Part shown: positions 1-39,617 of the stretch, in pieces
Position numbering within the stretch: position 1 is the stretch's first letter
How the letters are laid out: every line of letters begins with the position of its first letter
Program-made: the position numbers and the translations under genes
Notes under the pieces: model-generated
The model's database searches: none
Told to the model about the DNA's origin: nothing
What the model saw: only the letters and a program-made list of their open reading frames with translations
From: a marine bacterium B5-7
GTDB taxonomy: Bacteria > Pseudomonadota > Gammaproteobacteria > Arenicellales > CAJQKF01
Direction: 5' to 3'
Assembly: GCA_021604525.1 (NCBI GenBank)
Contig: BQJD01000034.1
Span: 1-39,617 of the forward strand
DNA: 39,617 nt

Positions 1-476
1 ATGGCGACGCCCTGCAGCCGTTCACGCAGCTCGTCGGGCAATGCCCGGTAGGCCGAATACTGATTGGCGAAGTGGGTGTCCCCACCAGCACTCGGCAGTT
101 CGACCGCGTAGAGCATGCTGGCCGTCGGTGGCACCGGACGATAGGTCATGTCCGAGTGCCAGTTCGCCTCCTTGTTGGCCAGGCCGCCAACGGCCTTGCC
201 GTCCACCTTGACGTTGGAGATGACCGTGACGAAGCGGCTCGTCTGGCGGCGCGCATCGTCTTCGGCCACCTCGTCCAGCGGGCGGCCTTCCAGCGGACCG
301 AAGCGCGCCGCGAACGCCGTCAGGGCTGCGTCATCCAGTGATTGACCGCGGACCACCAGCACCAGATGCTCCAGCCACGATGCGTAGAGCGTCTCGAAGT
401 CCGAATCGGACAGGGTCGTCACATCCAGGCCGGTCACTTCGGCCCCGAGCTGTTCGCCAAGAGGGGTGATCTGCAT
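1..476 (-). CDS. TauD/TfdA-family 2-oxoglutarate/Fe(II) dioxygenase, 3' end outside window
   Basis: An open reading frame runs leftward from an ATG at 476-474 to the window edge, giving the N-terminal 158 residues; the family is usually about 280-300 residues. The stretch WHSDMTY (His107, Asp109) is the HxD half of the HxD...H iron-binding triad. It is followed by the typical LPSAGGDTHFANQY and YRALPDELRERLQG segments of TauD/TfdA enzymes. The distal His and the 2-oxoglutarate-binding Arg would lie beyond base 1. GGGAG about 8 bases upstream supports the start. Family members oxidise small sulfonates, phenoxyacids or similar substrates in the cytoplasm; the substrate cannot be told from this half. 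The gene is strongly GC-rich, like everything left of the tRNA. Confidence 0.88.
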   Translation of the reverse strand, partial: MQITPLGEQLGAEVTGLDVTTLSDSDFETLYASWLEHLVLVVRGQSLDDAALTAFAARFGPLEGRPLDEVAEDDARRQTSRFVTVISNVKVDGKAVGGLANKEANWHSDMTYRPVPPTASMLYAVELPSAGGDTHFANQYSAYRALPDELRERLQGVA

Positions 477-780
477 GTTGTCGCTCCCGCAGGTCCTGGC
501 CCGAATCATCGGACACGCGCGTGCAGAGCTTACCCGAAGGCTGCAGGTCCTCAGACCCGCCGCACGGTCCGCCAGGATCGAGGCCGCTGCGCCGCGGGTT
601 CGCTGCCAGCTACCCGGCGCATCCGCAAATTCAGCCTGAAATCTGCGAAACGGGCCCGGAAAGTGCGATTGCGCACACGAATCCGGATTTTCCCTAGTCA
701 TGCCAAATCGATACCGCCCTAGTATCAAGGCTGGTTGGACAAGGAAGTCCTCCTTCAAGCGCACCCGACAGGACGCCGCA
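477..780. other. Intergenic region between divergent genes
   Basis: About 300 bases lie between the leftward dioxygenase gene and the rightward small ORF, so this stretch should carry both promoters. Open frames across it show no recognisable protein features, and I see no convincing consensus promoter. A short imperfect hairpin (AAGGA/TCCTT) occurs around 741-755. Nothing else can be supported. Confidence 0.3.
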
Positions 781-1038
781 ATGCGCACCACCTTCAGCAC
801 CCTGGCCCGGCTTCTCGGCCTGCGCCAGCCACCACCGGACCCACCGCGCTGGCAGCGCCTGAGCGACGCAGACCCCGAGCGCTGCCGGACCGAGCTCGCC
901 GCCCTGCCCCTGAACCTCACCCTGCCCCGCGGCCGCTGCGCGCCCAAAGGCGCCCGCACCCCACTCGAGCAGGCCCAGGATGAGCGCGCGAGACTCAACC
1001 TCGACCTGATCGGCTTCGAGACCCGCGGCCGCATCTGA
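781..1038 (+). CDS. Small hypothetical protein, 85 aa
   Basis: The frame starts at ATG 781, preceded at 7 bases by AGGA (770-773), and encodes 85 residues rich in Arg, Leu and Pro. There is no signal peptide or membrane segment. The C-terminal part is charged (DERARLNLDLIGFETRGRI) and looks more protein-like than the proline-rich middle. I do not recognise a family. The DNA is extremely GC-rich, so open frames arise easily by chance. The Shine-Dalgarno-like site and the position between a divergent gene and a tRNA are the only supports. Confidence 0.4.
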   Translation: MRTTFSTLARLLGLRQPPPDPPRWQRLSDADPERCRTELAALPLNLTLPRGRCAPKGARTPLEQAQDERARLNLDLIGFETRGRI

Positions 1039-1079
1039 CCCGCCACTCGAGCGGCGTGCCCGATCGCCTCCGAATCTCG

Positions 1080-1085
1080 TACAAT
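1080..1085 (+). promoter_or_regulatory. Candidate -10 box of the tRNA-Lys promoter
   Basis: TACAAT lies 51 bases before the mature tRNA 5' end in otherwise GC-rich sequence. The hexamer 17 bases upstream (around 1057-1062) is a poor -35. A single-tRNA transcript with a short leader would fit. Confidence 0.4.
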
Positions 1086-1136
1086 GCCCGTCCTGCGCCG
1101 CCAGTCGGCGCGGAAGGCACCCCGCCTTGACCCATC

Positions 1137-1212
1137 GGGCCGTTAGCTCAGCTGGTAGAGCATCTGACTTTTAATCAGGTGGTCGCAGGTTCGAATCCTG
1201 CACGGCCCACCA
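1137..1212 (+). tRNA. tRNA-Lys (anticodon UUU)
   Basis: A full 76-base tRNA is visible. The 7-bp acceptor stem pairs GGGCCGT with ACGGCCC, followed by the discriminator A and an encoded CCA. The D arm contains AGCTCAGCTGGTAGAGC. The anticodon loop is CTTTTAA with anticodon TTT between TCTGA/TCAGG arms. The T arm is GCAGG-TTCGAAT-CCTGC. It decodes AAA/AAG. Base composition drops abruptly at its 3' side, which is the classic insertion side for integrative elements. The same position would also be a likely mis-join, because tRNA genes are conserved between genomes. Confidence 0.98.
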
Positions 1213-1252
1213 CTTTAATCAATCATTTAGAGTGCTTCTCCAGGTTCATGTA

Positions 1253-1690
1253 ATGCAAGGCTTTCCACATATCTATAAAGTTATGGCGACAGCGGATCCC
1301 GAGGGGGATGTGTGTCTTTCAGGCGATGGGCTGGATGAGATTCCGTCTGCACCGCCTGTGGAATTTGGTGGTCCCGGTAACCGTTGGTCGCCGGAGTCGT
1401 TGCTGGTCGCGGCAGTTGCGGATTGTTTCATCTTAAGCTTTCGGGCAATTGCCAGAGCGTCCAAACTATCCTGGAATTCATTGAAATGTGAAGCGGAAGG
1501 TACCCTCGAACGTGGCGACGGCGCAACGAGCTTTACGAACTTTGTGATTCACGCAACGCTTGTCGTGCCCCATGACGCGAATGAGGAGCGTGCACATCGA
1601 CTACTGGAGAAGGCGGAGAAAGCTTGCCTGATTACGAATTCGCTGTCGGGTACGACCCACCTGGATGCTAGCGTGGTGAAAGAGGCATAG
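1253..1690 (+). CDS. OsmC/Ohr-family peroxidase-like protein
   Basis: This 145-residue protein fits the OsmC family (thiol-dependent reduction of organic or inorganic hydroperoxides in the cytoplasm). The two expected cysteines are present: Cys58 in VADCFILSF and Cys125 in KACLITNSL, each in the correct helix-like context. The segment NRWSPESLLVAAVADC is typical of the family. I chose ATG 1253, with AGG about 8 bases upstream, over an in-frame GTG at 1232, because homology begins at GFPHIYKV. The gene starts only 41 bases after the tRNA and is the first gene on the lower-GC side. It may be a general OsmC rather than an Ohr; the substrate is not deducible. Confidence 0.85.
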   Translation: MQGFPHIYKVMATADPEGDVCLSGDGLDEIPSAPPVEFGGPGNRWSPESLLVAAVADCFILSFRAIARASKLSWNSLKCEAEGTLERGDGATSFTNFVIHATLVVPHDANEERAHRLLEKAEKACLITNSLSGTTHLDASVVKEA

Positions 1691-1755
1691 CCAGTCGCAG
1701 TGGTTTTACCTGGTTTTTCAATCATACCAGAACACCAGACTTTTGTGGTTTGATA

Positions 1756-2115
1756 TCAGGCATCTGTCTCGCTCCATACGGCGAATTCGTTACCGCTGGG
1801 TTCAACGAAGTGAAACCGTCTGCCGCCGGGGAAAGAAAAAATGTTCTTCACAATACGACCGCCGGCTTTTTCGACTATTGACCGGGTTTCTTCGAGCCGG
1901 CTGCTGTAGAAAACAATCAGGGCACTGCCATTGTCTTGCGTTGCGGATAATTCTGATTGATAAAACCCTCCATCCAGACCTTCATCCGAAAATGCCGTGT
2001 ATTCTGGGCCGTAATCGACAAACGTCCAGTTAAACGCAGCTTCAAAGAATAGTTTTGTGGCAGCCAGATCGCTTGCCGGGAATTCTACGTAGTTAATCTT
2101 TCCATGTTCATTCAT
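1756..2115 (-). CDS. VOC-superfamily (glyoxalase/bleomycin-resistance fold) protein
   Basis: A 119-residue protein with one VOC module of the paired beta-alpha-beta-beta-beta type. It starts with INYVEFPASDLAATKLFFEAAFNW and ends with FHFVEPSGNEFAVWSE, the usual signature of small VOC proteins. Glu11 in the first strand and Glu106 near the C-terminus sit where metal ligands often lie. The protein is probably cytoplasmic and dimeric. Members range from glyoxalase-like enzymes to antibiotic-binding proteins, so no reaction is assigned. It is transcribed toward the OsmC-like gene (convergent). Confidence 0.8.
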   Translation of the reverse strand: MNEHGKINYVEFPASDLAATKLFFEAAFNWTFVDYGPEYTAFSDEGLDGGFYQSELSATQDNGSALIVFYSSRLEETRSIVEKAGGRIVKNIFSFPGGRRFHFVEPSGNEFAVWSETDA

Positions 2116-2245
2116 GAGTGTAATGCCAGATAAGATGGTTGCAGGTTAAGCAGAATCGATCTGACCAACGAACCGGTTAAGATCGCATAAATCTTTTGTT
2201 CATGGGCTGAGTGACAGATCCATTTCATACCTTACTCGACGGCGT

Positions 2246-2695
2246 TCAAATTGCAACGACGCGCTGGATAACCCAGAACATGGCGATACTGCCGATGATA
2301 TATGCCGGTGTAAGTTGTACCCATCGTGGCCAGTTGATTCTGATGCGATGGTTGAGGGTTGCCAGTATCGTGAATGCGCCGACGAATAGTAACTGATCGG
2401 CCTCCATGCCAACGTTAAAGAATAACAGTGCAATGAGAATCGCGTTTTGGAGTAAACCGATTTCACTCAAGGCACTTGCGAAGCCGAACCCGTGCAGTAA
2501 CCCAAAGGTGAAGTCAACGACCCAGGGCCAGCGTGCAGTCAGTCCTTGTCTGCCATGATAACCAGGTGCGATTTCTGTAGTGGCAAAACTGAGGGAAAGC
2601 GTAATCACGGCTTCAACCGGCACGGATGGTAAATACACCAGGTCGAGTGTTGCCAATGCAAGGGTGATACTGTCGGCGACAGTAAAGGTCGTGAT
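2246..2695 (-). pseudogene. 3' fragment of a HupE/UreJ-type membrane protein gene
   Basis: The reading frame encodes the C-terminal part of the HupE/UreJ_2 membrane family: TVADSITLALATLDLVYLP, then FGLLHGFGFASALSEIGL, then LFFNVGMEADQLLF, with about four to five hydrophobic helices. Homology begins immediately after a TAA at 2698-2696, and no N-terminal half (periplasmic domain or first helices) is found in any frame upstream as far as the ABC gene at 2884. An internal TTG at 2656 could in principle restart translation, but the first family motif would be lost. I read it as a 5'-truncated relic. Intact members are thought to handle nickel or cobalt or assist hydrogenase/urease maturation; none of those enzymes is nearby. 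Confidence 0.7.
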
Positions 2696-2883
2696 TTAAC
2701 CTGTCACAAAGGTATATGGTTATTGTCTCTCGGGAGATATCAACCATGCGGCCAACAGGAGGCGTTTCAAGGATGTACGAACCCGTTTCATGTTGCATGA
2801 GTCGATAATCCGATAATGAATTCAACACAATTTATCTGTAGGATGTGGAGGATAACTCGGTCCAACTATCAAGAACATTGCCG

Positions 2884-3990
2884 ATGTCGTCCATATCCCT
2901 GAATGCTGTTGAAAAGTACTACGACTCAACAGCCGCTTTACAAAAAACCGATCTTTCGATTGAGGCTGGAACATTTACCGTTCTGCTCGGCCCATCGGGC
3001 TGTGGCAAGTCGACAACGCTCAGGTTGATAGCCGGTCTCGAATCACCGACCTCCGGTACTGTTGAGATAGGCGGGCGGGACGTTACCAACTTGCCGCCCG
3101 CAGAGCGTGGCCTGTCGATGGTGTTTCAATCCTATGCGCTTTTCCCGCATCTGTCTGTTGCAGAAAACATTCAATTCGGTTTGAAGGTTCGTCGTGTCCC
3201 GGCAGCGGAACGCAGGCAGCGACTTGAAAAGACCTGCGCATTATTGAGTCTGAGCGAGCTGGTCGATCGAAAACCCTATCAACTGTCCGGTGGTCAACAA
3301 CAGCGCGTTGCGCTCGGGCGGGCAGTCATCTCGGAGCAGAAAATCTGTTTGATGGACGAACCGTTGTCCAATCTGGACGCCAAGCTTCGGCACGATATGC
3401 GTAGGGAGTTATGTGCGCTGCAACGCAAACTGGACCTGACGGTGGTTTACGTGACGCACGATCAGACAGAGGCCATCACCATGGCCGATCAAGTCATACT
3501 TTTGAACTCAGGTTCCATAGAACAACATTGTGGGCCGCGTGAGTTATATGAGAAACCCCGTACTCTCTTTGCGGCACGTTTCATCGGCCAACCAGCGATG
3601 AATATCGTTAATCTCGTTCGATTCGAAAACGAGCAGTACACAACACCGGGCAGCGATAGCCCTTTTATTCGCTTGGTTGGAAACGATTTGCCGGATGTGA
3701 TTTCTCTTGGCATTCGCCCGGAGGATATTTCTGTATCGGATCATGATGGTATTTCTGTAATAGTTTCCGGTGGAGAATACCTTGGTGCCGACTTGATGCT
3801 TAATTGTATGCTTGGCGGTTCACCGGTAATCATACGTTGTCCGCCGGAACGGCTTGATGATTTTGGTTCAACGGGTCTGGATGATGTACATCAGAAGGTC
3901 AGCTTGAATTGGCTGCCGCGAAAGATTCATTTGTTCGATGATAAAAGCGGGAAACGCCGAGACGATCTTGCCGCTCAGTTAATAACCTGA
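2884..3990 (+). CDS. ABC transporter ATP-binding protein, CUT1 type (MalK/UgpC-like)
   Basis: A 368-residue ATPase energises import by the two permeases and binding protein downstream. Walker A is GPSGCGKST (residues 36-44), the signature is LSGGQQQR (134-141), Walker B is ICLMDEP (154-160), and the H-loop is VTHD. The C-terminal third is an MOP/TOBE-like extension (SLGIRPEDI), as in MalK/UgpC proteins. An in-frame GTG lies at 2845. I prefer ATG 2884 because the family sequence starts at SISLNAVEKYYDS, although the best purine-rich site (GGAGG, 2846-2850) is too far upstream for it. It is the first gene of an apparent ATPase, binding protein, permease, permease, DDAH, VOC series. Confidence 0.93.
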   Translation: MSSISLNAVEKYYDSTAALQKTDLSIEAGTFTVLLGPSGCGKSTTLRLIAGLESPTSGTVEIGGRDVTNLPPAERGLSMVFQSYALFPHLSVAENIQFGLKVRRVPAAERRQRLEKTCALLSLSELVDRKPYQLSGGQQQRVALGRAVISEQKICLMDEPLSNLDAKLRHDMRRELCALQRKLDLTVVYVTHDQTEAITMADQVILLNSGSIEQHCGPRELYEKPRTLFAARFIGQPAMNIVNLVRFENEQYTTPGSDSPFIRLVGNDLPDVISLGIRPEDISVSDHDGISVIVSGGEYLGADLMLNCMLGGSPVIIRCPPERLDDFGSTGLDDVHQKVSLNWLPRKIHLFDDKSGKRRDDLAAQLIT

Positions 3991-4009
3991 TAACAACTGG
4001 ACGACAGGG

Positions 4010-4026
4010 GCAGGTTCAAGTCCTGC
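4010..4026 (+). other. Stem-loop resembling a tRNA T arm
   Basis: The 17 bases GCAGG-TTCAAGT-CCTGC form a 5-bp stem with a 7-base loop identical in form to a tRNA T arm. They match the T arm of the tRNA-Lys at 1137-1212 at 15 of 17 positions. No acceptor, D or anticodon arm can be folded around it, so it is not a tRNA gene. It lies in the 80-base gap between the ATPase and binding-protein genes. It may be a chance hairpin, an mRNA-processing stem or a relic of a tRNA-targeted insertion. Confidence 0.3.
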
Positions 4027-4070
4027 ATGTTGCGAATAATTGATACCAACACATAGCGAGGTGAATATTG

Positions 4071-5360
4071 ATGAAACAAACACGCCAAAGAATGGCTGCC
4101 TTAATCGGCGCCGTGACTTTAACCCTGTCCGTAGCCATGCCTGCACAGGCGGTCGACCTGCAATTCTTTTTCCCTGTAGCAGTCGGCGGTAAGGCTGCTG
4201 AAACCATTGAATCGCTGACCAGGGAATATGTGTCCAGCAACAGTGATGTAAATATTGAGGCTGTTTATGCCGGCAGTTATCAGGATACCGTAACCAAGGC
4301 ATTAACCGCAGCGCAAGGTGGCAAACCGCCGCAACTCGCGGTAATTCTGGCCGTTGATATGTTTACGCTGATCGATGAAGACCTTATTGTGCCGTTTGAC
4401 GACTTGCTGTCAGACGCCGACAAGAAAGATTGGATCGGTGGTTTTTATCCTGCCTTCATGGAAAACAGCCAGACTGGCGGTAAAACCTACGGTATTCCAT
4501 TTCAACGTTCCACGCCGGTACTTTACTGGAACAAGGATGCATTTGCCGAAGTTGGGCTCGATCCGGATACGCCGCCAGCGACGTGGGATGAAATGGTCTC
4601 TTTCGGTGAGAAGCTCGTAAAGAAAGATGGCGATGGTAATGTTGTTCGCTGGGGCGTGCGCATACCGTCATCGGGATTTCCTTATTGGTTGTTTCAGGGT
4701 TTGACGACGCAAAATGGCGTCATCTTGATGAACTCTGATGGCAACGAGACCTATTTTGACGATCCAAAAGTTGTCGAAGCGCTGCAATATATGGTGGATC
4801 TCAGTCAGAAGTACGGTGTCATGGCGCCGGGAATTATCGAGTGGGGCACAACGCCAAAAGCATTTTTCGAAGGTGCAACGGCAATGATGTGGACCACGAC
4901 GGGGAACCTGACCAATGTTCGTACTAACGCGCCATTCCCATTCGGTGTTGCCATGCTTCCAGCCAAGGAACGACGTGGCGCTCCGACAGGCGGCGGAAAT
5001 TTCTACATTTTCAAGGATTCGAGTGATGAGCAGAAGAAAGCGTCGGTCGATTTCGTGAAGTGGATCACCGCGCCGGAGCAAGCAGCCCAATGGACGATTG
5101 CAACGGGTTACGTGGCGCCGCGACCGGATGATTGGGAAACACCGGCACTCAAGGCGTATGTCGAAGACTTTCCGCCCGCACTGGTTGCACGGAACCAGTT
5201 GGAATTTGCGGTTGCCGAACTGTCGACATATCAGAATCAGCGTATAACCACAATATTCAATGATGCGCTTGAAGCTTCTATCACTGGAGAAAAAGCGCCG
5301 CAGGCAGCACTTGCAGAGGCACAGGAAAAAGCAGATCGCATATTAAAAGATTATCGCTAG
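4071..5360 (+). CDS. ABC transporter substrate-binding protein, CUT1 type (UgpB-like)
   Basis: A 429-residue periplasmic binding protein. The signal peptide is clear: positive MKQTRQR, a hydrophobic core and a cleavage site after MPAQA (residues 23-27). The start VDLQFFFPV followed by VNIEAVYAGSYQDTVTKAL resembles UgpB, the glycerol-3-phosphate binder, and the length is normal for cluster-B sugar-binding proteins. GAGGTG at 4058-4063 with a 7-base spacer supports ATG 4071 over a TTG at 4068. The ligand is not certain: UgpB-like proteins also bind glycerophosphodiesters and other polar compounds. The association with DDAH raises the possibility of a non-sugar ligand. The gene is followed at once by a strong hairpin terminator, which should make it the most expressed gene of the transporter. 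Confidence 0.92.
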   Translation: MKQTRQRMAALIGAVTLTLSVAMPAQAVDLQFFFPVAVGGKAAETIESLTREYVSSNSDVNIEAVYAGSYQDTVTKALTAAQGGKPPQLAVILAVDMFTLIDEDLIVPFDDLLSDADKKDWIGGFYPAFMENSQTGGKTYGIPFQRSTPVLYWNKDAFAEVGLDPDTPPATWDEMVSFGEKLVKKDGDGNVVRWGVRIPSSGFPYWLFQGLTTQNGVILMNSDGNETYFDDPKVVEALQYMVDLSQKYGVMAPGIIEWGTTPKAFFEGATAMMWTTTGNLTNVRTNAPFPFGVAMLPAKERRGAPTGGGNFYIFKDSSDEQKKASVDFVKWITAPEQAAQWTIATGYVAPRPDDWETPALKAYVEDFPPALVARNQLEFAVAELSTYQNQRITTIFNDALEASITGEKAPQAALAEAQEKADRILKDYR

Positions 5361-5367
5361 TGAAACA

Positions 5368-5400
5368 GGCGACGGGGACTTATTCCCGTCGCCATTTTTT
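5368..5400 (+). terminator. Strong intrinsic terminator/attenuator inside the transporter operon
   Basis: GGCGACGGG (5368-5376) pairs perfectly with CCCGTCGCC (5385-5393) around an 8-base loop and is followed by A and six T residues (5395-5400). It lies between the binding-protein stop codon and the first permease start at 5409. Partial read-through would give excess binding protein over membrane components, a pattern known for other binding-protein-dependent transporters. Confidence 0.88.
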
Positions 5401-5408
5401 AACTGACC

Positions 5409-6296
5409 ATGCGTAACACCATAAATCTCAGGTTATCGTGGGTAAATGCGTGGCTATTGCTCACGCCGGCGATGATTCTTGTCATCGGGTTTACCCACTT
5501 CCCCGCGGTTAAAACCTTCTGGAATAGTTTCTTCTCAACACCTCGCGGTAAACGGCCTGCAGTATTTACGGGCCTTGAGAACTATCATTACCTGCTGCAA
5601 GACGATATTTTCTGGACAGTACTCAAGAACAACTTGCTGTTTTCACTTGGAACGGTGCCCACATCGGTTTGTATTGCCCTTGCGATGGCTCTATGGGTGA
5701 ATGGCAAGCTTCACGGCCGGGGATTTATGCGAATGGCGTTCTTTACGCCGACTGTGTTACCCCTCATCGCCGTTGCCAATATATGGTTGTTCTACTACAC
5801 GCCAGGCTTTGGACTAATCGATCAGATTCGATCCCTGTTCGGTCTGCCGGAACAAAACTGGCTGGGTAATCCAGACTATGCCCTGGCCGCTGTAATTGTG
5901 GTCGCGATATGGAAGGAGGCTGGATTTTTTATGGTTTTTTATCTTGCCGCTCTACAGTCGATTCCTCCGAATCTGCGTGAAGCGGCGCAGTTGGAAGGTG
6001 CCAGTAGTTGGTATTTCTTTAGACGTGTTGCGTTTCCCCTGTTAATGCCGACCACGTTGTTTGTGTCAGTCAATGCGGTAATAAATTCGTTTCGGCTAGT
6101 CGATCACATCTTCGTCATGACTGAGGGTGGCCCTAATAATGCCTCGTCACTATTGCTGTTTTATATATATGAGACTGCATTCAAATTTTGGGAAACCGGA
6201 TATGCTGCAACGTTGACTGTGGTTCTTGTGGTACTGCTCTCGATTTTTAGCGTCGGGCAGTTTTTCCTTGTTGATAAGCGGATTCACTACCGGTAA
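5409..6296 (+). CDS. ABC transporter permease, CUT1 type (UgpA/MalF-like)
   Basis: A 295-residue inner-membrane protein with about six hydrophobic helices. The EAA-loop region that contacts the ATPase is visible as NLREAAQLEGASSWYFFRRVAFPLLMP (about residues 190-216). The N-terminal LSWVNAWLLLTPAMILVIGF and the following FFSTPRG and FTGLENYHYLL segments are typical of the first CUT1 permease. Its ATG begins 8 bases after the T-tract of the terminator, so translation depends on read-through or on a promoter hidden near the hairpin. Its partner permease starts 4 bases after its stop codon. Confidence 0.92.
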   Translation: MRNTINLRLSWVNAWLLLTPAMILVIGFTHFPAVKTFWNSFFSTPRGKRPAVFTGLENYHYLLQDDIFWTVLKNNLLFSLGTVPTSVCIALAMALWVNGKLHGRGFMRMAFFTPTVLPLIAVANIWLFYYTPGFGLIDQIRSLFGLPEQNWLGNPDYALAAVIVVAIWKEAGFFMVFYLAALQSIPPNLREAAQLEGASSWYFFRRVAFPLLMPTTLFVSVNAVINSFRLVDHIFVMTEGGPNNASSLLLFYIYETAFKFWETGYAATLTVVLVVLLSIFSVGQFFLVDKRIHYR

Positions 6297-6300
6297 TACC

Positions 6301-7116
6301 ATGCGCCAGGTTGACTACGGATCCAGTCTCAATCTAATCGCAGCCTGGCTCGTGGCATTGCTGTGGTTCTCGCCGTTGGCCTATGCATTGTGGACGGCAA
6401 TACATCCAGTCGCTTATGAAGTCCGCTTCGATCTTACTGCACCACTGACATTTGAAAATTTTATAGATGCTTGGGCGGCAGCACCGTTCGCAAGATATTT
6501 TTTAAATACGGTAATCCTTGTCACCATGATTCTGGTAGCACAGTTTGTCCTGTGCACACTTGCAGCCTATGCCTTTGCCAGATTTGAGTTCCGTGGTCGC
6601 GAAGTGATGTTCGCCCTGGTGCTGGTACAGCTTCTGGTCATGCCGGATATACTGATCGTCGAAAACTACAAGACCATGCGTGCCCTTGGTCTCGTAGATA
6701 CCATCGTCGCGATTGGTTTGCCTTATATGGCATCCGGTTTCGGGATATTTCTACTCCGGCAAACATTCAAGACAGTACCCAAGGAACTTGAAGACGCTGC
6801 GCGGGTGGAAGGTGCCGGTTTATTTCAGATTCTTTGGCGTGTTTATATACCGCTGGCCAAGCCCACCTATCTTGCCTATGGCCTGGTTTCGGTGAGCTAT
6901 CATTGGAATAACTTCCTGTGGCCATTGATCGTTACCAATTCTGTTGAGACCCGACCTGTTACCGTGGGCCTTAGCATCTTTGCCGCGGTAGATTCCGGCG
7001 TACAATGGTCAATCATGAATGCTGCGACACTCATGACATCGGGGCCACTATTAATTGCATTCCTGCTATTTCAACGTCAGTTTGTGCAAAGCTTCATGCG
7101 CGCCGGTATTCGTTAA
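6301..7116 (+). CDS. ABC transporter permease, CUT1 type (UgpE/MalG-like)
   Basis: A 271-residue inner-membrane permease, the second half of the translocation channel. It has about six membrane segments and an EAA loop (KELEDAARVEGAGLFQILWRVYIPLAKP). The C-terminus FQRQFVQSFMRAGIR is the usual end of the MalG/UgpE class (VQGLTAGAVK-like). An upstream extension in the same frame overlaps the first permease, but ATG 6301, four bases after that gene's stop, is the sensible start and implies translational coupling. Confidence 0.92.
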   Translation: MRQVDYGSSLNLIAAWLVALLWFSPLAYALWTAIHPVAYEVRFDLTAPLTFENFIDAWAAAPFARYFLNTVILVTMILVAQFVLCTLAAYAFARFEFRGREVMFALVLVQLLVMPDILIVENYKTMRALGLVDTIVAIGLPYMASGFGIFLLRQTFKTVPKELEDAARVEGAGLFQILWRVYIPLAKPTYLAYGLVSVSYHWNNFLWPLIVTNSVETRPVTVGLSIFAAVDSGVQWSIMNAATLMTSGPLLIAFLLFQRQFVQSFMRAGIR

Positions 7117-7168
7117 ATATCTATCCGGTCGTATTTTTTCCTCTTCAAAGAAACCCAGGCATCGTGAT

Positions 7169-7963
7169 ATGAAAATCGGTCGTTCCTTTCGATTTACTAA
7201 CGCACTCGTGCGATCGCCGGCAAGAAGTATTGCTGATGGATTGCGCGCACATGGCCAGCCGGACCCGGATCACAAAACGTTTATGTCGGAACACGACGCG
7301 TATGTTGACCAGTTAAGACAGTCAGGTCTTAACACCACGATTCTCCCTTCGCTTGAAGATTACCCGGATTCTGTTTTTATTGAGGACGCCGCACTGTGCT
7401 TCGATGGTGTCGCAGTCGTTTTGAGGCCAGGCGCTCCGAGTCGACGTGGCGAAGCGCCAGCGTTATTACAGCCACTTGGTGAGTTATTCAGTGAAACTCA
7501 TCAGTTGGGTGGTGAAGGTTTTGTTGATGGCGGCGATATTCTGTTGACCGATACCGACGCATTTATTGGACTTTCCGAACGCACTAATCGACAAGGTATC
7601 TCAGCGCTTGAGCTCATACTTGCACGGTACGATTATACGGTTCGTGTCGTTGAGACACCGCCAGGTGTTCTGCATTTTAAATCCGCCTGCGGTTTGTTGG
7701 ATAGTGAAACAATCTTTGCAACGAGGGAGCTTGCTGCAACGGGCTGCTTTCAAGACTATCGCGTTATCGTAGCGCCAGATGGGGAAGGGCCGGTGGCAAA
7801 TCTTGTGCGTGTTAATGATGACGTGATCATGCGTTCAGGTTTTCCGAAATCCGAATTGTTGCTGAAAGATGAAGGGTATTCAGTGAAAGTGTTGTGTGTT
7901 GGAGAAGCGGCGAAAGTGGATGGTGGGTTATCCTGCATGTCGCTTCGCTTTACGCTCGACTAG
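7169..7963 (+). CDS. Dimethylarginine dimethylaminohydrolase (DDAH)
   Basis: A 264-residue enzyme of the arginine-deiminase superfamily. Known DDAH enzymes hydrolyse N-omega-methylated arginines to citrulline and methylamine or dimethylamine through a covalent cysteine intermediate. The catalytic set is visible: Asp120 in VDGGDILL, His169 in GVLHFKSAC and Cys256 in KVDGGLSCMSLRF. The segment FIGLSERTNRQG after VDGGD follows the vertebrate DDAH pattern closely, and FIEDAAL (70-76) is a substrate-pocket motif. The length fits bacterial DDAH (about 254 residues in Pseudomonas). I chose ATG 7169; the longer frame to 7055 overlaps the permease and adds no family sequence. It follows the transporter genes by 52 bases on the same strand, so the imported ligand may be linked to its substrate, which is inference. 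Confidence 0.9.
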   Translation: MKIGRSFRFTNALVRSPARSIADGLRAHGQPDPDHKTFMSEHDAYVDQLRQSGLNTTILPSLEDYPDSVFIEDAALCFDGVAVVLRPGAPSRRGEAPALLQPLGELFSETHQLGGEGFVDGGDILLTDTDAFIGLSERTNRQGISALELILARYDYTVRVVETPPGVLHFKSACGLLDSETIFATRELAATGCFQDYRVIVAPDGEGPVANLVRVNDDVIMRSGFPKSELLLKDEGYSVKVLCVGEAAKVDGGLSCMSLRFTLD

Positions 7964-7972
7964 CCAGTTTCC

Positions 7973-7996
7973 ATCAATGTGCATTGATATTTTTTT
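7973..7996 (+). terminator. Candidate weak terminator between DDAH and VOC genes
   Basis: ATCAAT pairs with ATTGAT around GTGC and is followed by A and seven T residues (7990-7996). The stem is short and AT-rich, so it is likely leaky. It lies in the 50-base gap after the DDAH stop codon. Confidence 0.45.
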
Positions 7997-8013
7997 ACGT
8001 ACAGGAAATCCTG

Positions 8014-8418
8014 ATGACGGCATCGACAGCAGCTTTTAGTCATATCACGCTGGGCACGAATGATCCCGCGAGAGCAACCCGGTTTTACGATGCCGTATTG
8101 AAGCCGCTGGGGTTTTCGCGCATGCCAAAACCGGCTGACAAACCGCCTTGTTACGCCAAGAATGCTGAGATACCATTTCTGTATCTCTATAAGCCGTATG
8201 ATGGTCGTCCGGCAACTTGGGGTAATGGAACCCATATCGCATTTCTGGCAGAAACGCGCGACGAGGTTGATAATTTTTATGTAGCTGCACTCGACAGAGG
8301 CGGTATCGATGAGGGGCCGCCAGGTCTACGTGCCGATTATGGTCCAGACTACTATGCCGCTTATGTGCGGGATCCGGATGGAAACAAGCTGCAGGCAGTA
8401 TGTTACGCAGAGGAATAA
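8014..8418 (+). CDS. VOC-superfamily (glyoxalase-like) protein
   Basis: A 134-residue single-module VOC protein. Strand 1 carries the metal-site His (FSHITLGTNDPARATRFYDAVLKPLGF). Further on are HIAFLAETRDEVDNFYVAAL and the closing YYAAYVRDPDGNKLQAVCY. The form is typical of small glyoxalase-like proteins of unknown substrate. AGGA at 8002-8005 supports ATG 8014. The gene is last in the transporter/DDAH series and may be co-transcribed through a leaky hairpin. It is convergent with the phosphate-transport genes. A glyoxalase I role is possible but not shown. Confidence 0.82.
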   Translation: MTASTAAFSHITLGTNDPARATRFYDAVLKPLGFSRMPKPADKPPCYAKNAEIPFLYLYKPYDGRPATWGNGTHIAFLAETRDEVDNFYVAALDRGGIDEGPPGLRADYGPDYYAAYVRDPDGNKLQAVCYAEE

Positions 8419-8452
8419 GTAGTTTGAGTGACGATAGGTGTTTTAAAAATTA

Positions 8453-8749
8453 CTAGCCGGATTTTATTTTCGATCGATTAGCCTTCAGTTCCTTTAGAAC
8501 ACCAATCCCCTTCTTTCTTTGCGCTTCCAGGATTTTGAGCTGTTGCTCAATTCTCTCTCGCTCATCTTTTTTGGCAGACTCCAGTTCATCGAGAAGATGA
8601 TTGCGCTTTTTTTTCATTTTCTTAAGCACCTTCTTCAGTTCATCGTACTCTTGCGACTGTTGTCTCAAGTCGGCATCGAGCAATTCGGATAGTGTGCTTA
8701 GGAGTGCCTTTAATTTCATGTTGAAGTCGCTATGGTGTTTTAATCTCAT
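8453..8749 (-). CDS. Small coiled-coil protein of unknown function
   Basis: A 98-residue, highly charged, Lys/Glu/Leu-rich protein. From about residue 12 to 92 it shows heptad-like spacing of leucines with runs such as KKVLKKMKKKRNHLLDELESA, so a long coiled coil is expected. No signal peptide or membrane segment is seen. The start ATG (8749-8747) lies inside the last codons of the Na/Pi cotransporter gene, giving a 20-base overlap in a different frame and suggesting translational coupling. A second ATG at 8719 (MKLKALL) is an alternative start after the overlap. The context suggests a soluble partner or regulator of phosphate transport, but no function is known to me. Confidence 0.65.
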   Translation of the reverse strand: MRLKHHSDFNMKLKALLSTLSELLDADLRQQSQEYDELKKVLKKMKKKRNHLLDELESAKKDERERIEQQLKILEAQRKKGIGVLKELKANRSKIKSG

Positions 8750-10577
8750 TTTCAGGATGCGTAACAGTTTCCGCTCCTGTGAGATTCTCGCGATTAATTA
8801 GTTCAGCGATTTCTTCTTCGCCGAGAGAAAGCCCGACCTCTACCTGATGAGCGTCACTTTTACGTCGTACAAATAAAGTTTCTGCGGCTGTCAAAAGATC
8901 GTTACATGCGTCGTGAGCATAGACATAATCATTCATCAGAGAAACGGCAATATCAGGCGTGATCCTATGGCTGCGTATAAGTTCATCGAGCGTTCCGTCT
9001 GCGACAATGTCATTGCGAGCCAATTCGATCCTAGCTTCGTCATATGTCAATATTGTGACATCTTCGGTTGTGGCGTTTTTCATGGTATTGATTGCACGCA
9101 ACGTATTGGCAATGAAAGTTCGAATCTTGTCGTACTGATCACGTACTGCTGGATTGCGCGATACCATGTGTACCAGCAGATTCTTTTGCAGGTGTTTTAT
9201 TGCTTTAAGTGCTTCGACAATCTTTGCACCGGCGGATCGATAGAGGCGAAGGGCTTCCATTTGCTGGGGGTTTCGGGGAGAGCCAATTTGGCTAATGAAC
9301 TCAACGATTGCACCGTAAAGTGATTTGACATTGAGCGTGTATTTCTCATTGATATCTTCGCGGATAACTTTGCGTGCCTGTGCAACGACCTCTGGGATAC
9401 TGCGATCGGAATAGAGTTCAGAGCGAGGTAAACAGAGGGACTGTGTAATGATTCGTTCAGCGGTTTCGTAAAGTCGAATCGTTTCGTTGCGTACGGCTTC
9501 AACCGATGTGTCTGCAAATTGCTTTACCGATTCATTGAGATATTTGGGTCTTTTAACTCCGGGTGCAGGAGCGTGGAAACGTTTCACCAGAAAAGCTTCC
9601 AGCGTGTTGACCAGTGGAAGCATCAGGATCAGACCGGTGATATTAAACAGACTGTGAAATAGGGCGAGGCGGGTGGTATCGTTTTCAAGGCCTATCAGTG
9701 TCGATATCCAATCTACGGCTTTCATAAACTCGCCGATAAAAATAATGGCGACAAGGCCCGTCGTGATATTAAAAATAAAGTGAGCGGCTGCAAGTCGTTT
9801 GCCATCCTGATTGGAGCCGAGACTGCCGATAATTGCAGTGATTGTTGTACCAACATTGGAGCCTATGGATAATGCCAACGCGTTCTCATAGCTTAATTGT
9901 CCGGCGGCCAGTCCGGTGAGGATTAAAACGAGAACTGCGTGGCTTGACTGCATGACGACTGTCGCAGCCAATCCGATTCCGGTGTAGATGAGTAGGCCTT
10001 TGAAGCCGCCGATGCTAAAGCGCGAGAGATCGATGGATGACCGAAAGGCTTCGAATCCCTGTTTCATGAACTCGATGCCGAGGAAAAGGAACCCGATACC
10101 TAGCAGTACGTATCCCGCGCCCTTAGCCGCCTGACTTTTCTGGAATATAAGCAGCACTCCGACCACCAGCAGTGGCATAGCCCAGACAGCCAGGGAGACT
10201 TTTAGCCCGAAACCGGCCACAAGCCATGCGCCGGTGGTCGTGCCGAGATTGGCGCCGAATATGATGCCGATGCCGCCTGCCAGCGAAATCAGTCCGGATG
10301 ACAGGAATGATATCGTCAGAAGAGATATGAGCGAGCTTGATTGGACCAACGTCGTTGAGACAATGCCGAAAGTCAGGCTCTTCCACAATCGGTCGGTACT
10401 CTTTCGCAGAAGTGCATCGAGCGTTCCTCCGGCGAATGTGCGAAATCCGTCTTCGAGCGCCAGCATGCCGAACAGAAAGACCGCAACACCGGCACTAATC
10501 TGCTTGAAGTCGGGGCTTAAATAGAATCCGTACAATAAGATTAGAACGGTAAATGGAAGGATCAATCGACGGATCAT
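8730..10577 (-). CDS. Na/Pi cotransporter-family protein with PhoU-like C-terminal domain
   Basis: A 615-residue protein. Residues 1 to about 330 form the membrane part with two inverted Na_Pi_cotrans repeats, each carrying a QSS motif (TTLVQSSSLI near 80, VVMQSSHAV near 210) and a glycine-rich GANLGTTTGAW / GSNVGTTITAI segment. Residues from about 350 to 590 are a cytoplasmic helical domain of the PhoU type. This layout is that of bacterial NptA/YjbB-like proteins, which move phosphate with sodium; some mainly export it. It lies 62 bases downstream of the PiT gene on the same strand and overlaps the coiled-coil gene. The direction of transport cannot be read from sequence. Confidence 0.9.
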   Translation of the reverse strand: MIRRLILPFTVLILLYGFYLSPDFKQISAGVAVFLFGMLALEDGFRTFAGGTLDALLRKSTDRLWKSLTFGIVSTTLVQSSSLISLLTISFLSSGLISLAGGIGIIFGANLGTTTGAWLVAGFGLKVSLAVWAMPLLVVGVLLIFQKSQAAKGAGYVLLGIGFLFLGIEFMKQGFEAFRSSIDLSRFSIGGFKGLLIYTGIGLAATVVMQSSHAVLVLILTGLAAGQLSYENALALSIGSNVGTTITAIIGSLGSNQDGKRLAAAHFIFNITTGLVAIIFIGEFMKAVDWISTLIGLENDTTRLALFHSLFNITGLILMLPLVNTLEAFLVKRFHAPAPGVKRPKYLNESVKQFADTSVEAVRNETIRLYETAERIITQSLCLPRSELYSDRSIPEVVAQARKVIREDINEKYTLNVKSLYGAIVEFISQIGSPRNPQQMEALRLYRSAGAKIVEALKAIKHLQKNLLVHMVSRNPAVRDQYDKIRTFIANTLRAINTMKNATTEDVTILTYDEARIELARNDIVADGTLDELIRSHRITPDIAVSLMNDYVYAHDACNDLLTAAETLFVRRKSDAHQVEVGLSLGEEEIAELINRENLTGAETVTHPENEIKTP

Positions 10578-10639
10578 ATTGAACGGGTGCTTGCGAATGC
10601 TGCCTTTTAGTTTGTAAAGATCACTTCAAATTATACGAG

Positions 10640-12205
10640 TTAGGGAAGCAACATACCGCGAATCGTATAGTACAGTATTGCTGCCAGCAATCCGGACGCA
10701 GGTACAGTAATGATCCAGGCCGCGGCAATTTTCAATAAGGCAGAGCGCTTGACCAGTTCCTGACGATATACCCTGCGAAGACTTTTTCGTTCTTCTTTGG
10801 ATATTAGAACTATCCCTTTGGATTTGAGTATACGCAACATGTCGCCTTTCTCATGGAAGGATGCATTGTTGAATCGTTCAAGATACTCCTCGACAACCTG
10901 TCGATCAGCTCCAACATGATGTAGCTCGATTTCATCGATGATGGCTCGATAAGTAACTTTCAAATGTTCGCGTAAAAACCCGACTCCGAAAACGCCACCT
11001 ACTGCTATATGGGTCGAGCTGACTGGCAGGCCGAGCTGACTTGCAATAATGACAGTAATCGACGCGGCCATGGCAATGCAGTAGGCACGCATACGGTCGA
11101 GTTCGGTAATCTCCGAGCCAACTGTTCGTACCAGTTTCGGTCCGTACAGTGCCAGGCCAAGTACAATTCCTATGGCGCCAACCATCAACACCCAAAGAGG
11201 CACAGCTGCTTTTGTAGCCACTGCGCCATGCAAGATAGATTCGTTAATTGCGGCAAGCGGTCCCACTGCGTTGGCGACATCATTCGCGCCGTGAGCGAAA
11301 CTGAGTAACGCCGCCGCAAATATCAGTGGTATGGTGAATAATTCGTCGATGCTGGATTTTGTGTTCTCAATATTTCCCGCAGTGCTGCGAACCAGCCATC
11401 GAACCAGGTACCAGATAACCACACCGAAAAAGAAACCCCCGATAAAGGCGACTGGAAAACCAATCTTGACCATTTTTGACAGGCCTTTCATCACCAGGTA
11501 GGTTGCGAAGGCCCAGGCCATTAGCCCAACCAGGGTTGGAACATGGCGTTTAGCAGCTTCCACCATATCTTTCTGGTAGGTAATGCCGCGTTTTATTGCA
11601 TACAGGAACGCTGCTGCAATGAACCCACCCATGACTGGAGATATCACCCAGCTAGCCACAATTTTCGCAAATTGATCCCAGTTTGCGATTCCAATGCCGC
11701 CCGCCGCAATTCCTGCGCCCAAAACGCCGCCGACAATGGAGTGTGTCGTCGATACGGGTGCGCCGATGGCGGTGGCGGCATTCAGCCACAGTGCGCCCGC
11801 CAGCAGCGCGGCCATCATGATCCAGATAAAGGTATCGGCGTCCTGAATCATGGCCGGGTCAATAATGCCTTTTTTTATTGTACTGACGACATCGCCGCCG
11901 GCTATCAACGCACCACCTGCCTCGAATATGGCAGCTATCATAATAGCGCCAGTCATTGTCAAAGCTCTCGATCCGACTGCCGGACCGACATTGTTGGCTA
12001 CATCATTGGCGCCGATGTTGAGCGCCATGTAGCCGCCAATCATCGCTGCGACTACCAGCAACACGAGGTTCGGTGAGTGCCCTGCAATCGAGCGTGAGTA
12101 CAGCATGATGATGACGATAAAAAGCAATGCCGTGCCGATCCTGAAAAGCTCACCGCGACCGAATCGGGTGGCTTTTTCTATCGACTGAATATTTTCTAGA
12201 TCCAT
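10640..12205 (-). CDS. PiT-family inorganic phosphate transporter
   Basis: A 521-residue inner-membrane protein with the duplicated PiT signature: ALNIGANDVANNVGPAVGSR at about 62-80 and AHGANDVANAVGPLAA near residue 300. Multiple hydrophobic helices flank a cytoplasmic loop. The family imports phosphate (often as a metal-phosphate complex) with protons or sodium, at low affinity and usually constitutively. The length is close to that of E. coli PitA (about 500). A C-terminal charged stretch (HHVGADRQVVEEYLERF) precedes the last two helices. ATG 12205 is preceded by GAGG. It is the first gene of the phosphate group, transcribed before the Na/Pi gene. Confidence 0.93.
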   Translation of the reverse strand: MDLENIQSIEKATRFGRGELFRIGTALLFIVIIMLYSRSIAGHSPNLVLLVVAAMIGGYMALNIGANDVANNVGPAVGSRALTMTGAIMIAAIFEAGGALIAGGDVVSTIKKGIIDPAMIQDADTFIWIMMAALLAGALWLNAATAIGAPVSTTHSIVGGVLGAGIAAGGIGIANWDQFAKIVASWVISPVMGGFIAAAFLYAIKRGITYQKDMVEAAKRHVPTLVGLMAWAFATYLVMKGLSKMVKIGFPVAFIGGFFFGVVIWYLVRWLVRSTAGNIENTKSSIDELFTIPLIFAAALLSFAHGANDVANAVGPLAAINESILHGAVATKAAVPLWVLMVGAIGIVLGLALYGPKLVRTVGSEITELDRMRAYCIAMAASITVIIASQLGLPVSSTHIAVGGVFGVGFLREHLKVTYRAIIDEIELHHVGADRQVVEEYLERFNNASFHEKGDMLRILKSKGIVLISKEERKSLRRVYRQELVKRSALLKIAAAWIITVPASGLLAAILYYTIRGMLLP

Positions 12206-12257
12206 ACCCGGGATAACCTCAAGTGAGAAATTCTATTGAGTACAAATGCGAAGTATA

Positions 12258-12272
12258 TTTATTCACAATAAA
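12258..12272. promoter_or_regulatory. Inverted repeat upstream of the PiT gene
   Basis: TTTATT-CAC-AATAAA is a perfect 6-bp inverted repeat 53 bases before the PiT start codon, within an AT-rich promoter-like stretch. No Pho box (repeated CTGTCAT) is visible. It could be an operator, but no regulator is assigned. Confidence 0.3.
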
Positions 12273-12340
12273 CGCAATTGAGAGAACCATATGCGATCCA
12301 GGTCACATACTGATTGGTTAATACGTGCAAAATACAGTTG

Positions 12341-12372
12341 GAAAAGCACCGAGTCAGGTGGTAGCACTCGGT
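12341..12372 (-). terminator. Candidate terminator of the acyl-CoA operon
   Basis: Read on the minus strand, ACCGAGT (12372-12366) pairs with ACTCGGT (12354-12348) around an 11-base loop and is followed by GC and four T residues. It lies 65 bases beyond the stop codon of the last crotonase gene and before the PiT gene. The T-tract is short, so efficiency is uncertain. Confidence 0.45.
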
Positions 12373-12436
12373 CGGTGTGAATCAGTCGTGCCCAATGCCT
12401 ATGGTGGAAGTGGGGTGTTCTAAAACGTCCGGAAGG

Positions 12437-13210
12437 CTATTTTCCTGTGAATTCAGGTTTTCGTTTCTCCAGAAATGCTGTCATTCCTTCGTGTTTATCC
12501 TTCGACGAAAAAAGAATCTGCAGGGCTTTACGTTCAAGTGCCAGGGCAGCGCTGAGCGGTGCATCGGTGCCGTGAAGGATTACTTCCTTGATCTGGGCAA
12601 TGGCAATTGGGGGCAGGGCGGCGATTCTCGATGCCATCTCCATAGCGGTCTCCATCACCGCGTCGTCGTCGGTGAGCTTGCTGATCAAACCCATTTCACA
12701 GGCTTCACTGGCAGAGATGATCTCACCCGTCAGGCACAACCGCATGGCGACGAACTTACCCACTGCACGGGTGAGACGCTGAGTACCTCCCGCACCTGGC
12801 ATTATGCCGACATTGACTTCAGGCTGGCCGAGTTTCGTGCCTTTGCCGGCGATGATGATGTCGGCATGCATGGCGAGTTCTAGACCGCCACCGAGCGCAT
12901 ATCCATTGATTGCCGCGATTATTGGTAGCGGGCAGTCGGCAATCGCCTGCCAGAGACGTTCGGTATGACGAAGATACATATCGATTGCCTCGAGGCGAGA
13001 CATATCGTCGATATCCGCGCCTGCGGCAAAGCACTTTTCATTGCCGGTGAGTATCACGCAGCGGAGCTTTTCGTTGTCAACAAACTGACGGAATATTTCC
13101 GCCATGACCTGTCGGACTTCAAGATTGAGTGCGTTGCGTACCTCTGGACGATTGATGCGAACGACCGCGATAGCTGGATCTGGATACTCTACGAGAACGA
13201 CATCGGCCAT
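12437..13210 (-). CDS. Enoyl-CoA hydratase (crotonase superfamily)
   Basis: A 257-residue crotonase-fold enzyme. Both catalytic glutamates of classical enoyl-CoA hydratase are present: Glu111 in ALGGGLELAMHADI and Glu131 in GQPEVNVGIMPGAGGTQRL. The oxyanion-hole segment FAAGADIDDM is at 61-70. It should hydrate trans-2-enoyl-CoA during beta-oxidation or related degradation in the cytoplasm. AAGG precedes the ATG by about 8 bases. It is the third gene of a minus-strand set with an acyl-CoA ligase and a second, divergent crotonase protein, 52 bases after the latter. This is a PaaF/FadB-N-like type; the preferred chain length is unknown. Confidence 0.9.
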   Translation of the reverse strand: MADVVLVEYPDPAIAVVRINRPEVRNALNLEVRQVMAEIFRQFVDNEKLRCVILTGNEKCFAAGADIDDMSRLEAIDMYLRHTERLWQAIADCPLPIIAAINGYALGGGLELAMHADIIIAGKGTKLGQPEVNVGIMPGAGGTQRLTRAVGKFVAMRLCLTGEIISASEACEMGLISKLTDDDAVMETAMEMASRIAALPPIAIAQIKEVILHGTDAPLSAALALERKALQILFSSKDKHEGMTAFLEKRKPEFTGK

Positions 13211-13262
13211 GGTTGTTACCTTGCGCGTGCAATACAGCGCGTGTATTGAAATTATTAAGCGA

Positions 13263-14072
13263 TTACAGCGGATTGTCAGGATCGAAATTCGGACGGCGCT
13301 TCTCTTGCAAAGAGTTAAGGCCTTCTTTTACGTCGGGTCCTTTGAATCCCATGAACTCGAGTGCAAGCGATGTATCGAACGTGGGGCCTGCCATACGCAA
13401 CCAGTTGTTCAGGGCGTATTTTGTCCAACGAATGGCGGAGGGTGAACCCGCAGCCAGTTTAATGGCGACTTCAAGTGCGCGTTCATGAATCACATCGTCG
13501 TCTACACATAACGACACCAGGCCGATACGCTCGGCCTCTTCGCCGCTGACGGCTTCGCAGAGTAACAGGTAATACTTCGATTTAGCCATACCGCACAATA
13601 GCGGCCAGATGATGGCGGCATGATCACCGGCCGCCACGCCCAAACGAGTATGACCATCAATTATCCGTGCTGATCGCGAGGCGATGGAAATATCAGCCAG
13701 AAGCCCGGCCACCAGTCCCGCACCGACTGCGGGACCCTGCATCGCAGAGACAATTGGTTTGGAACAGTTGATGATGTTGTAAACGAGATCGCGGGCCTCT
13801 TTCCAGACACGTGTCAGGGTGTCGAAGTCCTCTGTCATTTCCTTGACCAGATCAAGATCGCCGCCTGCGGAGAATGCATCGCCTGCACCGCGGATGATTA
13901 CTGCATTCACGGCGCTGTCGGCATCGATATCCCGCCATATCCGGGTAAGCTCACCATGCATTATGGAGTCGGCGGCATTCATGCGTCCCGGGCTATCCAT
14001 TGTTACACGCAGTACTTTTTTCGACGGCCAGTCGAACTTCAGACGCTCATAGTCGGTGTAGCGATTACTCAT
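13263..14072 (-). CDS. Crotonase-superfamily protein lacking both hydratase glutamates
   Basis: A 269-residue protein with the crotonase core: SAGGDLDLV oxyanion-hole loop (68-76) and [16 protein letters not shown] (113-128). The first hydratase glutamate position is Val121 and the second is Arg143 ([19 protein letters not shown]). Asp150 in GDHAA is the likely remaining acidic residue, as in several crotonases that are isomerases, thioesterases or lyases rather than hydratases. Its start codon overlaps the ligase stop (ATGA at 14072-14069), so the two are translationally coupled. The reaction remains open; annotation as a simple enoyl-CoA hydratase would be unsafe. Confidence 0.85.
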
Positions 14073-15595
14073 ATCTTTTTATCCCGTTCTTTCCAGTAGG
14101 CCTCGCGAAGCAGGTTTTTTTGAATTTTGCCAATGGGAGTTTTTGGAAAACTGTTGACAAAGTCAACAGATCTCGGACGTTTGAATCGAGCAAGATGACC
14201 AGCACAGTGATCAATGAGTTCCTGTTGATCCACCGTCATTCCCGATTTCAGCACAATCTGAGCGATGGGCACTTCACCCCACTTGTCGTCCGGAACCCCG
14301 AACACCGCACACTCGGCGACAGCGGGATGTTCGTATAATACATTCTCGATTTCCTTTGGATACACGTTCTCGCCGCCGGAGATAATCATGTCTTTTGAAC
14401 GATCGATCAAAGTAATGAATCCGTCCTCGTCAATGGTGCCGACATCGCCAGTCCAGCCCCACCCATGATGAAAAAATCCGGCAGTTTGTTCTGGCTCGTT
14501 ATAGTACTCGAGCATCACATTGTCTCCTTTGGAGACAATCTCGCCAATGACACCGGGTGCAACGGGATTACCATCCGGGTCAACCACACTGACATCAACG
14601 TTGTATGCCTGTCGGCCAACGGATCCGAGTTTCTCGGGTAGATACCAATAGCGTAGGGAGGTAAGTACACCCACTTCCGATTGCCCGTAGATCTGGGTGA
14701 GTTTTACATTGGGTAGTTTGTCCAGCATGTCGCGCTGAACCCAGTCCGGCATCGGTGCCCCGGCGAAGGAAAGCTTTCGCCAGGAGCTAAAATTATCCGC
14801 ATCAAAATCAGGATCGGAAATCACCATGGCGACCTGGGTTGGAACCATGAACGCAGCAGTCATTTTATTCTGTCGAACCATTTTCGCGAAGTCGGCAACG
14901 TCCCACTTGGAAAGCAGAGTTACTGTTGCGCCTGCCAATATTGCCGGTTGATACATGATATTGAGCGCCGCGACATGAAACATGGGTGTCACGATGCCGA
15001 CAACGTCACGTTCGTCGATGGCTTCTTCAACCATGACTGTATGAGCGGTTATCGCGCGATTACGATGACTCGTCAACACACCCTTGGGTCGGCCCGTCGT
15101 GCCGCCGGTATAGGTCATGCAAAAAGGGTCGTCTTCATGGATATCTATATTCGGATAAGAATTTCCAGTGTTATCGATAAATGACTTGAAAGTATCGTCA
15201 CCATCACTACCGATCCGAATCAGCCGCTTGAGCTTGGGCAAATCATCTTTAACAGCAGCAATTTTCTCTTCGAATAATTCATCGAAAAACAGGATCTCGA
15301 TATCGGCCTTGTCGAGAACGAACTGCAGCTCATCCGGGGCATACAATACTGATATGTTGACAATAACAGCCCCTGTGCGCGCAACACCGAAAAATGAAAT
15401 CGCATATTCGGTGCGATTTCGACTCAGTATACCGATATGAACTCCTTTACCCGCACCCTCGCTGATCAAGGCATTGGCCAGTCTGTTTGCAGCGATATTG
15501 AGTTCGCTGTAACTCATACTGGTGTCTTGCCACAACACCGCCGGTTTATCAGGAAAACGTTCGGCAGAACGTCGTAGCATGTCACCGGTTAGCAC
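14069..15595 (-). CDS. Acyl-CoA ligase (AMP-binding, fatty-acid CoA ligase-like)
   Basis: A 508-residue member of the acyl-activating (ANL) superfamily, which makes acyl-CoA from an acid, ATP and CoA by way of an acyl-adenylate. The phosphate loop is [13 protein letters not shown], the adenine motif is QIYGQSE, the hinge region is [17 protein letters not shown] and the catalytic lysine motif is PIGKIQKN near the end. The start is GTG at 15595 with AGGAG 9 bases upstream. It is first in an operon with two crotonase proteins, so the set probably activates a carboxylic acid and processes its CoA thioester. The absence of acyl-CoA dehydrogenase and thiolase genes nearby suggests a special substrate or use of enzymes encoded elsewhere. 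Confidence 0.92.
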
Positions 15596-15689
15596 GTTTT
15601 ACATCTCCTGTTTGCATTGTCAATGAGTGTACGATTGAAGTATCCATATTTCCAGCCATGACCATTCCAAACACTCAAAAATTTGTAAT

Positions 15690-16430
15690 ATGAAAGATAA
15701 ATTGTACAGTGATAGTCGACTTGCGCAGTTCTACGACATCGATAATGGACCAGGCGAAAATACCGCCTATGTTACGCAGCTCGCGGACAAGGCTGAATCA
15801 GTCCTTGACCTTGGATGTGGCACAGGTATCTTGCTTGCAAGTCTTGGTAGAAAGAAATATACAGTGGGTGTAGACCCTGCCGTGGCGATGCTTGATATAG
15901 CATGTCGCAGGTCGGGTGGTGAGGTCGTCAAATGGGTGAATGGTGATGCACGCAATATTCGTCTTGGCCAAAATTTCGATCTGATCATTTTAACCGGAAA
16001 TGTGTTTCAGGTATTCCTCAGTGAAGCCGATCAACGAGCTGTTTTGACAACGATTGCGACACATTTATCTTCCCAGGGAATGTTTGTATTCGACACAAGA
16101 AACCCAACCAGGGAAGAATGGAGAACCTGGACACCGAAAGCATCCAATCGCCTGATTCATCATCCGTCACTGGGCGAGGTCAAGGCATGGAACGATGTGG
16201 TATATGACGCGGCTACACATATTGCGACTTATGAAACACATTACCTGGTGCTATCGGATAACACATTATTTTCGGCGTCATCGAGGATTATGTTTACATC
16301 GTTCGATACCCTCAAGCAAATGATGGATGACGCTGGTCTTGTTGTCGTGCGCTGGATGGGTGATTGGACCGGTGTGGAATATACGGTATCGAGTCCGGAG
16401 ATCATTCCTGTAGGTCGACTCCTGGTATGA
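15690..16430 (+). CDS. Class I SAM-dependent methyltransferase
   Basis: A 246-residue protein with the SAM-binding motif VLDLGCGTG at about 38-46, the acidic strand-2 residue in GVDPAVAMLDIA, and motif III-like DLIILTGNVFQVF. It resembles small-molecule methyltransferases of the UbiE/Methyltransf_25 type; the C-terminal part is a beta-rich cap (WNDVVYDAATHIATYETHYL). No substrate is indicated. It is transcribed divergently from the acyl-CoA ligase and converges with the next methyltransferase. No clear ribosome-binding site precedes ATG 15690. Confidence 0.82.
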   Translation: MKDKLYSDSRLAQFYDIDNGPGENTAYVTQLADKAESVLDLGCGTGILLASLGRKKYTVGVDPAVAMLDIACRRSGGEVVKWVNGDARNIRLGQNFDLIILTGNVFQVFLSEADQRAVLTTIATHLSSQGMFVFDTRNPTREEWRTWTPKASNRLIHHPSLGEVKAWNDVVYDAATHIATYETHYLVLSDNTLFSASSRIMFTSFDTLKQMMDDAGLVVVRWMGDWTGVEYTVSSPEIIPVGRLLV

Positions 16431-16469
16431 ACATATGTCACTGATCATAAAGTTCATAAACTTGTACAG

Positions 16470-17144
16470 TTACAGTATCGTTTGGCTGCGTTTGCGTGCC
16501 CACACAACCCAGTGAGCCCGTGTACGGGTATTTTCTGGCGTGAGTGGTATTTCCTTCTTATGTATCACCGAAATCAATTCGAAGCCTGACAAAAGCCTCA
16601 TGACTTCCGATTGATCGACATAGTAGTGGGGTATACCTTCTTCAATGCCACTCGCAGGTGCGTAGGTAAAAGGCGCTAGTTCCCTGCCTTGACCATACTC
16701 GGAATCTTCGCTGGACTTTAACGTGATAAACAACAGACCGTCATCACCAAGTGAATTGTCAATCCTGTCAAGAAGTTGTTCTATATCACGAAGGGTTGCG
16801 TGATAAACGACGTTGTACGCTATGACGGCATCGAATGCTGATGCTTGAAAAGGCCAATCAAGCATATCGATCTGGTATAACGATGCGTTGGTATGACTAT
16901 CGGCGAGTCGCGCACGCGTATGTTCGATAGCGCTTGGCGATACATCTGAAGCCGTGACCATAAAGCCTTGTTCTGCCAGGAACACGGTATGTCGACCTGC
17001 ACCACAACCCAAATCATACACTCGACGACGTTTCTCTCTGCGAAGTTGGCGAACGAATGCAAACAGATCATCGGCAACTTCGGTCCAGCGTTCCGGCATC
17101 GCATCTAACGCGCGGTCCCAGTCCCAGCCAGGAGAATGATTCAT
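16470..17144 (-). CDS. Class I SAM-dependent methyltransferase (TehB-like)
   Basis: A 224-residue cytoplasmic methyltransferase. The SAM loop is RVYDLGCGAGRH (41-52), the strand-2 acidic residue is in VTASDVSPSAIEH, and motif IV is AFDAVIAYNVVYHATLRD. GCGAGRHTVFLAEQGF recalls TehB-type enzymes that methylate thiols, selenium or tellurium compounds, but the same loop occurs in other families. AAGGAG six bases before ATG 17144 is a very good ribosome-binding site. It is convergent with the other methyltransferase, separated by only 39 bases. Confidence 0.82.
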   Translation of the reverse strand: MNHSPGWDWDRALDAMPERWTEVADDLFAFVRQLRREKRRRVYDLGCGAGRHTVFLAEQGFMVTASDVSPSAIEHTRARLADSHTNASLYQIDMLDWPFQASAFDAVIAYNVVYHATLRDIEQLLDRIDNSLGDDGLLFITLKSSEDSEYGQGRELAPFTYAPASGIEEGIPHYYVDQSEVMRLLSGFELISVIHKKEIPLTPENTRTRAHWVVWARKRSQTIL

Positions 17145-17287
17145 GGGTACTCCTTTGGCGAATAAGTACTACCGTCTATGGTATTGAAGTTGCATATTGA
17201 GAATATCCCTGCCGGAACCGGGTATATCCCGATGGCTGTGTCGGACACGTCACATGTGCAGTTAGAATATATTTCAGGTGTATGAAG

Positions 17288-18613
17288 TCAGGCAGGATTC
17301 TTAGGAGGAGAGCGAAACAAGGGACGTATAAATTCGATCATTCGATCGATAACGATCTCATATCCTTCGCTATTCAAATGGCAACAAGCATCGATATACA
17401 ACAGGTCTTCGTTGTTCTTGAATATGTCGGTAAGGTCCAGGAATTTGACTCCTTCGGCGATGAGCTCCCGACCACGTTCGCTGAGCAGTGAGTAGCCGTT
17501 GACTACGCCATGGCGATAAGGGTGGGTTTCAACGAAAGCGCTTTTACGTTCAGCGTCTGACATGGGCTTTGATCCTTCGACATACTGATTAGGCTGAAGG
17601 AAATGAAAGTATTGTATGCCCTGACCTTCGCTTACATTGTGCATTTGCCGAGCACTGTGTGCCCAATTATCAGCGAGTGTGACAAATAACTCTTTGTCTT
17701 TAATGCCGTACTTGAAATCAGGCCCGGTCACGACGAGTGGTTGTATGTGACGATCACGCGCCTTGTATGATTGTGCCGAAAGTTGATCATCGGATATTCT
17801 GGACTCTAAACGTCTGTCGCGCGCCTTCCAGATAATATTGCGAAGTGGGCTGTATCTCCATATGGACTTGTTTAGCCTTTTTGCCCGGCGCGCTCGTTGA
17901 TCGGCATAAAACTCAATTCTCCCATACAACGCGAGCAGATCCAGGTCACGTGTTTTGCTGACCCGGTTTTGCCACATGCGTGGGAATAGTGGATAAACCC
18001 CCACAGCAACGTTCTCAGCAGGTGGCAGGGCGACCTCGTTAAAGCCGTCCAGTGAAATAACCATGTCGAATGACGCCCCAAGGGATAAAAACCAGTTAAG
18101 TGCCATAAGCTGCTGTGGTTGCTTGAAACCGCCAAGGGCTATGGTATGAACGATAATATTTTTGTCCTTGAGACCCGGAAGCGTTTTGAGTTTTTCTTCA
18201 AAATATCCGTGGGACGATACCATGATCGTCTGATAGGCAACCGAGCCGCCAAAAACCGCGACGATGAAATCGTCTGGTCCTTTCGGCGTGAGCGGTGCAT
18301 TCTTGAACTTCTTCATTTTGCGGTCGCAAAATCCGTATCCCGGACATTCAAGATCGTGATAGTCGACCACATAGCCCATGTATGGGTGCAGAATCTCCTG
18401 CAGGTATTTGGCATCACGATTATTCCCGGCTGCGGGCAGGGTCGATTCCTGACGCCGTTCTTCAACCAGTTCTGCGCGCTCCTGCTCAAGTTTTGAGGCA
18501 GAGAAAAATTCGCCCTCAATAATTCGATAGCCAACAAAGGCAACGCCTTCGATAAGCAGATAAAGCATCAAAAAAGAGATAGCGTAAAAGACGAGTTTTT
18601 TTGATTTGGACAT
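17288..18613 (-). CDS. Membrane-anchored SGNH/GDSL-like hydrolase
   Basis: A 441-residue protein. Residues 8-28 form one N-terminal membrane helix or uncleaved signal, followed by a charged, coiled-coil-like stretch (38-58), so the body is probably periplasmic. SGNH blocks can be traced: FGGSVA (121-126, nucleophile Ser124), a glycine in LGGFKQPQQ (160-168), the Asn block SLDGFNEVALP (187-197), and DACCHLNSEGY with Asp408 and His412 as remaining catalytic residues. The family removes acyl groups from polysaccharides, lipids or peptidoglycan. The substrate is unknown. It may act on cell-envelope polymers, as other single-anchor SGNH proteins do. Its gene stands alone between a methyltransferase and an isochorismatase-like gene, all on the minus strand. 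Confidence 0.75.
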   Translation of the reverse strand: MSKSKKLVFYAISFLMLYLLIEGVAFVGYRIIEGEFFSASKLEQERAELVEERRQESTLPAAGNNRDAKYLQEILHPYMGYVVDYHDLECPGYGFCDRKMKKFKNAPLTPKGPDDFIVAVFGGSVAYQTIMVSSHGYFEEKLKTLPGLKDKNIIVHTIALGGFKQPQQLMALNWFLSLGASFDMVISLDGFNEVALPPAENVAVGVYPLFPRMWQNRVSKTRDLDLLALYGRIEFYADQRARRAKRLNKSIWRYSPLRNIIWKARDRRLESRISDDQLSAQSYKARDRHIQPLVVTGPDFKYGIKDKELFVTLADNWAHSARQMHNVSEGQGIQYFHFLQPNQYVEGSKPMSDAERKSAFVETHPYRHGVVNGYSLLSERGRELIAEGVKFLDLTDIFKNNEDLLYIDACCHLNSEGYEIVIDRMIEFIRPLFRSPPKNPA

Positions 18614-18703
18614 GGGTTATTTCTGTGAAAAACGGGCGCAACTTGTGAATAGTGCACCCTGATAAAATATATCTGGAATTATGAATTCGGAGTTATACAA
18701 TGT

Positions 18704-18730
18704 GAGCCAATCGGCACGGCCGATTGGCTC
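18704..18730. terminator. Perfect 11-bp hairpin after the isochorismatase-like gene
   Basis: GAGCCAATCGG pairs with CCGATTGGCTC around a 5-base loop. It lies 20 bases downstream of the stop codon of the minus-strand gene ending at 18750. No T-tract follows on either strand, so it may stabilise the mRNA 3' end or terminate weakly. Confidence 0.5.
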
Positions 18731-18749
18731 GTAGTATACCTGTGTGGAG

Positions 18750-19301
18750 TTAACGAAGAAATTCGCGGCTGATGCTGCGAAACAGGTCGGTGCCGGCACG
18801 CCCAAGCCATTCGAAGGCGATCATCTCCCGGGACACAATCCGGCAGCCTTCCTGACGCATGCGGTCAAGCCCCAGGGTGCGATCGTCTGGTCGACGTGAC
18901 CCAACGGCACCGGCGACAATAAACACCTCAAAGCCTTGTTGAATCAGATCCAGTGCACTTTGCAGGACGCACACATGCGCTTCCATGCCGGCGATGATAA
19001 CCTGACGTCGATTACCTTGAATGATTCGTTCCAGCCCGCCGTCGGCAGACGCAGAGAATGCAATCTTTTCGACGATGTGATCATTGGCAATTTTCGTGGC
19101 AACTTCAGGAACAGTAGGCCCAAGGCCCTTGGGGTATTGTTCGGTGGCAATAACCGGTACATCGAATCGCGCTGCCAGATTGATTAGCCAGATAATTTCG
19201 CTTAGTACCTGATCGATTTGATGTATGGTCGGTGCCAGGCGTTCCTGCAAGTCAATGATCAGAACAGTAGATTGTAGGGAATCAATTAGCATAAGAATCA
19301 T
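18750..19301 (-). CDS. Isochorismatase-family cysteine hydrolase
   Basis: A 183-residue protein of the nicotinamidase/isochorismatase superfamily. The triad is complete: Asp17 in LIIDLQERLAP, Lys79 in HIVEKIAFSA and Cys111 in GMEAHVCVLQSALDL. The motif EAHVCV is typical of the YcaC/EntB-like branch. Family members hydrolyse amides, enol ethers or related C-N and C-O bonds; the substrate here is unknown. An alternative start is Met4. It is transcribed away from recC. Confidence 0.85.
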   Translation of the reverse strand: MILMLIDSLQSTVLIIDLQERLAPTIHQIDQVLSEIIWLINLAARFDVPVIATEQYPKGLGPTVPEVATKIANDHIVEKIAFSASADGGLERIIQGNRRQVIIAGMEAHVCVLQSALDLIQQGFEVFIVAGAVGSRRPDDRTLGLDRMRQEGCRIVSREMIAFEWLGRAGTDLFRSISREFLR

Positions 19302-19511
19302 GTTGATGAAGACATGTCCACATTTTACTCAAGCGAGCCTGTTTTCTCATCTTTAATATCCACAACCCAAATACCGGATCAATGCGCAGTCTGGATAACC
19401 GGCATGGAAACGGCAGTGCGTCGATGTCACAATCAAACCCATGAAATTCAAGCTGTCGTACTGGCAGGACAGATTAACGTTAAGAGCTCACTCGAGCATC
19501 CATGAACTCCC

Positions 19512-22500
19512 ATGTTGAAGGTTCACTATAGCAATCACACAGAACGCCTGGCCGCTCAACTGGCGGCACTGGTGGCCGATAGTGACACCAAAAGACCGAT
19601 TTTCGAAGCGGATGTATTGGTCGTAAACAATGCCGGCATGGGGCGCTGGTTGCAGCTTGAGATCGCTCGCAGAAACGGTATTGCCGCCAATGTCAAGGCT
19701 GGTTTTCCGGCCGAATTTGTCTGGTCCATTCTGGAAACGGTACTGACTGGAGTCCCGACGACCAACGCATTCGAGTCGGATCGTCTGGCCTGGCATCTAT
19801 TCGGTACGTTCGATGGGATAGTCAAGCGGCCCGAATTCCGGGTATTAGCGCAGTATTTGTCAGATGCGGATGATCGGCGTCGCTGGTCGCTTGCGTGCCG
19901 TCTGGCGATATTGTACGAGCAGTATCTTGTTTATAGACCGGACTGGATTCGTGATTGGGAAAGTGGTCAAGGAAATCACTGGCAGGCACTGTTGTGGGCT
20001 GAAATTGCTGAAGCGACGGGTCAGGCACATTGGGCCAATCTTGCGCCACGATTAATCAAACACCTGGGTGAGATGGCTGCAGACAGATCACTGGTGCCGG
20101 CGGATTTACCAACGCGCGTTTATGTGTTCGGCATACCGTCCTTATCGCCGGGTTATCTGGAAGTTTTAAACGCCCTTGGCAGCGTTGTCGATGTGCATCT
20201 GTTCTGGTTCAACCCGTGCCGGGAATTTTGGGCAGACATCATGACGCCCCTGGAGCGCGGTATGGATGACTCAAAGTCGCAGCATATCGATGAAGGCAAT
20301 CCGCTGCTGGCACGATTCGGCAAGCAGGGTCGTGACACACTGGATTTGATTCAGGCTTTGAGTCCGAGCGAGAGCGAGGAATATGTCGAGCCCGGACGCG
20401 CCACGCTGCTTGGGTCGATACAGCAGGATATTCTCGATCTCGAAGATCGTCGTGCAGGTCATACTCCATGGCCTTCAGATGATGATCGCTCGCTTGTTAT
20501 TCATGCTTGTCATGGACCAATGCGTGAGATAGAAGTGCTGCACGATCAACTGCTTGATCGCTTTGAGCGCGACCCACATCTTCAGCCTTCCGATGTGATT
20601 GTGATGACCTCGGACATTGATCGCTACTCACCCTACATCGACTCGGTATTCGGCACGCGCAGAGAATCTGGGGCCATTCCTTATAGCATCAGCGACAGGA
20701 GCCTGGTCGCTGAATCTCCCTTGGTCGCAGATTTTCTCTTACTGCTTGAACTTGATGGCTCTCGTTTAACTACTAATTATGTTCTGTCGCTGCTCGATGG
20801 TCGGCCAATCGCCGCGCGCTTCGAGCTATCCGAGATTGATGTTGCTACTGTTCGTAACACGATACGGTTAAGTGGTGTTCGTTTCGGTCTTGATAGCGAA
20901 CATCGACAACAACTCGGTTTGCCAGCGACAAACGAACACACCTGGCAGTTCGCGCTTGATCGTTTGGTACTCGGTTATGCGATGCCGGTTGACACGCCTT
21001 ATCGCGGGATACTCCCGATCACAAACATCGGCAGAGATGAGGCACGTTGTCTTGGCCGGTTTCATACCTTTGTATCCCGACTTGGCGAGAGCGCGCAGGA
21101 CATGAAAATACCGCGCCCGGTAGGGCAATGGGGTGAGTTTCTGAAGGGCTTGCTTGATAGATTTTTTGTAGCCGGGAGTAATGGTGATGAACAGATCCTG
21201 ATGAAGCTGCGTGAAACAATTGATTCGATTGTCAACGCAGCGGGTGACGCCGTTTCGGATCGGCCGGTTGCTTTTTCCTTGATGGCGGCTGTGATAAGTG
21301 AGGCGTTTGAACGTCCGGGGAGAATTGAAAATTCAGTTGGAGGCATCGGCGGAGCATTCCCGGCGAACGGCGTTTCTTTTTGCGCAACTACGCCAATGCG
21401 CAGTATCCCTTTCAAGCTTGTCTGCCTCATCGGCATGGATGACGGCGCATTTCCCCGCTATGGCGCCAGACCTCGTTTCGACCTGATGATTGGTAGCTAT
21501 CGTGCCGGCGACCGCACGCGTCGGGAAGATGATCGTTACCTCTTTATGGAGGCGATCCTGTGTGCTCGTCAGGCGTTGTATATCAGCTATGTTGGCCGCG
21601 ATATCCGGGATGATTCGGAACTGCCGCCGTCAGTTGTGGTCAGCGATGTTCTGGATTACATAGCGCGGGGTCTTGTCATAAAAGATGATGATCGCCGCAA
21701 ACTGCTCGATACCATATCGTCGCAGCGACTCACCGTTCACCCGATGCAACCGTTCAACCCACGCTACTTTATCCATGATGATAAATTGCCGGGCTATTCC
21801 CATACCTTGGCCAGCGCTGCGCGTGCGCTTCAGGCACCCGCTACGGACTACTGTTTTTTCAATACTGAACTCGATGTGGCAGATCAATCCTGGCGTGATA
21901 TTGGAATAGATCAACTGATCGAGTTTTATTCCAATCCGACACGCTATCTTCTAAGGCATCGTCTTAACGTATGGCTGGATAAATTCGATGAAGCTGTTCT
22001 TGAACGTGAACCATTTGAGCTTGATCGCGACAGTAAGGCATTGGTCCGGGAGCCGAGATTTGATCAATTGGATGCGAGTCTGGATCAGTACGAATCGATG
22101 GCAAGACTCAGGGGATTGTTATCCCATGGTGTCCCCGGCCGAATTCAGCTTGAGCAAGCATTGGCAGGAGTCGAAGCACTCATGCCATCAATTCGCTCTG
22201 TACTGGAATCTTCCCCAATTGAACCAACTCCTTTCGACTTCGAATTGGAAAATGTTCGCCTGTCCGGTCAATTCACTAATCTGCGTGAATCCGGTGCGAT
22301 TACCATTCATCATCGAGACTCGTGGGCTCGTGATCGAATCGAGCTTATCCTCACTCACTTGTCGCGCATGGTATCCGGGGTGTTGACGAAGCTTCCGTCC
22401 CGGTTGATAACAGCGAATGCTGAGTATCAGCTATTGCCAATCGATTCCGGTGATGCTCAAACCATGTTGGCTGCCTGGATACGGCACTACCTTCACGGCC

Positions 22501-22739
22501 TTCGTAAACCATTATTGTTTTTCCCGCGCGCGGCTTGTGCGTATATGGATTCGTCGGATGACCACAAAGGTCTCGATGCCGCCCGTCGAGCGTGGTTTGA
22601 TGGTTTCAAATCACCCGGTGAAGGCTCCAATCCCTATTATCAAAAGGTATTTGCAGGTAGCAATCCGATCGACAGTGCATTTGCTGCACTAGTGAATGAA
22701 CTCCTCGGTTCCATCAAAACCCATATGGTGAAGATATGA
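19512..22739 (+). CDS. recC: Exodeoxyribonuclease V, gamma subunit RecC
   Basis: A 1075-residue protein, slightly shorter than E. coli RecC (1122). The start LKVHYSNHTERLAAQLAAL and the early NAGMGRWLQLEIARRNGIAANV are characteristic of RecC. The middle carries VIVMTSDIDRYSPYIDSVFG and PFKLVCLIGMDDGAFPR, recognisable RecC landmarks. RecC is a helicase- and nuclease-inactive scaffold that splits the duplex and reads Chi sites in the RecBCD complex. It is the first gene of a recC-recB-recD operon without the ptrA gene found in enteric bacteria. Its last bases ATGA overlap the recB start. The 210 bases upstream contain no supported gene and probably hold the operon promoter. Confidence 0.96.
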   Translation: MLKVHYSNHTERLAAQLAALVADSDTKRPIFEADVLVVNNAGMGRWLQLEIARRNGIAANVKAGFPAEFVWSILETVLTGVPTTNAFESDRLAWHLFGTFDGIVKRPEFRVLAQYLSDADDRRRWSLACRLAILYEQYLVYRPDWIRDWESGQGNHWQALLWAEIAEATGQAHWANLAPRLIKHLGEMAADRSLVPADLPTRVYVFGIPSLSPGYLEVLNALGSVVDVHLFWFNPCREFWADIMTPLERGMDDSKSQHIDEGNPLLARFGKQGRDTLDLIQALSPSESEEYVEPGRATLLGSIQQDILDLEDRRAGHTPWPSDDDRSLVIHACHGPMREIEVLHDQLLDRFERDPHLQPSDVIVMTSDIDRYSPYIDSVFGTRRESGAIPYSISDRSLVAESPLVADFLLLLELDGSRLTTNYVLSLLDGRPIAARFELSEIDVATVRNTIRLSGVRFGLDSEHRQQLGLPATNEHTWQFALDRLVLGYAMPVDTPYRGILPITNIGRDEARCLGRFHTFVSRLGESAQDMKIPRPVGQWGEFLKGLLDRFFVAGSNGDEQILMKLRETIDSIVNAAGDAVSDRPVAFSLMAAVISEAFERPGRIENSVGGIGGAFPANGVSFCATTPMRSIPFKLVCLIGMDDGAFPRYGARPRFDLMIGSYRAGDRTRREDDRYLFMEAILCARQALYISYVGRDIRDDSELPPSVVVSDVLDYIARGLVIKDDDRRKLLDTISSQRLTVHPMQPFNPRYFIHDDKLPGYSHTLASAARALQAPATDYCFFNTELDVADQSWRDIGIDQLIEFYSNPTRYLLRHRLNVWLDKFDEAVLEREPFELDRDSKALVREPRFDQLDASLDQYESMARLRGLLSHGVPGRIQLEQALAGVEALMPSIRSVLESSPIEPTPFDFELENVRLSGQFTNLRESGAITIHHRDSWARDRIELILTHLSRMVSGVLTKLPSRLITANAEYQLLPIDSGDAQTMLAAWIRHYLHGLRKPLLFFPRAACAYMDSSDDHKGLDAARRAWFDGFKSPGEGSNPYYQKVFAGSNPIDSAFAALVNELLGSIKTHMVKI

Positions 22740-25700
22740 CTCTCGATACGTCACCGTCACAGAAGATGGGCGTATTTCAGTGGCCGCTCGATGACAGCAT
22801 GTTAATCGAAGCGAGCGCCGGGACCGGTAAAACATGGACCATCGCAGCACTTTACCTTCGGGTCATACTTGAAACAGAGATAACTGTAGATGAATTGCTG
22901 GTGGTTACCTATACGGAGGCTGCTACCAAGGAACTCCGGGGTCGAATTCGCAGTCGACTTGATGATTTGCGCGCGGCTCTTGAATCGGGTCATTCCAACG
23001 ATCCACTGTGCAGTACTCTGCTTGATCAGATCGATGATCGGATACTCGCCCAACGACGTGTTGAGCAGGCCCTGTCAGGTTTTGACCAGTCGGCTATCTT
23101 TACCATTCACGGATTTTGTCAGAGGGTTTTATCAGAATCCGCGTTGAATACCGGTGTGGCTTTTAACTCGGAAGTGCTGACAGATGAGAGTGAGTTGCGT
23201 CAAATGGTACTCGACGATTTCTGGCGGACAGTCATCGCACTGGAACCACGCCCGGTAATCGAGCGGCTGATTAGTGACAACATGACGCCGGAGAAACTGG
23301 CTGGCTGGTTTCCTGGTGCCGCGCTTCGTCCCGATATGAAGGTGATCTACGGATCGACAATGGCATCGGAATCATTTGATGAGCTTGCAGCGGAGCTTGA
23401 GAAAAGCTATGCGAAGGCAAGATCTATCTGGTTCTCGAGCCGTGACGAAATTGTCGCCATGTTGCTGGACAAGGATGTCATGAATGGCACTCGTTATCGT
23501 ACAGCCAGCGTTGCAGGCTGGGCATCAGAAATGGACATTATGCTATCGGAACCCGGGGCGCATTCGCGACGCTTCAATAGCTTCATAAAATTTACCCGCG
23601 AAGAAATCGAAGTCAGTATCAAGAAGAACAAGTCGCCACCAGAACATGCTTTTTTCGATACCTGTTCAGAGCTAGGCGCCATCGATCAGCGTATGCATGA
23701 TGCGGTGAGAGCACGAATGGGGATGCTGCATCATAAATTGCGTGAGGCTTTGACCAGTGAATTGACCAAACTCAAGGTGGAGCGAGGTCTGCTTGGTTTT
23801 GACGACTTGTTACTGAAGGTACAAGACGCATTGGTATCGTCACAGGGTGCACTGCTCGCAAGTGAACTCAAGAGACGTTATCCGGCTGCCATGATTGATG
23901 AGTTTCAGGATACCGATCCTGTTCAACTCGATATCTTCACGACCATTTATCAAGGCGAACCCTGTCTTGAGTTGATGGTTGGAGATCCCAAACAGGCTAT
24001 ATACAGCTTTCGCGGCGCGGACCTTTTCGCCTATATAAAAGGACGGGAATCAGCACATTTAAAACATTCGCTTGATACCAACTATCGTTCCGATCCGGTA
24101 TTGGTTAACGCAGTCAATGCAATCATGGGGCGCTATCCCGACACGCTGGTGTTCAGTGAACTCGAATATCCGAAGGTTCAGGGAATCGACGAAAATCGTG
24201 CCTGTCTTCTCGATACAAAAGCCGATGCGGTTCGCTTGTCAATCAGATTCCTCGAACGTCGTCACTTTGATTCAGTCGACAAGCCGATAGCCAAGAAGAA
24301 TGCCGAGCCGGTCATGCTGAGCGATCTCGCATTGGAGATTGCCCGTTTGATTGAAGGAGGCGCCGTGGGAGAAATAACTATTGATGCCAGTCCGCTAGTC
24401 GCTCGCGACATTGCGGTGCTGGTACGTACCCACGTGCAGGCAGCGGCCGTACATGCTGCGCTTAAAGTTGTGGGTGTGCCAGCGGTACGCCAGGCAACCG
24501 AGAGCGTTTTCAATACAGCCGAAGCCGATTCGCTCGAGCATATCATGCGCGCTGTGATTGATTCAGGAAGCGAGCGCCGGGTACGCAGTGCCTTGGCATC
24601 ACATATCATCGGCATGACTGTTACAGATCTTGAAAGGCTTACTGAAGACGTTGAAATTGAAGCAACGATGATGCGCTTTCGTAGTTATCATCTGCTCTGG
24701 CATGACCATGGTTTCATGGTCATGATCGTTCGCCTGTTCGCGGATTATGACGTTTATCCATCGTTACTTAAAAGAGACAATGGCGAGCGCATTCTCACCA
24801 ATGTGCTACATCTGTGTGAACTGGTAACAGCCGAGGAGCGAGCTGGCCATGCTTCGATGGAACAGTTGGCCAAGTGGCTGTCAGTGAAGAACGCCAGTGC
24901 CGATGATCGAGTTGAGGAATCGCAAATCCGTCTTGAAAGCGATGCGGATCGTGTTCAGATAGTCACAGTACATAAGTCCAAGGGCCTTGAGTATCCGGTG
25001 GTCTTTTGTCCATACCTTTGGGATGTTTCAAGTCGCGAAGAGCCGGTCGTGATGTTTCACGACCCACATGATAATTACCAGGCCTGTATCGATGTGGGTA
25101 GTGACAATCTGGAAGCACATCGCGCGATTGCAGAGCGTGAATCATTTGCCGAGAACATACGGCTGGCTTATGTTGCCCTGACTCGTGCGCGACAACGTTG
25201 CTACCTTTATTTTGGTGCAATCAATCATGCAGGTGGTTCGTCACTGGCGTGGCTGTTTCATCTTTGTCATCGAATAAGCGATGATCAATGGACTGTCAGT
25301 CAATTGTCTGATTCATTCAGAAAGTTGTCGGATGCTGATCTGATGAATGATCTGGAAGATCTTGTGGCATCAGCGGGTGAGGGAGTTTCGCTGGATTGCA
25401 TTGAGTCCCACGACATTACAATAACAAGCGCGCGCAGCGGTAGCCGTCACGGTTTGCAGTCCAATGCCCATGAGAATAATTCTATGGAGACATTGTCGGC
25501 GAAACGGTTCTCACGCGTATTACGCCCTACATGGCAAGTGTCGAGCTTTACTTCGTTATCACGCGGTCTGTCGGCAGAGCTGCCGGATCGGGACATCGGT
25601 GTCCAAACTAAAGATTCGCTAGTTCCTGAAGAATCATCTGCCTCGGTAGGGCTGGACGATTCGATCGAGCAATTAACCACCAGTCAGGCGGAAATAGCCA

Positions 25701-26458
25701 GTGAAGTAGATGAACTCAGTATTCATGCCTTTCCCCGCGGTGCCGTAACTGGCGTCTGCTGGCATTCACTATTTGAACGAATCGAATTCTCCGGGACGCA
25801 TACCGATAAGGTCATTAAGATTGTTCAGGAAGAATTGAGCCGTGCAGGATTCGATCTCATCTGGACATCCACACTCGTCGAGATGGTTAATCGTGTACGA
25901 TCTCATGAGTTTGATGAAGTGCATGGATTCAGCTTATCTGCGATTAAAAAGTCTCAACAAATTCGTGAGATGGGATTTTTCTTCCGTGTCAACGAAATCC
26001 GTGATGTGGCTCTTTCGAAACTACTGATGCAATACGGTGCCGGAAACGCAGCTTATGCAGCGTCCATCGAAAGGTTGGAATTTGAATTATCAGGTGGATT
26101 TATCCGCGGCTTTATCGACCTTATCGTCGAGTACAAGGATCGATATTACGTTATTGACTATAAGTCGAACTATCTCGGTCCAGCCGCATCAAGCTACCAA
26201 CCAGCACGTCTTGACGAAATAATGGTTCAAGAGAGCTATACCCTCCAGTATTTACTATATGTCGTGGCACTTCATCGCTATTTGAAATCACGTCGTGCCG
26301 ACTACCGCTACGAATCACACTTTGGTGGCGTCTACTACTTGTTTTTACGTGGTATGGGACTATCGGATGATCGGCAGGATGGAGTATTCCACGATCGACC
26401 GGATGCTGACCTGATTGAAGCACTCGATCGCTACTTTTCAATAGGGGGCGATGGATGA
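22736..26458 (+). CDS. recB: Exodeoxyribonuclease V, beta subunit RecB
   Basis: A 1240-residue protein (E. coli 1180). The N-terminal UvrD-type helicase has Walker A EASAGTGKT (25-33, Lys32), motif II IDEFQDTD and motif VI LAYVALTRAR. The C-terminal RecB-family nuclease is intact: His in GVCWHSLFERIEF, Asp in GFIDLIVEY, then DYKSNYLG with the catalytic Asp and Lys. RecB is the 3'-5' helicase and sole nuclease of RecBCD, repairing double-strand breaks and destroying foreign linear DNA. A region around residues 890-990 between helicase and nuclease is Ser/Glu-rich and looks like a linker, which may account for the extra length. It overlaps recC and recD by ATGA at each end. Confidence 0.97.
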   Translation: MTLDTSPSQKMGVFQWPLDDSMLIEASAGTGKTWTIAALYLRVILETEITVDELLVVTYTEAATKELRGRIRSRLDDLRAALESGHSNDPLCSTLLDQIDDRILAQRRVEQALSGFDQSAIFTIHGFCQRVLSESALNTGVAFNSEVLTDESELRQMVLDDFWRTVIALEPRPVIERLISDNMTPEKLAGWFPGAALRPDMKVIYGSTMASESFDELAAELEKSYAKARSIWFSSRDEIVAMLLDKDVMNGTRYRTASVAGWASEMDIMLSEPGAHSRRFNSFIKFTREEIEVSIKKNKSPPEHAFFDTCSELGAIDQRMHDAVRARMGMLHHKLREALTSELTKLKVERGLLGFDDLLLKVQDALVSSQGALLASELKRRYPAAMIDEFQDTDPVQLDIFTTIYQGEPCLELMVGDPKQAIYSFRGADLFAYIKGRESAHLKHSLDTNYRSDPVLVNAVNAIMGRYPDTLVFSELEYPKVQGIDENRACLLDTKADAVRLSIRFLERRHFDSVDKPIAKKNAEPVMLSDLALEIARLIEGGAVGEITIDASPLVARDIAVLVRTHVQAAAVHAALKVVGVPAVRQATESVFNTAEADSLEHIMRAVIDSGSERRVRSALASHIIGMTVTDLERLTEDVEIEATMMRFRSYHLLWHDHGFMVMIVRLFADYDVYPSLLKRDNGERILTNVLHLCELVTAEERAGHASMEQLAKWLSVKNASADDRVEESQIRLESDADRVQIVTVHKSKGLEYPVVFCPYLWDVSSREEPVVMFHDPHDNYQACIDVGSDNLEAHRAIAERESFAENIRLAYVALTRARQRCYLYFGAINHAGGSSLAWLFHLCHRISDDQWTVSQLSDSFRKLSDADLMNDLEDLVASAGEGVSLDCIESHDITITSARSGSRHGLQSNAHENNSMETLSAKRFSRVLRPTWQVSSFTSLSRGLSAELPDRDIGVQTKDSLVPEESSASVGLDDSIEQLTTSQAEIASEVDELSIHAFPRGAVTGVCWHSLFERIEFSGTHTDKVIKIVQEELSRAGFDLIWTSTLVEMVNRVRSHEFDEVHGFSLSAIKKSQQIREMGFFFRVNEIRDVALSKLLMQYGAGNAAYAASIERLEFELSGGFIRGFIDLIVEYKDRYYVIDYKSNYLGPAASSYQPARLDEIMVQESYTLQYLLYVVALHRYLKSRRADYRYESHFGGVYYLFLRGMGLSDDRQDGVFHDRPDADLIEALDRYFSIGGDG

Positions 26459-28305
26459 CGACCGCCTTGCAGATGCTTGATTTGATGCGATCAAAAGAAG
26501 TGATCGACGATCTTGATAATCACTTTGCTCGATTGATGCTGCGGCTGAATGAATGTGACGATCAGGTATTGGCTGTCGTTGCCGGGTTACTCAGTGCGTC
26601 TTCAAGGGATGGCCATACAAGTGTGCCAATCAATCAAATTCGAGACGAGGCACGTTCATGGTTCGGTGGGAAGGCAGTCGAAGTCGACAGGCTGCTCGAT
26701 CAGTTACACAGAGATGGAAAGGAAAACTTGATACAGCCCATGGTCGTCGATGCCGGCAGGGTGTATTTGTTCCGATATTTTGACTTTGAACGCCGCCTCG
26801 CCAATGAGGTGCTTACTCGTGCACGATTGGGTATAGGGGAATCGAGTTCTGACGACCTGGCGGCCAGCCTTGACGGTTTATTCAATAATGCGGTACCAAA
26901 ACCAACAGACGATATGATTGATTGGCAAAAGATAGCTGTTGCACTTGCTGCGAGTAAACGTCTGATAATTGTTACCGGCGGGCCTGGCACCGGCAAGACA
27001 TCCATGGTTGTTCGTCTTTTGGCGTTACTGATTCAGCAAAGTAAGCATTCAGAATGTCATATCGCATTGACAGCACCGACCGGAAAGGCAGCGGCGAGAA
27101 TGCGCTATGCCATAGAATCGGCGCGAAGTGAATTGGAAATCAATGAGGATATACGCCTGGCTATACCATCAGAAGCCCATACGATTCATCGGTTGCTTGG
27201 CAGTCGTCGTGGAGGGCGAGGTTTTCGTTACTGTGCTAATAACAAGTTACAGGTGGACGTAGTGGTGGTGGATGAGGTTTCAATGGTGGACCTTGAACTG
27301 ATGACGCATCTGCTTGAAGCAATACCTCAACAGACCCGTATTATCCTGTTGGGCGACCGTGATCAACTCGCTTCGGTTGAACCGGGCAGCGTATTCGCAG
27401 ATTTGTGTGTTGCAGCCGATCAACTGACTGACGAAACAGCTTGTGCTATTGGTGAGATAACCCGCTTCGATCTGTCCAGCTTTGTTGTTGATGCCACACA
27501 TTCTCCGATGGCCGATACCTGTATTGAGTTGAAGCGCAGTTATCGGTTCACACCTGCCAGCGCGATCGGGCGCCTCGCCAGTGCAACCAACCAGGGTGAT
27601 GCAGAAACCGTAATGTCGTTGCTGGTGGATGATAGTACAGCAGACATTGGATATACCGAGCTGGTCGATTCGAATATGCTGCCAGAGTATATCGATGATC
27701 ATGTCATGTCCTTTTACAAGGTAAGTATTGAACTGGCTCAGGGCGGTGCGTCCATAAGCGATGTGTTTGATCGGTATGGCAGTTTGAGTGTTCTATGTGC
27801 TTTGCGTCAGGGACCGTTCGGTGTCAATGCGGTTAATGCGTTGGTAGAACGACGTTTTATTTCAGCAGACGTCATCAGACCAATTGATGGATGGTACCCG
27901 GGACGGCCTGTCATGGTGACAGAAAACGATTATGCATTGGGCCTCTTTAACGGTGACTACGGCATAGCGATGCAGTCACCGACTGATTCAAGTTTGCGAG
28001 TTTGTTTCATGGTCGATGGCAACCCGCGCTGGCTGCACCCGGCGCGACTACCACAACATCAAAGTGTCTGGGCAAGTACCATTCATAAAAGTCAGGGATC
28101 TGAATATGAAACGGTCGTGATTATTTTGCCTAATCGTGATTCCCCGGTACTGACCCGGGAAATTTTATACACAGCAGTTACCCGAGCACGCAGTCGTGTC
28201 GATATTCTGGCTACCCGGGATATTATTCAACGAACCATAAAACGTCGCACCATGAGACAGTCCGGATTGAGCGATAGATTATTACGAGGCCCGCAAGACA
28301 GCTAA
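26455..28305 (+). CDS. recD: Exodeoxyribonuclease V, alpha subunit RecD
   Basis: A 616-residue superfamily-1B helicase (E. coli 608). Walker A is GGPGTGKTS with Lys181, motif II is VVVDEVSMVDLELM, and motif III is LLGDRDQLASVEPGSVFADL. The C-terminal motif ASTIHKSQGSEYETVVIILP and then YTAVTRARSRVDI are motifs V and VI. RecD drives 5'-3' unwinding and stimulates the RecB nuclease. The N-terminal 150 residues match the RecC-contacting domain of RecD, which separates this from the stand-alone RecD2 group. It is the last gene of the operon. Confidence 0.96.
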   Translation: MTTALQMLDLMRSKEVIDDLDNHFARLMLRLNECDDQVLAVVAGLLSASSRDGHTSVPINQIRDEARSWFGGKAVEVDRLLDQLHRDGKENLIQPMVVDAGRVYLFRYFDFERRLANEVLTRARLGIGESSSDDLAASLDGLFNNAVPKPTDDMIDWQKIAVALAASKRLIIVTGGPGTGKTSMVVRLLALLIQQSKHSECHIALTAPTGKAAARMRYAIESARSELEINEDIRLAIPSEAHTIHRLLGSRRGGRGFRYCANNKLQVDVVVVDEVSMVDLELMTHLLEAIPQQTRIILLGDRDQLASVEPGSVFADLCVAADQLTDETACAIGEITRFDLSSFVVDATHSPMADTCIELKRSYRFTPASAIGRLASATNQGDAETVMSLLVDDSTADIGYTELVDSNMLPEYIDDHVMSFYKVSIELAQGGASISDVFDRYGSLSVLCALRQGPFGVNAVNALVERRFISADVIRPIDGWYPGRPVMVTENDYALGLFNGDYGIAMQSPTDSSLRVCFMVDGNPRWLHPARLPQHQSVWASTIHKSQGSEYETVVIILPNRDSPVLTREILYTAVTRARSRVDILATRDIIQRTIKRRTMRQSGLSDRLLRGPQDS

Positions 28306-28397
28306 TGCAACATGACAACGGTCTTGTATGGAATAAAGCGGCGTATAGAAAGGTTCTGCTAGAATTGCGCTAATTACAATTAACAGAGGACTGGCCG

Positions 28398-28859
28398 ATG
28401 TCATTGTCGGAATTTTCCAGTAACCGATTGGTGAAGGATCTGAATGATCAGGAAGTCAAAGGCCTGTATGCGCGTGGTGAGGTCTCAGAATTACCTGACA
28501 ATACCCTGGTGGTTGCTGAAGACGACATGGTCAATAGCCTGTTCATCATCCTCTTCGGAAGAGTTCAGGTGTTCCTTCCAGACAGTGATAAACGTGTATC
28601 GCAAATTAATCTCACCACATTGGACGCCCATGAGTGCTTTGGCGAGTATGCGTTTATCGATGGGCAACCGGCGTCCGCTTCGATCATGACAATGGAACAG
28701 ACCACGTTGTATCGGATATCTCATCGCAGACTCAATAAATTTATCGACGAACATGTCGATGCGGGCCATGTTATTTATCGAAATCTATTATCGATACTGG
28801 TGCGCCGGTTGCGTACCAGTAATGCGGAACTCGATCTTTTTCAGCCCGCCTGGTCCTGA
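28398..28859 (+). CDS. Stand-alone cyclic nucleotide-binding-fold protein
   Basis: A 153-residue protein consisting of one cNMP-binding domain (about residues 25-135) without a helix-turn-helix. The roll is visible as SLFIILFGRVQVFLPD, followed by the phosphate-binding cassette FGEYAFIDGQPASAS. The ligand-binding Arg of CRP (Arg82) corresponds to Ala92 here, so cAMP binding in the normal way is doubtful. AGAGGA lies 9 bases before ATG 28398. It follows recD on the same strand after 92 bases. Possible roles are a sensor subunit acting on partner proteins or a structural module. No partner is evident. Confidence 0.82.
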   Translation: MSLSEFSSNRLVKDLNDQEVKGLYARGEVSELPDNTLVVAEDDMVNSLFIILFGRVQVFLPDSDKRVSQINLTTLDAHECFGEYAFIDGQPASASIMTMEQTTLYRISHRRLNKFIDEHVDAGHVIYRNLLSILVRRLRTSNAELDLFQPAWS

Positions 28860-28953
28860 TCCTGTCTTTCAGAGTCAGGAGCGTGAGACTAACAGGCGCG
28901 TGTGTTTCGATAACCAGGGCACACAATTTTGCCAAGCTCCCGCGTTACAGGGG

Positions 28954-29021
28954 ATATATTGGTAATTGCAATATATGTCTTGCAGAAATAGTTTGTCAGA
29001 GGTATCCCGAGGTTTTAATTT
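28954..29021 (+). promoter_or_regulatory. Candidate LysR-controlled promoter of the PanB-like gene
   Basis: This 324-base gap (28860-29183) has no gene. It contains the palindrome ATATATTG-N7-CAATATAT (28954-28976), whose core TTG...CAA (28959-28971) has the T-N11-A form of LysR boxes. TAGTTTGTCA follows at 28989-28998, including a -35-like TTGTCA, and TTTAAT or TAATTT lies at 29014-29021. The same arrangement is found before the desaturase gene at 30957-31019. The implied leader before the PanB-like ATG is about 155 bases. Confidence 0.6.
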
Positions 29022-29183
29022 AGCCATCTTGTGCAAAACAGAAAACCAAACCGTATCAGGACGGGTTAACTTAAAAGTGGGAAATCATATCGCGGCATTA
29101 GCAATACCTTGACGGGCAGGTTCCCATCCGGGAATTGCCACAATAGCCACGAATACATCACACATCATAATTTCTTATAGAAA

Positions 29184-29972
29184 ATGTCAAAGTTAACGAT
29201 TCGGGATCTGCTCAATCGTAAGGGTAAACGGCAATTCAGTTATGTCCGGGTGGATTCAGTAGCGCAGGCATCGGCTGCGCAGATGGCCGGCATCGATATG
29301 ATAGGGACAGCCTTTGAAGAATCGACACGAGGATTTCCCGGTTCTGCACCGGATACGCATTTTCGATTCGGACTCAAGTACGGTCAATATGCCAACGGCA
29401 CCGAGATTCTTCGCGCAGCATTTTCAGCCATGGAAAACGGTGCGGATTCGGTCTATACCGCTCAAAGTATGGAAATGGTTTCGATACTTGCAAGAGAAGG
29501 CATCCCGGTCTTCGGGCACATTGGTCTTGTCCCGCCAAAAATGGGGTGGACCGGTGGATATTGTGCCGTTGGTAAAACCTCGAAGGAAGCCGTTAAGTTA
29601 TTTCATGAGGTGAAAGATTATGAAAGCGCTGGTGCGGTCGGTATTGAAATTGAAGTTGTTCCATACCTGGTGGCTACTGAAATATCCCGAAGAACACCGC
29701 TTTTGACGATGTCGCTGGGATCAGGGTCCGGGTGCGATATGCAGTATCTTTTTGCGTCGGATATTCTTGGGGAAACGGTGGGCCGGATTCCACGTCATGC
29801 CAGGATTTATCGAAACTTCAATGAGGAATATGCACGACTCGAGCGTGAGCGGATCAATGCGTTTCGCGAGTTCGTCGATGATATCGACAGTGGTGCTTTT
29901 CCCCTGCCAAAACACCTGGTCGAGATTTCAGCCTCGGAGTTTGATTCATTCATCAATGAGATTGATGAATGA
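29184..29972 (+). CDS. PanB-like protein (ketopantoate hydroxymethyltransferase family) with altered metal site
   Basis: A 262-residue protein of the PanB family, close to the usual length of about 264. Family hallmarks are IPVFGHIGLVPPKMGWTGGY (107-126), IEVVP with the conserved Glu157, SLGSGSGCDMQYLFASDILG (177-196) and the C-terminal helix ending in SGAFPLPKHLVEIS. True PanB binds magnesium through Asp45, Asp84 and Glu114 (E. coli numbering). Here the VGDSLG motif is replaced by IGTAFEES, the Asp84 position is Gly63, and the Glu114 region reads SVYTAQS. Standard 5,10-methylene-THF-dependent ketopantoate synthesis is therefore unlikely. The protein could be another aldolase or lyase of the fold. 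It shares promoter architecture with the desaturase gene 2 kb downstream. Confidence 0.85.
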   Translation: MSKLTIRDLLNRKGKRQFSYVRVDSVAQASAAQMAGIDMIGTAFEESTRGFPGSAPDTHFRFGLKYGQYANGTEILRAAFSAMENGADSVYTAQSMEMVSILAREGIPVFGHIGLVPPKMGWTGGYCAVGKTSKEAVKLFHEVKDYESAGAVGIEIEVVPYLVATEISRRTPLLTMSLGSGSGCDMQYLFASDILGETVGRIPRHARIYRNFNEEYARLERERINAFREFVDDIDSGAFPLPKHLVEISASEFDSFINEIDE

Positions 29973-30025
29973 ATCATTCATGTTCATCGTCCAGCACCAA
30001 TAGGGCGATGGCACGATAGTGCAGG

Positions 30026-30931
30026 TTATTTTACAAGAGGGCTTACGTGCTGATCACTGGACTGTTCAAGTAACCAACGTCGAAATCTGCTTACGACATC
30101 TCGTTTCACGGCATCGTCTGGCATAAGCAGGTAATAGCCGTAGCCCCCAACCTCAATATCGAACGGTTCTACCAGGCGACTAGTTTCAATATCCGGGATA
30201 ACAAAATCATCAGCCAGGACAACGCCCTGCGCATCGATCGCAGCCTGTATCCGAACCACGGGATCGGCAAGAACAATGGATCGTGTAATCCGACCCGGAT
30301 CTACGCCTGCAAGCTTTAGCCATTGATCCCAGAGATCTATCGAAGGAACATCGCGAAGCAAGGTGTGTGCGGTCAGATCCCTGGGACTTCGAATGGCATG
30401 TTCCCCTTCCAGCAATCGGGGACTGCACATCAGACGCTTGGTCATCGGAAGCCACATGTCCACACGGCATCCCTGCCAATTGCCATTGCCCCAGCGTATC
30501 GCAAGATCAACATCTGTGATCTCAAAATTCGAGACATTTACTGAGTGCTGAAAGCGAACGGTTACATCCGGTTCCATCGACAGAAATTCTCCAAGTCGCT
30601 GCGATAACCAGCGGGTCGTGACGTAAGTGCTAACAGCAATTGTGAGGATGTTGCTTGTAGGTTTTTCTGTAATGAAATCAATCTCACGACTGATTCCCTC
30701 GAAAGCGCGATGACATGCGCGCCCCAGCAGTACGCCTTTTTCACTCAGGCTAACTTGCCTCGTTGACCTGATAAATAGCTTGAAGCCCAGTTGGTCTTCC
30801 AATTTAGATATTTGCGCACTGACAGCCCCCTGGGTGATGTTGAGCTCTTGCGCTGCTTTTGTGAAACTTAAGAGACGCGCAGCAGAATCAAAGGTTTGAA
30901 GTGCCCTGAGTGAGGGGAGTTTGGCTGGCAT
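30026..30931 (-). CDS. LysR-family transcriptional regulator (GcvA-like)
   Basis: A 301-residue regulator. The winged helix-turn-helix is at residues 1-65 (LPSLRALQTFDSAARLLSFTKA, then NITQGAVSAQISKLEDQLG and LFIRSTRQVSLSEKG). A periplasmic-binding-like effector domain follows. The opening PSLRALQTFDSAAR and the IRWGNGNWQGCRVD segment fit the GcvA group. ATG 30931 is supported by GGAGG 7 bases upstream; a longer frame to 30958 is not. It sits between the PanB-like gene and the divergent desaturase gene. The matching palindromes upstream of both suggest that it controls both. The effector is unknown. Confidence 0.92.
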   Translation of the reverse strand: MPAKLPSLRALQTFDSAARLLSFTKAAQELNITQGAVSAQISKLEDQLGFKLFIRSTRQVSLSEKGVLLGRACHRAFEGISREIDFITEKPTSNILTIAVSTYVTTRWLSQRLGEFLSMEPDVTVRFQHSVNVSNFEITDVDLAIRWGNGNWQGCRVDMWLPMTKRLMCSPRLLEGEHAIRSPRDLTAHTLLRDVPSIDLWDQWLKLAGVDPGRITRSIVLADPVVRIQAAIDAQGVVLADDFVIPDIETSRLVEPFDIEVGGYGYYLLMPDDAVKRDVVSRFRRWLLEQSSDQHVSPLVK

Positions 30932-30956
30932 CGCACGCCTCCGTAAGGATCTACAC

Positions 30957-31019
30957 ATTAATTATATTAATATGTTTCAGAAAAAATAGTTTGTCAAAGT
31001 GTTGAAATATCGCATAAAT
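30957..31019 (+). promoter_or_regulatory. LysR-box/promoter region between the lysR and desaturase genes
   Basis: ATTAAT-TAT-ATTAAT (30957-30971) contains a T-N11-A core (30958-30970). TAGTTTGTCA follows at 30987-30996, with -35 TTGTCA at 30991-30996, a 17-base spacer and ATAAAT (31014-31019) as -10. The palindrome centre lies about 27 bases upstream of the -35 hexamer, near position -65 of the desaturase promoter, where LysR activators normally bind. It is also 26 bases before the lysR start, allowing autoregulation. Confidence 0.6.
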
Positions 31020-31101
31020 TTATATCTACTGGCACTTGCTCCATTAATAAGTTTATAAGTGCTCCAGAAAAAACCATCTCAAAATACTTTGTAATACTGC
31101 C

Positions 31102-32097
31102 ATGACAATTATGGAACAAGCCCCACTGAAAGCTTTCGGACAGGAATACGTCTTGACAAAAAAAGACTACAAGCCCTATCTGAAGCGTAGCAACAAGCAT
31201 GGGTTAATTCGTTTCGGTGTACACATGGGATTGATCGCGGTAGCAGCCGGTCTGGTTTCCGTTACCCTGGGTACGTGGTGGATCGTACCGGTTATGGCTG
31301 TCTATGCGATTCTCTTGGCATTCTTGTTTGCGCCGGTACACGAATGCAGTCATGGCACGACATTTCGAAATCGTAGACTGAACGAAGTGATTTTCTGGAT
31401 CGTGTGTCTGATCTATATGGTGCCACCAACCTTCTTCCGCTACGCCCACGCAACGCATCATACCTATACACAAATACGTGGTTGGGATCCCGATATGCTG
31501 CCTGAACGAATGACCGCGTCGGCATATATAAAATTCGTTCTGGGTTTTACATTCTGGCAACGCAACATCAAATGGTTTCTGTTTCATCCGTTCGGAAAAA
31601 TCGATCCCACACAGCGTTACTTTCTTCCACAAAGCGAGATTCCAAGGGTGGTTCGTGAGGCGCGAATCATATTCATGATCTATGCGGGTATTGCGGGTGT
31701 ATCAATTGTTTTCAACCCCTGGATTCCACTCATCTACTGGGTGATCCCGCGGCTGGTGGGTGAGCCATTTATGCGCTGGATGCGAATATCCGAACATGGA
31801 GAATGTGAAGAAAACGGGGATCTCAGAGAGAATACGAGGACGACATATACGTCCGGAATCATTCGGTATCTGTTTTGGGAGATGCCCTATCACGCTGAGC
31901 ATCATCTTTGTCCAATGGTACCTTTTCATGCCCTTGGACGATTACATGAAAAATTTGGCCATAAGCTACATGCCGTAGGCGATGGATATATGTCTATCAA
32001 CAAAGATGTATATGTGAAGGCGAAGCAAAAACAGGGTGTGACGTGGGACAACCCGACAAGCTCAGTACATCAGCCGGTCTCACAGGAGTTTAGTTAA
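31102..32097 (+). CDS. Membrane fatty-acid desaturase/hydroxylase-family di-iron protein
   Basis: A 331-residue integral membrane protein with about four membrane helices and the three His boxes of the FA_desaturase superfamily: HECSH (80-84), HATHH (116-120) and HAEHH (264-268). An extra conserved element ISEHGECEENGDLRENTRTT (229-248) precedes the third box. These residues bind two irons and use O2 to desaturate or hydroxylate a substrate. The order and spacing fit the bacterial branch with the motif MPYHAEHH, whose substrates are mostly unknown. TAATG overlap with the next gene, a Rieske ferredoxin, makes that protein the probable electron donor. The substrate need not be a fatty acid; small quaternary amines, carotenoids and others are used by relatives. 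Confidence 0.88.
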   Translation: MTIMEQAPLKAFGQEYVLTKKDYKPYLKRSNKHGLIRFGVHMGLIAVAAGLVSVTLGTWWIVPVMAVYAILLAFLFAPVHECSHGTTFRNRRLNEVIFWIVCLIYMVPPTFFRYAHATHHTYTQIRGWDPDMLPERMTASAYIKFVLGFTFWQRNIKWFLFHPFGKIDPTQRYFLPQSEIPRVVREARIIFMIYAGIAGVSIVFNPWIPLIYWVIPRLVGEPFMRWMRISEHGECEENGDLRENTRTTYTSGIIRYLFWEMPYHAEHHLCPMVPFHALGRLHEKFGHKLHAVGDGYMSINKDVYVKAKQKQGVTWDNPTSSVHQPVSQEFS

Positions 32098-32411
32098 TGG
32101 CAAACTGGTATAAGGTCTCACATGTCGATGAGATAGAGGAAGACGATGTCATTCAGGTGGATGTCGATGAAACGGTGCTTTGCGTTTATCACGTCGATGG
32201 CAGTTTCTTTGCCACCGATGGGATTTGCACCCATGAACATGCGTGCCTTACAGATGGCTTCGTAATGGATGGAGTCATCGAGTGTCCGCTTCATCAGGGA
32301 CGTTTCGACATCAGGACCGGTAAGGCATTGAGTCCGCCGGTTACCGTCGACCTCAAGGTGTATCCTGTCAAGATCGAGAATTCAGAAATCTGGGTGCAAC
32401 TTGGCGAATGA
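32097..32411 (+). CDS. Rieske-type [2Fe-2S] ferredoxin
   Basis: A 104-residue soluble ferredoxin. The cluster ligands are Cys44/His46 (ICTHEHACL) and Cys63/His66 (ECPLHQGRF), the standard CxH and CxxH boxes. The length matches bacterial dioxygenase-type Rieske ferredoxins such as BphF/NdoA. The start ATG shares one base with the desaturase stop codon, with AGGAG about 9 bases upstream, so production is coupled. It most likely passes electrons to the desaturase-like oxygenase. No ferredoxin reductase is encoded nearby, so one must be shared from elsewhere. Confidence 0.93.
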   Translation: MANWYKVSHVDEIEEDDVIQVDVDETVLCVYHVDGSFFATDGICTHEHACLTDGFVMDGVIECPLHQGRFDIRTGKALSPPVTVDLKVYPVKIENSEIWVQLGE

Positions 32412-32438
32412 GGCAAACCCTGATTTCAGGCCTCATTC
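32406..32438 (+). terminator. Nested hairpin at the end of the Rieske gene
   Basis: GAATGAGG (32406-32413) pairs with CCTCATTC (32431-32438). Inside it CCTGA (32419-32423) pairs with TCAGG (32426-32430). The stop codon lies in the left arm. There is no T-tract, so it is a stable 3' structure or a weak terminator. Confidence 0.5.
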
Positions 32439-32541
32439 CTGATCTGTTATGTGGCAGGGTACATTTTTCAAAGCATAAAAAAGCGGCACCTCTGAATGTT
32501 ACGACAATAAGATATCGGGTAGTGCAGGGAAAATAAGTCGG

Positions 32542-32811
32542 TTACCGCATCAATGTCCAAATACCAATCACGATAAATCCTGTACCGGCTATCGTGTTGA
32601 GCATTCGTTCGCTGACATGTTGGGCTATCAGCGTGCCTCCAAGTACCCCTAAAGCAGAGGTGGCGATCAACGCAAGCGACGCGCCAATAAAGACCAGCCA
32701 TTTATTGACCTCACGATCTGCCGCAAACAAAAGTGTGGCTAACTGTGTCTTGTCGCCAAGCTCGGCAATAAACACGGTTCCGAAAACAGCTCCGAGAAGT
32801 TTCCAATCCAT
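32542..32811 (-). CDS. GDT1/TMEM165-family half-size membrane protein
   Basis: An 89-residue protein with three hydrophobic helices and one ELGDKTQ motif (Glu17 to Gln23), the signature of the GDT1/TMEM165 (UPF0016) cation transporters. Eukaryotic and many bacterial members carry two copies; single-copy proteins of about 90 residues also exist and must pair. The family exports manganese or calcium across membranes. Only one copy is encoded here, so a homodimer or a partner elsewhere is needed. I looked for a manganese (yybP-ykoY) riboswitch upstream and found none. Confidence 0.85.
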   Translation of the reverse strand: MDWKLLGAVFGTVFIAELGDKTQLATLLFAADREVNKWLVFIGASLALIATSALGVLGGTLIAQHVSERMLNTIAGTGFIVIGIWTLMR

Positions 32812-32979
32812 CTGTCGTAATCCCTATGAAATATGGGTTACAAGGTTGATCGAATGTGTAACTGCAAGCGACAAGATAGTTTGCAGGGTATTCGAATGAA
32901 AATTAAAGGTACCGCTGCCTGGTAGAGAATCTCATCTTCAGTAAGGCGGACTTATAAGGAATGTGGACTTGTCGGTAAC

Positions 32980-34893
32980 TCAAGTCACTGGCTGTGCCTT
33001 AATACGTTCCCGTAATTGTTGACCTATCCCAATCGCACTAATAATCAGGGCGACCACGAAGTAATAGGGGTCGACAAATAAAAACAGGATGCCCGCAACT
33101 GCCAGCATCAACCTATGCGGTACACCGATAACCCGTTGATAGTACCCTTCAATGGCGAGGACTATAACAATCAATCCCAGGGTCACGTTTATCGTTGCAA
33201 AAATAATCTCGACGGCACTGCCATTTAACAATAACGCTTCGTTGAATATAAAACTGAACGGTATCAGGAAGGCTGCGATGGCGATTCGAACGGCATTCAT
33301 GGCAATGGTCAGGGGGTTTTCATCGGCTATCGCACTGGCTGCATAGGCTGCCACCGCAACCGGAGGTGTTAATGCAGACATCACCGCAAAGTACAGCAGA
33401 AACATGTGTCCTGCCATGGGTGAGATTCCAAGGTCGGCCATGACTGGAGCGACCAGTACAGCAGCCAGGATAAAGGCGCTAGGGGTCGGCATGCCCAGAC
33501 CCAACAAGATAGTCAGCATCGCTGCCAATACCAATGACAGGAACAGGTCCGCGCCGGACAAGAGGAATATAAGTGTGGAGAACTTGGAGGCTAGGCCGGT
33601 CATGGTAATGCCGCCAATAACCAGGCCGGCCGCGGCACAGGCGCCGGCTACCGCAACCATTCTAAGTGCTGACTCGGACAGGATTTCAACCACGGCTGAT
33701 GGCGTCAATCGGGATGATTTTTTAAATGACGATACAACGATGACAGCGGCTGTACCATAGACCGCCGCATAGGTTGGGGTGTAGCCGTCTATCAATATCC
33801 AGGTTATGACCATCAGCGGAACCAGAAACAGACCGCCATCTTTCAATGTTTGCCAGACAGGTGGCACGCTGCCCTCTGCAAGTCCTGCCAGGCCGATACG
33901 CTTGGCCCTTAGATGAACGACAAAGTAAATCGGTATGTAGTACAGGAGTGCCGGGATAAGTCCCGCCATGGCAATCTCGACATAGGGGATGCCGGTATAT
34001 TCAGCCATGATGAACGCGGCTGCCCCCATGACTGGTGGTAGCAGACTGCCACCAGTCGATGCTGCAACCTCCACAGCACCTGCGAAGGCGCTGCTATAGC
34101 CGAGACGTTTCATCATCGGGATGGTGACCGCGCCGGTGGTGACCACGTCAGACGTCGGACTGCCGGATATGGTGCCGTACAAACCGGATGAGATTACTGC
34201 GATTTTGGCGGGCCCCCCTTGAGCGCGACCCGTCAATGATGCGGCCAGATTAAAGAAGAAATCGCCGCCGCCGGTCTTTGCCAATGCAGTACCGAATAAC
34301 ACAAACAGGAAGGCATATGTTGCCGCAACTCGCAACGGTACGCCAAAGAGTCCGTCGGTGGTAAACACCATGATGTCCAGAAAGTGATCGATACTGATCA
34401 CACCATGACTGAGCGGTCCTTCGAGACGATCTCCAAACAGGTTATAGACGATAAATCCGATGACGATCAGCGTCAGCCCAGGCCCGACCGTGCGTCGCAT
34501 GGCTTCGATGGTTAAGATAATTATCAGACTGGCAAAGACGATATCGTATACGCTCAGCGGATCGAGCAACGTAATGCGTTCGGCAATTGTTCCCGATTGC
34601 CCGATGAAATACAGGCCGCAGGCCGCCGATAAAACGGCCAACGGCCAGTCGAACCAGTCAATGTGGTTTTTGTCTGCACTGGGTCCGTGACCGATCAATA
34701 GAAAGGTCATGACCAGCATTAATGTCAGGAAGGTGATGGTCAGTGAGAGCGCATCGGTGGTTGAAAACGCAGCTGCATACACAGTCCACACGGCAACAGC
34801 GGCGGCAAAGTATTTTATGCCGCCGCCGATCCAACCATCCGGACGCCTTCGAACACCGGTATCGAAGGCGAACTGAACGATGCGATGTAACAC
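32980..34893 (-). CDS. TRAP transporter fused permease (DctQM-type, TAXI class)
   Basis: A 637-residue inner-membrane protein with roughly 16 or more hydrophobic helices, combining the small DctQ-like and large DctM-like subunits. Typical DctM features include SSGLYGTISGSPTSDVVTTG, STGGSLLPPVMGAAAFIMAE and LLGLGMPTPSAFILAAVLVAP. Such fused permeases work with TAXI receptors to import organic acids with sodium. The receptor gene lies directly upstream, ending 4 bases before this gene's GTG start (34893-34891). The solute is unknown; TAXI systems include glutamate and C4-dicarboxylate importers. Confidence 0.93.
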   Translation of the reverse strand: MLHRIVQFAFDTGVRRRPDGWIGGGIKYFAAAVAVWTVYAAAFSTTDALSLTITFLTLMLVMTFLLIGHGPSADKNHIDWFDWPLAVLSAACGLYFIGQSGTIAERITLLDPLSVYDIVFASLIIILTIEAMRRTVGPGLTLIVIGFIVYNLFGDRLEGPLSHGVISIDHFLDIMVFTTDGLFGVPLRVAATYAFLFVLFGTALAKTGGGDFFFNLAASLTGRAQGGPAKIAVISSGLYGTISGSPTSDVVTTGAVTIPMMKRLGYSSAFAGAVEVAASTGGSLLPPVMGAAAFIMAEYTGIPYVEIAMAGLIPALLYYIPIYFVVHLRAKRIGLAGLAEGSVPPVWQTLKDGGLFLVPLMVITWILIDGYTPTYAAVYGTAAVIVVSSFKKSSRLTPSAVVEILSESALRMVAVAGACAAAGLVIGGITMTGLASKFSTLIFLLSGADLFLSLVLAAMLTILLGLGMPTPSAFILAAVLVAPVMADLGISPMAGHMFLLYFAVMSALTPPVAVAAYAASAIADENPLTIAMNAVRIAIAAFLIPFSFIFNEALLLNGSAVEIIFATINVTLGLIVIVLAIEGYYQRVIGVPHRLMLAVAGILFLFVDPYYFVVALIISAIGIGQQLRERIKAQPVT

Positions 34894-34897
34894 AGTG

Positions 34898-35890
34898 TTA
34901 CATCAGGCCCTTGTCTTTATAAACTGCTACGGCTGCCGGGTGATAAGGAACCGCCTTGGCGCTTGCCATTAATTCCGCGGTGAGAGGCGCCATGGCTTTG
35001 TGTACGCCCTGCATGGCGTCGATGTGATCGATCAAGGCTGCTGTCAAATCCTTGACCATGGTGTCGTCGGCGTCTTCACGTACGAAAAGCTGAGCGGATA
35101 AGGTCACCGTTAACGTGTCCTTGTCTGCCCAGTCATAGGCGTCGGCTGGAATTGTATACTCACCAATAGTCCATTCCTTAGCGACCGAGTCTGCGGTTTT
35201 CTGCGAGATCGGAACGAGTGCCAGATCGATAGCTTCCGCGAGTTGCCGAATAGACCGATGATTTACGAACAGCGAGTTCAGCATGGCATCGGCACGCCGA
35301 TCGCGCATCATCTCACCTTGTTCCTTGGAGGCCGCGAAGGTGACCGCGCCACCCCACTTTTCTAAATTCTCGACACTGGCGCCTGCAGCATTGAGCATCG
35401 ACTCACCGACGCCACTGGCAACGTTGCCGCGTCGGTTGAGGAGGATTCGAATGGGTACTTCGTTCTTGGCAATATCTTCAAGAGTGGTAATGCCGTTTTC
35501 CTCGGCAAATGATTTGTTAACAATCATCTGCATCGGTGCCCAGGTATAAATGGTGGCAATGGTTCTCATCGTCGAGATTGGCTTATCGAACGGGTCCTGT
35601 CCGTTGATGGCTGCCTTTGCTTCAGCATCATGGATGAGTGCGAGATCGCATTTTTCCTGATCAATTTGAACCACGTTGGCAAAGCCGCCACCGGATGTTT
35701 GATAGGTGACTGTGGAACCGGGTTGTGCTTCTTTGAGTGCGGCATCGACTCCCGCGCCGATCAACGACCACAAACCGCCCGGACTCGCACCGCACAAGGT
35801 CAGATTGTATTCGGCATGTGCGCCATGACTGAAGGTTATCGCCGAGGAAAGGGCGATACCCAATGCAAGTGTACGTACAGGTGTTTTCAT
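34898..35890 (-). CDS. TAXI-family TRAP transporter solute receptor
   Basis: A 330-residue periplasmic receptor. The signal peptide is MKTPVRTLALGIALSSAITF followed by a cleavage site after HGAHA (residue 26). LCGASPGGLWSLIGAGVDAALKE and VTYQTSGGGFANVVQIDQEKCDLALIHD are the hallmark TAXI segments. ATG 35890 with AGGAGA 8-9 bases upstream is preferred over a TTG one codon earlier. It captures the solute for the fused permease downstream. The nearby aldolase-like gene, divergently transcribed, hints at an oxygenated organic acid, but this is inference. Confidence 0.92.
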   Translation of the reverse strand: MKTPVRTLALGIALSSAITFSHGAHAEYNLTLCGASPGGLWSLIGAGVDAALKEAQPGSTVTYQTSGGGFANVVQIDQEKCDLALIHDAEAKAAINGQDPFDKPISTMRTIATIYTWAPMQMIVNKSFAEENGITTLEDIAKNEVPIRILLNRRGNVASGVGESMLNAAGASVENLEKWGGAVTFAASKEQGEMMRDRRADAMLNSLFVNHRSIRQLAEAIDLALVPISQKTADSVAKEWTIGEYTIPADAYDWADKDTLTVTLSAQLFVREDADDTMVKDLTAALIDHIDAMQGVHKAMAPLTAELMASAKAVPYHPAAVAVYKDKGLM

Positions 35891-36056
35891 CAAGATACTC
35901 TCCTAATACCCGGATCGAAGCGCAACGTCATTACAGCATGTGCGCGAATTCCGGAGTTTTGGTTTCGATTATAATTCTCGAGGCCAGAATTCCATGGGTT
36001 ATCGCTTTAAGATACACCACCGTATCACCGCCTTAAATGTTGCGGTGAGCAATAAC

Positions 36057-36108
36057 TTAGAAATCTAACTTATCAGGTACAATAGCGTTTGACGAAAACG
36101 TGTGTCAA
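36057..36108 (+). promoter_or_regulatory. Palindromes in the divergent TAXI/aldolase promoter region
   Basis: TTAGA-AA-TCTAA (36057-36068) is a perfect palindrome. TACAAT (36078-36083) is a candidate -10 for the aldolase gene, and TTGAC-N10-GTCAA spans 36089-36108. Twofold sites of these sizes suit MarR-type dimers; the MarR gene downstream is a candidate binder. Direct evidence is lacking. Confidence 0.4.
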
Positions 36109-36137
36109 CTGATTTTGCGTTTTTGTAATCGGGATCG

Positions 36138-36950
36138 ATGGATGTAATCGATCAAGCGGATATTCAAGGTAAAAGCATGTGTGAAAGAAACACCGATACC
36201 CATCCGGGTGATTTGATATCGACAACGATTGAAGACCGGGGAATTGCCTCAGATGCGGTTGATAACGCAGTGCTTGATGATTTGGTTGTCGCCAATCATA
36301 TACTCTTCAAGCACCGTGTCGTCGATGCATTCGGGCATGTCAGTATTCGTCATCCATCGAATCCTGAACGTTTTCTATTATCACGAAACAAGGCACCCGC
36401 AATCGTGACAGCCGCAGACATTATCGAATTTCATCTTGATGGCACGCCGGTGAATGCGCGCGGACGAGCAGTTTATCTCGAACGGTTCATCCACGGCGAG
36501 ATTTATGCCGAGCGCGCTGATGTTCATGCTGTCATTCACAGTCATGCATCGGAAGTCGTACCATTTGGCGTGTCGCAGCAATTGCTTAAACCGGTGTGGC
36601 ATATGAGCGGATTTTTAGGCCTCGACACACCCGTGTTCGAAATACGTGATGTGGTCGGTGACAGTAGCGACCTATTAATTCGAACAAGGGAGCTGGGAAA
36701 GGCACTGGCCGGTTCTCTTGGTCGTCACTGCGTGGTACTTATGCGTGGTCACGGCGCCACGATAGTGGGTGACGCATTGAAGCAATGCGTCTTTCGTGCA
36801 ATCTACACGCAACTCAACGCCGAAATACAAATGAATGCCATGCGTCTTGGCGACGTAACGTATCTTGAACCCGGTGAAGTCGAAGCAACTACTCGTTCGG
36901 TTGGCAGTCAGATTGACCGTGCCTGGAATCTTTGGAAGAGTGCAACATAA
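36138..36950 (+). CDS. Class II aldolase/adducin-family protein
   Basis: A 270-residue zinc-dependent aldolase-like protein. His134 and His136 in AVIHSHASEV and His205 in LMRGHGATIV are the expected zinc ligands, and Glu121 in ERFIHGEIY is the usual catalytic acid. FGHVSIRHPSNPERFLLSRNKAP is the phosphate-loop region seen in fuculose-phosphate aldolase relatives. The first 35 residues are not conserved; Met14 (36177), with AAGG before it, is an alternative start. Relatives cleave sugar phosphates or decarboxylate hydroxy acids. The adjoining TRAP importer and MarR regulator suggest a catabolic unit for an imported acid. Confidence 0.85.
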   Translation: MDVIDQADIQGKSMCERNTDTHPGDLISTTIEDRGIASDAVDNAVLDDLVVANHILFKHRVVDAFGHVSIRHPSNPERFLLSRNKAPAIVTAADIIEFHLDGTPVNARGRAVYLERFIHGEIYAERADVHAVIHSHASEVVPFGVSQQLLKPVWHMSGFLGLDTPVFEIRDVVGDSSDLLIRTRELGKALAGSLGRHCVVLMRGHGATIVGDALKQCVFRAIYTQLNAEIQMNAMRLGDVTYLEPGEVEATTRSVGSQIDRAWNLWKSAT

Positions 36951-37013
36951 ATTAGCTGCTGAGCTTCTCAATACCGAAGTTCGTACAGTGACTACCAAAA
37001 CTCGGGAGGAAGT

Positions 37014-37607
37014 TTGAATAACAAAAGCAGTACCCGCCTGATCAATTCCACATTGGAACAGATCGATGCATCCACACGTTCGATTCTCGATCACTGGACA
37101 CAAATCGCTCCCAACGATCGACTTGCACATTTGCTGCGTGATGCGTCGCGTGGCCTCACTCGTGCGCTTCAGTTGCGTCTTTCAGACTATGACATTTCGT
37201 TCGGTCACTGGGTCTTTTTAAGAATATTGTGGACATTCGACGGATTAAGCCAACGTGAACTGGCAACCCAGGCAGGGCTGATGGAATCGACAACTCATAC
37301 CGCGCTCAATCGCATGGAAGAACTTGGTTATGTGGAACGCAGGCACAAACCCGGTAATCAGCGACGTTTGCATGTCTTTCTCACGCGCAACGGTCGGGCG
37401 CTTGAAAAAACCCTGGTACCGCTGGCCGAAGAAGTGAATCGGGTCGCAGTGACGGGTCTTACTGTTGAGCAGGTCGACATGGTCAGGGAAGCCATGCTGA
37501 CGATAATTACCAATCTCGCCGTGGACGAGGCAAGTGCCGCCGATCGTGGTCAGCGCATCGTCTCCACTCGTGATCTGGGCAAGCGTACTTCTCAAGTCAA
37601 GCGTTGA
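37014..37607 (+). CDS. MarR-family transcriptional regulator
   Basis: A 197-residue regulator with a central winged helix-turn-helix: LSQRELATQAGLMESTTHTALNRMEELGYVERR, then KPGNQRRLHVFLTRNG. N- and C-terminal helices provide the dimer interface. The start is TTG 37014, preceded by an excellent GGGAGGA site (37004-37010); no ATG or GTG fits as well. MarR proteins usually repress nearby genes until a small aromatic or acidic ligand binds. It follows the aldolase gene by 63 bases on the same strand, and likely targets are that gene and the TRAP/TAXI operon. Confidence 0.9.
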   Translation: MNNKSSTRLINSTLEQIDASTRSILDHWTQIAPNDRLAHLLRDASRGLTRALQLRLSDYDISFGHWVFLRILWTFDGLSQRELATQAGLMESTTHTALNRMEELGYVERRHKPGNQRRLHVFLTRNGRALEKTLVPLAEEVNRVAVTGLTVEQVDMVREAMLTIITNLAVDEASAADRGQRIVSTRDLGKRTSQVKR

Positions 37608-38036
37608 ATGACTGAGTAATTGGTAAATGGTGGTGCAGCCAGATTCCATGTCCCTCATCTGATTGTAATTCTAATCATTTCCTTTCTGCGGAAATATGAG
37701 TTTGAGATACAACCCAAAATTTACATGGATGGTAAATACTTACCTTGTACGACCTTTGAATGATATATAAAACAAACGGATGATGAAGTGTGAATCCAGG
37801 GAAGGGATAGAAGCCGTACCACTTCGACAGATGGTTAAAATTCAAAGGACTACATCAGTCCGTGAAGAACCCCTTTCCTTGGGTCACACAGCCAATGGCC
37901 AAACGGTTTTTACACGACGGCGGGCAATCAGCGACCAAAGACAGATATCGGTATCTTGTTTGATCTGTCTTGGTAACTTAAGCAAGCAACTCGCTAACTA
38001 TAGCCCCACACCTCTTACACTTAGTAGCCCCATAGC
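37608..38036. other. Gene-poor gap with a stem-loop before the RHS-like gene
   Basis: No supported gene is seen in about 430 bases. One open frame (37780-38040) ends in ATGA over the next start but has no protein-like features. CCAAAGACAGAT (37935-37946) pairs with ATCTGTCTTGG (37963-37973) with one bulged A around a 16-base loop, making a stable stem-loop 64 bases before the RHS-like start. The rest is AT-richer and shows nothing recognisable. Confidence 0.4.
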
Positions 38037-38495
38037 ATGAAGCAGCCTCGCTACCTGCGAATCCTGCCCGGTATTTTCTTGCTCATACCAGTGATAGGTC
38101 TCGGCGCACAGCCGACCAATAATTTACCTGTGGTTGGTACACAGTATGTTGTACAGAATCTTAGTTCCGACGTGGTTCTTGTACTGAATGAAAATGGTTC
38201 GGTTGTTTCGCGACTTGCCTATCGGGATTTCGGGAAACTGGACTCAGACAATAGCTCAGGTACCTATCTTCCACGCCGGACATTCACGGGTCAGGAACTG
38301 GATACATCAACGGCGCTTTATTACTTCAATGCCCGCTACTACGATGCCGATGTTTATCGATTTCTGAGTACAGATTCGTTAAACAAGGATTCAAGTCCCT
38401 ATGATTTTGTGGCAGGTAGTCCGCATCAGTATATCGACCCGACCGGGCAGGGCTGGGAGGAAGTAATGGACCCCAATAATTGGACAGCGCGATAA
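38037..38495 (+). CDS. Small secreted RHS-repeat-core protein or RHS fragment
   Basis: A 152-residue protein. Residues 1-24 look like a signal peptide (positive MKQPRYLR, hydrophobic ILPGIFLLIPVIGLGA). Residues about 40-135 are the RHS-associated core: LVLNENGSVVSRLAYRDFGKL, FTGQELDTSTALYYFNARYYD, YRFLSTDSL and YIDPTGQ. Full RHS proteins exceed 1000 residues and carry a variable toxin after the core. Here the chain stops 17 residues after YIDPTGQ, 13 bases before the transposase stop codon, so the 3' end was probably cut or replaced by the insertion sequence. No good ribosome-binding site is seen. It is either a relic or a mini-RHS product. Confidence 0.6.
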   Translation: MKQPRYLRILPGIFLLIPVIGLGAQPTNNLPVVGTQYVVQNLSSDVVLVLNENGSVVSRLAYRDFGKLDSDNSSGTYLPRRTFTGQELDTSTALYYFNARYYDADVYRFLSTDSLNKDSSPYDFVAGSPHQYIDPTGQGWEEVMDPNNWTAR

Positions 38496-38508
38496 GTGCC
38501 ATCCCGAG

Positions 38509-39333
38509 TTAAGCCGCCAGCTTGGCAGCGTGCTGATAATACACACTATCCGGCGTACGCCGGTCAAGGGATTGATGTCGTCGTTCACTGTTGTAGAAAT
38601 TGAAATACTTGCCCAGCGATCGGCGGGCTTCCCCCATGTTGTCGTAGGCTTTGATGTAGACCTCCTCGTATTTAACACTGCGCCACAGGCGTTCCACAAA
38701 GACGTTGTCGATCCAACGACCCTTGCCGTCCATGCTGATGCGGATGTGGTGCTTTTTCAGCACCCCGGTGAAGTCCTCGCTGGTGAACTGGCTCCCCTGG
38801 TCGGTGTTGAAGATCTCCGGGGCGCCGTGCCGTTCGATCGCCTCCTTCAGGGCATCGATACAAAAGCCCGCATCCAGGGTGTTTGAAACACGCCACGACA
38901 GTACCCGCCGGGAGTACCAGTCCATGATGGCCACCAGATACACAAAGCCCCGGGCCATCGGGATGAAGGTGATGTCTGTCGCCCACACCTGGTTCGGGCA
39001 ATCGATGACGATACCCTTGAGCAGATAGGGGTATACCTTGTGCGCCTGGTTGGCAAGACTGAGATTGCGCTTCGGATAGAGTGCCGCGAGGCCCATTGTC
39101 CGCATCAGACGTCGGATCTTCTTGCGATTGACCCGCTGGCCGTTATCCTCGAGCCAGTCCCGGATCCGCCGGCTACCGTAGTAAGGATGTTTCAGGTGGC
39201 AGCGGTCGATCAGCGACATCAGTTCCAGATCCCGATCAGAAACTGGCTCGGGCACGTGATAGAACGTCGAGCGTGGCAGCCCCAGCAATTTGCACTGGCG
39301 GGTTACTGGCAGCGGGTCCGTCCGCTCTACCAT
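38509..39333 (-). CDS. IS3-family transposase OrfB (catalytic part)
   Basis: A 274-residue rve-fold transposase. The catalytic triad is Asp120 (WATDITFIP), Asp178 (FNTDQGSQF) and Glu214 ([10 protein letters not shown]), with 35 residues between the last two. The N-terminal HTH_21 part includes [20 protein letters not shown]. OrfB begins 7 bases before the end of OrfA in the -1 frame, so the active enzyme is expected as an OrfAB fusion made by frameshifting. The frame is intact from start to stop, so the element may still be active. Confidence 0.95.
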
Positions 39334-39617
39334 GTCTTTCCTCTGGGCCCGTGAATCCGTTCGAGCCCGCGTTCTAAAAAATCGTTCTCCATGGTCAGTT
39401 GACCGATCTTGGCGTGCAGTTCCTGAACCGTTTCTTCTGCGGCTTCCGCCTTTTGGGCGCCTTTGCCGAAGATATCCGGTGCACTGTTCAACAACTGCTT
39501 TTTCCAGTCCGTGATCTGGTTCGCGTGCACATCGAACTTCTTGACCAACTCGGCCAGGGTCAGATCACCCTGGATCGCTGCCAACGCTACCTTGGCCTTG
39601 AAGGCCGGTGAATGGGT
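39327..39617 (-). CDS. IS3-family transposase OrfA, 5' end outside window
   Basis: The frame is open to the window edge (96 residues visible). It contains SPAFKAKVALAAIQGDLT, VKKFDVHANQITDWKKQLL (helix-turn-helix) and the leucine-zipper-like VQELHAKIGQLTMENDFLE. OrfA binds the terminal repeats and supplies DNA recognition to the fusion protein. The start codon lies just outside the window; the full family length is about 100 residues, so only a few are missing. Confidence 0.92.
   Translation of the reverse strand, partial: THSPAFKAKVALAAIQGDLTLAELVKKFDVHANQITDWKKQLLNSAPDIFGKGAQKAEAAEETVQELHAKIGQLTMENDFLERGLERIHGPRGKTW
39375..39381 (-). promoter_or_regulatory. Candidate programmed -1 frameshift heptamer (T TTT TTA)
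   Basis: Read on the minus strand, OrfA codons GAT-TTT-TTA place the heptamer T TTT TTA exactly in the zero frame required for -1 slippage. The -1 frame after it is open through 14 codons into the OrfB ATG, so slippage would give a continuous OrfAB fusion. Confidence 0.6.

Follow-up and report, generated by a model that had tools for sequence, protein, structure and literature searches.

The closest described relatives of the transport system reported here are the UgpBAEC importers of Escherichia coli (4aq4) and Phaeobacter MED193 (9lff/9lfj). According to the Phaeobacter study, Tyr64, Ser143, Ser266 and Tyr342 of UgpB contact the phosphate, the hydroxyls of the glycerol are contacted by Gly303, Arg393 and Glu88, and a clamp is formed by Trp188 and Trp191 (PMC12718374). 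The study also describes the Tyr and Ser contacts as common to glycerophosphocholine- and dinucleotide-binding relatives (PMC12718374).

The window, by which we mean the whole stretch of 39,617 nucleotides that was analysed, carries the genes of a UgpBAEC-like importer followed by a gene for a dimethylargininase (DDAH). For the DDAH of Pseudomonas aeruginosa, we take the catalytic pair to be Cys249 and His162, and we assumed Leu18, Asp60, Phe63, Glu65, Asp66, Arg85 and Arg132 as the positions for comparison. A literature search of limited scope, covering DDAH with ABC transporters or operons and Ugp with metallophosphoesterases, returned no report on an importer-DDAH pairing. The parts of the locus are ordinary and their neighbourhood is most likely accidental.

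Gene content of the locus

The arrangement claimed in the earlier note, in which genes for an ATPase, a UgpB-like protein, two permeases and a DDAH follow each other on one strand with short gaps, was confirmed by open reading frames, Pfam and NCBIfam. All six plus-strand open reading frames, including that of a VOC family protein behind the DDAH gene, were confirmed (Table 1), with successive intergenic gaps of 80, 48, 4, 52 and 50 bases from the ATPase gene to the VOC gene. The binding protein has a signal-peptide-like N terminus and an alternative start at position 4068. Downstream lie two genes of phosphate transporter families, on the strand opposite to the importer; the NCBIfam scores of the PHO4 family protein also resemble those of the CysP sulfate permease. 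Elsewhere in the window, positions 29184-29972 encode a PanB-like protein whose scores fall far short of the PanB cut-offs (105 bits against 272, and 94 against 208), which is possibly a relative with a different function.

Table 1. Features of the importer-DDAH locus and its neighbours, with positions in the window
Feature	Position	Strand	Evidence
ABC ATPase, UgpC/MalK type (ABC_tran + TOBE_2)	2884..3990	+	Pfam, NCBIfam
UgpB-like periplasmic binding protein (SBP_bac_8)	4071..5360	+	Pfam, NCBIfam, structure match, residue alignment
Hairpin then T-run, between binding-protein and first permease genes	5368..5393	+	Terminator scan, folding
Permease, UgpA type	5409..6296	+	Pfam (BPD_transp_1), NCBIfam
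Permease, UgpE type	6301..7116	+	Pfam (BPD_transp_1), NCBIfam
Dimethylargininase (DDAH), 264 aa	7169..7963	+	Pfam DDAH/ADI, NCBIfam, structure match, residues
VOC (glyoxalase/dioxygenase) family protein, 134 aa	8014..8418	+	Pfam Glyoxalase
Na/Pi cotransporter family protein, neighbour	8730..10577	-	NCBIfam and locus comparison
PHO4 (Pit-type) phosphate transporter family protein, neighbour	10640..12205	-	Locus comparison

Transcription of the importer, DDAH and VOC genes as one unit is possible, since all of them lie on the plus strand with short gaps. A promoter and terminator scan, whose total number of sites was about that expected by chance, found no terminator-like site between the last permease and DDAH genes, so that read-through may occur there, and none between the DDAH and VOC genes. 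The only strong terminator-like site among these genes is the hairpin behind the binding-protein gene (Table 1). Folding of the gap between the binding-protein gene and the permease genes gave a stable hairpin, of differing sequence, in every one of 14 cases, namely positions 5361-5408 of the window and the corresponding gaps of 13 related loci.

The binding protein and the DDAH enzyme

The top NCBIfam families of the four transport proteins were UgpC, UgpB, UgpA and UgpE, and every score lay below its cut-off (ATPase against PRK11650 UgpC, 381 of 432 bits; UgpB, 170 of 411; UgpA, 123 of 335; UgpE, 121 of 297). The best match of the binding protein among solved structures was E. coli UgpB (4aq4, 1.4e-38), and Pfam placed it in SBP_bac_8/SBP_bac_1 and not in SBP_bac_3, the polar amino acid type. 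In a profile alignment, the phosphate-contact positions given in the Phaeobacter study correspond to Y70, S147, T276 and Y347, with Thr replacing Ser at the third. This set (Tyr, Ser, Ser or Thr, Tyr) was present in all 21 sequences to which the described positions were mapped by alignment, namely that of the window and those from 20 of 42 related importer loci. The equivalents of Gly303 and Trp188 are also kept. The glycerol site described for UgpB is not retained: Glu88 is replaced by Ala and the clamp residue Trp191 by Arg, and the Arg393 column, which is possibly misaligned and has an invariant Arg two residues before it, holds Thr. Because Ala, Arg and Thr replace these residues, the ligand is probably not plain glycerol-3-phosphate, and we read the site as fitting a phosphate-bearing ligand that is other or larger than glycerol-3-phosphate. 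The same genome contains a second, more UgpB-like importer locus on another contig (L123), whose binding protein shares 24-26% identity with that of the window and carries the WWHAMGG stretch of Phaeobacter UgpB.

The enzyme gave a full-length match to solved bacterial DDAHs (3rhy, 1.4e-47). Its catalytic residues are Cys256, His169 and Asp120; the Cys and His are kept in all full-length relatives listed, and the third position holds Asp instead of Glu, as in many of the listed relatives, among which some genes were entered twice under two locus ids. The substrate positions are likewise conserved (D67, F70, E72, D73, R86 and R138), as is the Leu18-equivalent position. Dimethylargininase was the top NCBIfam family, with scores below the cut-offs of NF045658 (201 of 450 bits) and NF045660 (153 of 340 bits); these families are narrow, and the name DDAH therefore rests on the residues and the full-length likeness and not on an equivalog assignment. 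The enzyme is probably an ordinary dimethylargininase. The alternative raised in the earlier note, a DDAH-like enzyme with a new substrate, is not indicated, because all canonical active-site positions checked are kept, with Asp for Glu at one. A conserved VOC-DDAH gene pair was also considered and was rejected when no VOC relative matched near other DDAH genes.

Conservation of the pairing and context of related loci

Importer and DDAH genes were both present in 15 genomes, each counted once, and were adjacent only in the genome of the window. These comprise seven genomes of the order, five further ones in a class sample and three further ones among 38 importer-bearing genomes. In one of them (G878), both lie on a single contig, yet at least 470 kb apart. 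The order was represented by 109 genomes, with DDAH in 22 (E 1e-40 or better), the binding protein in 15 (1e-60 or better) and both in seven; the class sample held 369 genomes, with DDAH in 14 (E 1e-20), the binding protein in 10 (1e-60) and both in six, including that of the window. Among the 38 importer-bearing genomes, which were drawn from a phylum sample, the family of G735 and the class sample and of which four had already been counted in the class sample as lacking DDAH, DDAH was present in three. These samples are draws, and many of the genomes are fragmented, with some neighbours cut off.

The survey of individual loci gave the same picture from both sides. We fetched 42 related importer loci, five of which end before the DNA past the last permease, and no DDAH gene followed the last permease in any of the remaining 37. 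Conversely, neither the binding protein nor the permeases of the window matched near DDAH in 41 DDAH loci (E 1e-5); these came from one scan of a contig collection with DDAH as the sole query, and 38 of them had at least 1.5 kb of upstream DNA. For loci of high G+C content, genes were identified with tblastn instead of gene calling. The earlier note had proposed a functional importer-DDAH pairing and had named uniqueness to this genome as an outcome that would refute it; with adjacency in one of 15 genomes, the proposal is not supported.

At the level of whole genomes, the two functions do co-occur. In the class sample, DDAH was found in 6/10 importer genomes compared with 14/369 overall (Fisher p 2e-7), and in 5/9 when the genome of the window was left out (p 3e-6); in the order, the co-occurrence was weak (7/15 compared with 22/109, p 0.012). 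All three tests ignore phylogeny and genome size, and the co-occurrence counts weakly against an accidental neighbourhood.

The genes surrounding the importer in relatives are of a different kind. In 25 of the 42 loci, a GlpR-like DeoR regulator of the same orientation lies just upstream, and a phosphodiesterase-family gene (EEP or metallophosphoesterase) follows the last permease on the same strand in 15 of 37 (14 detected by tblastn and one added from annotation), with a further one on the opposite strand in L109. HAD phosphatase genes occur in 8/42 loci and GlpD genes in 5/42. Frequently, the GlpR-like gene is followed in turn by those of the ATPase, the binding protein and both permeases, and then by genes for an EEP-family protein, an HAD-IIB phosphatase and GlpD; DUF47 and genes for phosphate transporters sometimes come next (L113, L115, L118 and L121). 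Other loci have a metallophosphoesterase gene after the permeases, followed in L129 and L133 by a Na/Pi cotransporter gene. In the genome of the window, GlpD is found with a glycerol-type ABC system and a glycerol kinase on another contig (names assigned by eye from translations), and the EEP-family matches are likewise found on other contigs, with no linkage to the window. The importer's own genomic context thus points to glycerol-phosphate. The idea that the whole importer family takes up guanidino compounds was rejected, the recurrent neighbours being GlpR-like, phosphodiesterase, HAD and GlpD genes.

The closest clade consists of 12 importer loci with at least 75% identity. A GlpR-like gene is present in eight of the nine with visible upstream DNA, and a same-strand phosphodiesterase gene is absent from the clade's loci. 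The 75%-identical importer of Ruegeria TM1040 is convergent to a gene for 5-guanidino-2-oxopentanoate decarboxylase, which scored above its cut-off. An enzyme of this kind is also encoded on plasmids of Ruegeria pomeroyi and Sulfitobacter (L166 and L167), where DDAH shares an operon with the genes of the decarboxylase, an aminotransferase and a TetR regulator, divergent from an amino-acid importer. The kind of decarboxylase common to these loci provides an indirect bridge from the importer to arginine catabolism. Among the 12 closest-clade loci, it occurs in Ruegeria TM1040 only; in nine further clade loci (G735 and eight others), none had the decarboxylase at E 1e-8 and eight had the GlpR-like gene, and the single convergent neighbour was therefore not taken as linkage. 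On these same counts, we rejected the possibility that the closest clade (75-77%) differs from the other relatives. Directly before the Ruegeria TM1040 importer, genes for a GbcAB-like Rieske oxygenase and reductase were observed (L146:5214-7513), with scores below the glycine betaine monooxygenase cut-offs.

DDAH does have importer partners elsewhere. A polar-amino-acid ABC importer of the SBP_bac_3 type adjoins DDAH in 7 of the 41 loci, upstream in six (L003, L011, L012, L015, L016 and L017) and downstream in L027; the assignment was confirmed by Pfam in the five of these seven loci that were scanned. They derive from Rhodobacterales, actinobacteria and a metagenome-assembled genome of Methylobacteriaceae, and in L012 an agmatinase-family gene precedes the importer. 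Since DDAH recurs beside amino-acid-type importers, these are natural and better candidates for bacterial methylarginine uptake. An importer-then-DDAH layout is real in such loci, and can therefore mean something.

Interpretation and comparison with known systems

We consider it quite probable that the locus combines an importer of phosphorylated glycerol compounds or phosphodiesters with an ordinary DDAH, two independent functions that were made adjacent by rearrangement and do not form one pathway. The UgpBAEC-like importer would take up a small phosphorylated compound, most likely glycerol phosphate or a glycerophosphodiester, which the binding protein would pass on to the permease pair, with the ATPase powering uptake. 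By hydrolysis of methylated arginine, the DDAH would release citrulline and a methylamine. As for the history of the locus, we infer that a local rearrangement placed the DDAH and VOC genes behind the importer, at a position that in many relatives of the importer is taken by phosphodiesterase and GlpD genes; the two may be co-transcribed with the importer, yet would not belong to one pathway.

A shared strand, a 52-base gap and the lack of a detected terminator between the last permease and DDAH would also agree with an importer of CUT1 type that was recruited for methylarginine or a guanidino compound resembling it, with DDAH as the first catabolic step, as would the amino-acid-type importers directly preceding DDAH in other lineages, the decarboxylase gene adjoining the importer of Ruegeria TM1040 and the co-occurrence in the class sample. 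Such a recruitment is nevertheless very unlikely, given the pairing in one of 15 genomes and in none of the importer and DDAH loci surveyed elsewhere, the described phosphate contacts in every aligned sequence and the GlpR-like regulators of relatives; moreover, Ala at Glu88 and Arg at Trp191 of the described site would be expected to disfavour a cationic guanidinium ligand. We regard as unlikely a mixed scavenging operon, in which genes for different substrates are co-transcribed for a shared starvation response, with an organophosphate serving as phosphorus source and methylarginine as nitrogen source. The short gaps (52 and 50 bases) in which no terminator was detected, the two adjoining genes of phosphate transporter families and the genome co-occurrence of both functions are consistent with it, but the arrangement is not conserved, the phosphate genes lie on the opposite strand and no regulatory site was identified.

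Two further readings connect the importer's ligand with the enzyme itself. That the importer supplies DDAH with a novel substrate, for example a phosphorylated compound bearing a guanidino group, would suit a pocket that looks made for phosphate by the described contacts, but it is barely credible: all checked positions of the enzyme are canonical and common to unlinked relatives, and its acidic guanidine-binding residues would probably disfavour an anionic substituent. Phosphoarginine is an energy store of animals, and marine bacteria could meet it in invertebrate debris. Import of a compound of this kind, bearing phosphate and an arginine-type group, by the window's UgpB-like clade seems to us highly improbable. 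The described phosphate contacts that are kept and the adjoining phosphate transporter genes can be named for it; the Arg replacing the Trp described as clamping glycerol could hold a carboxylate, and DDAH, or the guanidino-acid decarboxylase of Ruegeria TM1040, would use the remainder. This reading is weakest in requiring DDAH to act on a compound of that kind.

Independent functions of importer and DDAH thus remain the preferred reading. Of the unusual ligand suggested in the earlier note, the glycerophospho part agrees with the described phosphate residues that are kept and with the GlpR, phosphodiesterase, phosphatase and GlpD neighbours in relatives, and the methylated guanidino part is not supported, with the pairing found in one of 15 genomes. 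The locus cautions that a tidy same-strand neighbourhood can mislead on the ligand of an importer. It also provides two leads, namely a UgpB-like clade that has the described phosphate site, lacks the described UgpB glycerol site and is often found beside phosphodiesterases, whose ligand is worth measuring, and the recurrence of DDAH beside amino-acid-type importers.

Compared with the DDAH-coupled polar-amino-acid importers, the locus likewise has an ABC importer directly beside DDAH, but its binding protein comes from another family than SBP_bac_3. Its enzyme resembles the P. aeruginosa DDAH (1h70, 3rhy and 3bpb) over its full length and keeps the Cys, the His and the guanidine-binding acids, and differs from it in having Asp for Glu as the third catalytic residue and by a score of 201 against an NCBIfam cut-off of 450. 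With UgpBAEC of E. coli and Phaeobacter MED193, the importer has in common the gene set and, judged by sequence, the fold family. Within the site as described in PMC12718374, it shares Tyr64, Ser143, Tyr342, Gly303 and Trp188, has Thr at Ser266, and differs at Glu88 (Ala), Trp191 (Arg) and the Arg393 column (Thr). It further differs from UgpBAEC in that its proteins fall under the UgpA, UgpB, UgpC and UgpE family cut-offs and in that no phosphodiesterase gene lies beside it.
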